Assembly (NCBI RefSeq): GCF_018837975.1
Contig: NZ_JAGSOY010000024.1
Span: forward strand, 1-64,000
Direction: 5' to 3'
DNA length: 64,000 nucleotides
Origin: Zooshikella harenae
GTDB taxonomy: Bacteria > Pseudomonadota > Gammaproteobacteria > Pseudomonadales > Zooshikellaceae
The position numbers and the translations under genes were made by a program. The notes under the pieces were generated by a model. That model made no database searches. It was not told the origin of the DNA and was given only the letters and a program-made list of their open reading frames with translations. This document shows positions 1 to 64,000 of the stretch, piece by piece (position 1 is the first letter of the stretch; each line of letters opens with the position of its first letter).

Positions 1-1
1 T

Positions 2-763
2 AAATGTGATTCTAATAGTGATCTATTTGAAAAGTTATTGGAACAAAGTTATGTACCTCAAGCCTTTCCAGGCTGTATTACAGATATAAAAGCTTATCTT
101 GACTTTATTGAAGGACGTAAAAAATTTAACAAAGACATGATAAAAGGATATGGTAAACATGTCATTGAAGGGTACGGTATAACTATGCGTCTAAATAGCT
201 ATACCGATGAATTCCTGAAGGAGATTATTGCATATTTAAACTCAAATAACTTTTTAGATATATTGAAGGAAAAATTTGAAATCGATGAATTTTTAAATAT
301 AGAGACTGCAATTCAGAAAAACCTAAATAAATATGAAATTAGCCCTCATTGCGATACAAGTCGAAAAGCATTAACTTATATGGTTAATATATATACTGAT
401 AAAAGATGTGAGGACCTTTCAATTCATACTCACCTACTAAAGTTTAAAGAACAATACAGGTACCTCTCTTTGTTTTGGGAAACCAATAATGTTGACCCAG
501 TTTGGGTGCCTTGGGATTGGTGTGAAACAGTAAAGTGCACATCGTCTAACAATAGCATTACTATTTTTAAGCCATCTCATGAAACACTACATGCTGTAAA
601 ACTTGATTATGACCATCTAGAATTTCAAAGAAATCAAATATACGGTAACCTCTGGTACGAAAAATCAAAAAAAACGGAAAATGTTCCTTGGCAAGATTTA
701 GATATAGTGAACAGGAGAAATGTAGGTTTTATCAGGCGTGCGCTGAGTAAGCTAGGCCTATAG
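2..763 (+). CDS. 2OG-Fe(II) oxygenase-like protein, 5' end outside the window
   Basis: The frame stays open to the left edge, so the first in-window start (TTG at 38, no ribosome site) is not the true start and the gene continues upstream. The visible 253 codons look like a double-stranded beta-helix oxygenase. An H-x-D pair sits in PHCDTS (His codon at 347, Asp at 353), a distal His in ETLHAVK (590) and a following Arg in FQRNQ about 13 residues later. This is the usual 2-histidine-1-carboxylate iron site plus 2-oxoglutarate anchor. The substrate is unknown. It lies next to a glycan locus that holds a second, unrelated-looking 2OG oxygenase, so a role in sugar or small-molecule modification is possible but not shown. 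It is A+T-richer than its neighbours. The family call rests on motif spacing only. Confidence 0.6.
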   Translation, partial: KCDSNSDLFEKLLEQSYVPQAFPGCITDIKAYLDFIEGRKKFNKDMIKGYGKHVIEGYGITMRLNSYTDEFLKEIIAYLNSNNFLDILKEKFEIDEFLNIETAIQKNLNKYEISPHCDTSRKALTYMVNIYTDKRCEDLSIHTHLLKFKEQYRYLSLFWETNNVDPVWVPWDWCETVKCTSSNNSITIFKPSHETLHAVKLDYDHLEFQRNQIYGNLWYEKSKKTENVPWQDLDIVNRRNVGFIRRALSKLGL

Positions 764-772
764 TTGTTTAAT

Positions 773-794
773 GCCCTTTTGTTTGGGGGCTTTT
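773..794. terminator. weak terminator-like hairpin after the oxygenase gene
   Basis: A short GCCC/GGGC stem (773-776 with 787-790) is followed by TTTT, ten bases after the stop codon of the left-edge gene. The convergent glycosyltransferase gene ends at 947. The stem is short, so this is tentative. Confidence 0.35.
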
Positions 795-946
795 CTCCTG
801 CAACCCAGTGATCATGGTGGTTTTAAGCAGGTAGCCACTGCTGATATTAGTAGTTAGTTATGTTACTTTCACTGCCATCTTTGCTTCCTCAACAAGGTGA
901 TAGAGATAATTAGCTCTTCACACAAAGACGCGTAGAACTCTAAAAT

Positions 947-2203
947 TTATCCACCTAACACAGCATAATATTGCTGTAAGTATTGACGTGCGATCTTATT
1001 CAAATCAAATTTTTCTTCTACGCACTGTCTTGCGGCAAGCGATAAGGCATTTGGAGTACTGCTATTGAGCACCCAAGCCACGCCTTGTGCCAAATCCATT
1101 GTATCCATCGGTTTGGCAAGATATCCGTTTGTTTGGTGCTTAATAAGATCCCCCATGCCGCCAATGTCGAATGCAACACAAGGTGTTGCAGCAGCTAGTG
1201 CTTCAAGCACAGTATTTGCGAGATTTTCTTGACGAGATGGCGCAACAAAGACATCCGCTGCACTATACAATGCGTTTATAGAAACATCATCCCTCAAAGG
1301 AACGATATTAAACAATGGGAAATGGGCTGTATCCCCTTCACACTTATGCACTTTTTCAGCCCCAAAAATGACTAATGCTGTATTTGAAACATCAACCCAT
1401 GTTTTCAAGTGACCCAAAGCTTTCTGTAACAAATCGTACCCTTTCCGATGATCTGCCGTACTGGAAACTGCACCAAATAAAATGAGTTGACTGTGCTGAG
1501 GCAAATTAAACATATCTCGTGCAACTGATTTTTGGATGGATTTATGGTATTTTAAATCCAATCCATTATGAATAACCTGGTGGAATTTCTCGGAAAACAA
1601 ACGGCTTGACTGAGCACAAGACTTTAACCAATGACTGGGGGAAATCACGTGAATTGGTAGTGACTGCCAGTAACGCTGTTTGCGTTTATAAATCCACTGG
1701 TCCCAGTCCCACCCCGTTTCTTCTTTAGGCCGATTGTTCGAGCTATAACCTTCAATATAGCGATTAGAAGCCGGATCTTTTACATAATGCTCAGTACCAC
1801 AAAAAGGCCACATGTCATGCAGGGTCCAAACTAATGGTGCATTAATCCTTGCTATTTCAGAAATACTGATCATTTCTCCATTGACCCAATGCAAATGTAC
1901 AATATCTGTATCCATTTGGTTCAAGGTATGGTGTAAACCCGTTGGCACAATATTCAAGGAGCGATACCCTAAATTTTTACCATGTTGTAATCTTTGTAAA
2001 GGCATCACCCAGTGTCCTCTCGTCATTCGAATGCCCTTACTAAAAATGCCTTTTGGCCCGACCACCGTTGGATCAACGGTTAATTTTTCATTTACCACCA
2101 TTTGGGAGTCTATTCCAATATGAAGCAACCCACGATGTATCCGGTAGGCTGCTTTGCTGGCCCCACCCATGCTGTCTGATACATTCACATGAACAACTTT
2201 CAT
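947..2203 (-). CDS. glycosyltransferase family 4 (GT-B fold)
   Basis: This 418-residue retaining glycosyltransferase probably adds a sugar from a nucleotide-sugar donor to the lipid-linked or polysaccharide product of this locus at the cytoplasmic face of the membrane. The N-terminal GT-B domain begins with the typical beta strand followed by MGGASKAAYRI. The C-terminal donor-binding domain carries the E-x7-E motif (E326 and E334, in QENLANTVLEALA), followed by the GG-G-D turn of the family. There is no signal peptide or membrane segment. Its ATG overlaps the stop codon of the upstream radical SAM-pyruvyl transferase gene (ATGA), so the two are translationally coupled and this is the last gene of the minus-strand glycan operon. 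Donor and acceptor cannot be read from sequence. Confidence 0.88.
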   Translation of the reverse strand: MKVVHVNVSDSMGGASKAAYRIHRGLLHIGIDSQMVVNEKLTVDPTVVGPKGIFSKGIRMTRGHWVMPLQRLQHGKNLGYRSLNIVPTGLHHTLNQMDTDIVHLHWVNGEMISISEIARINAPLVWTLHDMWPFCGTEHYVKDPASNRYIEGYSSNNRPKEETGWDWDQWIYKRKQRYWQSLPIHVISPSHWLKSCAQSSRLFSEKFHQVIHNGLDLKYHKSIQKSVARDMFNLPQHSQLILFGAVSSTADHRKGYDLLQKALGHLKTWVDVSNTALVIFGAEKVHKCEGDTAHFPLFNIVPLRDDVSINALYSAADVFVAPSRQENLANTVLEALAAATPCVAFDIGGMGDLIKHQTNGYLAKPMDTMDLAQGVAWVLNSSTPNALSLAARQCVEEKFDLNKIARQYLQQYYAVLGG

Positions 2204-4602
2204 AATAAGTCACCCAAGACTTCTACTAACTGATCAGGAAATGTAGGCTTGATAAGAACGCACCTTTTAACATCCAGATGGAATAAAGAATTGACTTGGG
2301 TAATGAGCTGTTCTGCTGTCAAAGACTCAAGAGAGGCACATGGTAACTGATGACTCTGAGCAAAGGCACTGAGCTTACCTTGGCCCAAGGTGTAATCTAC
2401 AATAAAAGTAGGCTTCTGCAATACGGTGGAAAAAACAGCTGCATGAAATCGCATAGCAATCACCGCATCTGCCTGATTAAAATATTGCACATAAGCTCTA
2501 GGTGTTAATTCCTCTCTTAGGACAGAATAATCCAGATGCGCTGCGATTTTTGGATGGCTGGCTAACAAGTTCAGATAAAAAAAACGATCATCACCACCAA
2601 AGTGATTGGTACACATGGGCAGTGGTACAAGGGTTAAATTTTGATGGTTCTCAATCAGAGCCGCCAAAGCGTCAACCAAAATGTGCTCAAAACGACGCTT
2701 TATTTGCTCTGCTTCTTGAGGGGCAGCCTGTGGCATGTATTGATGATAAGGCCAATCACGTAAACCCAGTAAGAGGGTTTTGCCTACACCAAGTTTTGTT
2801 TTTGATGGATCAATGGCCATATTTTTTTTGGATTGTTCAAGCCTTACACTGTGCAACCAAGTGATAGCAGGATCCTCAGCAACCATATCCTTAGAATTTA
2901 AAACTCCTAGATGGGTAGCCAAATTTCTTGAGTAATCGTCACGATAAATTCGATGATCAGCCAGTTTCAATACACGAGCAATGGCGGTATTTTTTTGAGC
3001 ATCCCCCAAGGGGCCTACTCCACAACCTAAAAGCAGAGACACCACCCCTTGCCTTTTTGCTTCTTCAAAGAGTACTTCCATTTCTGCAATTTCATTGATC
3101 GCCATAATGGGACCACCACCAAAAACCAACAAATCAAAACGAGGCATGTTTTGGATTGCGGTATCTATATCACAGATATCAGACCCTTCCAGTTCATCGA
3201 GTTGAGTTTTTGTCTCTTCTGAAATATAAGGATTTAGGGATGCAATACAAATGCTGAGCTCAGGATGGACTTTTCTTAAACTGGTGACAATCCCAGCCAG
3301 TATGGCTTTATCGCCTAAGGTTTCAGTCCCATACCAACCACAAATCAAAACTGTTGAAATACTCCTTTTTTGAGTGTTCAGTTCTTTTTTTCTGAGTCGT
3401 TTCCATTTTTTTCTAATGCGACTGCGGTGTGCTTGGAAACGCACTTTTTCAGAAATTACTTTGAGTGGGGTTGATAATAAGCGTTTTTTGATGGTGGTCT
3501 CATGTACCCCTAAATAACGTAAGAAATCTCTTACAATAATCCTGAACAAATCACTCCCCTCAGGTAAACCTACATAATCATGGCAACAGCTATTGCATTT
3601 TTGTTTAACAATGTTATGTAAATGGGCCTCATTTCCGAAGTAAGCAGTTGTAGTGTCCCCATCCAGTGCATTGCAAATCACCTGAGATTGAACGGCACAA
3701 TACAATAGCTCCCCTCTAGAGGATAAGGTGACACCACGATGCTGCCAGTCACAGCCAGCTCTGCGCTTATGCCCAAACAGTATTTGCCCAATGAGAGATT
3801 GATAAAATAATTTTTGCTGTTCTGAAGTTTCATAATAACGGCACACACCCTGTAGAAACTCAGAAAAATGGATGACTTCGGCACGTGAAAAGCGGTAAGG
3901 ATCATTAAACAACCAGGAAGTTTTACCTATTTGGTGAGCTTGAGAAGTATTGAGCGTGTATAAACGTTGGTGGGGAATGCCCAAACGAAACTTAATATAG
4001 ACACCCTCTCGGATTGCATAGGCCAACAATTCATGCAAGTGAAGTACATTTTCACGAATCACAGTACACCCAATTCTGACCTGGTCCACTTTGGGGTGAT
4101 TCACGACTTCTTTAAGTACCTGTGTTGCACTGACAAAATTGCCTGGTCGACCACGAACCCGATCATGTACTTCACCCACACCATCTAATGAAACCATCAC
4201 ATCAAAACAGCCACCACGTTGTTTAACGACAGCACCTATTTCATCAATACACTGAAGAACACGATCCGATTTTAAAGCATTGGTAATTAAGCTGATGGTT
4301 TGTAGTTTGGGTAGCCTATCAAACAGAACTGCAACCAAGTCTGCAGCATCTTTTCTCAGAGTAGGTTCACCTCCATTGATCCCGACAAATCGTATTTCAG
4401 AAAATAAATCTGCTCTCAAAAGTTCAGTCAGTTGTGGTGGTGTGATTTGTTGGTCCAACTTCATCTGCCAAATATGACACATCTGGCAACGAGCATCACA
4501 AATATCATTGATTGGAAACTGCATCACAATGGGCTTTTCAATTGGCCAAGGTTTTTTTTTAAATACCTTCAAAAATGTTGATACAGCATGTGCAGTATTC
4601 AT
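2200..4602 (-). CDS. radical SAM enzyme fused to polysaccharide pyruvyl transferase
   Basis: This is an 800-residue two-domain protein. Residues about 25-350 form a radical SAM domain: the cluster ligands are C35-x3-C39-x2-C42 in CDARCQMCHIW, and GGEP at 77-80 is the SAM-binding motif. Later cysteines (C284, C302, C310, C336, C339, C340) resemble a SPASM-type auxiliary cluster region. A strongly basic linker (about 392-413) leads to a polysaccharide pyruvyl transferase domain (WcaK/CsaB type) beginning at about 417 with GWYGTETLGDKAIL and containing LVFGGGPIM. That domain normally moves a pyruvyl group from PEP onto a sugar as a ketal. I infer coupled glycan modification: radical chemistry on one residue and pyruvylation on the same or another. 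The gene overlaps the downstream GT4 by 4 bases and follows the PhyH gene by about 36 bases. Each domain call is firm; the joint function is inference. Confidence 0.87.
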   Translation of the reverse strand: MNTAHAVSTFLKVFKKKPWPIEKPIVMQFPINDICDARCQMCHIWQMKLDQQITPPQLTELLRADLFSEIRFVGINGGEPTLRKDAADLVAVLFDRLPKLQTISLITNALKSDRVLQCIDEIGAVVKQRGGCFDVMVSLDGVGEVHDRVRGRPGNFVSATQVLKEVVNHPKVDQVRIGCTVIRENVLHLHELLAYAIREGVYIKFRLGIPHQRLYTLNTSQAHQIGKTSWLFNDPYRFSRAEVIHFSEFLQGVCRYYETSEQQKLFYQSLIGQILFGHKRRAGCDWQHRGVTLSSRGELLYCAVQSQVICNALDGDTTTAYFGNEAHLHNIVKQKCNSCCHDYVGLPEGSDLFRIIVRDFLRYLGVHETTIKKRLLSTPLKVISEKVRFQAHRSRIRKKWKRLRKKELNTQKRSISTVLICGWYGTETLGDKAILAGIVTSLRKVHPELSICIASLNPYISEETKTQLDELEGSDICDIDTAIQNMPRFDLLVFGGGPIMAINEIAEMEVLFEEAKRQGVVSLLLGCGVGPLGDAQKNTAIARVLKLADHRIYRDDYSRNLATHLGVLNSKDMVAEDPAITWLHSVRLEQSKKNMAIDPSKTKLGVGKTLLLGLRDWPYHQYMPQAAPQEAEQIKRRFEHILVDALAALIENHQNLTLVPLPMCTNHFGGDDRFFYLNLLASHPKIAAHLDYSVLREELTPRAYVQYFNQADAVIAMRFHAAVFSTVLQKPTFIVDYTLGQGKLSAFAQSHQLPCASLESLTAEQLITQVNSLFHLDVKRCVLIKPTFPDQLVEVLGDLL

Positions 4603-4638
4603 AATAAAGCCTAATATCGAGTTAAAATACGCCCCAAC

Positions 4639-5433
4639 CTACTTGATCGCTTGAGCAAACCAAGATTTCTGTGGTAAATCAACTTGCTGCTTTGAATAAC
4701 GAGACTGCAGTGAGCTTGGGTTTCCACCACGCATCATCAATGGCGACCCCCTGGGTGTGTAAATAGAAGCAATCCCCTGGTAAGAAACCCGATAAGCACG
4801 TCGGTTGGTCACAACGTTCACTTCATCGCTGGAGTGACAAAGCATGGCATCAAAAATCAGTACATCTCCAGCTTTTAACTCCACATACTTTGCTGCAGAC
4901 TCATCAATATAACGAGTGTCTAAACGATCATGATGGGTTTCCCCTTTTACACGGTGCCAAGGTAGATAACCTTTCTGATGTGATACTGGAATGACTTTCA
5001 GTGCATCATTCGAAACTTGAACATCATCTAATGCCATCCATACCACATATTTTTTAGGTTCGTGGGGGCGTGAAATAAAATCCTGATGCCAGGGCACTGC
5101 ATTCACTTTATTTTTTGGCTTATAGACCAAGCTATTCTCGTAGAGGAAAATATCTGGTCCAAGCACACCTTCTAGCACATCAAGTACTCTGTGTTGCTTT
5201 GCCAGCGACTGGAACTCTGGGTGACGCTGGTAAAGATCGTATAGGACTCCCTGATCATACCGATGCCTTAAATAATAGGACGAAAATGGATCTTCTAAGC
5301 CCATTTCGGCATGATGATGAATTTGATCAACCAACTGAGGTATGGGGGGTAATATTGCTGGATCGATGACTTGGCACAGTACGCTATAACCTTGTTTTTT
5401 AAGTGCCAAAACAGATTGTTTTCTTGACTCCAT
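4639..5433 (-). CDS. phytanoyl-CoA dioxygenase (PhyH) family 2OG-Fe(II) oxygenase
   Basis: This 264-residue cytoplasmic non-heme iron dioxygenase uses 2-oxoglutarate and O2. The iron site is visible as H116-x-D118 (in VPWHQDF) and the distal H200 (in DAMLCHSSDEV). An arginine at about 211-215 (RRAYRVSYQ) would bind the 2OG carboxylate. The length is normal for bacterial PhyH proteins that act on small molecules. It sits between the GT2 gene and the radical SAM-pyruvyl transferase fusion, with short gaps on both sides. That suggests it hydroxylates a sugar, an acyl group or another decoration of the glycan made here. The substrate is not predictable from sequence. Confidence 0.85.
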   Translation of the reverse strand: MESRKQSVLALKKQGYSVLCQVIDPAILPPIPQLVDQIHHHAEMGLEDPFSSYYLRHRYDQGVLYDLYQRHPEFQSLAKQHRVLDVLEGVLGPDIFLYENSLVYKPKNKVNAVPWHQDFISRPHEPKKYVVWMALDDVQVSNDALKVIPVSHQKGYLPWHRVKGETHHDRLDTRYIDESAAKYVELKAGDVLIFDAMLCHSSDEVNVVTNRRAYRVSYQGIASIYTPRGSPLMMRGGNPSSLQSRYSKQQVDLPQKSWFAQAIK

Positions 5434-5445
5434 CAGAGCGGACCC

Positions 5446-6258
5446 TCAGCTCGGCTGAGCTGCTAATTTATTTTTAATGGCCAAAAAAAATAACCGATAC
5501 TTTGGATAAATTAACCACCAAACAAGATAAATATAATGCCACAGGCTATTGCAACAATTTTTTTCATGCACTTTCTTTTCTTCTGTGAACCGGTTCAGTA
5601 AGCTTTGTTGGTCTGTTTTGGAGCTTATGCCTGTGTCCCGCATGACTGTTAAAACTAAATAAGTTTTTTTTAGACTGGCTTTTTTAAGATAAGCACGTAA
5701 AAACCAATCATAATCCATGGCGATTTTAAAATGAGTATCAAATAAACCGATGGTATCAAACAATGTTTTTTTACACAAAGCACCTTGATGAAATATACCT
5801 GTTTTTATATTGATCCAGGCATTAAATCCCCTAGGTTTTTGTAAAGAAAGATTGGGATTAGATCCATATAAAATATTGCATGCATATACATCATAGCCTG
5901 GTTTTTTTTTCATAAAATCAGCCACGACACTCAAGCTGTTTGACGTATGAAAGTAATCATCGGCATGTAAAAAAAGAATATAGGCACCTTGCGCATGGCC
6001 AAGCCCTTTATTCATGGCGTCTGCTATGCCTTGGTCTGGCTCCGTTTGCCAGTAATCAATGATATCTTGATGTTTTTGAATCACTTCCAAAGTGCCATCA
6101 CTAGAACCACCGTCAATGACAATATATTCATAATCTTGAAAGTTTTGTTCTTTAATGCTAATAAAAGTACTTTCAATAAAGTCGACCGCGTTATAACAGA
6201 CTGTAATGATACTGATCAAAGGCTTAGATGTTCTGTGGATCTGCTTAAAATTCTTCAT
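5446..6258 (-). CDS. glycosyltransferase family 2 (GT-A fold)
   Basis: This 270-residue inverting glycosyltransferase has the GT-A nucleotide-sugar fold at its N-terminus: PLISIITVCYNA, then VIDGGSSDGT, then a DXD-type metal motif in LHADDYFH near residue 100. A hydrophobic stretch near the C-terminus (about 240-262) may lie on the membrane. It resembles the WcaA/colanic-acid class that starts repeat-unit assembly from nucleotide sugars. It lies 4 bases downstream of the flippase stop codon in the minus-strand operon, so it is certainly co-transcribed with it. The specific linkage is unknown. Confidence 0.9.
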   Translation of the reverse strand: MKNFKQIHRTSKPLISIITVCYNAVDFIESTFISIKEQNFQDYEYIVIDGGSSDGTLEVIQKHQDIIDYWQTEPDQGIADAMNKGLGHAQGAYILFLHADDYFHTSNSLSVVADFMKKKPGYDVYACNILYGSNPNLSLQKPRGFNAWINIKTGIFHQGALCKKTLFDTIGLFDTHFKIAMDYDWFLRAYLKKASLKKTYLVLTVMRDTGISSKTDQQSLLNRFTEEKKVHEKNCCNSLWHYIYLVWWLIYPKYRLFFLAIKNKLAAQPS

Positions 6259-6262
6259 AAGA

Positions 6263-7585
6263 TTAAGCCATAAATCCCTTAATATAGGTAGGTAATCCCT
6301 TCAGCCACAAGGCACGAGTTTTCATGAAAAACAGTGACCGCATGGCTGGATGGAAAAGATCAAATAAATAAAAGGCAATGGCCAATGAACACACCGTTGC
6401 CATGGCTGCACCCACTGCACCATATTTTGGAATTAATAAATAGTTTAATAAAAAATTGGTGATGGTACCCACTGAGGTTCGATACAAAGCGAGTTTCACT
6501 TTGCTTTCTGCAAAAATCCAAGACCCAGAACACATCCCCAAGGCCACAAATAGCAAGCCCCAAATATAAATCATGAGTACTGTACTGGCCTTAGCATATT
6601 CAACACCAAACAGTACTTGGATGATTACAGGTGCGAGGCACATGGTAGGTAAGATCACCAAAAAAGACATCAAAACCAATAACATGAACAAATTCTGTAA
6701 GCTACTCAAATATTCCACTTGAGACTTCAATTTGCTGGTCATAATGGCCGGAAAAGTCGAGTTGACCACTGCAGCGGGAATAAAGTACCAGGCGTCTGTC
6801 AATCGTACAGCCGTTGAAAAAACAGCCATGCTTTCCACACTCACCATAGCCGTCAACATGATCTGATCTAATCGCATACATAACAGTATAGCTACAGCTG
6901 ATAGAGCTTCAGGCCAGCTTTCTAACAAGAGATTTTTTGCTTGGATCCTGCTGAAAGTCCAGCATATTTTAGCATCGACATTTTTGCGATAAAAAAACAA
7001 AGCAAGCAAGGCTATCAGGAAAAGCTCTAGGGCGCCCACCCAAGCAAAATAGATCACCGAAGCTCCAGAAAAAATTAAACTCACTTTAAAAAAACTGACC
7101 AGCAAAAAAGCTATGCTTTTGTATTGAACAGAATATTTGGCAGCCGTCTGAGATTGAAAGAACAACTCAATGACATCGAATGCTAAAAATAGATTGCCTA
7201 ATCCTGCAATGATCATCAAACCATGAGCATCACGAGGGACTAAATCAAAGACAATAATGATCAAGAGTAAAACCAAAAAGCTAACCAGAGCAGCCCCCAG
7301 CCTCAACCCAAAAACAGTACCCAATAGTTCAGCAGAAGCTTGACGGTCTTTCACCAACTCCCTCACCAAAATACGATTCAACCCCAGTGAAATCAAGGGT
7401 ACAAATAAGCCCGAAAATACAAAAGCATAATTCAACAGGCCAAAATCCTGAGGACCTAGATATCTGGCAATATAAGCAAATAAAAAAATACTGATAAAAA
7501 TGCGTAACCCGCGTTCAGCAAGCAACCAAAATGTATTGTACAAATGGGGCTTAATCCGTTGAAACTTTTGACTGATACCAGGCAT
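6263..7585 (-). CDS. Wzx-type flippase (MATE/polysaccharide transporter)
   Basis: This 440-residue integral membrane protein has about 12 hydrophobic segments. The N-terminal family signature appears as [32 protein letters not shown]. It should flip the undecaprenyl-linked repeat unit from cytoplasm to periplasm for polymerisation or ligation. The start overlaps the 3' end of fcl by 35 bases; no closer in-frame ATG exists, so the overlap is probably real. No Wzy polymerase or Wzc/Wzz chain-length gene is visible in the window, so the rest of the export machinery must lie elsewhere. Confidence 0.9.
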
Positions 7586-8516
7586 AGGTGATCTGAAGCC
7601 CTTCTTCCAAGCTTACACGGGGTTGCCAATTGAGCGCCTGTATACGATCAATGGCCAATTTTTTTTGGAGCGTACCATCTGGTTGGTTGCTATCAAACTG
7701 GATGCTCCCAGAGTAACCCGTGATTTCCTTAATGTGCTGAGCCAAGTCGGCAATAGTCAGGTCTTTACCAGTGCCCACATTCAAATGAGCACACATTGGC
7801 TGAGTGCCTTGATGATAGGTGTCTTGGGGTTGCCGTAAAACATGCAGACAAGCCTCGGCTAAATCGTCCACATACAAAAATTCACGTCGTGGTGACCCAC
7901 TGCCCCAAACGGTGACATGAGGCAGTTGTTTCAGCTTGGCTTGATGAAATTTATGAATTAAAGCAGGAATAACATGACTGTTTTTATCTGCAAAGTGGTC
8001 TTCAGGACCATAAAGATTACAGGGCATCAGGGTACGATAATCAGTGCCATACTGCCGATTGTAAGACTCGCAAAGTTTAAGTCCTGCAATCTTAGCAATG
8101 GCATAGGGTTCATTGGTAGGCTCTAGGGGGCCAGACAATAAAGCCTTTTCTTGGATTGGTTGTTCCGTATATTTAGGATAAATACAAGAGCTGCCCAGAA
8201 AAAGCAAAGTCTTTACCCCTGTTACATAGGCTGCATGGATGACATTGCTTTGTATCATTAAATTGTTATAAATAAACTCTGCAGGATAAGTGTTGTTGGC
8301 CCAAATTCCCCCCACTTTGGCTGCAGCTAATATGACCACATCGATCTCCGATTGCTCAAAAAAGTCACGCACAGCACATTGCTGGGTTAAATCTAAGTCG
8401 GCATGACATCGAGTAATGCGGTTTGGATAATCTTGTTTGGACAAGGCACGCATGATGGCTGAACCCACCATGCCTTTATGACCCGCAATATAAATTCGTG
8501 AGTCTTTTTTTAGCAT
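7551..8516 (-). CDS. fcl: GDP-L-fucose synthase
   Basis: This bifunctional epimerase/reductase turns GDP-4-keto-6-deoxy-D-mannose into GDP-L-fucose with NADPH. It is an extended SDR with the Rossmann motif [12 protein letters not shown] near the N-terminus, the catalytic Ser in GSSCIYPK, and the Y-x3-K pair in [10 protein letters not shown]. The stretch NLYGPEDHF is typical of Fcl. I place the start at the ATG at 8516 ([12 protein letters not shown]), which matches the usual family N-terminus and lies 4 bases after the gmd stop; an in-frame ATG at 8555 would add 13 unusual residues and overlap gmd. It works directly after Gmd in the pathway and in the operon. Confidence 0.93.
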
Positions 8517-8520
8517 GAGA

Positions 8521-9603
8521 TTAAAGAGACTGCTCGGCCAAACGTAGGTCAGCATGGACCATGTCTTTCACCAATTCGGAAAAGCTGATTTTTGGAGTCC
8601 AGCTCAATTTCTCTCTGGCCTTACTGGCATCCCCTTGCAGAGAGTCCACCTCAGTCAACCGATAATAACGTGGATCAACGGCCACAATGGTTTTTCCTGT
8701 ACTCTGTTCAATGCCTACTTCTTCCATCCCATGTCCCTGCCAAACCATGAATATGGATAGCTCCTGACAGACGGCCTCAACAAATGCACGCACACTGTAT
8801 TGTTTGCCTGTAGCCAAAACAAAGTCTTCCGGCTGGTCTTGTTGCAACATGAGCCACATGGCCTGGACATAGTCTTTGGCATGTCCCCAGTCTCGCTTGG
8901 CTTCTAGGTTACCCAAGTATAGACAGGGTATTTCTTGGGGGCTTGGTGCACTGGTATTGGCAGTAAGCGCTAACTTGATGCGAGTTAAAGCTCGGGTGAT
9001 TTTACGGGTTACAAAGGTTTCTCCCCGAATGGGAGACTCATGATTAAAAGCAATTCCGTTACAGGCATAAAGACCATAAGCCTCTCGATAGTTCACTGTA
9101 ATCCAATAAGCATAAAGCTTGGCAACGGCATAGGGGGAGCGCGGATAAAAGGGTGTGGTTTCTTTTTGTGGGACTTCTTGCACTAAGCCATATAGCTCGG
9201 AAGAGGATGCTTGATAAAAACGCACTTGATCCACCAACTTAAGACTACGCATGATTTCAAGTAGCCGCAAAGTACCCAAAGCATCGGAGTTGGCTGTATA
9301 TTCTGGTTCCTCAAAAGAAACGGCAACATGGGACTGGGCCGCCAAATTATAAATTTCAGTGGGCTGTGCAGTTTGTACAATGTGCATTAAACTAGATGCA
9401 TCCGTCATGTCTCCATGGTGTAAAATAAATTTTCTATGCTCAATATGAGGTGCCTGATACATATGATCGATGCGTTGAGTATTCAACAAAGAAGTCCGGC
9501 GTTTTACACCATGCACTCGATAACCTTTGTTCAATAATAGTTCTGCTAAATAGGCCCCGTCTTGACCTGTAATCCCGGTAATCAGCGCGACTTTCTCTTC
9601 CAC
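8521..9603 (-). CDS. gmd: GDP-mannose 4,6-dehydratase
   Basis: This 360-residue NADP-dependent extended SDR makes GDP-4-keto-6-deoxy-D-mannose from GDP-mannose, the first committed step to GDP-L-fucose. Motifs seen are [15 protein letters not shown] (cofactor binding), [13 protein letters not shown], the Y-x3-K pair in [13 protein letters not shown] and the GDP-binding run [17 protein letters not shown]. The start codon is GTG (complement of 9601-9603). It is the first gene of the minus-strand glycan operon, so the promoter should lie in 9604-10000. It is paired with fcl immediately downstream. Confidence 0.95.
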
Positions 9604-10000
9604 TGGGTTATGGCTTCCTAATATTTATTATTAATCATCTTGCTACTCAGCTAAAGTATGGATTTTAGAGCATAGGGATGGGAAAACCTAAACACCTATT
9701 AACTAACTTTTAATTACTAGCTTATTATTGTGTTCTGGTCTACTTCAACTGGACATTTTCTTTTTGAGAATTTTGGTGCTAAATCGATTTCATATTGGTT
9801 TTATTGAGTGGCCCATTGATTGATCAGTAATGGACGTTCAAATCCTTTTATACGGCATGTTTCGGCTTTCTTTCCACTCTCGTTAAGTTCCTTACGCTAA
9901 ATGGCTAATTAAATTATCAAATTTATCTGTATAAATAGGTTGCGAGTAAATATTTTAAACGCAGTGTAAAGAATTGTTAAAGTGAATAGTGCTAGTATTG
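9604..10000. other. intergenic region between gmd and galE
   Basis: About 400 A+T-rich bases without a supported gene. It must hold the promoter of the minus-strand gmd operon and the end of galE transcription. I see no clear terminator hairpin, no JUMPstart-like element and no operator that I would name. Confidence 0.6.
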
Positions 10001-11020
10001 TTATTGTGGTTTATATCCACCCGGATTCCCCTCCTGCCAACGCCAAGTGTCTTCTACCATATCTTGTAATCCTAACTCAGCCTTCCAATGTAATTCTTTG
10101 GCTGATAAATCTGGATTGGCGTAACAGGCTGCTATATCTCCGGGTCTTCTTGCGACAATATCGTATGGGACAGGCCTACCGCTGGCTTTTGCAAATGCAT
10201 TCGCCATTTCCAGTACGCTATAACCTGTACCTACGCCTAAATTATAGGCTTTGCAGCCAGGGGTTTCCTGGATTTTCTCTAATGCTTTAACGTGACCTCT
10301 GGCCAAGTCAACCACGTGTATATAATCTCTTACCCCTGTGCCATCTTTAGTGTCATAGTCATCGCCAAAAACATGGAGTTTTTCGCGTTTACCAATAGCA
10401 ACTTGAGAAATAAAAGGCATTAAGTTGTTTGGTATACCTTGTGGATCTTCTCCAATGAGTCCTGACTTATGTGCACCCACTGGGTTAAAGTAGCGTAGTA
10501 TTATTAAATTCCAATGACGCTCTGCTTGGTAAAGGTCTCTTAGAATTTCTTCAATCATGAGTTTTGAGCGACCATAAGGATTTGTCGCTGAAAGTGGGAA
10601 GTCTTCAGTGATAGGGAGGCTTGCTGGATCACCATAGACTGTCGCTGAGGAACTGAAAACGAAGTTATGAACTTTATGTTGTTGCATCACCTGGATAAGA
10701 TTCAGCGTGCCAGTGATGTTGTTTTCGTAGTAGGTCAGTGGTATTTGAGTTGACTCACCAACTGCTTTTAAGCCAGCAAAATGTATTACCGCATAGAAAG
10801 AATGTTCTTTAAAAACTCTTTCCATACTTTCTTTATCACGAATATCCGCTTTGATAAAAGTGAGTTCTTTATTACAAATTTTTTGAACGCGGTTAAGAGC
10901 TTCACTGCTACTGTTGCATAAATTATCAACAACAACGATGTCATAATTCGCATTGAGTAGCTCTACACAAGTGTGGCTGCCTATATAGCCAGCTCCGCCA
11001 GTAACAAGAATTTTTTTCAT
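10001..11020 (-). CDS. galE: UDP-glucose 4-epimerase
   Basis: This enzyme interconverts UDP-glucose and UDP-galactose (or the GlcNAc/GalNAc forms) with tightly bound NAD. The N-terminus [17 protein letters not shown] is the classic GalE Rossmann motif. The catalytic Y-x3-K is in [14 protein letters not shown] with the Ser in FSSSATVYG. The ATG at 11020 gives the standard 339-residue protein; a longer in-frame start at 11074 would add 18 residues unlike the family. It supplies galactose-type precursors to the neighbouring glycan locus but is separated from it by 400 bases and looks independently transcribed. Confidence 0.95.
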
Positions 11021-11333
11021 AAAGTTTTTGTGTTTAAACCGTAGGTTAGCAAGATCAGTAATACTGATTAACAAGTAGTGTGTAAAGTATATACCTATAG
11101 TGAAGGGTTTTTAGGGACGTCCGTCAAGTGATGAGGTTTCAGGGCATGCCTGTTACTGTAAGATTTGAGGTAGTTACTTTAATTTACATAACGTTGCTGG
11201 ACGACAATTATAAGTAACCAGTAGGACAGTAAAACCTACCAATGTATTGGGTATACATTAGAACAGCGTTACTTGTCCGTTAAGGTAAGCGCTAAGAATT
11301 ACACGTATAAAAATGATTTGTGTAGGGTGTGTT
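11021..11333. other. intergenic region between galE and nadC
   Basis: About 310 bases. It should carry the galE promoter and the end of nadC transcription. I find no strong hairpin with a T-tract and no recognisable binding site. Confidence 0.5.
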
Positions 11334-12173
11334 TCATTGAAAGCGCATAGATAGGTCAACAGCTTGGCAATTTTTGGTCAGGTCGCCGATGGATATATAG
11401 TCAACACCTGTCTCTGCAATGCTGACAATGGTTTTTTCACTGACATTTCCTGAGGCTTCAAGCTTCGCCTGCTTTTGATTGATTGATACGGCCTGTTTCA
11501 GATCATCAATTGAAAAGTTATCCAGCATGATGATATCCGCTTTAGCAGCCAAGGCTTGATGCAGCTCTTGTAGGTTTTCTACTTCAACTTCAATGTTTTT
11601 ACCTAAGTTTAGAGTGCGCGCATTATTGATTGCTGCAGTAATGCTACCACAGGCTGCAATGTGGTTTTCTTTTATAAGAAATGCGTCGTACAAACCTATG
11701 CGATGGTTATAGCAGCCGCCTTGGGTAACAGCATATTTTTGTGCTAACCGTAGACCAGGGAGTGTTTTGCGAGTATCGAGTAGTTTAACGTTGGTATGGG
11801 CTACTGACTTTGCATAGTGGCTACAACGTGTTGCTGTTCCTGATAGTGTTTGTAAAAAGTTAAGTGCTGTGCGTTCTGCTGTGAGTAAGCTGCGTGCAGT
11901 GCCAGAAATAGTAAGAAGTTGCTGATTAGGGGTAACGTGGTCACCTTCACTCACTTGCCAATGGAGGTTAATGGTTGAGTCAACTTTTTGAAATGTGGCA
12001 TCAACCCATGGACGTCCACAAATAACGGCATTTTCACGTGAAATAATAGTGGCTGTCGCATTTTCATCTGCAGGAATGAGGTTAGCGGTAATATCACCAT
12101 TGCCAATATCTTCAGCAAGGGCAAGTGTGGTGATTTGGTCAATACTGTCTTGCAATTGTTGATTGGAGTACAT
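11334..12173 (-). CDS. nadC: nicotinate-nucleotide pyrophosphorylase (carboxylating)
   Basis: This enzyme makes nicotinate mononucleotide, CO2 and PPi from quinolinate and PRPP in de novo NAD synthesis. Family motifs are [13 protein letters not shown] near the N-terminus, [18 protein letters not shown] (quinolinate and PRPP contacts) and KENHIAACG, with the C-terminal barrel segments EVEVENL, IMLDNF and YISIGDLT. The ATG at 12173 (MYSNQQLQ) is preferred over a TTG two codons upstream. Length (279 residues) is normal. Its position next to the DUF1631-ampDE block matches the arrangement known in Pseudomonas. Confidence 0.95.
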
Positions 12174-12245
12174 AGCCAACTGAGGGTATTTAGTTAAGGG
12201 TAGAAAATATGGACAAGAGTATAGCGAGCTAAAAACATGATGTCT

Positions 12246-12764
12246 TTATGAAGACGTTTTTAGTATTAAGGTATTGCCTTGCTGGGTAAACTCTACATGT
12301 TTAAGGGCGCTCATGCCCAGTAGAACTTCTTCATCATCCATATGAGGGTTGATATTGGCAGGAATATCATAAAGTTCGATATCGCCAATAGTGAGTTGTT
12401 GAATAGTTGAGTAGTAAACTTTTGCCCTTCCATTTGCGGTGTGAACATAGCCTTGGCCTTGTCTGGTCATGCCAAGTTGATCTGCTATCGCTTCAGGGAC
12501 TGATACGTTAGTGGCCCCTGTGTCAACCAGAAAAGTGACATCTTTTTGATTTATCTTGCCAGACAACACGTAGTGACCATATCGATTCCGTTTTAAGAAA
12601 ACTTGTATTTCACCACTTGGGGCGTGGGAAACTTCAAGTTGTTGGTTTGGGTTGTTTTGTGACGACTCAAACCTCGCAAAGATAGATGTCAATACCAGTA
12701 AAGCGATTGTCCAGCCCGCAATCATCATGCCTTTGCCTAGCTTGCTATGGGGATTGGTTTGCAT
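12246..12764 (-). CDS. retropepsin-like aspartic protease, membrane-anchored
   Basis: This 172-residue protein has one N-terminal membrane anchor (about residues 13-31) and a periplasmic retropepsin-like domain. The catalytic motif is FLVDTGATNVSVP, followed later by IPANINPHMDDEEVLLGMSALK, which fits the clan-AA bacterial family (TIGR02281). Such single-domain proteases work as dimers. The ATG at 12764 has a GAGAG ribosome site just upstream and is preferred to the adjacent TTG. It lies 72 bases upstream of nadC on the same strand and is probably co-transcribed. The natural substrate is not known to me. Confidence 0.85.
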   Translation of the reverse strand: MQTNPHSKLGKGMMIAGWTIALLVLTSIFARFESSQNNPNQQLEVSHAPSGEIQVFLKRNRYGHYVLSGKINQKDVTFLVDTGATNVSVPEAIADQLGMTRQGQGYVHTANGRAKVYYSTIQQLTIGDIELYDIPANINPHMDDEEVLLGMSALKHVEFTQQGNTLILKTSS

Positions 12765-13463
12765 CAAAAAGCTCTCGTGTCACCTCAAAAACGAACTCTA
12801 TAGTATTACAAAAAAAGGTAAGTATGAAATGCACTGGTCAGAGGCTCAGAAGTTACTGCTGAAGTCTCATCTTTGGCTGGTGGGGTCAATAGAAAAAGGG
12901 GCCGTGGCTGATTAGATTAAGTGAGTAATATGGGACAACAAGTAACGCAGTATATAAAGTTGAAATATATTTCAATCTATTTATAGCTTATTGCATTAAA
13001 AATGTGTGGTAATGAATGAGTAATATTGTTCAGCTTGTGAATCAGCAGTTTTCTTTTTTTGGGTTGTTTTTAGGCTAAACGAGCTCTTATCTCCCTCATT
13101 CAACCTTTCATCAAACAATGTTATAGCAAATCAAAATAAATGTTTCATTTTGATGATTTATAAGAAATAAGTAAAGACATAAAAATGACACAAAACCTAT
13201 AAAAGTGTGACTGGTTCACCAATATTTTCTTTTTGTGATCTTTTTGCGACAATATTAACGCTATAATTGACTAGGCAGTGTACTTTTTTCTCCTATTAGT
13301 CCGGGAATTGATTCTATAGGGAGGGCAAGAGCCTGCTTTGTTGGGAGTTCGATACTTCAGGGAATGTGACGCTAATAACTTATACTTGCTTATGTAGTGA
13401 AACAAATCAGTAAGTAACGCATCACTTCAAAGTAGTGCTTGGTTTAGTACGGAGATGCAGAAT
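12765..13463. other. intergenic region with divergent promoters
   Basis: About 700 bases between the protease (minus) and the DUF1631 gene (plus). A frame ending at 12915 could encode a 28-residue peptide from an ATG at 12829 behind AAAGGT, but nothing else supports it. The rest (13000-13450) is A+T-rich and probably holds the DUF1631 promoter. No confident operator or RNA was found. Confidence 0.5.
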
Positions 13464-15872
13464 ATGAACCATGAGTCTAAAGTAGTACCGATAAGTAAGA
13501 TTTCTAATCAGGGTGGTTCAACTGTATTGAATGCGAGACTTTCACCGCTTCTAAACCAGCTTGCAGAGAGCTTCAATAACCATCTACGAAGCGCATTAGG
13601 CAACTTGTTTGAAAATGTTGATGATGTGTTATTTGAACGGGCTGATCGCGCAGGGAGTAATTTAGAGCAAAACTCATTTTTCGAAGCCATGCGTGAAGTA
13701 CGTTTAAAGCGTACCTCTATCATTTCAACATTTCATGATGAGTATAAGCGTAACTTCTCTCAACTCGCTAAAGCAAAAGATCAGTCTGCTACCCTGGCTT
13801 ATGATAGCTTTAGTGCTGATGCACTATCCTTGGTACAAAATGATGATTTAGAAGAAGCTGTTGCTGTTGAGACAATGGTTTCTAAGGTGCTCAATCATGA
13901 TGTCAGCATGAACTTGATGCATTTAACACTTCGTCTTGATAGTTTAGTCCCCCAACAAACCATAAATGATAAGAGCAATCCGCTAGGTCCTCATAGCCTT
14001 TGCACAGCTTTTGTACATGCCTGTAAATCGGTTGATGCTGAAATCAAAATTAAGCTTGTCATCTTTAAGCTTTTTGAAAAGTATGTGCTTGGTGAGCTAG
14101 ATAAGTTTTACAGTGATGCGAATAATCTATTGAAAACTTCAGGTGTAATGCCTCACCTTACTGCGGCACAAGCAGCTCGACGACCGGGTCAACGACCATC
14201 ATTATCAACCTCCAGAAGAACACAGGCTCAAGGGACTGAAACAGCAGGTGGGGAGGGTTCAGGCTTCGCTGCCTCAGGGGCGGATGGAGGTGCAGAGTAT
14301 CAGCTTGCTCAGGAGTTCTTCAGTGAATTACGTGGCTTATTAGGTCATTATCGTCCTCAGCTTCCGCCAGCGGCTTCATCTAATCAGCCTGTAATTGACC
14401 ATACGCAACTTATGTCTGCACTCTCACAGCTGCAACATCAACCTATTTTTCAGGTTGGCCGCTTGGATGACATGCAGAATACAGATCTTGCTGTTCAGGT
14501 GAGAGGGCTTGTCCAACAGCAAGCTCATAAGTCACTTGGCGAGGTTAATGAGGATGTGATTAACCTGGTATCTTTGGTATTTGAGTTCATCCTTGATGAC
14601 CGAAATTTGCCTGAGAAATTTAAGGCGCTAATTGGCCGCTTACAAATCCCTATTCTAAAAGTCGCTATCATCGATAAGGCGGTATTTTGTAAAGCGGCTC
14701 ACCCTGCTAGAAAATTACTGAATGAAATGGCTGCGGCCGCGTTGGGGTGTGATGAGCGTGATGATCAAGCACAGCAGGCTCTTTATAATAAAACAGACGA
14801 AATTGTACAGCGGGTACTTAACGACTTCACTGATAATGTTGAGCTTTTTAAAGAACTGCTTGAAGACTTTAACCTATTTCTTGAAAAAGAGCGTCATCGT
14901 GCAGGAATTCTTGAGCAGCGTACAAAAGATGCAGAAGAAGGTAAGGCGAGATCTGAAGTTGCCAGGGATACTGTTGATAAAACAATACAGGCTCGACTTA
15001 TAAACGAAAATGTACCTGAGGTTGTGGCAAATCTACTGACGGATGCTTGGAGCAAGGTTATGTTTCTGGCTTACCTTAAAGAAGGTGAAGAGTCAGAGAC
15101 TTGGCAGGATGCAATCAAGACCATGGATCAATTGCTATGGAGTATTACACCACATCAGCGTGTAGAAGAGCGTAAAGAATTATTGAGACTTGTCCCTCCT
15201 TTAATGAAAAAGATCAAGGAAGCTTTGACCAGTATTGCGTATGATCCTTTCAACATGAAAGAGCTTTTCGTGCAAATTAGAAATTTGCAAATTAAAAGCC
15301 TGAGGACTCCTCGACCAACGCAAGAAACTGAAGCAAGCCCGGTAACCTCTGACCCGTCTCAGCCTAAACAGCCTACAGTTTCAGAGGCTCCCGCAAAACA
15401 GTTACCCACTGCGCCTGAGTCCCCACCAAGGCAAGAAGCTGAAAAAGCTCAAAATAATAATGAAAAGGGGCAAGCAATGACGTCAGTAGAAAGTGGGCAG
15501 TCACTTGAGCAAGTGCAAACAGCCAATATGACAGCCATGGGAGTTAAGGTAGAAGACAATAAATTACAAGATAATCAAAAACCTTTGGTCAGTGATGCCA
15601 GCTTAGCCAAACTCGAAAGATTGAAAGTGGGTAGTTGGGTAGAGTTTGGTCAGTCAACTGAGAACCGATATCGTGCTAAGTTAGCCGCTTATATCAAACC
15701 TAACGGTAAGTATATTTTTGTTAACCGTACGGGAGTCAAAGTGGCTGAAAAGACGCATTTGGATTTGGCACTGGATATTGAAAACGGCAATATTACCTTG
15801 CTAGATGACGACCTGTTATTTGATCGAGCGCTTCAGTCGGTGATTGGTAACCTACGTAAAATGAAAGCATAA
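13464..15872 (+). CDS. DUF1631 family protein
   Basis: This 802-residue cytoplasmic protein of the DUF1631 family is common in Pseudomonas and relatives and sometimes mis-annotated as a thymidine phosphorylase. It is mainly helical. A low-complexity Pro/Gln/Gly/Ala-rich insert lies at about residues 240-275, and a second disordered Pro/Glu/Gln-rich stretch at about 615-690. A compact C-terminal domain (KVGSWVEFG, then KYIFVNRTGVKVAEK) resembles the PilZ-like end of this family. I choose the ATG at 13464 because GGAG at 13451-13454 is correctly spaced for it and only touches the ATG at 13455. No enzymatic residues are evident; a role in c-di-GMP response is a guess from the C-terminal domain and the signalling neighbours. 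Confidence 0.83.
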   Translation: MNHESKVVPISKISNQGGSTVLNARLSPLLNQLAESFNNHLRSALGNLFENVDDVLFERADRAGSNLEQNSFFEAMREVRLKRTSIISTFHDEYKRNFSQLAKAKDQSATLAYDSFSADALSLVQNDDLEEAVAVETMVSKVLNHDVSMNLMHLTLRLDSLVPQQTINDKSNPLGPHSLCTAFVHACKSVDAEIKIKLVIFKLFEKYVLGELDKFYSDANNLLKTSGVMPHLTAAQAARRPGQRPSLSTSRRTQAQGTETAGGEGSGFAASGADGGAEYQLAQEFFSELRGLLGHYRPQLPPAASSNQPVIDHTQLMSALSQLQHQPIFQVGRLDDMQNTDLAVQVRGLVQQQAHKSLGEVNEDVINLVSLVFEFILDDRNLPEKFKALIGRLQIPILKVAIIDKAVFCKAAHPARKLLNEMAAAALGCDERDDQAQQALYNKTDEIVQRVLNDFTDNVELFKELLEDFNLFLEKERHRAGILEQRTKDAEEGKARSEVARDTVDKTIQARLINENVPEVVANLLTDAWSKVMFLAYLKEGEESETWQDAIKTMDQLLWSITPHQRVEERKELLRLVPPLMKKIKEALTSIAYDPFNMKELFVQIRNLQIKSLRTPRPTQETEASPVTSDPSQPKQPTVSEAPAKQLPTAPESPPRQEAEKAQNNNEKGQAMTSVESGQSLEQVQTANMTAMGVKVEDNKLQDNQKPLVSDASLAKLERLKVGSWVEFGQSTENRYRAKLAAYIKPNGKYIFVNRTGVKVAEKTHLDLALDIENGNITLLDDDLLFDRALQSVIGNLRKMKA

Positions 15873-15916
15873 CAACGTGTTGTAGTACTAGAAGTAAACA
15901 CGTTGAGTATATTTTT
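15873..15916 (+). terminator. hairpin terminator after the DUF1631 gene
   Basis: A perfect 9-bp stem CAACGTGTT (15873-15881) / AACACGTTG (15897-15905) with a 15-base loop is followed by AGTATATTTTT. It begins right after the stop codon and separates the DUF1631 gene from ampD. Confidence 0.6.
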
Positions 15917-15976
15917 CAGTTTTAATTGAGAGAATCTTCACTTCGCTTATGATAGCCTAACACATGATGTCTAATC

Positions 15977-16555
15977 ATGTGTGGTGGCTTTGTTGTGTTT
16001 AAAACAATTGAAAGTGGGTTAATTGAAGGCGCAACGTTTTGTCCTAGCCCAAACTATAACAATCGTCCTGCCCCAGTCACTATTGACTTACTCGTTATTC
16101 ATAATATTTCATTGCCACCAGGTCAGTATAATAACAACTATATCCGTCAGTTCTTTACTAATCAGTTGGATCCTAGTGATCATCCTTATTTTGCTGAAAT
16201 TTCCAGCTTAAAAGTATCTGCTCATTTATTGATAGATCGACAAGGTGAAGTATTTCAGTTTGTTCATTTTAATAAAAGAGCATGGCATGCAGGTGAATCT
16301 GCATTCTTAGGACAACAAAACTGTAATGATTTTTCGATAGGTATTGAACTAGAGGGTACAGATCACCAACCTTATGAGGTCATCCAGTATCAGCAATTAG
16401 CTAAAATAACACAGGCGTTAATGAACTATTATCCTGCGATTTCATTGGATAGAATTGTTGGGCACAGTGATATTGCTCCAGCACGAAAAACAGACCCTGG
16501 ACCTGCATTTGACTGGAAGTATTTTAAACACTTGCTGAAAAAAAACGGATTATAA
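15977..16555 (+). CDS. ampD: 1,6-anhydro-N-acetylmuramyl-L-alanine amidase
   Basis: This cytoplasmic zinc amidase cleaves the anhydroMurNAc-peptide bond of muropeptides imported by AmpG. Zinc ligands line up with the family: H42 (VIHNISLPPG), H163 and D173 (GHSDIAPARKTDPGPAFDW), the last two 10 apart as in E. coli AmpD. The conserved start of the fold, FCPSPNYNNRP, is present. No good ribosome site precedes the ATG at 15977, and the family alignment begins near IESGLIEGA, so a GTG at about 15995 is a possible alternative start. It is followed by ampE after 16 bases. Confidence 0.93.
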   Translation: MCGGFVVFKTIESGLIEGATFCPSPNYNNRPAPVTIDLLVIHNISLPPGQYNNNYIRQFFTNQLDPSDHPYFAEISSLKVSAHLLIDRQGEVFQFVHFNKRAWHAGESAFLGQQNCNDFSIGIELEGTDHQPYEVIQYQQLAKITQALMNYYPAISLDRIVGHSDIAPARKTDPGPAFDWKYFKHLLKKNGL

Positions 16556-16571
16556 AACTGGCGAGGCGACG

Positions 16572-17486
16572 ATGCTTTTCTTGGAGATATTTATTGCCTT
16601 TGGGTGTTGTCAATTAAAACGATGGCGTGAGTCTATCCATCATGACCGTTGGTATTTTCTGTGGCTAAGCTTTTTGATGCGCTTGCTTAAGGTAAAATTG
16701 GTGCCTGATGTTCGCATTTGGTGTCTTGCCTGGAGTATTCCATTACTGTTATTAGCGGGTTTAACGTGGTTGCTGGAAGATATTTTATGGAATGGCCCTT
16801 TAGTTTTATTAAATGTTCTGGTTTTACTTTATAGTTTTGGTCGACAAGGATTTGTTAAGCGGCTTGATCGCGTGTTAGCTATTATGCGCACGGTTAACCC
16901 TGAAACGCTTTTTATTAGGACTGAGCAGATATTTCCTGAGTTTGCTCAACAAAAAATCACTGGGTTAGAAAATCAATATACCTTATTAAGACGCCAACTG
17001 TTTTATGACGCGCTTCAGCAGTTAATAACAGTCGTATTTTGGTTTGTATTGCTAGGCCCCTGGGCTGCATTGTTATATAGACTTAATGCATTGTATATTG
17101 ACTATATGGAGGAACATAACCCTGCCTTGGTACGGGCTTCAATTGCTTGGGACTGCCTTTATCTGCTGGAGTGGCTACCAGCCAGGCTGCTAGCGGCCTC
17201 TTTTACACTTTCAGGCAATTTTGCAAGTGCATACCATGAGTTGAGACATATCTGGACGCATTGGACTGAAAAGCCAGGAGAGTTTGTGGCCCGGTGTGGA
17301 CTCCAAGCATTGTCTTTACCGCTGAATCTGGAAGAGTTTTTACAGTTAAATGAGTGGCAGGAGCAGCAACAACTTGCCGTTGAAGAGCTTATGGCTATTC
17401 GAGAACTTCTGATGAGGACGCTTGTGGTGTGGGGGACTGGGTTGGCGATTATTGTAATAGGCTGGCATTTTAGCTTGGCAACATAA
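16572..17486 (+). CDS. ampE: AmpE membrane protein
   Basis: This 304-residue inner-membrane protein of the AmpE/CobD-like family is co-transcribed with ampD (16-base gap, GAGGCGACG before the ATG). Hydrophobic segments lie at about 50-67, 74-88, 148-170 and 280-300. AmpE is a proposed sensor or helper in cell-wall recycling and beta-lactamase induction, with no proven enzyme activity. No ampR or ampC-type beta-lactamase is visible here, so recycling is the safer reading. Confidence 0.9.
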   Translation: MLFLEIFIAFGCCQLKRWRESIHHDRWYFLWLSFLMRLLKVKLVPDVRIWCLAWSIPLLLLAGLTWLLEDILWNGPLVLLNVLVLLYSFGRQGFVKRLDRVLAIMRTVNPETLFIRTEQIFPEFAQQKITGLENQYTLLRRQLFYDALQQLITVVFWFVLLGPWAALLYRLNALYIDYMEEHNPALVRASIAWDCLYLLEWLPARLLAASFTLSGNFASAYHELRHIWTHWTEKPGEFVARCGLQALSLPLNLEEFLQLNEWQEQQQLAVEELMAIRELLMRTLVVWGTGLAIIVIGWHFSLAT

Positions 17487-17536
17487 TAGTCATGCATATC
17501 AAAGTAATACACACTTTGTGAAGGTAATACATTAAT

Positions 17537-19534
17537 TTATGCTGCAATTGACGTCGCCAAAGGCAAACTAATGGTAAACCGTGTGCCTTCAGTGGGAGTA
17601 GACCTAACTTGCATTTTGCCTTTGTGATTATTTGTGATAATAAAGTAGGAAACCGATAGTCCCAAACCTGTTCCTGAGCCAACCTCTTTTGTTGTGAAAA
17701 AAGGTTCAAAAATACGAGTTCTCACCTCTGAAGTCATGCCAACGCCATTATCTTCCACAATAATGAGTGCCTGCTGCTCTTTTCTTTCTGTTTTTATGTT
17801 TATCAATCCGTCTGTGAGAGGCCTAGAACGCTGGTGTATAGCGTAGGCAGCATTTTTAATTAAGTTTAATAAAACTTGTTCAATCTCATTACTTATACAA
17901 GGTACCTTATCCAGTTGGGGATCAAAATAAGTTCTGATTTTGATGGTGTTGAGCTCAATACTTTGCTTAATTGCCAAGTCGCTATGGGCAATTTCAAGTG
18001 TTCGAGTAATAAGCGAGTTTAATTGAGTGGGTTGTAGCTGACGATTACTTCTTCGACTGAACTGTAACATATTATTGACTATTTTTGACGCACGTTGTCC
18101 GGCATCTTGTATATTGTTCAAAAAGTGAGATATACCCCTTTCTTCCAGATACTGATTTAACGACTGTATATCAATGTGTAACTTTTCTGCTAGTGCTTGG
18201 TTTTTAATTAAACTAGGGGACAGGCGTCGTTGAATATTTTGCGCACTGTGCACTATGCCTCCCAGAGGGTTATTGATTTCGTGAGCCATCCCTGCGGCGA
18301 GTCCTCCGACAGAAATCATTTTTTCATTTTGCACGATGGCTTCTTCAATAAACAGGCGTTGAGTGATGTCGTCTAACCGAATAACAGCGCCTTTTTTGGA
18401 AGAGAGATTGACCTCTGGTGAGCTGGTAAGAGGATAAACGATAATATCGAAATAATGAATTTCCTGACTTGGTTGTGTTATAGGAACTTTTTCAATAGTT
18501 TGAGCCTGGTTAACGGCTAAAGCCTTGTTAATTGTATCCTGATACTTTTCTAAAAAAGGAATTACTTGGTAAACAGATTTCTCATAGGCATCATTTGCAC
18601 TAATTCCAAAGAGTAAACAGGCTTGCTTGTTCCATTGTTGAATTTGTTGGGATTGCTCGATAGCAATCAATGCTGAAGGCATTGAGTCGATGATATCACT
18701 TAAATATTTTTTTAAGTCTGTCAGTTTTTGCTCAATATGTGTGCGTACCTGTACTTCTAAGGCCAGCTTTTTATTTGTGCGCTGAGTTTCCAGGGCAAGG
18801 GTTTGTGCTTGCTGGCTGGCTTTTTCTGCTTGATCTCGGGCATTGATCAGTTGTCGATCTCGGGCTTGGATTTTGTTGAGCATTTTATTGAATGCCGTAG
18901 CCAAGATACCAAGTTCGTCATTATTAAACTTAGTTGCTCGTAAATTGTAGTTTTCATAGTCAGAAATAGTATGTGCTTGTTCAATTAAATGGAGAATTGG
19001 GTGAATAATAATATGCTTCACCCGACGTATTGCCAAAATACAAACCAGTCCGGCAGTGGCTATTATCGCTAGAATGGCAATATGAATCGCAAGTACTAAT
19101 ACATTGGATAATGATGGTTTGGCAGCAAGAATCAGGGTAACTGTTTGTTTTTTTTGGGGAAGGTAAACCATTAACTGACTTTTTTCAGTACTGAGTTCTG
19201 GCTGACTCTCTGTATTCTGAAAGGAAAGTAATAGCTTTTTATTTGAATCCAGTATGTTGATTGATTGTAACGAAGTGAGAGAACTGAGATTGGCAAGAAA
19301 GCTTTTACTTGCTTGAGGAGACTCTAATAGGTATGTAACTAAAACAGGATTACCAAATAATGCTTCAATTTGGTGTAAAGGTTGGGTGATGTTGTATTCT
19401 CGTGAAATCAAATAGGTGGTGATGGTTAGTGCCCCACAGGCGATAAGCACTAATGAGGTAGTCACAGAGATCAACAGCATGAGCAACTTGCCGCTGATTG
19501 AGTCATTTGCTAAGTATCGGCGAAAACTAGCCAT
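17537..19534 (-). CDS. PAS-containing membrane sensor histidine kinase
   Basis: This 665-residue kinase has membrane segments at about 17-42 and 144-170 enclosing a periplasmic sensor of roughly 100 residues. It then has a HAMP domain (about 171-225), a coiled coil, a PAS domain (about 275-390) and the kinase core. The phosphoacceptor is H418 in GMAHEINNPLGGI, of the HisKA type that often autophosphorylates under PAS control. The HATPase part has VLLNLIKNAAYAI (N box), VEDNGVGM (G1) and GTGLGLSVSYFI (G2). It lies close to, but not overlapping, the response-regulator gene at 20729-21715 on the same strand, which is a plausible but unproven partner. The signal is unknown. Confidence 0.9.
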   Translation of the reverse strand: MASFRRYLANDSISGKLLMLLISVTTSLVLIACGALTITTYLISREYNITQPLHQIEALFGNPVLVTYLLESPQASKSFLANLSSLTSLQSINILDSNKKLLLSFQNTESQPELSTEKSQLMVYLPQKKQTVTLILAAKPSLSNVLVLAIHIAILAIIATAGLVCILAIRRVKHIIIHPILHLIEQAHTISDYENYNLRATKFNNDELGILATAFNKMLNKIQARDRQLINARDQAEKASQQAQTLALETQRTNKKLALEVQVRTHIEQKLTDLKKYLSDIIDSMPSALIAIEQSQQIQQWNKQACLLFGISANDAYEKSVYQVIPFLEKYQDTINKALAVNQAQTIEKVPITQPSQEIHYFDIIVYPLTSSPEVNLSSKKGAVIRLDDITQRLFIEEAIVQNEKMISVGGLAAGMAHEINNPLGGIVHSAQNIQRRLSPSLIKNQALAEKLHIDIQSLNQYLEERGISHFLNNIQDAGQRASKIVNNMLQFSRRSNRQLQPTQLNSLITRTLEIAHSDLAIKQSIELNTIKIRTYFDPQLDKVPCISNEIEQVLLNLIKNAAYAIHQRSRPLTDGLINIKTERKEQQALIIVEDNGVGMTSEVRTRIFEPFFTTKEVGSGTGLGLSVSYFIITNNHKGKMQVRSTPTEGTRFTISLPLATSIAA

Positions 19535-19748
19535 AAATGAAAAAATACCTAGAAAAATAGACCATTAATGCCTATATAAGGACGTTGTTTACTACTAAAG
19601 TGCTTACGATGCGCCGCTTTCATCCACAGTCATATCTTACGACATAAAACGTATAAGATGCTTTTTAAGGTAGAATAGCAGCTCAATTATGCAATGCCTT
19701 TTGCTATGATGATTTGATGTTTTTTTCCTTATTAACTGAATTTATATG

Positions 19749-20729
19749 TTAAAAAATGCCTTTTTGTGCCAGCTGTTCCATTAATGCTGTGTGTGAGGGT
19801 AATAATAACCCAAGCTGCTTTGCTTCTGATAGGATAAAACCATTGATGTACATCAGTTCTGTTGGACGTTGGTGGGTAACGTCCATATAGGTTGAAGAGT
19901 AATTTTCAGCAGTTTGCTTTAGAACATGACAAACATGTTGAAAGAGAGGTTTTGTGAGAGCTATATGTTTGTTATCGAGTAGTTGCTCTGTTTCTTGACA
20001 CAGTTTTTCAACCCACTTTAATCGATTGGGACAGGTAAGTAGCTCGCCATTTTTACATGTAAATAAAACAGTTAAGCCGTTGATACAGGCATTGACTGCA
20101 AGTTTTTGCCAAAGAAGAGGCTGAATGTCCTTAATAAATGTTACTTGCTGGCCCTGTGCTATTAGTTGTTGTTGAAAAATAGCAGAAAAATGAGGGTTAG
20201 TTTCAGAGGTTGTATGCCAGGGACCAATAGCTGTCTGGCCAAAGCCTGCATGAACCACATGTAGGAAATCTGTAGTATAAGCCCCTTGAGTGGTTGAGCC
20301 ACACCAGAGTGTATGTATGGGGAACTGCTCTTTTACAGCTTGCTGGCTACCCATGCCATTTTGTAAAAGTAATATATGAGCTTGAGGGTGGAGAGTGTGC
20401 TGAACAGCGCTTAAGGCACTTAATGTATCTTGAGCTTTTGTGGTTACGATTAGCTTGAGAATAGGAGAAGAGTAATTTTGAATATTAGCAAGTCGACATT
20501 CACAAATGAAGGGAACATTCTGGGAGGCTTGTCGATAAGATAGCTTAGTGGTTATTAGGGCGGTACTCGAGCCATTGGTATATTGAAGGTAGCGTTCAGG
20601 CTTAGCTAAAATAATGCTATTCGGTGCGAGATCATACGCCCACAAGCACCCCATAGCACCACCACCTAAAATAAACCAAGGTGCTGCTTGGAAATGCTCA
20701 GGGGTGGAGGGAGCATTTGTTTTCGTCAT
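19749..20729 (-). CDS. panE: 2-dehydropantoate 2-reductase (ketopantoate reductase)
   Basis: This NADPH-dependent reductase of the PanE/ApbA family makes pantoate for coenzyme A synthesis. The N-terminal Rossmann motif is ILGGGAMGCLWAY. LLLQNGMGS is the usual central motif, and QPLLWQKLAVNACINGLT holds the catalytic Lys and Asn region. Length (326) is slightly long because of a short N-terminal lead. The start ATG overlaps the stop codon of the upstream response-regulator gene by one base (TAATG), so the two are coupled, an unusual pairing of vitamin synthesis with signalling. Paralogues of this family exist, so the exact substrate is probable, not certain. Confidence 0.85.
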   Translation of the reverse strand: MTKTNAPSTPEHFQAAPWFILGGGAMGCLWAYDLAPNSIILAKPERYLQYTNGSSTALITTKLSYRQASQNVPFICECRLANIQNYSSPILKLIVTTKAQDTLSALSAVQHTLHPQAHILLLQNGMGSQQAVKEQFPIHTLWCGSTTQGAYTTDFLHVVHAGFGQTAIGPWHTTSETNPHFSAIFQQQLIAQGQQVTFIKDIQPLLWQKLAVNACINGLTVLFTCKNGELLTCPNRLKWVEKLCQETEQLLDNKHIALTKPLFQHVCHVLKQTAENYSSTYMDVTHQRPTELMYINGFILSEAKQLGLLLPSHTALMEQLAQKGIF

Positions 20730-21715
20730 TACGTGGAGGATTTACTGGCTATTAGCTCTGGTTTCCAATGTGTAACTGTAATCATACCGGTTTCAAATGA
20801 CTTTGCTAACTGGCTACGTGCAATAACCAGAATTTGTTCTTGAGTAGGTAATTTTTGTTTGTTATCAGCTATACAAATACTGATGCCTACTTTGATAGAT
20901 AAATAGCCGACAGATGTTTTAAATGCTTTAAGGTTTAGTCCCGCATGAAGCCGTCTAAAACCTTTTACATTAAATGCTTCCAGGTCATCATGTGTCGTGA
21001 TGACTGCAAACTGTTCTTCTCCTGTTCGCGATAAAATATCCATTGGACGGATTAGCTGATGTAATCGGCGCGCCATACCGCGGATAATTTCTTGATAAAT
21101 AGCCAGGCCATATTTTTCTTGAATGTCTTTACCATTTTGGAGTGCGACTACGAGTAAGCAGCAAGCTGCTTCACGAGACTCAACATGTCGCAGTGCATCA
21201 CTCAACCGTTGCAGGCAGTAACGCAAATTACCCAGTCCGGTTAAAGGGTCAACCAGATTGCGCTTTTCCAGCACATTCATATTGTCAGTCAGCAGCTTAT
21301 TTTCTTCTAATAAGCGGTTTTGCATGGAAGAGATGCGGTCAGCTGCGAAAATTCTGGGTAGTAGTTGGTCATTCATAACGGACTTATTAATGAAATCATC
21401 TACACCCCGGTCAAATGCTTCTTTTAGTGCACTGACCCCTTCCTTCGCTGTAAGCAGCATGACATACGTAAAGTGATGTAAGTTACTGTCAAGTATACGC
21501 ACTTGATCTGTAAGCTCAAGCCCATCCATTTCAGGCATTAGCCAGTCAGCAATTAAAATATTGGCGGCTCGTTTTTCAAGTTGTTTTAAGGCTTCGTTAG
21601 CACTGCTGGCAAAACGAATATCTTTGAAACCGGCAGCCGTTAAGGCGCGTCCTATCATAATGCTACTGAACTTTGCATCATCGACCACAAGAATAGGGGT
21701 ATTCAGATTCGCCAT
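20729..21715 (-). CDS. response regulator with degenerate GGDEF domain
   Basis: This 328-residue protein has a receiver domain (1-120) with phospho-acceptor D57 in IADWLMPEMDG, the acidic pair in VVDDAK and K111. A helical linker follows and then a GGDEF-fold domain (about 150-315, DPLTGLGNLRY). The active-site loop reads GEEQF at 232-236 instead of GGDEF/GGEEF: the second Gly is lost and the last acidic residue is Gln. It is therefore probably not a normal diguanylate cyclase and may act as a c-di-GMP or GTP receptor or a protein-binding output. It is followed directly by panE, and the histidine kinase gene at 17537-19534 is a candidate partner. Confidence 0.85.
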   Translation of the reverse strand: MANLNTPILVVDDAKFSSIMIGRALTAAGFKDIRFASSANEALKQLEKRAANILIADWLMPEMDGLELTDQVRILDSNLHHFTYVMLLTAKEGVSALKEAFDRGVDDFINKSVMNDQLLPRIFAADRISSMQNRLLEENKLLTDNMNVLEKRNLVDPLTGLGNLRYCLQRLSDALRHVESREAACCLLVVALQNGKDIQEKYGLAIYQEIIRGMARRLHQLIRPMDILSRTGEEQFAVITTHDDLEAFNVKGFRRLHAGLNLKAFKTSVGYLSIKVGISICIADNKQKLPTQEQILVIARSQLAKSFETGMITVTHWKPELIASKSST

Positions 21716-22155
21716 AATATACTTCTTATGTACCGCTTTATTGTTGTTTACTTTAGAAAATGCTTGAGTATTCGTTTTACAATAGCTTAAGAGGCAGCAT
21801 AAACTGCTAAAATTCGACAGAAAAGCTGATTATTAAGATATAATAACAGGTCGTGATATCTGTCAAATTATTGTATTGGCTCTAAGTTTAGCCAATTTAC
21901 TGCTAGTTGGTGGAGCTATTTTTGCTTTTATTTTGTTAGTGCTGTGTAAATACTAGATTTGTATTATGTGTGCATTATATGGTGGATAGCACTTTGTAAA
22001 TGTTGTGCTGTCTGTTGCTTAATGGGTTCCTGTTGTGAATTGTTGAGCAAATTTATGGAATATCTTTGAGTCGTAGTAAAAGATTTTAGAACGACTGTTG
22101 GTTAATAGTTAGGTGTGTAGACCTTACTTTTATTTAGTGAATGGAGAAATAGTTA
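21716..22155. other. intergenic region between response regulator and yajQ
   Basis: About 440 A+T-rich bases between divergent genes. It must hold both promoters. The yajQ ribosome site (GGAG at 22142-22145) is at its right end. No other element is supported. Confidence 0.5.
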
Positions 22156-22638
22156 ATGCCTTCGTTTGATATTGTATCTGAGGTAGATTTGCATGAACTT
22201 AACAATGCGGTAGATCAAGCTAATCGAGAGCTGGATAAACGGTATGACTTTAGAGGTGTTGAGGCATCATATAAGCTGCAGGATGAGACTGTATCCCTTA
22301 CTGCTGATGCTGACTTTCAATTACAGCAAATGATTGACTTGCTACAAACCCGAATGGTTAAGCGTGGCATCGATATCAAGTGTCTTGAGGTTAAAGATCA
22401 CTATGGTTCTGGCAAGCAAGTGAAGCAAGATATCACTGTAAAGCAGGGCCTTGATAAAGATACATGTAAGAAAATTGTTAAGCTGGTAAAAGATGCAAAG
22501 TTGAAGGTTCAAGCATCAATTCAAGGAGATAAAGTACGAGTGACAGGGAAAAAGCGGGATGATTTGCAAGAAGCGATTGCTCTTCTGAAGGACGCTGATT
22601 TAGACCTGCCACTTCAGTACAATAACTTTAGGGACTAA
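22156..22638 (+). CDS. yajQ: YajQ family nucleotide-binding protein
   Basis: This 160-residue protein has the complete YajQ family sequence: [21 protein letters not shown] at the start, RYDFRGVE, and the end [10 protein letters not shown]. The family has two similar alpha-beta domains and binds nucleotides; some members (for example in Xanthomonas and Pseudomonas) bind c-di-GMP and act as transcriptional co-regulators. It is monocistronic, convergent with ampG, with a hairpin between them. In this window it is one of several c-di-GMP-linked proteins. Confidence 0.93.
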
Positions 22639-22667
22639 TAGCTGAATACCCATAACGAAGGGTAGTT

Positions 22668-22692
22668 AAGGGACACAGTGTTGTTGTCCCTT
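22668..22692. terminator. hairpin between convergent yajQ and ampG
   Basis: A perfect 8-bp stem AAGGGACA (22668-22675) / TGTCCCTT (22685-22692) with a 9-base loop. It lacks a good T-tract on either side, so it may be a weak bidirectional terminator. Confidence 0.5.
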
Positions 22693-22727
22693 GGTATGAT
22701 AACTGTTGATATCTTGTGGTGTTTAGT

Positions 22728-24041
22728 TTAAGTCGATTGTGATGCACTGACTGGTTTGGCCGCTAATGTATTCTCATCATCGGGTTGAGTTGGAGGCTTT
22801 GGGGCTGAATGAGTGGCTCCATTCCACGGCGCAATGTAAAAGAGTAGTAGCATGCCTGGAATAGCCAATACTGTGCAAAAGATAAAAAAGTGTGTCCAAC
22901 CTAACCACTCGGCAAAATAACCACTAAAGGTATTGAGTGTTGTACGCGGTAAAGCAGCTAATGCGGTAAATAAGGCAAACTGAGTGGCTGCATGCGCTTT
23001 ACTGGTTGTTTTTGCAATAAAGGCAACAGATGCTGCAGTGCCAAGACCAACACCTAGATACTCAAAACTGATTACAAGGGCAAGCAGCCATAAGTTTTTT
23101 TCAACCTCCGCTAACCATGCAAAACCAAAAATAGAGATTATTTGCACAAATCCGAAAAGCCAAAGTGATCGGTTGATACCGATGCGGATCATAATTAACC
23201 CACCCAGTAATCCTCCAAAAATCATTGGCCAAAGACCTGCGTGCTTTGCTATCAATCCAATTTCTGTAAGACTGTAGCCTTTGTCTAAGTAAAAAACAGT
23301 TGATAGTGCTGTTGCTAAATTATCTCCCAGTTTATAGAGCACCATAAAACTTAAAACAGCTAAAGCATAACGGAGTCCGTGGCGAGTAAAAAACTCATGA
23401 AATGGTTCAACGACGGCAGAGTGGAACGTTGGGCGAGGAGGAAGCTGGTGTTTGGGTTCAGCAATACTCAACGTGAGGCCAATACCTATCAGAAGAAATA
23501 AGGCAATGATTAAAAATACTGTTGACCAAGGGAGTGTATCTGCAAGAATCAGTGCTAAAGACCCAGGAATCAAACCAGAGAGGCGGTAGGTATTAATATG
23601 TAATGAGTTACCCAGGCCAAGCTCCTCATCAGGTAATATTTCCCGTCTATAAGCATCAATCACAATATCCTGGCTGGCACTAAAGAAGGCAATAGCCGTT
23701 GAAATTATAGCTACCCATATTAGGTCTGTTGGATCAACTAATGCGTAGCCGCAAACACATAGTAATAAGGCTATTTGAGAAATTAACATCCAACCACGAC
23801 GTAAACCCAGCCATGGTAATTTGACTGAGTCCATGATGGGGGACCAGATAAACTTCCAAGCATAAGGGATTTGTACAAGCGTTAATAAGCCAATTTCTTT
23901 GAGGCCTATACCCTCCGTACGAAGCCATGCAGGTAGCATGGAAATTAAAATATATAAGGGTAAGCCAGAAACTAAACCTGTAAATAGACAGATTAACATT
24001 CGGCGGTTAAGAATCGCTTGAAAAAAAGGCGTCATTTTCAT
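22728..24041 (-). CDS. ampG: AmpG-family muropeptide permease (MFS)
   Basis: This 437-residue inner-membrane transporter has about 12 hydrophobic segments and probably imports GlcNAc-anhydroMurNAc peptides from the periplasm with protons. Family features include LVSGLPLYILISMLPAWLR, IPYAWKFIWSPIMD and FFSASQDIVIDAYRREIL, which closely resemble AmpG. The C-terminal tail is hydrophilic. It completes, with ampD and ampE 5 kb away, a set of cell-wall recycling genes. It could be an AmpG paralogue with a different glycopeptide substrate. Confidence 0.88.
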   Translation of the reverse strand: MKMTPFFQAILNRRMLICLFTGLVSGLPLYILISMLPAWLRTEGIGLKEIGLLTLVQIPYAWKFIWSPIMDSVKLPWLGLRRGWMLISQIALLLCVCGYALVDPTDLIWVAIISTAIAFFSASQDIVIDAYRREILPDEELGLGNSLHINTYRLSGLIPGSLALILADTLPWSTVFLIIALFLLIGIGLTLSIAEPKHQLPPRPTFHSAVVEPFHEFFTRHGLRYALAVLSFMVLYKLGDNLATALSTVFYLDKGYSLTEIGLIAKHAGLWPMIFGGLLGGLIMIRIGINRSLWLFGFVQIISIFGFAWLAEVEKNLWLLALVISFEYLGVGLGTAASVAFIAKTTSKAHAATQFALFTALAALPRTTLNTFSGYFAEWLGWTHFFIFCTVLAIPGMLLLFYIAPWNGATHSAPKPPTQPDDENTLAAKPVSASQST

Positions 24042-24155
24042 TTATTAACCAAAACAACTTATGTATTGTGTTAATAATAATTTTAATACTGTTAATGGTC
24101 TTTAAAATTGTTATTAACACGATTTAAAAAAATATACAGCAATTGCCAAGCTGGC

Positions 24156-24476
24156 TTAAGCAGACTCTTCTGCGTGCCATTGGTAGCTGGACAATGGAAT
24201 CTTATCTGCAATAAACTTAATCCCTTCCGCTAATAATAATTGTTTCTGTTTGTTATATTGTGGACTGCTTTGGGGAAATGAAATTCTCCCTTTGCTATTA
24301 ATAACCCGGTGCCAAGGCAATCCAGAATGAGGGGGCAGTTGACTGAGTACACTACCCACCATACGGGAATGATTTTTTAGCCCTGCCATTCGGGCGACTT
24401 GGCCATATGTAGCCACTTTGCCCGTAGGAATCATACTGACCACTTGCCATATGCGCGCGTGTTTAGATACTTCCAT
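24156..24476 (-). CDS. alkyltransferase-like (ATL/MGMT-family) DNA-binding protein
   Basis: This protein of about 106 residues is the C-terminal, DNA-binding part of the O6-alkylguanine transferase family: VVSMIPTGKVATYGQVARMAG, RMVGSVLSQLP and PWHRVINSKGRISFP. The catalytic Cys of the PCHR motif is Trp (PWHR), so it cannot accept alkyl groups. It should bind alkylated guanine, flip it and hand the lesion to nucleotide excision repair, as ATL proteins do. I place the start at the ATG at 24476 (MEVSKHARIW); an ATG at 24521 adds 15 residues without family similarity. It is monocistronic. Confidence 0.87.
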   Translation of the reverse strand: MEVSKHARIWQVVSMIPTGKVATYGQVARMAGLKNHSRMVGSVLSQLPPHSGLPWHRVINSKGRISFPQSSPQYNKQKQLLLAEGIKFIADKIPLSSYQWHAEESA

Positions 24477-24629
24477 ACGTTGCTCTAATCGACATTTATT
24501 CACATTCACCTTGAACATCATAGATGATTCTTTACTCAGACTCTATGACAGACAAGGCTGGCACTAAAAAGTGTCACAGTAGTAATCAGTTGTAATCCTT
24601 AACTTAAGTGTAATAGTGTTAGTAAACGA

Positions 24630-25646
24630 ATGCATTTCTTAATTAAAAGCACTCTGGTGTCGTGTTTACTGGGAATGTCTTGCTTTGTGTTTGCAGACCG
24701 TCTTGAACTCAGTAATGGCGACCAAATTTCTGGAAAAATAAAATACCTTGATCAAGAAGTATTGGTGATTAGAACCCCTTATGCGACTATTCAGCTTAAC
24801 TGGTCCAAAGTAAAAAAAATTGAAACTAAAAAGCCTGTCACGATTCTTACGCAAAGTGGTGAAACCATTCATGGAAAGCTACTTGCTGATGGAAAAAATC
24901 ACACGTTACAGCAAGAAAATGGACAGCTTATTGAGTTTGCTGAGCTGCAGGGTATTGATCAAATGTACCCTCAGGAGAAAAATTCCAAGCCTCTGAAGTT
25001 TTCTGGTAAAGCGCGAGCATTTGCAGAACTTAAGGATGGTAACACTGAGTCAAAAGAGCTGAAGCTTGACCTTGATATGAGCCTGGTTCACGGTATGAAC
25101 CGGCATCGTTTTGAGTTTGAGTCTGAGCGTGCGGAAAAAAATGAGCGGTTAACAGAAGACAAGTTGGAAGCTAACTACAATTATGACCGCTTTTTGGATG
25201 AGCACTGGTTTGCTAACACCTACGTGTCTTACGAAGAAGATGGTTTGAAAAACCTCAATGAACGTACAACGCTAGGGTTTGGTTTAGGTTATCAGTTTTT
25301 CAATACTCCTTTACATCGATTTTCAGTTGAGGGCGGTTTGGCTCGTGTGTGGTCTCGTTATCGTGATGCGGGTGATAGCCATGTGGATGTATTTCGTTGG
25401 GCAACGGATTATGAGAAAGCAACCGTATTTCTTGATAAGTTATCCTTTTTCCACAAGCATGAGCTACTTATTCCTCGCACAGAAGGTAATAAGTTGCTAT
25501 TTGAGAGTGAAACAGGCTTAGAGTACAAATTACCCTACAATATATCTGCTGTTCTTCAATATGAATTAGACTATGATAATGAACCTGATGACGGAAAACA
25601 CAAGCGAGATTCTGCTGTTTCTGTCGGTCTAGGTTATTCGTGGTAA
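24630..25646 (+). CDS. DUF481 outer-membrane protein with signal peptide
   Basis: This 338-residue protein begins with a signal peptide (about 1-22, LVSCLLGMSCFVFA, cleavage before DRLEL). Residues 23-110 repeat a short beta motif (DRLELSNGDQISGKIKYLD, then TILTQSGETIHGKLLADG). Residues about 118-338 form a DUF481 beta-barrel with alternating strands and a terminal aromatic (GLGYSW), typical of outer-membrane insertion. Its function is unknown; relatives are sometimes called YdiY or salt-induced outer-membrane proteins. It is convergent with the SDR gene. Confidence 0.85.
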   Translation: MHFLIKSTLVSCLLGMSCFVFADRLELSNGDQISGKIKYLDQEVLVIRTPYATIQLNWSKVKKIETKKPVTILTQSGETIHGKLLADGKNHTLQQENGQLIEFAELQGIDQMYPQEKNSKPLKFSGKARAFAELKDGNTESKELKLDLDMSLVHGMNRHRFEFESERAEKNERLTEDKLEANYNYDRFLDEHWFANTYVSYEEDGLKNLNERTTLGFGLGYQFFNTPLHRFSVEGGLARVWSRYRDAGDSHVDVFRWATDYEKATVFLDKLSFFHKHELLIPRTEGNKLLFESETGLEYKLPYNISAVLQYELDYDNEPDDGKHKRDSAVSVGLGYSW

Positions 25647-25654
25647 TACTTATT

Positions 25655-25693
25655 GCCGACACCTGCCTTCTACACAAATGAAGGTGTGTCGGC
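25655..25693. terminator. strong hairpin between convergent genes
   Basis: Stem GCCGACAC (25655-25662) / GTGTCGGC (25686-25693) continues inward as CCTTC (25666-25670) / GAAGG (25680-25684). An overlapping alternative stem ACACCTGCC (25659-25667) / GGCAGGTGT (25691-25699) is also possible. It lies between the DUF481 gene and the SDR gene and has no clear T-tract; it is probably a bidirectional transcription stop. Confidence 0.55.
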
Positions 25694-25754
25694 AGGTGTA
25701 GCTTGCTTACTTTCTAAATACCTAACGTTTTATATCTAATCACCATTATGTGGG

Positions 25755-26516
25755 TCATAGTCGCATGGCCCCATCGACTTCAAGAACACGTCCTGAGAAG
25801 TAATCATTTGTGAAAATAAACTCGGCTGCCTGAGCGATATCCTGAGGGGTACCCATACGCTGAAGTGGAATCGCAGCCGTCATACGTTCCAAAGCCTCTG
25901 GCTTCATGCTTGCGGTCATATCAGTAGCGATAAAGCCTGGTGCTATAGCGCCGCAACGGATGCTATATCGAGCAAGCTCTTTGGCCCAGGTGGTTGTCAG
26001 TGCAATTACCCCTGCTTTTGCTGCGGCATAATTTGTTTGGCCAATGTTACCAGAGCGGGCAATGCTGGAAATGTTGATGATGACACCTGATGTTTGATGT
26101 TCAATCATGTGGGCTGCTACTTCCCTTCCGCATAAAAATACACCTGTTAAGTTGACATCAATAACAGATTGCCACTGTTCTAGGCTGAGCTTTTTGACGA
26201 TTTCACCATTTTTGACCTTTACCAACATGCCATCCCGGAGAATACCTGCATTATTGATAAGACCATCAATAGTGCCATGTTGATGTATAATATTTTTAAC
26301 AGCTTCTACAACATCGGCTTCCTTGGCGACATTAGCGGTATGAGTAGTCACCTTGATGCCTTTATCTTCACACTCATTGGCCGTTTGTGTTAGTAAGTCA
26401 GCATTTAAATCAACTAAGGCTATGTTCGCGCCCTGATTGGCTAAATGTAGAGCCATGGTTTTTCCTAAACCTTGGGCGCTACCAGTGATCATAATGGTGT
26501 GGTTTTTAAGTTCCAT
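25755..26516 (-). CDS. short-chain dehydrogenase/reductase (FabG-like)
   Basis: This 253-residue classical SDR uses NAD(P)H to reduce or oxidise a carbonyl/hydroxyl pair. Motifs are TGSAQGLGKTMAL (cofactor), NNAGIL, the catalytic Ser in NISSIARSG and the Y-x3-K pair in TNYAAAKAGVIALT. The end GRVLEVDGAMRL is like FabG/PhaB-type 3-ketoacyl reductases. GGGAG before the ATG supports the start. It stands alone with no acyl-chain partner genes, so the substrate is open (3-oxoacyl-ACP or -CoA most likely). Confidence 0.88.
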   Translation of the reverse strand: MELKNHTIMITGSAQGLGKTMALHLANQGANIALVDLNADLLTQTANECEDKGIKVTTHTANVAKEADVVEAVKNIIHQHGTIDGLINNAGILRDGMLVKVKNGEIVKKLSLEQWQSVIDVNLTGVFLCGREVAAHMIEHQTSGVIINISSIARSGNIGQTNYAAAKAGVIALTTTWAKELARYSIRCGAIAPGFIATDMTASMKPEALERMTAAIPLQRMGTPQDIAQAAEFIFTNDYFSGRVLEVDGAMRL

Positions 26517-26656
26517 GGTATTACTCCCTTAATCTGATTGTTCTTATGGGGGCTTCCTTCGTTTTCGATAAATGAATTTCGTAAACAAGTTGTCATACTA
26601 CGCAGGTTTTATGATGCCATCTACCCTTGTTGATAAGTGAAAGGGAGAGGAGCAGA

Positions 26657-27406
26657 ATGACATCAAGTGATTTAGAGCCGCTCAGAAAAGCAGAAGATGC
26701 TGCTTGCTATATGCTGTTAGGCTTCTTCCAAGGTGTATTATCAACGCAGTTAGCATCAGGCTATCCATTGGGATCTGTTGTCCCCTATTGCCTTGATGAA
26801 CAAGGTAGTCCGCTATTTTTGCTCAGTGATCTTGCCCAACATACTAAGAATATCAAGGCTAATCCAAAGGTTTCATTAACCCTTTACAGTCAAGGCCGTG
26901 GCGATATACAGCAACAGCCGCGCTTAAGTATTTATGGGCAAGTAAAGGCCATCTCCTTGGCTGATAAAAATGTAGAACGCTATTATCGACATTTCCCAAA
27001 TGCTCACTACTATTGCAGTGAGTTAGACTTCAACTTCTACCAGTTAGAGGTGCTTAAGGGGTATTATGTGGGTGGATTTGGTAAGGTCTACTGGTTAGGG
27101 GCTGAGATGTTTCAAAAGTCGTCGAAACTTTTTTCAGAACCTGAAGAATTTGCCTTACTGATAAAAATGAATGATTCCTTTAGCCACTTAATAGCTAAAT
27201 TGGTTATATCTAAACTACTTGCATCTAAATTAATAGTCACAACGCCTGATACGGAAAATGAGCGTGTGATGCTAGTAGGTATTGATACCTTAGGGTTTAC
27301 CATCCGATGGTTAGATGAGCTGCATCGCGTTTCCTTTCCAACTTCTGCTAACTTGCCTAGGGATGCCCAGCAGTTAATCACAACAATGATTAACGAATAT
27401 TGCTAG
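26657..27406 (+). CDS. HugZ-like / pyridoxamine 5'-phosphate oxidase-fold protein
   Basis: This 249-residue protein has a split-barrel flavin/heme-binding N-terminal domain (about 1-150: GVLSTQLASGYPLGSVVPYCLDE, LLSDLAQHTKNIKANPKVSL, GQVKAI). A DUF2470-type C-terminal domain follows (about 165-249). HugZ-family proteins degrade heme; others of this fold bind FMN. I choose the ATG at 26657, which has GGGAGAGG just upstream; the longer TTG reading at 26627 has none. It is monocistronic and divergent from the SDR gene. Heme degradation is an inference from the domain arrangement. Confidence 0.75.
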   Translation: MTSSDLEPLRKAEDAACYMLLGFFQGVLSTQLASGYPLGSVVPYCLDEQGSPLFLLSDLAQHTKNIKANPKVSLTLYSQGRGDIQQQPRLSIYGQVKAISLADKNVERYYRHFPNAHYYCSELDFNFYQLEVLKGYYVGGFGKVYWLGAEMFQKSSKLFSEPEEFALLIKMNDSFSHLIAKLVISKLLASKLIVTTPDTENERVMLVGIDTLGFTIRWLDELHRVSFPTSANLPRDAQQLITTMINEYC

Positions 27407-27530
27407 ATTTTAAGCTTTACCCCTTGAATTTGGGCAAAGCGTCGTCATTTAACAAAACAGCACCCTATGCATTATGCCAATGCCATGGTTAATTGCTGTA
27501 CACGTTAACAGTTAGTAAATGAGAGGGGTC

Positions 27531-28007
27531 ATGCGCATTTTATTGCTTTTATTCATTGTGGTACCCGTTATTGAAATGCTGGTGCTAATCAAAGTAGGTT
27601 CCTGGATAGGGGCATTGCCAACAGTAGGACTCGTGCTGTTAACTGCGGTTATTGGCCTGAATCTCTTACGTCAGCAAGGCTTTAGCACATTAATGCGTGC
27701 CCGCTCAAAACTGCAGGCAGGGGCGTTACCTGCTCAAGAAATGCTTGAGGGCATTGTCCTTGCGGTAGGAGGAGCCTTGTTATTAACACCTGGTTTTGTG
27801 ACTGATGCATTTGGTTTTTGCTGTCTGCTTCCTCTTACTCGGCGTGCGATGATTGCTGCACTACTTAGGTCTGGTAAGTTTATGGCATATACATCAACTT
27901 CGCATACCTCGCAGAGCTATTATCAGCAATCAGCTAAGCGTCCTCTAAATGGGGATGTGATTGATGGTGAGTTTCGTCGAGAAGATTCTAGTGAAGAAAA
28001 AAAATAA
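27531..28007 (+). CDS. fxsA: FxsA family inner-membrane protein
   Basis: This 158-residue membrane protein has hydrophobic segments at about 3-20, 25-45 and 75-100 and the family pattern VIEMLVLIKVGSWIGALPT, ending in a basic cytoplasmic tail. In E. coli, FxsA (YjeG) counters exclusion of phage T7 by the F-plasmid PifA; its normal role is unclear. I choose the ATG at 27531 because GAGAGGGG lies just before it; the ATG at 27519 overlaps that site. Being immediately upstream of groES-groEL is a conserved neighbourhood in many gammaproteobacteria. Confidence 0.9.
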   Translation: MRILLLLFIVVPVIEMLVLIKVGSWIGALPTVGLVLLTAVIGLNLLRQQGFSTLMRARSKLQAGALPAQEMLEGIVLAVGGALLLTPGFVTDAFGFCCLLPLTRRAMIAALLRSGKFMAYTSTSHTSQSYYQQSAKRPLNGDVIDGEFRREDSSEEKK

Positions 28008-28025
28008 ATTTTTTGGTGGGAACCA

Positions 28026-28053
28026 TTGAAATTAATTTTTGTGATCCCCATTA
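28026..28053 (+). promoter_or_regulatory. sigma-32 (heat-shock) promoter of groES-groEL
   Basis: A -35 element TTGAAA (28026-28031) and a -10 element CCCCATTA (28046-28053) are separated by 14 bases. This fits the RpoH consensus (CTTGAAA, 13-15, CCCCATNT) very well. It lies about 190 bases upstream of groES and just after fxsA. No CIRCE inverted repeat is seen, as expected for a gammaproteobacterium. Confidence 0.85.
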
Positions 28054-28245
28054 ATGGACACACGAATTTTAGAACTCAAGCAATGCTTACGAATTAAGCA
28101 CTTTAACAAAAGGCTTTAAGCTTGTTTTGAGTGAGTAACAGGCGCCCTGCAGAGGGATGGTGAATAGCTAGCTAATTGAATAGCGTTCACGCTTGGATAA
28201 CCTTGTTGAGCGTAACTCAGCGAATAGGTAAAAACTGGAGAGATA

Positions 28246-28542
28246 TTGATGAAAATCCGTCCGTTACACGAAAGAGTTGTTGTTCGTCGCCAAGAAGAAG
28301 AAAAGACAACTGCTGGCGGTATCGTGCTGCCTGGTAGTGCAGCAGAAAAGCCAAACCAAGGTGAGATTGTTGCTGTTGGTTCTGGTCGGATATTGGATAA
28401 CGGCGAAGTACGTCCTTTGAGCGTAAAAGTAGGCGATAAAGTAGTTTTTGGAAAATACGCTGATAGCAACACCATTAAAGTTGATGGCGAAGAACTCATC
28501 ATCATGAGTGAAAACGACATCTATGGTGTATTGGAAGGCTAA
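28246..28542 (+). CDS. groS: GroES co-chaperonin
   Basis: This 98-residue heptameric lid of the GroEL folding chamber is complete: [18 protein letters not shown], the mobile loop [13 protein letters not shown] and [17 protein letters not shown] at 28227-28232 is a little distant but the start is fixed by conservation. The first gene of the groESL operon, 83 bases before groEL and under the sigma-32 promoter at 28026-28053. Confidence 0.98.
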
Positions 28543-28612
28543 GTACAGTACTACACCATTCGCAGTTTTATTAAACGCTTATATTAATGGTTAATCGCAT
28601 TTAACGTTCTAA

Positions 28613-30262
<1,650 letters not shown>

Positions 30263-30291
30263 TTGCCTGCTTAATTAGCACCTATAAAAAA

Positions 30292-30318
30292 CCCTCGCGC
30301 AATGCGAGGGTTTTTTTT
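30292..30318 (+). terminator. Rho-independent terminator of groESL
   Basis: A 7-bp GC-rich stem CCCTCGC (30292-30298) / GCGAGGG (30304-30310) with loop GCAAT is followed by eight T residues. This is a textbook intrinsic terminator 30 bases after groEL. Confidence 0.95.
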
Positions 30319-30485
30319 ATGCCTAAAGATAAATCTGTTTATGTCTTCAGGTGACTACACTTAGAGCTTGTAGTTTTTCAGAGGGTAGTACCTAATAAGA
30401 TGATGATGGTAAGACTTGTTATTGACAATAAATCCTATAAAGCAATCATGAATGGTTTAATTAAATTATTGGGAAAATAGTTATC

Positions 30486-30689
30486 ATGAATACCGCTACT
30501 ATTCTTTGGGGGCTATTATTTGGGTCTATTGGACTAGGCTATTTTATATATGGTAAAAAACAGTCAAATATTGTTATCCGTTTAGCGGGTATAGCATTGA
30601 TGATTTATCCATATTTTGTTGATAATACAATTGCTTTAATTTTGATCGGCGCTGGCTTAATGTTGTTGCCAAGGTTTATTCAGTTGTAG
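30486..30689 (+). CDS. small two-helix membrane protein, unknown function
   Basis: This 67-residue protein is almost entirely hydrophobic: segments at about 6-22 and 30-62 separated by a short basic loop (YGKKQSN). It has an ATG start and codon use like its neighbours. Similar small proteins are widespread in proteobacteria as hypotheticals. Location after groESL is probably incidental. I do not recognise a function; it may be a small inner-membrane stabiliser or subunit. Confidence 0.65.
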   Translation: MNTATILWGLLFGSIGLGYFIYGKKQSNIVIRLAGIALMIYPYFVDNTIALILIGAGLMLLPRFIQL

Positions 30690-30724
30690 TTAGGATATTG
30701 TTTTACGGTATTTGCTTTTGTTAG

Positions 30725-30931
30725 TTGAATCCACGTCTTAAAGCGTGGGTATTAGCAATTGCATTGTTTTCCATTTTTGTATTATTACTCGCATTTGATG
30801 CTGAATTGAAAGATAATTTGAATGTATCATTTGATATGCAAGTAGATCATATTGGGCATGCTTTAGGCGCTGTAGGAGCGATTATTTACTGTCGAGTGAG
30901 ACCAAGAACGTTAACCAAGGTAAACCTTTGA
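30725..30931 (+). CDS. putative small membrane protein with TTG start
   Basis: This 68-residue reading starts at a TTG (30725), 35 bases after the previous gene, with no evident ribosome site. It has a hydrophobic segment at about 8-24, a polar middle with DHIGHALGA, and a second weakly hydrophobic run. The composition looks coding, and the HIGHALGA stretch resembles VanZ-like small proteins. It could be translationally coupled to the preceding small gene. Function unknown, and the existence of the gene is moderately supported. Confidence 0.45.
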   Translation: MNPRLKAWVLAIALFSIFVLLLAFDAELKDNLNVSFDMQVDHIGHALGAVGAIIYCRVRPRTLTKVNL

Positions 30932-30960
30932 AAGCTATAATATTGAATTGATTTTCGTAT

Positions 30961-30987
30961 GTACGAACCTACAAATAGAGGTTGTAC
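30961..30987. terminator. hairpin between convergent small gene and chemoreceptor
   Basis: GTAC-g-AACCT (30961-30970) pairs with AGGTT-GTAC (30979-30987), leaving one bulged base and an 8-base loop. On the plus strand it is followed by GTTTCT only. It lies between convergent genes and is probably a weak transcription stop. Confidence 0.4.
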
Positions 30988-31011
30988 GTTTCTATTGTCT
31001 AGAATTAGATT

Positions 31012-32640
31012 CTATTTAGCTAACTGTATCACTAAGTCTTCGAGTTTCTTGGCTAGGTCTTCTAAACTATGACTGTTTTCTGCGGTTTTATCTGCATTTT
31101 TACTGTTAGTTGAGGCAATGTCAGTAATATCATGGAGGTTCTGGCTGATATCTTCAGCAACAGAGGTTTGTTCTTCAGCGGCTGTTGCTATTTGATGGGT
31201 CATATCGCGAATTTCTTCTACTGCATGGGTGATAGATTGTAGTGACTCACCTGCTTTTGTAACTTTGTCTACGCCTTCTGCGGTTTGATTACGACCACGC
31301 TCTATGGCGGAGACGGCATCATGAGCACCATTTTGAACATTGGCAATAATGTCTTGTATTTCAGCAGTAGATTGCTGGGTACGTTGGGCAAGCGTACGAA
31401 CTTCATCAGCAACAACGGCAAATCCGCGTCCCTGGTCCCCAGCTCGAGCTGCTTCAATAGCGGCATTAAGTGCAAGCAAGTTAGTTTGTTCTGCAATACC
31501 ACGAATAACGTCCAGTACTGTGCCTATACTTTTTGATTCTTCTTCCAGGTGCTGAATAACATCTGATGTATTACTGACTTCTTTTGACATACTATTTATG
31601 GTGTCAATCGTGTTATTCATTATGCTCATAGTGTTTTGTGCAGAGTTATCTGCATTCGTTGCCGCTTCAGCGGCATTCGCGGCATGTTGGGCGACTTCGT
31701 GTGCTGTTGCACTCATCTGATTCATAGCAGTAGCAACTTGGTCGGTACGTAAATGCTGCTCATTAATTCCTCGAGAAATATCCTGAGAAATATGACTTAG
31801 TGAGCGAGATGATTGCTGTAAACTTTGTAAAACAGTCTTTAAACTATCTGTGGTATTTTTTAATGAAGATTGGAGTTTGGCGACTGAAGTAGAAACAAGG
31901 CCAAGCTCATCACTACGCGGTTTCAGTTCACTGTTAAACTCAAGGTGTCCCGATTCTAACGCAAAAATGTGGCTAGATAAGGCTCGAAGAGGCTTAATTA
32001 AAAGTGTTTTTAACCAAAGGAACGCAACACTTAGGCTAATAATTAATACAATAACTGTTGTAATAAATAAACTGTTAGATAATGTTGAACTGCTTGAAGC
32101 AAGTAAAGCACTTTTAGATTTCGAATGATCACTTAATTTTTTTTGAAGCTCTTCTAGCTGTGTTGAAGGCTTTCTATCGATTCCTCTCACTTGCTTATCT
32201 GCCGCTTTATAATCATTATCTCCTTGGGTAAATGTATTATAAGCTTGCTGGTACTGGCTGAATAGTTGTTGATGTGTTTGGATAAAAGACTCAAGTTCAT
32301 TAGCTGTTGATTCTTCGGTGATATGTGGTAATAACTCTTTAGCTATTTGTTGAATATCTCGTTGCTGCTTTTCAAATGTTCCCCAATACTTTTGTCTATC
32401 ATTACTATCATATCCACGTAGAAGGACGTTTTTCCATTCTTGAACTTGTCGCTTAAATAACAAGTTTAAATGATCGACTTGTTGACTATGGTAGAAATCT
32501 TCATTAATTAGGGTATTGTAGTCGGTTAGTGCATTGTTGGTCTGCCAAAGGCTGAATGCGTTTAATGCTAGAAGTATAGTGCCTACTAAAAAAGGTATAA
32601 GATAAATCTTTGCTAGTAGACTTTTATTGAGCCACCCCAT
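31012..32640 (-). CDS. methyl-accepting chemotaxis protein
   Basis: This 542-residue class of chemoreceptor has an N-terminal membrane segment (about 11-31), a periplasmic helical sensor (about 32-187, four-helix-bundle type), a second membrane segment (about 188-211), a HAMP domain and a long cytoplasmic signalling coiled coil. The hairpin tip carries the hallmark [18 protein letters not shown] and [15 protein letters not shown] that contacts CheA and CheW. Methylation-site helices lie on either side. No CheA/CheW genes are nearby, so it is an orphan receptor. The ligand is unknown. Confidence 0.95.
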
Positions 32641-33233
32641 GAATTACCTCAATTAATCATACAAGGACCAACACACAACGATACTAAGAGTGTAGCAGTG
32701 ATGTATCGAGTGGGCTAAATAAACTGCAAACAATTAACTGTCGTTAGTCATCTCAGGGGAGATATAATTCAAGTGAGGTTACTTTACTTCCTTCTCCAAT
32801 ATTTTTAGTGCCCATTATCGTTTTTGCTTTGAGTCTATAATCTAACAATCAAATTAACGGACTCAATAAAAACTATAAAAACTATAAAACCTATAGCTGA
32901 ATTATTTAGACTTTTTGAATATAATGACTGTTATCTTTTTGAATAGCTTAGATTTTTTAGTGGTTTTACTGCTTAGGACGTATTGGTGTCATAGCCATTA
33001 AGGATTATTTGCTCCATACCCATCACAAGGCCATCCTTGGCCTGCAATGGGTGCCGCTATCCACAATGGCTCCATCAACATTGTGCAAACTTCACAGACC
33101 CGCCGGCAAGCAATTATATTGTTGGTACTGAATTGTTGTGGAGTGGGTAGATCGACGGTTTGATTTGCATAGAACCATCTGCCGCACTTAGTATGGGAGG
33201 TAAATATTCAACGTAACACTTTCCGAGGTTAAA
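32641..33233. other. intergenic region with a GC-rich dyad
   Basis: About 590 bases lie between the chemoreceptor and the DUF1513 gene. The stretch from about 33000 to 33200 is clearly richer in G+C than its surroundings and has no open frame of useful length. It contains the nested inverted repeat at 33018-33052. It could be a decayed gene or a dispersed repeat; I see no transposase remnant. Confidence 0.5.
33018..33052. repeat. nested inverted repeat
   Basis: Outer arms ACCCAT (33018-33023) / ATGGGT (33047-33052) and inner arms AGGCCA (33028-33033) / TGGCCT (33038-33043) form a stepped hairpin with a TCCT loop. It resembles a REP-type palindrome. Whether it recurs elsewhere in the genome cannot be seen here. 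Confidence 0.6.
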
Positions 33234-34367
33234 CTAAACACTGGTCGTATTGAGGTGATTATCCCAGGCAATTTTATTGTATTTTGTAGTGTGTACTTTT
33301 TTGATGCCCGTTTTGCAATCAAAAAGATGTACTTCTCCTGTTCCTGTTGTTATGGCACAGAGATGATCATTTAGCGCAACAGCACCTGCAGCATCCGTTA
33401 AGGGTAATGTTTTTCTTAATTGTTTAGTTTTTAAATCCCAAAACGTAACTTTATTAGCTCGAGGTGCTGTGACAACGGCTGTATTGCTTTGCGTCATGAC
33501 ACAGACACTGGCTATATACTGATTGAGTTGAAGCCAACCGATTTCATCAGTGTGCATAGGTTGTAATTCACTATTGCCTTGCTGATAAAGCACCAGGGGA
33601 ACAATATCATTTTGATCACCCTGATACTGTAAGCCGACAATAATTAATCCATCATCACCAACATCCAGGTGTCGAATGCTTAATTGCTTAGGATTAAACG
33701 ACCATTGTTGTTGTATATCACCACTGGATAAATCAATAAGGCTTAAGTTCGGCTCCATGGCATCAATATTTAGCTTGCGTCGGTCGTAGTCAGGATGAGT
33801 TTTTATACCCCCATTGGCGACGATTAACTGATTGCGCTGTGGATGTAGGTGTAGTTCATGAGGTCCCATTCCACCACTAATAAGAGTATCAACACGTTTG
33901 AAATTATGCGTTTGATATACACCTATTTGACCTCGGCTGGTTGGCCAGTGTTGTTCCGTGGTAAAAAAATATTCACCATCATGACTGAATACACCATGAC
34001 CGTAAAAGTGGTGTTTTGGCAGGGCTGTTATTTGTTTAAGTAACTGGTGGCTTTGATAATCAAATACGTAAAGTCGTTGACCAGGGCGGCGGTCAACACA
34101 GACCGCTACAGGTTTTTGGGGGTGTGGTGTAATACTGTGCGCACGGTGGGGGAGGGGCAACGAAAAAATCTGTTGCTGCCACGGCGAAAAAATACAAATA
34201 TGATATTTACCTTTATTGTCTTTTGCTGCGCTGAGGAGCTGTGGAGTTTTGGTTGCTTTTTTGAGTAGCAATTCAGAAGCATAAAGCGTTGGTGTGCAAA
34301 ATGCTGTTAAACCTAAAAGACTTTTCTGTAAAAAAGCACGGCGTTTTACTGAGCGTGTAAATGACAT
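33234..34367 (-). CDS. DUF1513 protein with Tat-type signal
   Basis: This 377-residue periplasmic beta-propeller-like protein has an N-terminal twin-arginine-like signal (KRRAFLQKSLLGLTAF) and repeated WD/YVTN-like blades such as GHGVFSHDGEYFFTTE and GMGPHELHLHPQRNQLIVANGG. DUF1513 proteins are regularly found with imelysin and di-heme genes. The ATG at 34367 has GGGGA 6 bases upstream and follows the imelysin stop by 2 bases. It is the last gene of the Fur-box operon. Its precise role in iron handling is unknown. Confidence 0.87.
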   Translation of the reverse strand: MSFTRSVKRRAFLQKSLLGLTAFCTPTLYASELLLKKATKTPQLLSAAKDNKGKYHICIFSPWQQQIFSLPLPHRAHSITPHPQKPVAVCVDRRPGQRLYVFDYQSHQLLKQITALPKHHFYGHGVFSHDGEYFFTTEQHWPTSRGQIGVYQTHNFKRVDTLISGGMGPHELHLHPQRNQLIVANGGIKTHPDYDRRKLNIDAMEPNLSLIDLSSGDIQQQWSFNPKQLSIRHLDVGDDGLIIVGLQYQGDQNDIVPLVLYQQGNSELQPMHTDEIGWLQLNQYIASVCVMTQSNTAVVTAPRANKVTFWDLKTKQLRKTLPLTDAAGAVALNDHLCAITTGTGEVHLFDCKTGIKKVHTTKYNKIAWDNHLNTTSV

Positions 34368-34369
34368 AA

Positions 34370-35419
34370 TCAATCCCCATCATTTGCATTAAAGCCAATT
34401 GACACGTCAAGTGTTTTAGGTAAGTACACCGTTATTTGTTTTTTTAACTGCCGAAACTGCTGTGTTGTCTTTTGTAATAGCTCTTTTGCTGAATTTTTTT
34501 CATGTTGTTTAATTGTTTGTAGCATGGAAAATAACGAAGCTGGTAGCTGTTTAAATTGAGTAATATTTTGTTGAAAAGAGGTGCTAATGGATTTTGCAAA
34601 GGCTTTTTTTGCTTTTGTATCTTGTAAATAAGGCTCAATAAGTTGCTGATACCATGTGTCGGCAGCGACTAAGCTTTGCTGGATATTTACAGTTGAGTGC
34701 TGACTACGCCAGGATTCAGCGAAGTAAGGATTTTGTTTTAATACCGCTAAAGACCATTTTTTGTAGGTTTTTTCTAGGTAGGATGCTAATGCATTACTCA
34801 CCAAGGTTAGATAATCGTGCTGATTTTTAACATCTAATGGCTGTGTATTCCAGTGCTTTTGAAGATAATGGCTATTTTGGACAAGAACCGAGGAGATTGC
34901 CACGAGTAGCTGACAACGTTGCTTATTGTTAACAATAGAAGACGTCTTTGAATCAAAAAGTAAATATTCTGCTGCTGAAAGTCCTTGTACGATAACACTT
35001 GCATTGGTCAATTGTTGGTCTGTGATTGTGTCAGAATGTTGTTGTAAAAACTGCTCAACTTTGCGTTTAACTAAATTCTTTTTATCTGGCCAAAATTGAA
35101 AGCGCCAAGCAATATTCTCATCAACGACCAGGCCAAAGTTAATCAAGTCAGCTTTAACCCAGGCATTCATTGCATTACGCCAAGCTTGTTGGGTAGCGGT
35201 TAAATTTGCAGGTTGCTGATTAGGGGATGTTGTTTTACAAAGTTGCTGGCTGGATTGATGGAGTCTTTCAACCTGAGTTGTTAAGTTGGTATACGTTGTA
35301 TCAACATGCTTAATTAAATTATCTAAACTGGCAAAAACTGGGGAGGTAACTAAGATACAACAAACTAAAAGACATCTTTTATATAGATGACGAAAATGGT
35401 TGATTGGTGTTTTTTTCAT
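34370..35419 (-). CDS. imelysin family protein (second copy)
   Basis: This 349-residue periplasmic helical protein has an N-terminal signal sequence (RCLLVCCILVTSPVFA) and the imelysin fold. The GxHxxE motif of imelysins appears as GLSAAEYLL, so the His is replaced while the Glu remains. The ATG at 35419 is preferred to an upstream reading from 35446. It lies between the di-heme protein and the DUF1513 gene. The family includes IrpA/IcmP-type iron-regulated proteins; a peptidase activity claimed for some is not assured here. Confidence 0.87.
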   Translation of the reverse strand: MKKTPINHFRHLYKRCLLVCCILVTSPVFASLDNLIKHVDTTYTNLTTQVERLHQSSQQLCKTTSPNQQPANLTATQQAWRNAMNAWVKADLINFGLVVDENIAWRFQFWPDKKNLVKRKVEQFLQQHSDTITDQQLTNASVIVQGLSAAEYLLFDSKTSSIVNNKQRCQLLVAISSVLVQNSHYLQKHWNTQPLDVKNQHDYLTLVSNALASYLEKTYKKWSLAVLKQNPYFAESWRSQHSTVNIQQSLVAADTWYQQLIEPYLQDTKAKKAFAKSISTSFQQNITQFKQLPASLFSMLQTIKQHEKNSAKELLQKTTQQFRQLKKQITVYLPKTLDVSIGFNANDGD

Positions 35420-35473
35420 AGCATGAAACTCGTGGTGAAATACCATTTTGAATAGTGGTTTTGAGTGTGTGGG

Positions 35474-36865
35474 TTACAGTGAATTTAGAAAAGCCAATAG
35501 TGCAGCACGCTCTTTTTTATCCATTTTTAACACATGCTGTTTCGACTGTTCAGCTTCGCCACTATGCCAAAGAATCGCTTCCATCAGGTTTCTGGCTCGT
35601 CCATCATGTAAAAAATAGGTGTGATTATTAACCGTTTTTGTAAGCCCTATACCCCAAAGAGGAGGGGTTCGCCACTCTTTTCCTGAAGCTTTGAATTCAG
35701 GGCGGTGATCTGCAAGCCCTTCGCCCATATCATGCAAAAGCAAGTCAGTGTAGGGCAAAATAATTTGTTCTGATAGTGCTTTTCTTTCAGGGCGGTGTGC
35801 TGTTTTTAATTGAGGAATATGGCAACTATTACAGCCACTGGTATTGAATAGAGTCTGTCCTTTTTTGACTAAAGGATCATCAATGTTCCTTCGAGCAGGC
35901 ACTGCCAAATGCTGGGTATAAAACTCAACAAAGTTAAGTATTTTTTCACTAACCTCAGGTGTTCCTCCAGATGGAGCCTTTTTACATGCTTTTTGCTGTT
36001 CAGTACAGTCATCATGAGGAAACATAAGAGAGGTAACGCCTAAATCTCCATTAAAAGCAGCTGCATTTTGCTGCATTAAGGAAGGTTGTCCTGCTTTCCA
36101 GCCAAAGCGTCCTAATTGTATTTTTTGTAAGCGGTGATCCCATACGTAATTAGCTCGTCCGGAAATGCCATCCTGATCTTTGTCGTCTGGGTCAGCATGG
36201 GCAAGAATAGTTTGCTCATCAATACTTTCCAGTAAGCCTAAACCAATCATAGGCGGAGCAATGCGAGCTGACATCATCGTTTCAGGGTGAAGTTTGCCAT
36301 AACCAAGCTCTGTTATAGTCAGTGTTGGCTTACGCAAACTAACGTGATAACCATCTTCGAATGATACGACCTGTTCCGTATAGGTAATATTGATTTTGCC
36401 TTCGTTGGGGATGAGAGCATTAGCAAAGTCTTGTAGCTGTCCACCATACGTTGGTTCAGGTATAACGCCTTGCTTTTTTAGTTTTGCTTCTTGCTGTTCT
36501 GTGACTGCTGGAATACTTAGTCGGACGAGCATAGAAACAGCATTATGGTCATTCGGTTCTGGAGGATGACCTCGACCATCTTTAATATGGCAATTCTGGC
36601 AACCATTTGTATTAAATAGAGGCCCCAGTCCATCACGAGCAGTGGTTGATGATGGTGCTTGCACCCAAGGGTTACGAAAAAAACTGTTGCCCACACTAAA
36701 ATCGAGTTTTTGGGTAATGGGTAAGTTGGCTGCAGGAAGAGAGTAAGCGTTATGTGTTGTATTTTTTACTGTGGTCTCTCCGCCGGAGGGCTCGTCACTG
36801 GTTAATGGCGCAGCGTTGAGGATAAAAGATGGAATCAGTAGGCTAAGGACTATAACAGGTTTCAC
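35474..36865 (-). CDS. di-heme oxidoreductase (DUF1111, putative thiol oxidoreductase)
   Basis: This 463-residue periplasmic c-type cytochrome has a signal peptide (about 1-18) and two heme-binding CxxCH motifs: CQNCH (about residue 88) and CNSCH (about 345). It has the family runs GLGPLFNTNGCQNCH, TPPLWGIGLT and FLHDGRARNLMEAILWH. The start is GTG at 36865. It belongs to the imelysin/DUF1513 operon, also known in Pseudomonas, and may carry out electron transfer linked to iron uptake or oxidation. The name thiol oxidoreductase is traditional and not proven. Confidence 0.92.
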   Translation of the reverse strand: MKPVIVLSLLIPSFILNAAPLTSDEPSGGETTVKNTTHNAYSLPAANLPITQKLDFSVGNSFFRNPWVQAPSSTTARDGLGPLFNTNGCQNCHIKDGRGHPPEPNDHNAVSMLVRLSIPAVTEQQEAKLKKQGVIPEPTYGGQLQDFANALIPNEGKINITYTEQVVSFEDGYHVSLRKPTLTITELGYGKLHPETMMSARIAPPMIGLGLLESIDEQTILAHADPDDKDQDGISGRANYVWDHRLQKIQLGRFGWKAGQPSLMQQNAAAFNGDLGVTSLMFPHDDCTEQQKACKKAPSGGTPEVSEKILNFVEFYTQHLAVPARRNIDDPLVKKGQTLFNTSGCNSCHIPQLKTAHRPERKALSEQIILPYTDLLLHDMGEGLADHRPEFKASGKEWRTPPLWGIGLTKTVNNHTYFLHDGRARNLMEAILWHSGEAEQSKQHVLKMDKKERAALLAFLNSL

Positions 36866-36959
36866 GATGACTTAACTGCATTGATGTTTTAATAACTAGC
36901 CCCTTTAACGGGGCTAGGGTGTATATAAGCTACTTTTTTAATTAAAAATGTTTTTTGAA

Positions 36960-38234
36960 TTAAAAAGCATGATCAGCATTATCTGGGTTTAAGTTATTGA
37001 TGCCAATCACTTTTGCGGCTTTTTCAATCCCTTCTGTTTGTGCAACCAGAGACTGTATTGCATTGCCTATAATAGTATGGCCTTCTTTATTATTTGCAGC
37101 GATCATTTGGTCAAATGCCATACCCTTTTCGGCTTTATCAATCAGCGTTTGCATCGAAGATTGAGTTGTATTAAATAGCTTTTCAATTTGTTGTGCCGTT
37201 TTAGGTTGCTTAGCTTTTACCAGATCCGCCACACTTGGGCCTGTTACTGTTGAGCCATCAATACGTTGGTATTTACCAAAGAAAATATTATAGATGCCTT
37301 GTGCATTATAATAATGGGAATTGTGGGTGTTATCGCTAAAGCAGTCATGTTCATCTTCAGTAGAATTAGCTTCTAATGCGACTTTCATACGTTCCCCAGC
37401 AAGTTCCCCCAAAGCCAGGCTACCCATACCATAAAACATTTTACGGAGACCTTGTTTGGGTGAATCGCTGAGTAGTTCATGACGGTAGTTGTCGGATTTT
37501 TTCGGAGCCCACTGAGTGACCATATCCGTTAAATCATTAACCAGAAGCTCAGAGGCTGCTTTTAGATAGGCGACACGACGGTCACAATGCTGGTTAGTAC
37601 ACTGTTTGCCAGGCATAAAGTCAGTTGCTTTGCGCTCGCCAGCACCAGCCTGTGTACCATGTAGATCTTGTCCCCACAGTAAAAATTCAATGGCGTGGTA
37701 GCCTGTTGCCACATTAGCTTCAGAGCCACCGAGTTCATTCAGTGACGCTAATAATTCTGGTGTAATATTTGTTGCATTAATTGTTTTACTACCAACTTTG
37801 ATTTGCTTATTAGCAATAATGTTGGCACTTGCTCCACTGTTGCCAAGTTCATACTCATAGCGCTCGCTGTCTACATAGTCTATTAAACCTTCATCAAGAG
37901 GCCATGCATTCACTTGGCCTTCCCAGTCATCCACGATTTTGTTACCAAAGCGAAATACTTCAGTTTGCTGGTAAGGAATTCGTGCTTGTAGCCAAGCTTG
38001 TTTTGCTTGCTTAAGGGTTTCTTCATTCGGCTTTTTCGTTAGCTGATTTATTGCTTTTTGCAGTGTTTGAGCTGTTTGTAACGCATCACTGTAATTGGCA
38101 TAAGCAATATCAGCATAGTGACCCACAATGGCTTTCAGAGATGGTGCTTGATTTTTTTCAGCGTTGGCTTGCACTGATAGTGGCAAGGCCACTATCGAAG
38201 TAAGTAAACAGGTAAGCGCTGTCTGACGTAGCAT
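36960..38234 (-). CDS. imelysin family protein (IrpA/IcmP type)
   Basis: This 424-residue periplasmic protein is the first gene of the operon. I choose the ATG at 38234 because AAGGAG is 10 bases upstream on the minus strand and it gives a clean signal peptide (MLRQTALTCLLTSIVALPLSVQA); the ATG at 38264 would mask it. The GxHxxE motif is intact as GYHAIEFLLWGQ, and CTNQHCDRR and DEHDCFSDNTHNSHY are typical of the M75-like family. Relatives are iron-regulated and proposed to bind iron. It is preceded by a Fur box at 38302-38320. Confidence 0.93.
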   Translation of the reverse strand: MLRQTALTCLLTSIVALPLSVQANAEKNQAPSLKAIVGHYADIAYANYSDALQTAQTLQKAINQLTKKPNEETLKQAKQAWLQARIPYQQTEVFRFGNKIVDDWEGQVNAWPLDEGLIDYVDSERYEYELGNSGASANIIANKQIKVGSKTINATNITPELLASLNELGGSEANVATGYHAIEFLLWGQDLHGTQAGAGERKATDFMPGKQCTNQHCDRRVAYLKAASELLVNDLTDMVTQWAPKKSDNYRHELLSDSPKQGLRKMFYGMGSLALGELAGERMKVALEANSTEDEHDCFSDNTHNSHYYNAQGIYNIFFGKYQRIDGSTVTGPSVADLVKAKQPKTAQQIEKLFNTTQSSMQTLIDKAEKGMAFDQMIAANNKEGHTIIGNAIQSLVAQTEGIEKAAKVIGINNLNPDNADHAF

Positions 38235-38264
38235 GTGGGGTAAACTCCTTCGGTAATACATCAT

Positions 38265-38492
38265 TGTTTGGATCAGAAGCTAATAATAACTATTAACATA
38301 TTATAATGATAATGCTTATCGTTTAAAGGGTGATCAGCAAGTAATGATGTTTTTCCTTAAGCTGTTTTGAATAAAGGTGGTATTTGTCGCTTTATCACAT
38401 CCATTTAGTGAGTTTTGTCGCAAAATTCATTCTATAGTAAAGATTAATGAGGTAATGTGTGAAGTAGTTTGTATAACTGATTGATTATTCAT
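38265..38492. promoter_or_regulatory. divergent promoter region of the imelysin operon and lipoprotein gene
   Basis: This stretch of about 230 bases holds the Fur box at 38302-38320 and the start signals of both divergent genes. It is very A+T-rich. Besides the Fur box I cannot place -35/-10 elements with confidence. Confidence 0.6.
38302..38320. promoter_or_regulatory. Fur box upstream of the imelysin operon
   Basis: TATAATGATAATGCTTATC matches the 19-bp Fur consensus GATAATGATAATCATTATC at 16 of 19 positions. It lies 68 bases upstream of the imelysin start and so over its likely promoter, which predicts derepression under iron limitation. The divergent lipoprotein gene begins 170 bases away and may or may not share it. 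Confidence 0.85.
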
Positions 38493-39101
38493 ATGAAGAC
38501 AGTAATAGCATTTCTCATAAGTAGTTTGATGGTATCTGGTTGTGATATGGTACTGGATACAACAGAAACAGCACAGTTTAGCCAGAATGGGATATCGTTT
38601 CGTTATCCTGCTTCATGGGATGTGGATTATAAAAATACTGATGGACAGCACCAGTGGATATCATTGGAAGGTGTATTTACATTAGGTGTTGATATCAATA
38701 TAGAGTCCCGTGTTCAGGAAAAAACACGTACGCTTTATGGTGGTGATGCGATTAATATCATGGCTTATGCACAGGGCTATTCTGATACCTTCAAGCAACT
38801 TGAAATACCAGGTGCGACAATAGAATCAAAAGGCTTTGAAGTGTTAGACACGATTGAAGATAGTGCGCTTGGCAATGTGCAGTGTGTTCGTGAGTTTTAT
38901 CAGGTTAAGGGCTATACCCAGGAAGCGTTTCTTCGTGACTACTGTGGAATGCAGACCCCTTCGCACTCAATTTACTTTGTCATGCAGCGCAATCAGCGGG
39001 AGCAGACACGACTTGAGCCAGGTTTAAAACTGGTGATGGGTAGCTTTGATATGCGCTCTGATTTGTCAGAAAATGCCGCTACCCAAACAGTAAGCTTATA
39101 A
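38493..39101 (+). CDS. putative lipoprotein, unknown function
   Basis: This 202-residue protein begins with a lipoprotein signal (MKTVIAFLISSLMVSGC), lipobox LMVSGC with Cys17. It is followed by a beta-rich domain (ISFRYPASWDVDY, then the end KLVMGSFDMRSD) that resembles the PsbP-like/DUF1795 type of exported domain. The ATG at 38493 is preferred to a TTG at 38481. It is divergent from the iron-regulated operon and convergent with the FimV-like gene. No enzymatic motif is seen. Confidence 0.75.
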   Translation: MKTVIAFLISSLMVSGCDMVLDTTETAQFSQNGISFRYPASWDVDYKNTDGQHQWISLEGVFTLGVDINIESRVQEKTRTLYGGDAINIMAYAQGYSDTFKQLEIPGATIESKGFEVLDTIEDSALGNVQCVREFYQVKGYTQEAFLRDYCGMQTPSHSIYFVMQRNQREQTRLEPGLKLVMGSFDMRSDLSENAATQTVSL

Positions 39102-39138
39102 ACTTAATCCTCTCAACCAAACGTCCTGAGTCGTGTGA

Positions 39139-40293
39139 TTAGGGGACTTGGGTGAGTGATTGTTGAGGTACTGTTTCTGGTGCCTCAAGTTCTTCCAGTT
39201 TAGCTTGAAGCCTTGCCATCTGCTCATCTTTAAGAACTAGCAGACGTTTTAATGTTTTAATTTGTTCCTGTAAATCACCCAGTCGCGATTTCAACTCGTC
39301 ATTTTCGCGTTTAGCTTTGTCCAGTTGTTCTTGGGTGACGGTGAGTGTCGTATTGTAGGATGCGTCTGACGTATGAGTTTGTACCTCAGTATTTCCACTT
39401 GCGGTTGGGTCAGCATGGGTAACAATGGTTAGCCTGTCTGTCGCATTTTTACTTTTGGAAAAGACTGGAGAGTCTTGATGAGTTGCATCTAAAGGGGGGG
39501 CAGTTAACGAGTTTGGATCATTTGTCTGAGCCGCGAGTAGCTCTGTTGATTCTTGTGGGGTAATAACAGCGATTTGCGCTTTGCTTGGTACTCTTAACAC
39601 TTTACCCCGTTTTAATAGATTGATGTTGTTATTGATAAAGGCGTGAGGGTTGAGTGCTTGTAAAGCAATCATCATTTGTTGGATGCTGATTGATTTGCTT
39701 GGACGAACGTCTCTTGCGATTTCCCACAAGGTGTCGTTTGCTTTAATCGTGTAGCTTTCTGTTTGCTGTAATGAAGGACTATTACTGGCTGGGGGTGCAT
39801 TGCCGGTTTGGGGGTCTGATGAGCTATCGGCTATTTGATACTGGGTGGCGTTAAAATCCAGTGTGGGTGTCGTTGATGTCGGCGCGGGGGGATCAAGTAG
39901 CAAAGTATATTGGCGGAGGAGTCGTCCTGTCGGCCATTCAGTTTCAATAACAAAATTTAAAAAAGGCTCTCGTATGGGTTGATTACTGGTGACTTCAATA
40001 TAGGCTGTGCCATTAGGGCGAGTAACGGTCTTGAATTGTAAGTGCTGTAAAATATTTACAGGCTCAACCCCAGCCTGGTAGAAAGCAGATTGGTTCGCCA
40101 GGCGCGCATGTATTGCACTGACAGATGTTGTACGATCGTTAGGAATAAGCACTTCAATATGTGACTTTAAAGGCTCATTCATCACTGAAAAAAGGCTTGC
40201 ATCCCCCAACTGTAAAGCATGTATTGGCGCTGTGAATACAGTTGAAACTGAGGATAGTATCCCGGAAAATAAAACGGCTTTTTTGTTTGTCAT
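39139..40293 (-). CDS. FimV-like LysM protein, short form
   Basis: This 384-residue protein resembles only the N-terminal part of FimV/HubP. It has a signal peptide (about 1-27, ending HA), the FimV N-terminal domain (LQLGDASLFSVMNEPLKSHIEVLIPND, VTSNQPIREPFLNFVIE, GRLLRQYTLLLDPP), then a LysM domain (SYTIKANDTLWEIARDVRP) and a coiled coil (about 315-370). The single membrane segment and the long cytoplasmic TPR domain of full FimV are missing. I place the start at the ATG at 40293 (MTNKKAVLF). It may be a secondary, periplasmic FimV paralogue that binds peptidoglycan; the full-length gene should lie elsewhere. Confidence 0.8.
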   Translation of the reverse strand: MTNKKAVLFSGILSSVSTVFTAPIHALQLGDASLFSVMNEPLKSHIEVLIPNDRTTSVSAIHARLANQSAFYQAGVEPVNILQHLQFKTVTRPNGTAYIEVTSNQPIREPFLNFVIETEWPTGRLLRQYTLLLDPPAPTSTTPTLDFNATQYQIADSSSDPQTGNAPPASNSPSLQQTESYTIKANDTLWEIARDVRPSKSISIQQMMIALQALNPHAFINNNINLLKRGKVLRVPSKAQIAVITPQESTELLAAQTNDPNSLTAPPLDATHQDSPVFSKSKNATDRLTIVTHADPTASGNTEVQTHTSDASYNTTLTVTQEQLDKAKRENDELKSRLGDLQEQIKTLKRLLVLKDEQMARLQAKLEELEAPETVPQQSLTQVP

Positions 40294-40344
40294 GGTATTT
40301 TTTAGCAAGCTGTAAAATGTCTGGTAGTCTGCTTTTGGCATCAC

Positions 40345-40806
40345 AATAAAAATGCTGTACTACAAAAGAAGACTATGCTCTTCCGTGCCAAAGACTTAAT
40401 CTATCTTGATCCATAGCGTTTTCGGACTGCTTTTTAAGGGGATTGTTTAATCACCCTTGATACTGCTTACAACACTTTCTAAGGCGTTATAGGTATATAA
40501 GACGCTCGTTGTAAAGTGTTAAATTCTTACAGTGGCTATCTTGCCATTTATGATGTATACAACAGGAACCGTTCACCTGTAAAGCTTGAATATGATTTTA
40601 GCAGATAAAATCCTGTATTTACTTCGTGAAAGTCAGATATTGCCGTGTATTGCATTGTATCCATTGCAACTAAATTTATAGCTATAAAAGATATTTATTA
40701 TTACTGTGAGTATAGTGGTTATTAAGAGTATAGCGGCTATCGTCAGTAGAGATTAAGCATTATTAGCTGGCCGTGGATGGTTCTAGCCCATTATTGTTTT
40801 CATTTT
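40345..40806. other. intergenic region, FimV-like to GGDEF-EAL gene
   Basis: About 460 A+T-rich bases that should hold the FimV-like promoter and the end of the GGDEF-EAL transcript. I see no supported gene, RNA or operator. Confidence 0.5.
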
Positions 40807-42852
40807 TCAGGCGGCTTTGTGGTTTTTTTTTACGTATTGTTGAAACTGTTCGGATGAAACGGGTTTGCTGTAGAAATACCCCTGGCCCTCTTCACAGCCT
40901 TGACTGATAATATAATCCTCGTGCTCCTGGGTTTCTACGCCTTCTGCAATAACTTTCAGTCCTAAGCTTTTACCTAGCTGAATGATTGCTCTTACGATGG
41001 CAGAATTATCTTCATCTTGAATGACATCTTGCATGAACCCTTTGTCAATTTTTATTTTATCGAAGGGTAGTTTTTTCAAATAACTTAGAGAGGAATAACC
41101 TGTACCAAAATCATCAATGGCGATCATTACGCCAGAACGTTTAATACTTTCAAGTCGTGCTGCAGCGAGAGATACATCATCCATGATACTCGTCTCAGTG
41201 ACCTCTAGCTCCATACAGTAAGGTGGTATTGAATATTTTTGTAATGTTTCGGTAATGACTTCTTCAATATTTTCCTGGCGCAATTGTATCGCTGATAAAT
41301 TCACCGCCATACGGAATTCTTCAAAGCCCATATTATGCCAAAACTGAAGCTGTTGAGCAGCTTGTTGAAGTACCCACTCTCCAATAGGGATAATGGATAA
41401 ATTCTTTTCAGCTAATGGAATGAATAATTCTGGAGAAATAAAACCTTTATCTGGATGTATCCAGCGTAAAAGTGCTTCTGCGCCAATGACGCGGTTTGTG
41501 GAATAATCAATTTGAGGTTGGTAGACTAAGTGTAACTCTTTATTTTCTAACGCTTTAAGCAGGTCTTTTTCTAGTTGTTTGCGGATACGCATTTCAGTAT
41601 CCACACTGGCAATATAGAATTGGAAGCGGTTTTGACTGCGGGATTTTGCCAGTGTCATTGTTTGCTCTGCTTTTTGTAGCAGTTTTTCAGGATTACTTCC
41701 ATCCTCAGGAAATAATGTGATACCTATGGTAGCCCGAATACCAATAGGTTCATTGTTGATAACAAAAGGTTCTTCTACATCATTTAAGACATTTTGAGCT
41801 AGCTCTGCGGCCTCGTAAGGTTGTTCAATATTATCCTGAATAATGGCAAACTGGTCTCCTCCCAAGCGGCCAACGGCGCGTACGCTGCTACGCTGGTTAC
41901 GTAAACGGTCCGCTAGTGCCATCAAAATATGGTCACCAACTTTATAGGTAAACTGCTCATTTACGCCTTTAAAATCATCAATCCCACAGCATAAAATGGC
42001 TACGAGACAATTTTTGCCTCCCGCTTCTTGTAATATTCGCTGTAGTTGTTTTTGTAGCATAACCCGATTAGGTAAACCTGTCAGAAAGTCATATTGGGCA
42101 AGACGAAGTACGTGAGCCTCTGCTTTTTGGCGCTTAGTATTATTGCGGTCTATTGACTCAAGTAGCTGATTGGCTGTTCGGATCCAAATCCCCATCTCAT
42201 TTTTTTCGTTACCCTTCAGCATGGGAATCTTTTTTTGACCAGGATGATCTGGATTAATATGGGATAAATTATCAATTATTCGGGTAAGGGGTTTGGTCAA
42301 TAGAATGGTGTAGATTAAATAGAGCACTGTAGCCATAGCGATGGCACGTAAAATGCCAGAGGCAAAAATGATAATACTACGATTTACAAACTCTGAACCA
42401 CTGAGCGCCGTGTCGATAGTGATCATCAGATCACCATAGTATTCGCTGTAAGGCAGTCGTCCGAATAGGTTTACTTTGTATGTTCGTTCGGTATTAAAGA
42501 TTTTATCAGTAAACCATCGATAGGGGGTGCTGGTGAGAGGCCGACGTTTCTCTGCAAGCATGGGTTCATCTGGGTGCCCAATAGCTGCATAACGGATAGA
42601 TTGATTTTCGAATAAGCCTTCAACAACCTGCGATGCCATTTCTTTATCCAAGCTATACACGGCCTGAATCGCTGGGTCGCGAACCATAGCCAGCATCGCA
42701 TAGGCTTGGTTATCAATGGTCTCGTCGGAGCTGTATGCATCAAAAACGATTTGCGCGACACTCAAGACTACACCCACGAGGAATGCAGAAAATAACACCA
42801 CGCGCAGTAACTTAACAGATAACCGATCTCTTTTAGGTATTGTTAAAGCCAA
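40807..42852 (-). CDS. GGDEF-EAL protein (diguanylate cyclase/phosphodiesterase)
   Basis: This 681-residue membrane protein has an N-terminal membrane segment (about 15-37), a periplasmic sensor (about 38-155), a second membrane segment (about 158-184), a HAMP-like linker, a GGDEF domain (about 250-410) with GGDQF at 331-335, and an EAL domain (about 425-675). The EAL domain has E459-A-L with LLRW and the DDFGTGYSSL metal-loop motif intact, so phosphodiesterase activity is likely. GGDQF changes one catalytic Glu to Gln, so the cyclase half may be only regulatory. The start is TTG at 42852 with GAGGGA 7 bases upstream. Confidence 0.93.
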   Translation of the reverse strand: MALTIPKRDRLSVKLLRVVLFSAFLVGVVLSVAQIVFDAYSSDETIDNQAYAMLAMVRDPAIQAVYSLDKEMASQVVEGLFENQSIRYAAIGHPDEPMLAEKRRPLTSTPYRWFTDKIFNTERTYKVNLFGRLPYSEYYGDLMITIDTALSGSEFVNRSIIIFASGILRAIAMATVLYLIYTILLTKPLTRIIDNLSHINPDHPGQKKIPMLKGNEKNEMGIWIRTANQLLESIDRNNTKRQKAEAHVLRLAQYDFLTGLPNRVMLQKQLQRILQEAGGKNCLVAILCCGIDDFKGVNEQFTYKVGDHILMALADRLRNQRSSVRAVGRLGGDQFAIIQDNIEQPYEAAELAQNVLNDVEEPFVINNEPIGIRATIGITLFPEDGSNPEKLLQKAEQTMTLAKSRSQNRFQFYIASVDTEMRIRKQLEKDLLKALENKELHLVYQPQIDYSTNRVIGAEALLRWIHPDKGFISPELFIPLAEKNLSIIPIGEWVLQQAAQQLQFWHNMGFEEFRMAVNLSAIQLRQENIEEVITETLQKYSIPPYCMELEVTETSIMDDVSLAAARLESIKRSGVMIAIDDFGTGYSSLSYLKKLPFDKIKIDKGFMQDVIQDEDNSAIVRAIIQLGKSLGLKVIAEGVETQEHEDYIISQGCEEGQGYFYSKPVSSEQFQQYVKKNHKAA

Positions 42853-43530
42853 TCACAGTCCCTCTTTTACAACGTGACGTTCTTGGGGTCTGTACCACTT
42901 CCAGTATGCGAAATGTTTTATCATTCGTCAAAACGCTTAAATATTCAGATTTGTAATAATAAGCCACTAAATTAATTAGTGTACTTATTCAGTAAGGTAA
43001 CAAATTGAATAAGTATACCCTTTGTTATGAGTATATTTTGTTTTATTAACACTATCTAAAGGTGGAACACCCAATATGGATTTTTCCAAAAAAGGGTATA
43101 GTGCCCTTTAAATACTTCATGAGTAACTTATTAATCAGATTAGCTAAATACTGGATATAAGAAAGTCAAAAATATTATTTTATTCGTGGTATGAGTAGTC
43201 TCCTAATATGGTTGCTCTGTGCTCCATTATCATGGTGAAAAAGAAATGGTTACTATTTTTAATTAGTATTTTAATTTAAGTATTCATTCACGCTACGACT
43301 ATCATAAATCAGCTTATAAACAATTGTTTTAGTGTGTATCATTGCAGCGTTGGGAGCAGCCCTCGGTGGACACTTCGCTATGTTGTTGAGGGCATTTCAG
43401 AATGCATGTTTTCCTTATACTCTGCGGTCCTTCGAGCAGTGTTTTCTTGTGCTCACAAAAAAATCACCACTTTTAGGGGGGCGCTTTTGCTTAATTGTGT
43501 TTTGAAATAAATAATGTGTGTTCAAAAAAA
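42853..43530. other. intergenic region, GGDEF-EAL gene to QueD-like gene
   Basis: About 680 A+T-rich bases with the promoter of the GGDEF-EAL gene at the left. A long-range stem GCCCTC (43359-43364) / GAGGGC (43388-43393) lies near the end of the QueD-like transcript. No gene is supported. Confidence 0.5.
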
Positions 43531-44382
43531 TTATACTGTAGCAATTGCCCCTTTTTTATAGCCTTCATAGGCTTGTACAGTAACATCTTGATTTGGGATA
43601 TCTTTTTTTATTTCTTGTGCTAAGTGTTGGGCAATTAGCTCTACTGTTGTGTCTGTTTGGAAAAAATAACAGCGTTTTTTATTAATGGTCAACTCAAAAT
43701 AGCCTTGCGGTGCTTGGTAACCACATTTTATATAGGTAAAGCCATTCTGCTCAAATTGTTCCAAAATATCTGTTTCAGTCACAAGGTAAATATCCCGCCA
43801 TTGCTTGGCCCATTGTTGTGCTAATTGGGGGGCGGGCTTACCATCTAGCTTAATTTTTAGCGGTGATCGGTGTCCATGTGCAATGCGCTGGCAGTCGCCA
43901 TGATGCTTTTTCAAACCATGACTGTAATGGTAATAGGACTCTTGAATCGCTTGGGGGTATAGGTTTACAGACACAGAATCGACATTGTCAGGTACAACAC
44001 TTTTTAGGTGATTTTCAACTACCGCTTTTAATGTTAATGGCGTAATGCTATCAACAGGAATAGGGACAATGGCAGCTTTAGGGGCTAGACAGTGAATAAT
44101 GCCATCCTGGGATGTCGAGAGGGTTACTTCACGCGTTTTATCATGATCAACCAGTTGGATAGCATCACAATGGGAAGGTACAACAAGTGTATGATCAATG
44201 GTACTGTCAATGGCTTGCTTAATGTCTTTTTTTACATTGCCAAAATCAAACACCATACCTTGTTCGTTAAGTGAGCCATCAAGTACTACATCGACTAACC
44301 AACTTTCGCCGACGAGACCACGCTCAGGGCATAAATAGGAAAAGTCAATAACGGTTAGCTGTTCAACAAATAAAGATGCCAT
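43531..44382 (-). CDS. 6-carboxytetrahydropterin synthase-like protein, tandem T-fold
   Basis: This 283-residue protein contains two QueD/PTPS-like halves. The first half (about 1-120) keeps the GMVFDFGNVKKDIKQAID-DHTLV part of the active site but has lost the early zinc-ligand part. The second half (about 135-283) keeps YSHGLKKHHGDCQRIAHGHRS, with the zinc-type H and C-x3-HGH pattern, but lacks the late part. The two halves together could rebuild one site. QueD makes 6-carboxytetrahydropterin for queuosine. It stands alone here, upstream and divergent from bioA, with no queC/queE next to it. Confidence 0.85.
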   Translation of the reverse strand: MASLFVEQLTVIDFSYLCPERGLVGESWLVDVVLDGSLNEQGMVFDFGNVKKDIKQAIDSTIDHTLVVPSHCDAIQLVDHDKTREVTLSTSQDGIIHCLAPKAAIVPIPVDSITPLTLKAVVENHLKSVVPDNVDSVSVNLYPQAIQESYYHYSHGLKKHHGDCQRIAHGHRSPLKIKLDGKPAPQLAQQWAKQWRDIYLVTETDILEQFEQNGFTYIKCGYQAPQGYFELTINKKRCYFFQTDTTVELIAQHLAQEIKKDIPNQDVTVQAYEGYKKGAIATV

Positions 44383-44634
44383 AAAACTTAAGTCTAGTGA
44401 TTAAACAAGTGATTTTACCTTATTCTAGGGGGACGAAAACACCCTTACTTTGTATTGATGGTGTCTTTATTAAAAATAGGCCATTACATCATTGGCTGGC
44501 TAAATCTGTTTGTAACGCTGTGAGGTGGTTGAGATATAGTGTGTCAGCCGTTAGCATCTTTTTTAGATGTGCCTTAAACCATCATTTAACATGTTTGAGT
44601 AATACCCATAGCAGATAACTAAAGGAGTAAGACT

Positions 44635-45927
44635 TTGACTAAGCCGCAGGTGAGCGAGGATGATCTTGGTTTTGATGCTGCCCATATTTGGCACCCCTAT
44701 ACATCTATGCAAAACCGTTATCAGATGTTTCCAGTGGTTTCCGCCTCAGGGGTTCAGTTAACGTTGAATGATGGACGACAGCTGGTGGATGGTATGGCAT
44801 CTTGGTGGTCTGTCATTCACGGTTATAATCATCCAATATTGAATGCGGCTATTCAGCAACAGTTAGGGTTAATGGCGCATGTGATGTTTGGTGGGTTAAC
44901 CCACAAACCGGCGATCGATTTGGCTCGAAAGTTAGTCGCTATTACTCCAGAGCCTCTGCAACAGGTTTTTTTCTCTGACTCTGGGTCAGTGGCCGTTGAG
45001 GTTGCTATAAAAATGGCATTGCAATATCAGCAAGCTAAAGGAAATACTCAGAAGAAACGGCTACTAACAGTAAAGCGGGGCTATCATGGAGATACTTTTT
45101 CGGCTATGTCTGTTTGTGATCCTGAGCAGGGCATGCATATGTTATTTCAGGGGGTACTGACTGAACAACTCTTTGCTCCAGCACCTCAAAGCCCTTTTAG
45201 TGGTGCATGGCAACCTGATGAGTTGGCCGCCGTAAAGCAGTTATTTAAACAGCATCATTCCGAGATAGCCGCTTTTATTATTGAGCCTATTGTGCAAGGT
45301 GCTGGAGGCATGCGTTTTTATGCAGCAGAATATTTGGCTGAAATTAGCAAGCTTTGTAATCAATATCAGGTTTTGCTCATAGCAGATGAAATAGCCACAG
45401 GTTTCGGCCGAACCGGTAAACTTTTTGCCTGTGAGCATGCAGGCGTTGCACCTGACATATTGTGTGTAGGTAAAGCGTTGACTGGTGGCTACATGTCGTT
45501 TGCTGCAACCTTATGTACAGAAGAAGTTAGTCAAGTAATTTCCAAGGAAGGGGTGCTGATGCATGGTCCCACATTTATGGCTAACCCACTTGCGTGCAGT
45601 GTTGCTAATGCCAGCATTGATTTGCTGCTTGAGCAAGATTGGCAAGGTACTATTGCACAGATAGAACAAGGTCTTACACAGGGACTAGCATACTGTAGCT
45701 CACTACCACAGGTGGCGGATGTTAGGGTTTTGGGTGCGATAGGGGTAGTTGAGTTAAAACAACCTGTTGATATGCACCAGGTACAGCCTATGTTTGTTGA
45801 GCAGGGCATCTGGGTTCGCCCTTTTGGCAAATTGGTTTATGTTATGCCACCTTATATTATTTCAAAAGAACAGCTTACCTTACTTTGCCAAGGCATTTGT
45901 AATGTGATTACTCAGTTGGGGGAATGA
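44635..45927 (+). CDS. bioA: adenosylmethionine-8-amino-7-oxononanoate aminotransferase
   Basis: This 430-residue PLP enzyme of class III uses S-adenosylmethionine as amino donor to make 7,8-diaminopelargonate in biotin synthesis. Family markers are HIWHPYTSMQ, MASWWSVIHGYNHP, VFFSDSGSVAVEVA, YHGDTFSAMSV, LIADEIATGFGRTG and the PLP lysine in VGKALTGGYM. The start is TTG at 44635 with AAGGAG 7 bases before it. pepQ follows after 3 bases. No BirA operator was recognised upstream. Confidence 0.95.
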   Translation: MTKPQVSEDDLGFDAAHIWHPYTSMQNRYQMFPVVSASGVQLTLNDGRQLVDGMASWWSVIHGYNHPILNAAIQQQLGLMAHVMFGGLTHKPAIDLARKLVAITPEPLQQVFFSDSGSVAVEVAIKMALQYQQAKGNTQKKRLLTVKRGYHGDTFSAMSVCDPEQGMHMLFQGVLTEQLFAPAPQSPFSGAWQPDELAAVKQLFKQHHSEIAAFIIEPIVQGAGGMRFYAAEYLAEISKLCNQYQVLLIADEIATGFGRTGKLFACEHAGVAPDILCVGKALTGGYMSFAATLCTEEVSQVISKEGVLMHGPTFMANPLACSVANASIDLLLEQDWQGTIAQIEQGLTQGLAYCSSLPQVADVRVLGAIGVVELKQPVDMHQVQPMFVEQGIWVRPFGKLVYVMPPYIISKEQLTLLCQGICNVITQLGE

Positions 45928-45930
45928 TAG

Positions 45931-47292
45931 ATGGATATTCAAGGACAACATGAATGGCAATCTTTATACAAAGAGCATGTAGCTGTGTTAATGGAAAGGT
46001 TGCAGCAAAGTTTAATTGAAAATAAATTTGATGGTGTGTTGATTTATTCTGGTACGTCACCAGTCGCATTTCGAGATGACAACCCTTATCCTTTTAAAGC
46101 AAATCCTCATTTTAAGCATTGGTTGCCATTGCCAGAACATCCTGGTTGTATGCTCTGGATAACACCAGGCATTAAACCAAAACTATTTTATTTACAGCCA
46201 AAAGATTTTTGGCATGCAACTCCGCCAGAACCTGAAGGTTTTTGGCTCACTGAATGGGACATAAATATTGTTCATTCTGTGTCTGAGATTCGACAGAAGT
46301 TAGCCATTGATTGGAATAAAATGGCTTTTATTGGTGAAGTAACAGAAGAATTATTTGACTGGCCTGTTCAACATATTAACCCTAAACCTTTGCTTGCTCA
46401 TTTAGAATATAATAGAGCTTATAAAACGGCATATGAACAGCAGTGTTTAAGAATGGCTAATAGACGAGCCGTTATGGGACATAATGCGGCTTATCAAGCT
46501 TGGCGCTCAGGAAAAACTGAGTTAGAAACACATGGTGCTTATTTAATGGCATGTCAGTTAAGAGAAAGTCAGTTGCCTTATGATAGTATTGTGGCTTTCA
46601 ATGATCATAGTGCCATTTTGCATTATGACCATTATTTAACAAGTGCAACAGCTGAAATGAAAAGCTTTTTACTTGATGCGGGCGCTGTTTACAATGGTTA
46701 TATTGCGGATATTACGCGAACCTATTGTGCAGGTGAATCTCAAGTGTTCAGTGAGCTTATCCAAGCACTTGATCTTGCACAACAAAAATTAATTTCAGAA
46801 ATCAAACCAGGAATTTCATTTGTAGACTTACATGAAAGGATGCATGAAGCAGTAGCGGTATTGTTAAACCAATTTGAAATTGTTAATTTGCCTGTAGAGC
46901 AAATTATTAATAATGAAATTACACATGTATTTTTCCCTCATGGACTTGGGCATTTGATTGGTGTGCAAACGCATGATATTGGTGGGTGGCAGAAAAATAT
47001 CAATGGTGAAATGTTTGAATCTCATTCAAAACATCCATTTTTACGTTTATTGCGGCCATTAAATATTGGTGTAGCTGCCACAATAGAGCCAGGTATTTAT
47101 TTTATTCCAATGCTACTAAAAACATTACGTGAAAGTGAATATAGCAAGTGGGTTAACTGGCCGCTAATTGATAAATTATGTGGTTTTGGTGGTATTCGTA
47201 TAGAGGATACTATAATTATTAATCATCAAAGCACTGAAAATATTACACGAGAAGCTTTTGCTCTAGCCTCCGAAATAGATTTTTCTTTATAG
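45931..47292 (+). CDS. pepQ: Xaa-Pro dipeptidase
   Basis: This 453-residue M24 metallopeptidase cleaves dipeptides with C-terminal proline. The N-terminal domain carries the PepQ-specific run FDGVLIYSGTSPVAFRDDNPYPFKANPHFKHW. The C-terminal pita-bread domain has the five metal ligands in context: LLDAGAVYNGYIADITRTY (two Asp), HGLGHLIGVQTHD (His), ATIEPGIYF (Glu) and GIRIEDT (Glu). It is only 3 bases after bioA and is likely co-transcribed, an unusual but simple pairing. It is followed by a terminator. Confidence 0.95.
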   Translation: MDIQGQHEWQSLYKEHVAVLMERLQQSLIENKFDGVLIYSGTSPVAFRDDNPYPFKANPHFKHWLPLPEHPGCMLWITPGIKPKLFYLQPKDFWHATPPEPEGFWLTEWDINIVHSVSEIRQKLAIDWNKMAFIGEVTEELFDWPVQHINPKPLLAHLEYNRAYKTAYEQQCLRMANRRAVMGHNAAYQAWRSGKTELETHGAYLMACQLRESQLPYDSIVAFNDHSAILHYDHYLTSATAEMKSFLLDAGAVYNGYIADITRTYCAGESQVFSELIQALDLAQQKLISEIKPGISFVDLHERMHEAVAVLLNQFEIVNLPVEQIINNEITHVFFPHGLGHLIGVQTHDIGGWQKNINGEMFESHSKHPFLRLLRPLNIGVAATIEPGIYFIPMLLKTLRESEYSKWVNWPLIDKLCGFGGIRIEDTIIINHQSTENITREAFALASEIDFSL

Positions 47293-47310
47293 CTAATTTA
47301 TTAAAATGCA

Positions 47311-47331
47311 AAAACGCTAAAAAAGCGTTTT
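47311..47331. terminator. intrinsic terminator after pepQ
   Basis: A perfect 8-bp stem AAAACGCT (47311-47318) / AGCGTTTT (47324-47331) with loop AAAAA runs into further T residues. A-rich on one side and T-rich on the other, so it could work in both directions. It separates the housekeeping block from the accessory stretch. Confidence 0.85.
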
Positions 47332-47518
47332 TGCGGCTTTCTTTTTTGAATTATTATATGCGAACAAAAGAAATATATCTTTCATGGAATTGTATTATAT
47401 GATTTGAGTGATATTTTGTCGTTTGTTTTTACATTTTTAAATTTAACTATTCTGTAGTAAACATAAAATAATATTTTTTTATCTTGAAAGACAAAGACTT
47501 AGTTTTTTTTACCCTTTT

Positions 47519-47534
47519 TGGCACAGTAATTGTT
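47519..47534 (+). promoter_or_regulatory. sigma-54-like promoter of the PEP-CTERM gene
   Basis: TGGCAC (47519-47524), five bases, then TTGTT (47530-47534) matches the -24/-12 consensus TGGCAC-N5-TTGCA except that the -12 GC is GT. It is placed about 40 bases before the ATG with room for a short leader. PEP-CTERM systems are commonly controlled by the PrsK/PrsR pair with RpoN, which fits. Confidence 0.6.
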
Positions 47535-47575
47535 ATTACGCAGGGGTAGCATGAGTTTCAATAAAGGGTAAAAAA

Positions 47576-48451
47576 ATGACTAAGCTAAAACCACTGATTT
47601 ATGCCTGTGCGCTGACTGCACTAAGCTGCGGTATGACGTATGCTGATGATATTTATCTTGATGTAGGTACAAGTTTTAATGCAACAGATGCGGACTCATT
47701 AACTGATGATTTTGAAAAACTATTGTTTAGTGTGATTGCCACATCTACTTATACAATTGATGACAATATTTTTGGTGGTGATGATACTGCGCTTGATACT
47801 GGTGACAAGGTGGTTGATACCGGTCACTCAAATATTGGTTCTTTAGAGACAAGTGCTGCAGCGGCTTTAGTGGGTCCTGCGTTAGAAGGATTTAATAACG
47901 ACTGGGGATTAACAATTGATTATACAATCAGTGGTTATACCGTTGTAGGTCCAGGTGGTATTCCAGATGAGTTAGCAGCGGTCTTTACAGATGGTACAGC
48001 AAATATCTTTTTTGATGACTTTATGGGGACAGAAACGAAAGTATTGGAATTAGCCCTAACATCAAGCATGATTGAACCCACAAATGTATTGTTGACTGGT
48101 ATTGTTGATTACAGCTGGTGTGATCCAGCATGTGGATCGTTTGTTGAAGATTTCTTTAACTTCTCAGATCTTATTGCAGGAGAGCATGCTTTTTATGACA
48201 TCTGGGCGCTCGATCTTACGCCTCCAATTAGTATTATGTGGCGTTTAGATACCAATATTGATGAGGCAGCTGTTGTTTCGCCTGAGCCTATTTTTGAAGG
48301 TTCTACTACGTGGACACGTGAAACAGAGCTATCCCCCACGATTCAATTTGTACCTGAGCCCGGCACATATGGGACAATGTTGTTAGGTTTAGGGTTATTA
48401 TTCTTCTCTCAGCGTCGCCGAATGACCTATGCATTAACAGGTGAGCATTAA
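47576..48451 (+). CDS. PEP-CTERM sorting-signal protein
   Basis: This 291-residue exported protein has an N-terminal signal peptide (KPLIYACALTALSCGMTYA) and a C-terminal PEP-CTERM tripartite signal starting near residue 259: VPEPG, the hydrophobic segment TYGTMLLGLGLLFF, and the basic SQRRR. Such proteins are recognised by exosortase (EpsH/XrtA) and delivered to the cell surface or floc matrix. A further nine residues follow the basic cluster, more than usual. The middle is acidic and Asp/Gly/Thr-rich with one Cys pair (WCDPACG). No exosortase gene is visible in the window. GGG before AAAAAATG supports the start. Confidence 0.88.
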   Translation: MTKLKPLIYACALTALSCGMTYADDIYLDVGTSFNATDADSLTDDFEKLLFSVIATSTYTIDDNIFGGDDTALDTGDKVVDTGHSNIGSLETSAAAALVGPALEGFNNDWGLTIDYTISGYTVVGPGGIPDELAAVFTDGTANIFFDDFMGTETKVLELALTSSMIEPTNVLLTGIVDYSWCDPACGSFVEDFFNFSDLIAGEHAFYDIWALDLTPPISIMWRLDTNIDEAAVVSPEPIFEGSTTWTRETELSPTIQFVPEPGTYGTMLLGLGLLFFSQRRRMTYALTGEH

Positions 48452-48477
48452 TAGATGTCTGTTCACATGCTATGTAT

Positions 48478-48501
48478 ATATACTCATAGTAATGAGTATA
48501 T
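48478..48501. terminator. first of two tandem hairpins after the PEP-CTERM gene
   Basis: Perfect 10-bp stem ATATACTCAT (48478-48487) / ATGAGTATAT (48492-48501) with loop AGTA, 26 bases after the stop codon. There is no T-tract, so it may protect the mRNA 3' end or act as a weak stop. Confidence 0.5.
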
Positions 48502-48513
48502 TAAGTGAGAAAT

Positions 48514-48539
48514 ATTAAGCACAAAGGAATGTGCTTAAT
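48514..48539. terminator. second tandem hairpin after the PEP-CTERM gene
   Basis: Perfect 10-bp stem ATTAAGCACA (48514-48523) / TGTGCTTAAT (48530-48539) with a 6-base loop, twelve bases after the first hairpin. It is followed by CTCTTAG rather than a T run. Confidence 0.55.
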
Positions 48540-49277
48540 CTCTTAGTTATTTCCTTCTTCCAAAAATATCTTATTTATCCTTCCTCTAACTTTGTGTGGC
48601 CTAATAGCTACAAATGACAGCTAAGCGTGTACTTTTACATACAAAATGTAAATTTATATACATTCTTGATGTTCTTTGTATAACTATGCAGTTAAGCACA
48701 GCAAGTAAAATACTTATCAATAAAATAGGGATAGTTTGTATTATATATTGCTTTGTGTTAGTTCACATGAACTTTGTGCGTCTATATTAAATAAACTCAT
48801 TTATGTTGAGAGTATAATTGCTGCTTGTATTTATAAGCCATTAATATATTGAGAGAAATTTTAAAAATAAAGGTTTAAGTCGTGTATACCTGGTTTTATG
48901 GCACTTAATGCATTGACTTTAGTATAAAATGAATGTGGGTAGTTGTTTTTATATTGGAGGTATTTACCTATTTTATCCTTGACTAATTTCATGTAATAAA
49001 CCAGAAGATTAAAAATATGCTACCTATTAAGTGTTTTAATTGAGAATTAGTTACGTTGTTTTTTGGGGCTCTATATGTCAACGAATTTTTGAACATTTAA
49101 ACTGTACCCTAGTTGTTTATAACAGACTAAGCGTACAATAAATAAACAGTTTAATGGAATGCATAAATAGAACAAGCAAGTACTAGAGAGCATTCATTTA
49201 GGTTTTAAGCTAATTCGTCGTTGCTAACAATCTAATACTCTATTACCAACGATGTATATTTCATAAAGGGACTTTTT
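48540..49277. other. A+T-rich gene-free region before the CsrA-like gene
   Basis: About 740 bases with no supported gene on either strand. Its right end holds AAAGGGA before the CsrA-like ATG. Promoter elements are likely but I cannot place them firmly. No repeat array is present. Confidence 0.5.
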
Positions 49278-49601
49278 ATGCTGAGTTTAACGTTAAGTAG
49301 TGATCAAGCTATATGTATTGGAAATGATATAGTGATAGTATTTGAGTCTGTTTGCGAAAGTAGACAGCGAGTCAAAATTAAAACGTTTGCTCCCAAAGAG
49401 GTGTCGATCAAACGGTTAGAAATTTATGAGGATCGTGATCGTATTGAAAATGAATTAAAAGAATACTTCACAAAAATTAGACGAAGAAGAACAGGCCGCA
49501 TTACAAAGAAACCTTATCGTTATATTCGTGCTGAAGCTAATAAAACTAAAATTCATTTTAAAAAAAGGAGACGTTTAGCGGATGATGATGACAAGAGATG
49601 A
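49278..49601 (+). CDS. atypical CsrA/RsmA-family protein with basic C-terminal tail
   Basis: Residues 1-57 align with CsrA end to end: MLSLTLSSDQAICIGNDIVI, then VKIKTFAPKEVSIKRLEIY. L4 is kept and the APKEVS-x-x-R arginine (R46, CsrA R44) is kept, but the RNA-contact residues R6 and R7 are Leu and Ser and the G-E of the first turn is D-Q. A 45-residue tail follows that is strongly basic (IRRRRTGRITKKPYRY, then KKRRRLADDDDKR). Canonical CsrA is about 60 residues. It could bind RNA through the tail, form mixed dimers with canonical CsrA or act as a specialised regulator. AAAGGGA precedes the ATG. It is 3 kb upstream of the prodigiosin genes. Confidence 0.8.
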   Translation: MLSLTLSSDQAICIGNDIVIVFESVCESRQRVKIKTFAPKEVSIKRLEIYEDRDRIENELKEYFTKIRRRRTGRITKKPYRYIRAEANKTKIHFKKRRRLADDDDKR

Positions 49602-49879
49602 GGGTTGTTTTGAGGTATGTGTCACACAAATATTTTGAGTTGTTTTGTGGCTTAATAGTTTTCTTGCATTACCTATAAATACATGGTAGTTGAATACTCT
49701 TGAGATAAAATTGAGAGATAAGTCATATGTCACCTTCAAGGCGCATCTAAATATATTTAATTTAGAAAGAGCTTCTCATATTGGTGGTTAAACACAGGCA
49801 ACAACCCCCTTGTGCCCTAGGGGGATAAAATTGATTTGCGAAGAGTATACTGATTACTAGGTAAAAAGAATAAGTGTAA

Positions 49880-51265
49880 ATGTATATAAGTCTAAAAAAA
49901 GTACTGTGCTATATCACTTTATGTATAATATTGCATGAAAGTATAGTGTGCGTGTCAGCAGAAACTAATACTCTAGTTTCTCAATCTGAATCTGCTGAAA
50001 TTAGCACTCAGTTGGTAGCAATTAGTGATACTTCTTTTGGTTCTGCTCATCAGTTGTTGTATACATTTCTTATTACAAACACTTCATCTAATGAAATAGA
50101 TCTCCGAAATGGTGTGATTCAGTTTATTACACCCTTTCATTTAGAAAGTGTAGAAGGTGATTTTGGGGCACTAAGTTGGCCAACGAATAAAATCTTCTTT
50201 TCAGAACGTCATCCAAAGGGCTATCGAAACTCGCTTACCCTTGCTTATAGTGCTGAGCCATCTCGACTTGGCGATGAACATACTATTTTAAAGCCTGGCT
50301 CTAGCATTCAGTTGAGTTTTGATGCACCGCTAGGGATTGAGCTAGAGGAAGTGCGAGCTTCTCTTAAACTTTTGCTAGATCCATCTCCCCAAATGAAAGT
50401 TGGACAGTTGTTGATAAAAACACCACTTCCCAAAGAAGCGTTATTTGTCAATCAGTCTCCGAGTATTGAAGTTTTTGGTGAAGAAGGCTTTCACCAGCAG
50501 GTTATCCTTGGCTGGGGACAAACTCATATTATCGATCAGTTGCCATATGGTAATTATTCTATTCATACCAATTCATTAGAACATTTCCCTGGGAGGGCTG
50601 ACCAACACGTGGCTCTAACACGTTCTTCGCCTTCTGCTTCTTTATTGATTGACTATGAACATTATGTGGATACTACACGCTTTACAGTAACAATGCCGCA
50701 AAAACCAGTGTCAGCCAATATTCAAAAAAAAATCTACCTACAAGATTTAACGAGAGGTGGACTTCCTCAAACTAAGAGCATCGGTTGGGGGAAAGACCAT
50801 GTATTGAATAATCTTATCATGGGCCATCGTTATCGGTTATGGGCTGATGGGTTTACTTATAATGGCACGCAATACTTGCCAAATATAACACATAAGAGAC
50901 CTTACGAATTTACTGCAGATACTAATGTAGTAGATCAATTCTCGTTGCAGTATGTAGCAAAATCCGAATTAAGTAAAACTATGGTGCCAGTCCTGGTTGA
51001 GGTGAGAGGGTTACCCTTAGGTGCTCGTCCAATATTAAGCCTGAAAGATAAATTAACAAGACGGGTATATCAGTATCCAATTAGTCATGCAGAAACAACA
51101 GTATTCAATGTAATACCGGGAAAATACGTAGTTCAAGCAAGTGTTTACTCCGTAAATAAAAATAAATTTCTACCAGCTATATCCCTTAATGAAGTGGATG
51201 TGAATGAAGACAGCGTTAATAAAATTTCAGTGATTTATAGAAAAGTAAAGTGGCTTGATAGGTAG
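49880..51265 (+). CDS. secreted repeat protein, unknown function
   Basis: This 461-residue protein has a signal peptide (about 1-27, ending VSA) and then an immunoglobulin-like domain (about 35-165). Three related segments follow: VILGWGQTHIIDQLPYGNYSIH, SIGWGKDHVLNNLIMGHRYRLW and a weaker one ending NVIPGKYVVQASVY. These share a WG-x2-H-[IV]-x-[ND]-x-[IL]-x3-[GH]-[NHK]-Y core and look like tandem beta-sandwich modules, perhaps carbohydrate- or surface-binding. No catalytic motif is seen. I do not recognise the family. It is transcribed toward, but about 1 kb from, pigA. Confidence 0.6.
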   Translation: MYISLKKVLCYITLCIILHESIVCVSAETNTLVSQSESAEISTQLVAISDTSFGSAHQLLYTFLITNTSSNEIDLRNGVIQFITPFHLESVEGDFGALSWPTNKIFFSERHPKGYRNSLTLAYSAEPSRLGDEHTILKPGSSIQLSFDAPLGIELEEVRASLKLLLDPSPQMKVGQLLIKTPLPKEALFVNQSPSIEVFGEEGFHQQVILGWGQTHIIDQLPYGNYSIHTNSLEHFPGRADQHVALTRSSPSASLLIDYEHYVDTTRFTVTMPQKPVSANIQKKIYLQDLTRGGLPQTKSIGWGKDHVLNNLIMGHRYRLWADGFTYNGTQYLPNITHKRPYEFTADTNVVDQFSLQYVAKSELSKTMVPVLVEVRGLPLGARPILSLKDKLTRRVYQYPISHAETTVFNVIPGKYVVQASVYSVNKNKFLPAISLNEVDVNEDSVNKISVIYRKVKWLDR

Positions 51266-52281
51266 GGATTGTATGGTGTTAATCATACCTAAAATGATGC
51301 CATAATATTGTAATTTTAATTTAATTTAGATGTCATGCACGTCTTGTTTAGTATAACCTGTTTGGCTAGACTATGAATTTTGTATTAGATGTATATGATG
51401 TAAGATAACTTCGATCATAGAATGTAAAAATAAAGAGAGAAATGCTAAGCCGGTGGGATTGAAACTGGCGAGAATAGTTTAGTTGTGAATAAATAAGCAT
51501 TGTGCTTACGATACGATGCGTATATAAATACTGAACTTTGATCGATGTTTATGACTCTATACTCAAAGCAAAAAAATAAAAATGTCAGGAATTATTCAAA
51601 AGGTGACTGATCGTTCCTGCTGCAAGCATTGGTTGTTTATTATTGTAATATTTATGTAATATAAATTTCTTAATAAAATTTAATTGACAAAAGAAGCTAA
51701 TAGCAGTTTATTTTTGCTTTGAGAAAGTGTTATGTTATTAGGGCATGTTAGACTCGTAATTTTAGCCAAGTCTGCTCTGGGCTAGTTTGATTCGAGCAGC
51801 ATTATCGGCTATTTCATAATATGTCAGTACAGGCAGCAGAGAAAGTATAATATCAGGCATATTGAGTGCCTAAGTTGTATTAGGTATTTGCGGTTAAGCA
51901 GTAGAGTAAAAGTTAGTCAAACAATTAATTGTTCATACATAAATATGAATAGCGTTGCTGTATATTAGTGTAGACAATAGGTATACGAAGTGGAGATTTG
52001 CTGTTAGGTATTTATTAAATTAAGGGATTGTAGAAAAGCCATTAACTACACTGGTACGAGCAATATAACCACTTTTAATGGTGGTAAAGCGAAGAATCAA
52101 ACTTTGCTAATTTGTTTGAAGAATTTAGAAAGCTTCGCTGGCTCTCGAGGCGAAGTGATTGCATACTAAAAAAAGGCATAGATAAATCCTCAAGGAAGTA
52201 TCTTATAAGAGGATAGTAGAATAATGCTTTACATAAGATTGTACTAAGTAGTATTAAAATAATACTAAGGAATGTTCGTAT
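51266..52281 (+). promoter_or_regulatory. long leader and promoter region of the prodigiosin cluster
   Basis: About 1 kb without a gene. A perfect -35 hexamer TTGACA (51684-51689) has a 17-base spacer to TTTATT (51707-51712). A closer candidate is TTTACA (52228-52233), 18 bases, TATTAA (52252-52257). In between is a hairpin ACCAC (52068-52072) / GTGGT (52081-52085). A second hairpin CTTCGC (52133-52138) / GCGAAG (52150-52155) can be displaced by an upstream copy AGCGAAG (52088-52094). AAGGA (52268-52272) is the pigA ribosome site. Promoter use is not established. Confidence 0.45.
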
Positions 52282-53433
52282 ATGGATTTTACGCTAACAT
52301 TAGAACAAAAAACACGCTGTCAGCATATTGAAAGCTTCGCTAAAGAAGTCTTATCTAAATCACAAAATGCCCATCTTGTTTCTCAAAAATTTAATCGCGA
52401 CGGTTGGTTGCAAGCCTCTGAATTTGGGCTGGCTGGCTTACCCATTCCTGAACAGTGGGGAGGATCAGCATTGGGGGCCTTAGACACAATGCTGGCTATT
52501 GAGTCATTAGGGCGTGGTTGCTCAGATATGGGACTTGTCTTTTCTCTTTGTGCGCATATGTTCGCATGTGCTATTCCAATTTGGCGACATGGTACAGATG
52601 AGCAAAAAAATAAGTATCTAGCTAAGATTGCATCAGGACAACTGATCGTTGCTAATGCAATTACAGAGCCTTCTTCAGGTTCTGATGCATATAGCATGAA
52701 ATCTTTTGCAAGAAAAGAAAAAGATTATTATATCCTAAATGGCTCAAAATGTTTTATTACTAATGCTCCCATTGCGGACCTCATGCTAGTCTATGCAAAA
52801 ACTAAACAAGGTCAAGGTTATTTTAATAGCAGTGCTTTTTTAATTCCAAAAGATATGCCTGGTATAGAGATCACTACTGAGTCAGCAAAAACAGGGTTAG
52901 TAACGAGTCCATGGGGAAGTGTTCATTTTAATGAATGTTTAATTCCAAGCCACTCTCGAATAGGTGAGGAAGGTGCAGGCTCACCCATTTTTCATGACTC
53001 TATGATATGGGAGAGAGGTTGTTTATTTGCAGCCTATGTCGGGGCAATGGAAAGAGTACTTCAACAATGTATTGAATATAGCATAGAAAGAAAACAGTAT
53101 GATCAATCAATAGGTCGAAATCAGTCAATCTCAAATAGGCTTGTGGACTTTAAGCTACGCTTGGAAACTTCACGCTTATTGTTGTATAAAGCAGGGTGGC
53201 TATATGACAATAATAAGCCTTATGAAGAAGCCATTGCTCAAAGCAAATTATGGATATCAGAGTCAGCTGTTCAATGTGGATTGGATGCGATCCAAATATT
53301 TGGTGGGCTGGGTGTATGTTCTGAGCTTGGAATTGATCGTCTGTTACTTGATGCGCTGCCATCAAGGATCTTCTCTGGTACTTCAGAAATCCAAAGAGAA
53401 TTTATATCTAGGAGTATGGGATTACGTTCGTAA
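52282..53433 (+). CDS. pigA: L-prolyl-carrier protein dehydrogenase
   Basis: This 383-residue flavoprotein of the acyl-CoA dehydrogenase fold oxidises L-prolyl-S-PCP to pyrrolyl-2-carboxyl-S-PCP, the entry to the bipyrrole (MBC) branch of prodigiosin. The family FAD contacts are seen in NAITEPSSGSDAYSM and CFITNAPIADLMLVYAK. The catalytic base position E244 is in MIWERGCLFA, as in PigA/RedW/PltE-type prolyl dehydrogenases rather than fatty-acyl enzymes. It is the first gene of the cluster; its carrier (PigG) and adenylation (PigI) partners should lie beyond the right edge. Confidence 0.9.
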   Translation: MDFTLTLEQKTRCQHIESFAKEVLSKSQNAHLVSQKFNRDGWLQASEFGLAGLPIPEQWGGSALGALDTMLAIESLGRGCSDMGLVFSLCAHMFACAIPIWRHGTDEQKNKYLAKIASGQLIVANAITEPSSGSDAYSMKSFARKEKDYYILNGSKCFITNAPIADLMLVYAKTKQGQGYFNSSAFLIPKDMPGIEITTESAKTGLVTSPWGSVHFNECLIPSHSRIGEEGAGSPIFHDSMIWERGCLFAAYVGAMERVLQQCIEYSIERKQYDQSIGRNQSISNRLVDFKLRLETSRLLLYKAGWLYDNNKPYEEAIAQSKLWISESAVQCGLDAIQIFGGLGVCSELGIDRLLLDALPSRIFSGTSEIQREFISRSMGLRS

Positions 53434-53449
53434 AACTAAATTTTTGTAT

Positions 53450-53479
53450 AAAATAAAATAAAATAAAATAAAATAAAAT
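53450..53479. repeat. six tandem AAAAT units
   Basis: Six perfect copies of the pentamer AAAAT lie between pigA and the next gene, about 88 bases before that gene's start. Short repeats of this type can change copy number by slippage. Confidence 0.95.
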
Positions 53480-53566
53480 ATGGTATTTCTGTATATGCTC
53501 ATGTTAGATGAAAAGAAATCATACTGAATAGTTTCTGTATGAACTATATATAAAGGATTATGCATA

Positions 53567-53986
53567 ATGAAGTATTTTAAATACTTGTTTGGGACTCTCT
53601 ATCTTTTGGCGGGTATTGCTAAAATATTTCCTCAAGTTGAAGATGTAGGTGTTGTGTTAAAAAATGCAGCTATTGCAAATCAAGACACTATTTTATCTGA
53701 GGTTAGTCATTTTTTATATGCCCATGAATTAATGATGACAATTATTGCAGGTGTAAGCTTATCTTTAGCTGGTATTACTTTGCTCATTAATCGATATTTG
53801 ATTGCATCGGCTATCGGTCAAATTCTGATGCTAATCTGTTTTGTAATGATTTTGCATAAGGCTTATTGGCAAGTAATTGTTATGGATTCTGTATTTTTTA
53901 TATTTGCGGTGTTTGTATTAAAAGAACAGTTTGCGCTAAAAAAACAAAAAGGGATTGCGCTAAAAAAAATATATCAAGCTGGATAG
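53567..53986 (+). CDS. DoxX-like four-helix membrane protein
   Basis: This 139-residue protein has about four hydrophobic segments (about 5-18, 55-75, 80-98 and 104-122) and the DoxX-type N-terminus KYLFGTLYLLAGIAKIFPQVEDV, ending in a Lys-rich tail. AAAGGA precedes the ATG. It sits between pigA and pigB with gaps of about 130 and 115 bases, on the same strand. I recall that PigB of Serratia is longer and begins with a hydrophobic region, so this may be the separate equivalent of that part, anchoring PigB at the membrane. This needs an alignment; otherwise the gene is simply a DoxX-family membrane protein. Confidence 0.75.
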   Translation: MKYFKYLFGTLYLLAGIAKIFPQVEDVGVVLKNAAIANQDTILSEVSHFLYAHELMMTIIAGVSLSLAGITLLINRYLIASAIGQILMLICFVMILHKAYWQVIVMDSVFFIFAVFVLKEQFALKKQKGIALKKIYQAG

Positions 53987-54101
53987 CTGATGCTTTAAAT
54001 TTAAAAGAATAATTATGAAAAGATGATTGGCTCTATATAGAGCATGTTACATACTGTTGTTATTAAAATTATGAAAGTACAGTATATAAGGCAGATTAGT
54101 A

Positions 54102-55766
54102 ATGAGCTTGAACAGTGTAAAAAAACTACCATCAGAAAAGTATGAAGTTACACAGCCTGACTATTATTCGATTGATTGTGAGCCTATAAAAAATCAAAAA
54201 CATTATGATACTGTCATCGTTGGGGGAGGGCTTTCAGGATTGAGTGCCGCTTGGCAGTTAAAGTCGTATTCTGTGCTATTGCTTGATGAAAGGAATAAGC
54301 TGGGTGGTAATGCTCGCTTGGAACACCGAGAAGGTTTACGTTATGCGAGTGCTGGAAGTTGTTTTCAGAACCCAATTGAAGGAGGAGAGGTTGCAAATTT
54401 ATTGCATGAATTAGGCTTATGGAAACAGTGGCAAGCAGCAGATCAAGAATCACTTGTATTATTTGATACTAAACGACTATTGAAAGGAATGGGAGAAGTT
54501 TGCATGGCTTTAGTAAATCAGCCGACAGCATTACTAAATCCTGCAATGTATAAGTTGTCATTTGATCTGATAAAAGGCGCTATTATGAATAAGCCTTTTA
54601 TTGTTTCACCTAAAAAGTTAGGTGATCCTGTATTTGCAAAATTATTTAAGTATCTTGAACAATTTAAACCAGTTTCTGGTAAGTATCCTGCTGTACCATG
54701 GAGTGAAGAGTGTGATTGGTCAAGACAGGAAATGGAGCTTTTTGATAGCATCTCACTGCATGACTTATTTTTTGACCCAACAATAAGAGAAAGATTACCT
54801 GCTAGCCTGCAACCAAATGATGAGCTTGGTGAATTAGTTAAAGATGCTATTGAAACAACATTACGAGTTGAGTGTTTATCTATTAAAGATGTTTCTGCTT
54901 ATGTCGGTTTACATTTCTTATTAGGGTATTTATTTGGAACATTAGTAACATTTCCAGGAGGGAATGGTTTTTTAAGTGAAAATCTCAAGACCCAACTTGC
55001 AAAACAGCCATCTTGTAATTGCCAGCCTAATGCAAAAGTCATTGCTATTGAAGAGGTTGGAAGCGGCTATGAAGTTGTTTATATGCAAGATGATGCATTG
55101 TTTAAAGTGACAGCGTCAACAGTTATTTGGGCCGCACCAAAGTATGTTGCACAACAAGTTCTTAATAATATTCCAAATAATCAACGTCAAGCTATTTCAG
55201 AAATAGAGCATAGAGATTATTGTATAGCTAATGTTTTTCTTAAAAAAGCAGTTTTGAAAAGTCATTTTGGTGGTTATGTGATTGAAGGTGCAAACATTAA
55301 TAAAAAACCTTACAGTTGGTGTCGAAGTGGTGTTTGTTTAGTGGCTAATTGGAAAGATAAATCCTTTGATAAAGATATTGGTGTATTAACTTTATTAAAG
55401 CCTGTTTTTGGTGGGAAAGATCAAGGAAAATTAAAAGAAGCCAGTTTTGAAAAATTACAACAATCAACTTATCAAGAAGCTATTTTAATGCTTAATGCTG
55501 TTGGTGTGACTCCAGATTTGATTGAAGATATTAAAATATGGCGTTGGAATAAAGGACTTGTTGTTCCGAAAGTAGGGCAACTTAAAAATGATGTTTTTGT
55601 AAAAGCATCTATGTCTATAAATGGACTGTTTTTTGCTAATCAGGATACTAATGGCTTAGGTAATCTTGAGAGTGCTGTTGGTGCAGGCTTTAAAGCTGCG
55701 GAACAAGCCAAAAAGTGGTTGGAAACTCAACAGCCAGGAAATATTGCTAGTGCTGCATCTGCATAA
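54102..55766 (+). CDS. pigB: FAD-dependent oxidoreductase PigB (H2MAP oxidase)
   Basis: This 554-residue amine-oxidase-like flavoprotein should oxidise dihydro-MAP to 2-methyl-3-n-amyl-pyrrole. The N-terminal FAD motif is TVIVGGGLSGLSAAWQL (GGG at 41-43) with DER after the second strand and KLGGNA. The C-terminal FAD run SINGLFFANQDTNGLGNLESAVGAGFKAA is typical. There is no N-terminal membrane segment, unlike what I recall of the longer Serratia PigB; the upstream DoxX-like gene may supply it. Identification rests on family plus position between pigA and pigC. Confidence 0.85.
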   Translation: MSLNSVKKLPSEKYEVTQPDYYSIDCEPIKNQKHYDTVIVGGGLSGLSAAWQLKSYSVLLLDERNKLGGNARLEHREGLRYASAGSCFQNPIEGGEVANLLHELGLWKQWQAADQESLVLFDTKRLLKGMGEVCMALVNQPTALLNPAMYKLSFDLIKGAIMNKPFIVSPKKLGDPVFAKLFKYLEQFKPVSGKYPAVPWSEECDWSRQEMELFDSISLHDLFFDPTIRERLPASLQPNDELGELVKDAIETTLRVECLSIKDVSAYVGLHFLLGYLFGTLVTFPGGNGFLSENLKTQLAKQPSCNCQPNAKVIAIEEVGSGYEVVYMQDDALFKVTASTVIWAAPKYVAQQVLNNIPNNQRQAISEIEHRDYCIANVFLKKAVLKSHFGGYVIEGANINKKPYSWCRSGVCLVANWKDKSFDKDIGVLTLLKPVFGGKDQGKLKEASFEKLQQSTYQEAILMLNAVGVTPDLIEDIKIWRWNKGLVVPKVGQLKNDVFVKASMSINGLFFANQDTNGLGNLESAVGAGFKAAEQAKKWLETQQPGNIASAASA

Positions 55767-55844
55767 AATAACAATTATTAAATGCTATACAATGAGCAAG
55801 GAATAAATGCCTTTATGGCACTATAAAAAGGGAGTTGGAGTACC

Positions 55845-58565
55845 ATGAGCAGCCAGAAGTATGTGATCGCTTTAACGGGTAAGAAAGATTTTTCAAAAAG
55901 TGAGATTGGCGGAAAGGCTGTTTCTCTAAACAAGTTAGTCAAAAATGATTTTTTAGTACCAGAGGCGTACTGCATTACGACAGATGCCTACGAGTATTTT
56001 TTAAATTGCACTGGAATTTATAATTTATTAGAAAAACAAGCTATAAATACTATAAAGGTTGAAGAAATAGTTAAAGAGATTGATAAAGCAAAAATACCTT
56101 CAGATTTGGTTGATGAAATACTGAAGGTTTATAAGAATATGGGGCAAGGACAAGTTGCTATTCGTTCATCAGCTGTTAATGAAGATGGTTTATTTCAATC
56201 CTATGCGGGGCAGTATGAGACATATTTGTATGTTAATAGTGAAGCAAAGGTGCTTGAATGTGTTCGCCGTTGTTGGAAATCTTTATGGGCGATGAGAGCC
56301 ACTCTTTATCACGCAAAACATGATATAAATATTGATGATTGTAAAATTGCTGTAGTTATTCAAAAGATGGTCGATGCTGATGCTGCTGGTGTGGCTTTCT
56401 CTCAAGACCCAGTAAGTGGCGATGAGAGTTACATTATTATTGATGCATGTTGGGGCGTTGGTGAAGGCGTTGTTTCTGGACAAGTTATTACAGATAGTTA
56501 TCGCATTAGTAAAAGTGATTATGCGCTTATTGGATCAGAAATACGTGAAAAAAAATTAAAATGTGCAAGAAAGGATAATGGAGAAACTCATATTGTCAGT
56601 GTTGATAATGAATATATAAAAAAACAAGTTTTATCTGCTCAGCAGTATAAAAAACTAGCAAAACAGGTAGTGGAAATTAGTCAGTATTATAATCAGGCAA
56701 TGGATATAGAGTGGGGGGTAGAAAATAATGAGTTATATATTTTACAGGCAAGGCCTATAACCTCTAAATTGTCTGACGCAATAACTTATTTTGCTGATGA
56801 AAATGAAACTGATCCCTATATCCGTGATAATGCATTATTTTCGAGAATGGATACTGGCGAAATTGTGACAGGACTTATGAGTCCATTAGGTCTGTCATTT
56901 TGTAAATTCTATCAACATAACATTCATGGTCCTGCGATTAAAACAATGGGACTTTTGGATATTGGAAATTCACAACATTACATGGGATATATTCAAGGAC
57001 AAGTTTATTTGAATATTTCAGCTTCTGCTATGCTTCTCAGTCAATGTCCTCCCACTAGAGATTTAATGAAGTTCACGAAACGATATGCCACTGATGACAT
57101 AGATTTTACAGGTTATTGTAATCCATATGGTGAGCCAGTGACAGGGTGGACGTTAGTTAAAAGTAGCTTATATTGGTTTAGTTATCAGATTTACAATTTA
57201 TTTACTGCAGAACGCATTGTTAATAAAATGATAAAAATGCGTCAGGATGAGATTGATCGTTTTTACTCGTTAGACTTAAAGTCTATGTCTCTTTCCGAGT
57301 TAAATGATGAACTTGCTAGAATCGATAAGTATTTTTTAAAAGCATGTAAAGCCTACATGCCATTCTTTTTACAATCATTTGCACTTTATGACTTACTGGC
57401 TGAGTTATGTGAAAAATGGTTAGAAGGTAAAGGTGAGGGACTACAAAATAGAATTAAAGCGTCTATGAATAGTCTTAGAACCATTGAAGTAACGAGGGGT
57501 ATTTATCAACTCACAGAGAAAGTGAACACAAATCCGGATTTACGTACTGTCTTTATAAATTCAGATGCTGATTGTTTACAAGCTAATTTAGAGAGTAGCA
57601 GTGTTGGCAGTCATTTTATTAATAGTGAATTTGCAGGTTTCCTAAATAAATATGGAACAAGAGGTCGACAAGAGTTTGAACTAAGTATTCCACGATGGAA
57701 TGATGATCCAAGTTACTTGCTTAAAGTTATAAAAATGTACTTAGTTAGTGATGTTAGACTAGAAGAAAAAATTGCAGAAGTTGATAAAGAAAGAGTAAGT
57801 GATACAGAAATATTACTAAAAAAATTACCGCTTTTTACTCGGCTCAAATTTAGATTCGTTATAGCAGCATACGCTAAGATGGCTGAGCGAAGAGAAGATA
57901 CTAGGCCCACTTATATCGCTGAGACATGGTTTTATAGAAAAATTACCACAGAAGTACTAAGTAGGCTGGATAATGATAATATTGTTTCCAAAGATGATTT
58001 ACCATTTATTGACTTTAATTTATTTCGTAAGTACGTTTCCGGCAAGATAAATGTAGATGAGGCTTTTTCCAGAGAGCTTATAGACAAAAATAAAAAAGAC
58101 TATCTTATTAATCGCAACAGCGAAGAGCCTCCAATGGCAATCATTGGTGGATATAAACCTCGAACTAAAAAAGTAGAAACTTCACCGACTGATATTGATG
58201 TAATTAAAGGCGTTGGTGCTAGCCCTGGAATTGTTGTTGCTCGAGCGAGAGTAATAAATGATCTTGATAAAGAAGCTGCTACTCTCCAACAGGGAGAGAT
58301 TTTAGTTGCTAAGTTTACAGATGCATCTTGGACTCCTCTGTTTGTTCTTGCTGCAGGTGTTATTGCAGATATTGGGTCAATGTTATCTCACAGCTCTATT
58401 GTATCTAGAGAATTTGGTATACCTGCCGTTGTAAATACAAAAGTGGCCTGTTTACATATAAAAACAGGCGATATTCTTTATTTGGATGGAAATAACGGTG
58501 AAGTAAGGATACAAACAAAAGTTGTCAATAATAAGCTGGAATATGAGGAAGCATTGGCAATTTAA
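55845..58565 (+). CDS. pigC: prodigiosin synthetase PigC (terminal condensing enzyme)
   Basis: This 906-residue ATP-dependent enzyme joins MAP with the bipyrrole MBC to give prodigiosin. The N-terminal PPDK/PEP-synthase-type ATP-grasp domain (about 1-310) shows GGKAVSLNKLV, AIRSSAVNEDGLFQSYAGQYET, FSQDPVSGD and MDIEWGVENNELYILQARPIT. A large central substrate domain follows. The C-terminal phosphohistidine swivel domain (about 780-890) has GVGASPGIV and the carrier H849 in GSMLSHSSIVSREFGIPAVV. Size matches Serratia PigC. GGGAG lies before the ATG, and pigD follows after 72 bases. Confidence 0.93.
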   Translation: MSSQKYVIALTGKKDFSKSEIGGKAVSLNKLVKNDFLVPEAYCITTDAYEYFLNCTGIYNLLEKQAINTIKVEEIVKEIDKAKIPSDLVDEILKVYKNMGQGQVAIRSSAVNEDGLFQSYAGQYETYLYVNSEAKVLECVRRCWKSLWAMRATLYHAKHDINIDDCKIAVVIQKMVDADAAGVAFSQDPVSGDESYIIIDACWGVGEGVVSGQVITDSYRISKSDYALIGSEIREKKLKCARKDNGETHIVSVDNEYIKKQVLSAQQYKKLAKQVVEISQYYNQAMDIEWGVENNELYILQARPITSKLSDAITYFADENETDPYIRDNALFSRMDTGEIVTGLMSPLGLSFCKFYQHNIHGPAIKTMGLLDIGNSQHYMGYIQGQVYLNISASAMLLSQCPPTRDLMKFTKRYATDDIDFTGYCNPYGEPVTGWTLVKSSLYWFSYQIYNLFTAERIVNKMIKMRQDEIDRFYSLDLKSMSLSELNDELARIDKYFLKACKAYMPFFLQSFALYDLLAELCEKWLEGKGEGLQNRIKASMNSLRTIEVTRGIYQLTEKVNTNPDLRTVFINSDADCLQANLESSSVGSHFINSEFAGFLNKYGTRGRQEFELSIPRWNDDPSYLLKVIKMYLVSDVRLEEKIAEVDKERVSDTEILLKKLPLFTRLKFRFVIAAYAKMAERREDTRPTYIAETWFYRKITTEVLSRLDNDNIVSKDDLPFIDFNLFRKYVSGKINVDEAFSRELIDKNKKDYLINRNSEEPPMAIIGGYKPRTKKVETSPTDIDVIKGVGASPGIVVARARVINDLDKEAATLQQGEILVAKFTDASWTPLFVLAAGVIADIGSMLSHSSIVSREFGIPAVVNTKVACLHIKTGDILYLDGNNGEVRIQTKVVNNKLEYEEALAI

Positions 58566-58637
58566 TAAGTGATTTCGAAAGATATTTAAAACTCGTAGTG
58601 AAGAGCAAAAATTCAAAGATATTACTAAGAGGCTGAT

Positions 58638-61100
58638 ATGGATATTACTATCGGGGTTGTTGTAGTTACTGAAAGTCGCTATTTCTTTGAGACAGGATTA
58701 AGTGTTTTAAGTGATATACGTGGGGAGCTCTTTCAGCGAGTAACTATTGACTCGGATATCAATGCTGAACAATTAACACCTAGTCATCATCCTGTTTATG
58801 ACGAAGCCAGAGAGAAAGCAATACGTTTTATGGCTAAGCGTAAAGAACGGGTATCTATGAGAGTTTTCCAAGCTAGTACTTTAAGCGAAGCAACGTCTAA
58901 CATTGTAAAATTAGCAAATAGTATAAATGAAAATGAGTTGTTTCAGGTTGGTATGATTTATTTGGATTATGCTAATCCCAAGTATGAAATGTTATCCATC
59001 AAAGATATTGATGAGGAAGTTTCCAATTTCTATAGCATCCTTAATGAAAATAATATTCCTGCTTTTTATTCATCTTTTTCAGTGGCAGCATTTACTCTTC
59101 CTTGTAAGAAAAAAATACGTTATCAATCTATGGAGTTTATAGAATGTAGTCTTCCACATAACAGAGCCATATTACAAGCTGAACTGCTTTGTTTATGGAT
59201 GGATTTTATAGAAATGGCGTTGGTCAATCGTCGGGTGAAACCAGAGATTAAAGGATTTGCAAATAATACACTTGGGCAATTATTGTGTCGCTACTTAACA
59301 GATACATCAAAAGATAATTGGAATGGTTATTATTTTACGGGTTCACTTGTTTCCAATTTAATTAATCATCTTGAAATAGAGGCAAAAAGAACCGGTATCA
59401 AGTTATTACGAGGCCCAAGTGAACATAGCTTGGCATGTGGTGCTATGGCTAACTGGCAGCTTTATAAAAAACCATTTTTAATTGTTGTCACTAGTGGAAT
59501 GATTGATGAATTTAAAGGAACCTTAGCAAATTTACGTGAAGCACGTGCTAAAGGTTTTATAGTATGCGCAGAAAACAGACCTAATCAGTGGTTTGCTTTT
59601 CAGGGTACTATTTCTCAAGATGAGGATACTCGTGATGTACTTAAAGCAAAGCGTATCCCTCATATCTTTATGGATGATCCCGAGAGTATTGAAGAATACT
59701 TCAAAAAAGCGATTGAGCTATATAATTCAAATCAAGGACCTGTTGTCATCATGGCAACACAAGCGGTATTAGATGCCAGTGGTTTAATTGATTTACAGTT
59801 GCCTGCTGTGGAGGATGAATATAATGACTTACCTCTTGAATCTAAACTGATTCAGCAGCTTGATGAGGTTATGAATATTATTAATAGTGGACCAGAAAAG
59901 ATTGTATGGCAATGTGGACCACTATCTGGCGATGAGCATGAATTGGTATTATCAATAGCAGAAAGAGCAGGTATTGCTCTTGTTGACTCATTAAATTACC
60001 CAGGAAGTGTATCAAAATATCATAATGGTGTACTCAATAAAAATTATCTGGGTACACTTGCCGTATATGGTTATAGCCCAAGAGTTTATAACTTTTTACA
60101 TACAAGAGATAAATTGAACTCAAAATCTGAACAATGTTTATTCTTTTTAAAAAGCAAATTACATCAGGCTGCAACACCATTTTCAGATGGTAGACTAAAA
60201 CGAAGGCTAGATATTGTACAGTTAACTAATAATGCAGAACATATTTCACCTTATACGGACTATCCTTTAGTGATGAATCTGTATACTTTCTTAAGGTATG
60301 TGGATGCTCACCTTGATGTGTCTGTGGAGCTAAAGAATAAACGAATGTCTGCAATTCAATGCGTTAATGAAACCTCATCAGATGTTGTTAGCAAGCTACC
60401 TCAAGTACCCATTTCTCCAAATTATTTTTTCTCTAGACTAAGTAGTTTGATCGAAAAAATGATCGTTGAAGATAACTACGATTATACGGGATTATATGAC
60501 GTTGGACGTTGTGGTATATCTGCGGTACGCAATGTTGTAAGAACACGAAGAGGATTTTCGGGGTGGTATGGTCGTGGTTTAATGGGCGATGCGTTACAAT
60601 CAGTTGTAAGTCTTGCTTCAACTTGTCCAACTCATCTTGTCGCTTTTATTGGTGATGGTGCAAAAGGGCTCGTTCCTGACGTGTTGCCAAGTATTGTTGA
60701 AAATGCCTTAATTTATCCAGAGTGTTTAGATAAAAATATTACTTTGTTTTATTTCATGAATGGTGGACATTCTGTAATCAATACCTATCAAGAAAGAATT
60801 CTTTTTAACAGAACATCACGACAGATGCGCTTGATTAACATCCATACCCCTGATTGGGAAGAACAAATATATGGTTTAAAAATCAAGTCAAGAACCATTG
60901 ATGCATTTGACCATGATATGTTGAGAGCAGCGCTTCAAGAAAAAAATTGCGTTAACTTATTTTCTGTTATTGTATCACATAACAATGAAGGTGACGGAAT
61001 CAGTTTAGCCACTGCTACAGGGTGGCAGCGAGATAGTGTGAAGAATACAGCTGACACTACAAGTTCAGATAAAGTGGAAAAACAGCTTGAGCCAGTATAA
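58638..61100 (+). CDS. pigD: thiamine-diphosphate enzyme PigD
   Basis: This 820-residue ThDP enzyme decarboxylates pyruvate and adds the acyl anion to an alpha,beta-unsaturated C8 acceptor (Stetter-type 1,4-addition) to make 3-acetyloctanal or its activated equivalent in the MAP branch. The Glu that activates the cofactor is E262 in GPSEHSLACGAM. The ThDP/metal motif is GDG at 672-674 with N708 in YFMNGGHSV. A non-homologous N-terminal part of about 200 residues is characteristic of PigD-like proteins. Gap to pigE is 92 bases without a terminator. Confidence 0.92.
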   Translation: MDITIGVVVVTESRYFFETGLSVLSDIRGELFQRVTIDSDINAEQLTPSHHPVYDEAREKAIRFMAKRKERVSMRVFQASTLSEATSNIVKLANSINENELFQVGMIYLDYANPKYEMLSIKDIDEEVSNFYSILNENNIPAFYSSFSVAAFTLPCKKKIRYQSMEFIECSLPHNRAILQAELLCLWMDFIEMALVNRRVKPEIKGFANNTLGQLLCRYLTDTSKDNWNGYYFTGSLVSNLINHLEIEAKRTGIKLLRGPSEHSLACGAMANWQLYKKPFLIVVTSGMIDEFKGTLANLREARAKGFIVCAENRPNQWFAFQGTISQDEDTRDVLKAKRIPHIFMDDPESIEEYFKKAIELYNSNQGPVVIMATQAVLDASGLIDLQLPAVEDEYNDLPLESKLIQQLDEVMNIINSGPEKIVWQCGPLSGDEHELVLSIAERAGIALVDSLNYPGSVSKYHNGVLNKNYLGTLAVYGYSPRVYNFLHTRDKLNSKSEQCLFFLKSKLHQAATPFSDGRLKRRLDIVQLTNNAEHISPYTDYPLVMNLYTFLRYVDAHLDVSVELKNKRMSAIQCVNETSSDVVSKLPQVPISPNYFFSRLSSLIEKMIVEDNYDYTGLYDVGRCGISAVRNVVRTRRGFSGWYGRGLMGDALQSVVSLASTCPTHLVAFIGDGAKGLVPDVLPSIVENALIYPECLDKNITLFYFMNGGHSVINTYQERILFNRTSRQMRLINIHTPDWEEQIYGLKIKSRTIDAFDHDMLRAALQEKNCVNLFSVIVSHNNEGDGISLATATGWQRDSVKNTADTTSSDKVEKQLEPV

Positions 61101-61183
61101 AAAATACTGGAAGTTATAGCCATTTATATGGATGGCTAAATTAGCTAGTAAAGCTTGTATTTTCTTCTGAAGTAATAGGCTAA

Positions 61184-63712
<2,529 letters not shown>

Positions 63713-63722
63713 GAGAAATATA

Positions 63723-64000
63723 ATGGATTTTTCTAAAGAAGCTATTGTCGATGAGATGATGGGTTTTTTTAAAGCGAAGGTCATTACATCTGCTTTTGAA
63801 TTAAAACTATTTGATGCAATTAGTGATACAGCGCTAACTTTAGATGAAGTTTGTACTCGTTGTAATATTCCTGTGAATTCAGGAAAGCGCCTGTTAATCG
63901 CATTAACTGCAATGGGCTTGGTTAACAAGGAAAATAATAGCTATTTACTAAATCAGAGTGCGAAATCTTACCTAATCAGTGATTCAAAAGAGTGGTTAGG
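63723..64000 (+). CDS. pigF: O-methyltransferase PigF, 3' end outside the window
   Basis: The first 92 codons of a methyltransferase are visible: MDFSKEAIVDEMMGFFKAKVITSAFELKLFD and TLDEVCTRCNIPVNSGKRLLIALTAMGLV form the N-terminal winged-helix dimerisation domain of SAM-dependent O-methyltransferases. The SAM-binding part lies outside. PigF methylates the hydroxyl of the bipyrrole intermediate to give the methoxy group of MBC. AGGAG at 63711-63715 overlaps the pigE stop and is 7 bases before the ATG, so translation is coupled. Confidence 0.88.
   Translation, partial: MDFSKEAIVDEMMGFFKAKVITSAFELKLFDAISDTALTLDEVCTRCNIPVNSGKRLLIALTAMGLVNKENNSYLLNQSAKSYLISDSKEWL

Follow-up and report, generated by a model that had tools for sequence, protein, structure and literature searches.

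A radical SAM/twitch-like and polysaccharide pyruvyl transferase fusion reading frame in Zooshikella harenae

Genes and features of the locus

The window, i.e. the whole stretch of DNA analyzed, consists of 64,000 nucleotides of Zooshikella harenae and opens a contig of a 377-contig draft assembly. Genes and features of the region are listed in Table 1. The open reading frame of interest starts with ATG, has no internal stop codons and encodes 800 amino acids. Both Pfam domains score above their cut-offs (PF04055, 41.3 against 29.5 bits; PF04230, 79.7 against 25.3 bits), and the initial annotation of one polypeptide carrying a radical SAM and a pyruvyl transferase domain is thus correct.

Table 1. 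Features of the fusion gene and its surroundings (positions in the window)
Feature	Position	Strand	Basis
Partner GT4 glycosyltransferase	947..2203	minus	Pfam; ATGA overlap with fusion
Radical SAM/twitch-like and polysaccharide pyruvyl transferase fusion, 800 aa	2200..4602	minus	single frame, two Pfam domains, full-length homologues
Polysaccharide pyruvyl transferase domain, residues 429-737	2392..3318	minus	PF04230, 79.7 bits, E 4.5e-22
Basic linker, residues 346-412	3367..3567	minus	K+R 20 vs D+E 6
Twitch-like auxiliary cysteines C284-x17-C302-x33-C336-x2-C339	3586..3753	minus	spacing identical in 3/3 fusions; invariant columns
Radical SAM domain, residues 31-192	4027..4512	minus	PF04055, 41.3 bits, E 2.4e-10
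CxxxCxxC cluster motif (C35, C39, C42)	4477..4500	minus	sequence; invariant in 3/3 fusions
PhyH-type Fe(II)/2-oxoglutarate oxygenase	4639..5433	minus	PF05721, E 2.7e-21
GT2 glycosyltransferase	5446..6258	minus	PF00535, E 2.6e-26
Wzx-like flippase	6263..7585	minus	PF01943, E 8.2e-18
GDP-L-fucose synthase-like epimerase/reductase	7551..8555	minus	PF01370, E 1.8e-65
GDP-mannose 4,6-dehydratase	8521..9603	minus	PF16363, E 2.3e-146
GalE-like epimerase, island start	10001..11074	minus	Pfam
nadC, island boundary	11334..12179	minus	61% to L026 gene matching QRPTase

The fusion gene is in a variable glycan island adjoining nadC. The nadC gene was found in all six other genomes searched, and in seven relatives the island lies between nadC and pilin genes. 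The GalE-like gene next to nadC is 97% identical in the congener G001 and 72–74% identical in G002–G004. The epimerase/reductase gene is probably a GDP-L-fucose synthase gene, a name given because it is paired with the GDP-mannose 4,6-dehydratase gene. Rfam showed no match in the window.

The GT4 gene and the fusion gene overlap by the four bases ATGA (2200–2203). Full-length homologues of the fusion are present in two other genomes, G173 and G898, and the GT4 proteins of the three fusion loci are mutual best matches among the open reading frames compared. The proposed coupling to a GT4 is therefore borne out, with a cognate GT4 at each fusion. The Wzx-like flippase is 55% identical (BLAST) to the flippase beside the G173 fusion. 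The PhyH neighbor is present in the window as had been noted, but neither PhyH nor the GDP-fucose genes were found among open reading frames in the stretches around the other fusions (G173, 20 kb; G898, 15 kb). Thus what holds of the original interpretation is the fusion, its cysteines and the GT4 coupling; the idea that PhyH and the GDP-fucose genes define the system is rejected on these two loci.

The two halves of the fusion protein

The initial annotation named a CxxxCxxC radical SAM motif with SPASM-like cysteines. The motif is present and is kept in all three fusions. All seven cluster cysteines as well as the GGE motif are invariant in these proteins, which are drawn from two classes, and no cysteine has been lost in either full-length relative, a loss that had been named as a possible refutation. 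The SPASM pattern consists of seven cysteines. In the fusion alignment only four further conserved cysteines follow the radical SAM core. The window fusion falls outside the SPASM proteins, which have two auxiliary clusters, as it lacks the seven-cysteine pattern and has no match to PF13186 at E 0.001; the G898 fusion scores 16.3 bits with this domain, under the 21.5 cut-off. The four extra conserved cysteines end in C-x2-C and for this reason appear to match a twitch with one cluster more closely than they match a full SPASM. Extra cysteines are therefore conserved as claimed, but their pattern is twitch-like.

Among solved proteins, SkfB and cytosylglucuronate decarboxylase are closest in sequence to the radical SAM half. 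These matches span the common radical SAM core alone (residues about 24–206) and for this reason cannot discriminate the chemistry.

In the pyruvyl transferase half, R554, R718 and H720 inside the domain and K743 just past it are invariant in four of four sequences, i.e. the three fusions and G712, a pyruvyl transferase that belongs to this subfamily but is more distant. These residues are mapped to CsaB R148, R306, H308 and K328, and variants of CsaB R148, H308 and K328 are among those tested in PMC10435577. The register of RFH and GK to Pvg1p (5ax7) rests on a weak match, E 0.57. Motifs reported for pyruvyl transferases in PMC10629545 include RxxxS/T, a conserved histidine and NxGD. RxxxS/T is found at R554 to S558 in all three fusions, and alanine replaces the S/T in G712. 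NxGD reads T-x-G-D in all four sequences, whereas a standalone G407 protein has N-x-G-D. The window fusion scores far below the cut-offs of the WcaK equivalogs (NF007452, 32.1 vs 399 bits; TIGR04006, 26.4 vs 727.1 bits).

The linker between the halves is basic in the window protein, in agreement with the initial annotation. This property is less general among the relatives, where K+R against D+E is 11 vs 7 in G173 (mildly basic) and 13 vs 4 in G898. Maximal hydropathy in 19-residue windows is 1.15 for the window fusion, 1.68 for G173 and 1.74 for G898; a clear transmembrane segment is absent from the predicted protein. A structure of the fusion predicted from a three-row alignment (pLDDT 48.6) was too poor for use.

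Relatives of the fusion

The G173 fusion, from the same order, is 44–46% identical to the window fusion and that of G898, from another class, is 31% identical. The radical SAM and pyruvyl transferase domains are above the Pfam cut-offs in all three. Identity to the window fusion is 48% (G173) and 34% (G898) in the radical SAM half, and 42% and 30% in the pyruvyl transferase half. Judged from these values, constraint on the radical SAM half is at least equal to that on the pyruvyl transferase half, and therefore neither half looks decayed.

The initial annotation named as a refutation that two genes had been joined by a frameshift or an assembly error, and the position of the window at the start of a contig in a draft assembly favors such an error. 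However GC3 is equal in the two halves (0.340 and 0.343), and an artefact is ruled out because two other genomes carry the full-length fusion; its probability is vanishingly small.

G712 has about 305 other residues in front of the transferase, with no cluster motif and no recognizable radical SAM domain. In a global alignment, this N-terminal region displays a resemblance to radical SAM that is suggestive by eye. A degenerate radical SAM domain in this region was considered and rejected: the profile score is −3.6 bits, not above 200 shuffled copies (best 0.6), and therefore no kinship is claimed. As G712 has no recognizable radical SAM domain, pyruvylation would not need a radical SAM half everywhere, and the G712 sequence counts against a strict partnership of the two.

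In the genome surveys (n = 400) at most two candidates were scored per genome at E 1e-12, thus weaker relatives may have escaped. Searches around G898 by class and by order returned the identical 78 genomes. Five plasmid records matched, the best covering 39%, and three phage records, the best covering 25%. Viral contigs gave one radical SAM relative, and species genomes searched with back-translated patterns gave one relative matching residues 24–142 only. Seventeen loci with standalone radical SAM/SPASM relatives were fetched, and the neighbors of four were scanned with Pfam. Glycan-type genes adjoin the relative in each of these four loci; three had been chosen because BLAST already showed glycan genes nearby. 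A split pair, i.e. separate radical SAM and pyruvyl transferase genes, was not seen in 20 fetched regions and the first 14 kb of the window, where the pyruvyl transferase profile matched only four fused or extended proteins. Pyruvyl transferase neighbors may have been missed, as the open reading frame caller found the radical SAM reading frame in only 12 of the 17 standalone loci.

Proposed function and known systems

Here a single polypeptide contains both domains and keeps the cysteines of the clusters and the residues of the PEP site, and a GT4 is conserved along with it. The fusion is somewhat more probably than otherwise a bifunctional glycan-tailoring enzyme that combines radical oxidation or epimerization with ketal-pyruvylation and works with the GT4. 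The N-terminal half, as a twitch-type radical SAM enzyme, would generate a 5′-deoxyadenosyl radical that takes a hydrogen from a sugar. The sugar carbon would then be oxidized, with an electron passing to the auxiliary cluster as is thought likely for BtrN, or epimerized. The C-terminal half would transfer pyruvate from PEP to two sugar hydroxyls of the same lipid-linked glycan, and a ketal would result, as with CsaB, Pvg1p and WbbZ. The partner GT4 may attach the modified sugar, or the one after. The basic linker may keep the enzyme at the membrane, near the lipid-linked intermediate. The doubly modified sugar suggested earlier would require both domains to act on one residue, and they may act on different ones.

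It is somewhat unlikely that the fusion serves only to co-express two enzymes from a shared pathway. In that case the pyruvyl transferase would modify the growing glycan on its own, and the radical SAM half would have another target, either a different residue or a nucleotide sugar. The G712 transferase and the standalone radical SAM/SPASM relatives in glycan loci are consistent with such independence, but the lack of a split pair in the regions searched argues weakly against it. G712, with other N-terminal residues before the same transferase, could also point to a radical SAM half that has no catalytic role and serves the pyruvyl transferase as a scaffold for binding substrate or a partner. 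Invariance of the cluster cysteines and GGE motif across two classes makes this quite improbable. A different radical chemistry, i.e. a C-C, C-S or methyl modification or decarboxylation of a uronic acid as by BlsE, is unlikely; it is suggested by the nearest solved relatives, but their similarity is confined to the core.

On the bifunctional reading, action of both activities on one sugar of a lipid-linked glycan would define an undescribed enzyme class, a cassette with its own GT4 spread across two classes of one phylum. This is put forward tentatively, at somewhat less than even confidence. To our knowledge, there has been little characterization of radical SAM enzymes that modify surface glycans. 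Covalent pairing with a pyruvyl transferase ties the radical reaction to a change that can be tested for and seen by NMR. Should the two halves share one sugar, the fusion would also indicate in what substrate setting the radical SAM/SPASM proteins of polysaccharide loci work. Papers treating both enzyme types were not found among the open-licence PMC papers searched, in keeping with the earlier remark that the fusion is not known as a described enzyme.

Among known systems, a plasmid of Brachyspira hyodysenteriae has a four-gene block with a radical SAM gene, a glycosyl transferase gene and two sugar-epimerase genes (PMC4267127). Unlike the fusion, the genes are separate there, and the description of this block does not name a pyruvyl transferase. 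The twitch enzymes BtrN and MoaA resemble the fusion in the CxxxCxxC motif and four further cysteines. BtrN is described as oxidizing a cyclitol and as having a single auxiliary cluster ligated by four cysteines (PMC9012708). It is not among the nine solved sequences matched by the fusion up to E 10, and the match to MoaA is limited to the core (E 0.0013). Core similarity is also seen with the twitch radical SAM family NF033640 of NCBIfam (E 2e-12; 46.9 bits vs cut-off 170) and with TIGR03961, the PTO1314 family (E 1.2e-17; 64.3 bits vs cut-off 306). The fusion belongs to PF04230, as do CsaB of Paenibacillus alvei, Pvg1p of S. pombe and WbbZ of Klebsiella, with the PEP-site Arg, His and Lys conserved. 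It differs from all three in reading T-x-G-D for N-x-G-D and in bearing a radical SAM half, and it is far under the NCBIfam CsaB cut-off (TIGR03609, 89 vs 213.1 bits). Compared with these systems the fusion is a new combination of known enzymes, with putative chemistry.

The fusion protein and its distribution

The radical SAM and polysaccharide pyruvyl transferase halves lie in a single frame, each half displays a Pfam domain, and GC3 is equal across them (0.340 and 0.343). Full-length homologues are present in G173, a genome of the same order (46% identity over residues 5–773 in a protein search), and in G898, a genome of another class, where both halves are matched in one 774 aa frame. The single polypeptide described in the initial annotation is thus upheld, and the fusion is real and conserved in three genomes.

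Coordinates of the fusion and associated features (residue numbers are those of the window protein)
Feature	Sequence	Position	Details
Fusion open reading frame	window	2200–4602 (-)	800 residues
Radical_SAM domain	fusion protein	residues 31–192	Pfam, E 2.4e-10, above curated cut-off
PS_pyruv_trans domain	fusion protein	residues 429–737	Pfam, E 4.5e-22, above curated cut-off
Fusion stop/GT4 start overlap	window	2200–2203	ATGA
Portion of glycan island	window	1–12179	
Putative oxygenase	window	38–763 (+)	241 aa, no Pfam match
Split partner GT4 of G173	locus L026	8242–9515	240- and 175-aa frames
G712 protein with transferase half	locus L028	2433–4400	
Two-domain dehydrogenase-like protein of congener island	locus L058	5455–7581	708 aa
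Radical SAM-like protein of viral contig	locus L046	4983–5990	CxxxCxxC motif

The fusion is rare and scattered among the genomes searched. The order, class and phylum surveys, whose genome sets overlap so that counts are not additive, gave matches in 2 of 390 genomes (E 1e-12; the source genome and G173), 6 of 369 and 17 of 398, the source genome included in each. In the class survey the match in G712 is confined to the pyruvyl transferase region, and in four genomes it is confined to the radical SAM region; the phylum matches other than the source genome and G898 (15 genomes) are to the N-terminal half only. At E 1e-10 the source genome is the only match among 56 near relatives, a set in which the sole congener (G001) and three genomes from the same family are included. 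A fusion profile detects G173 alone in its family (1 of 10 genomes, E 1e-30) and G898 alone in its order (1 of 78, E 1e-40). When only the transferase profile is used, two of the 303 class genomes match at E 1e-20, the source genome and G407; in G407 the transferase stands alone, in a 384-aa frame; in the order of G712 one of four genomes matches, G712 itself. This rare and scattered occurrence suggests horizontal transfer.

A standalone radical SAM match is found at 17 fetched loci. Four of these were scanned for neighbors with Pfam, and in all four a glycosyltransferase, flippase or methyltransferase adjoins the match; this is an illustration and not a rate, as three of the four were chosen after BLAST had already shown glycan genes. 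A radical SAM-like protein is also encoded on an IMG/VR viral contig.

Gene neighborhood and the glycan island

The start codon of the downstream GT4 overlaps the fusion stop codon, in agreement with the translational coupling proposed in the initial annotation. Among the open reading frames of the regions compared, the GT4s of the window, G173 and G898 are reciprocal best matches. The window GT4 is 41% and 42% identical to the two pieces of the GT4 adjoining the G173 fusion (either that gene is broken or the sequence is in error), and 30% identical over 440 columns to the G898 GT4, which is separated from its fusion by one methyltransferase gene. Upstream of the window fusion are PhyH, GT2, a Wzx-like flippase, an epimerase/reductase, GDP-mannose dehydratase and a GalE-like epimerase (Pfam), followed by nadC. 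The PhyH and GDP-fucose context earlier described is present here, but such genes were not found among the open reading frames of 20 kb at the G173 locus or of 15 kb of the 23-kb G898 contig. The conserved unit observed is therefore the fusion plus GT4, and the remaining neighbors differ: the window and G173 loci share a flippase (55%), and at the G898 locus the methyltransferase and an ABC transporter carrying a Wzt-like domain lie nearby. Near the start of the window, a PHCD...H pattern read by eye suggests another Fe(II)/2-oxoglutarate oxygenase.

The window contig begins inside a glycan island that extends from nadC to a pilin gene, and the cargo of this island varies among the relatives looked at. 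In the congener, nadC and galE are followed by other cargo, among it a methyltransferase, one dehydrogenase-like and one asparagine synthase-like protein and GT2; next come a pilin-like gene, pilB, pilC and the first part of a pilD-like gene. The pilB, pilC and pilD names are our assumption from motifs and gene order. The congener island also encodes a protein joining zinc-dehydrogenase and GFO/IDH/MocA domains. In G002, G003, G004 and G071 other cargo likewise lies between nadC and a pilin gene, and in G152 this interval is nearly empty. In G173 nadC is followed by two GT4s, then the split GT4 and then the fusion; beyond these lie the flippase, GT2, a pair of large proteins and, last, a pilin-like gene.

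Contig C323 of the source genome displays a partial pilD-like gene, pilC, pilB, a pilin (PF00114, E 3.9e-28; the sole pilus gene tested with Pfam), a 631-aa protein without Pfam match, GT2 and two proteins whose identities to the remaining pair of G173 GT4s are 26% and 35%. The end of C323 adjoins an IS1595-type transposase fragment. This contig and C157 are probably two sides of one island split at repeats; comparison of their ends gave only a 30-base weak match.

Conserved residues and comparison with known enzymes

C35, C39 and C42, the GGE motif and the spacing C284-x17-C302-x33-C336-x2-C339 are kept in all three fusions. The radical SAM half is 48% identical to that of G173 and 34% to that of G898; the transferase half shows 42% and 30%, respectively. 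The radical SAM half thus does not look decayed. In the transferase half R554, R718, H720 and K743 are kept in the three fusions and in G712. PMC10435577 describes CsaB R148, H308 and K328 as critical to PEP binding and also names R306; R718, H720 and K743 were mapped onto CsaB through an alignment to Pvg1p that is weak yet keeps the register, and R554 via the RxxxS/T motif given in PMC10629545, the serine of which is replaced by alanine in G712. Judged from these residues, both halves look active.

The strongest result against strict dependence between the two halves is G712. Its transferase half belongs to the same subfamily (28% identity), and its N-terminal ~305 residues have no CxxxCxxC and are unrecognized by Pfam and the radical SAM profile. 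Loss of the radical SAM cysteines in close relatives had been named as grounds for refuting the initial reading; G712, which lacks the motif, goes part of the way towards this, but it is not a close relative. The best reading, to which we give a little better than an even chance, is that the protein would carry out two reactions on one glycan.

In the open-licence PMC literature no paper was found that pairs radical SAM with polysaccharide pyruvyl transferase or pyruvyltransferase, and none that joins radical SAM, exopolysaccharide, glycosyltransferase and SPASM; the fusion is undescribed in this sense. A related gene grouping is described in PMC4267127: in a four-gene block on a Brachyspira hyodysenteriae plasmid, a radical SAM gene accompanies a glycosyl transferase gene and two sugar-epimerase genes, and the abstract names no pyruvyl transferase. 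The fusion brings enzymes of known kinds together in a new combination. The fusion sequence displays TxGD in place of the NxGD reported for pyruvyl transferases in PMC10629545, whereas the standalone G407 transferase has the usual N. The four extra cysteines of the radical SAM half form a predicted twitch-like pattern. As described in PMC9012708, the twitch domain is a truncated SPASM that binds one auxiliary cluster, and BtrN is a twitch enzyme whose auxiliary cluster has four cysteines and which oxidizes a cyclitol.
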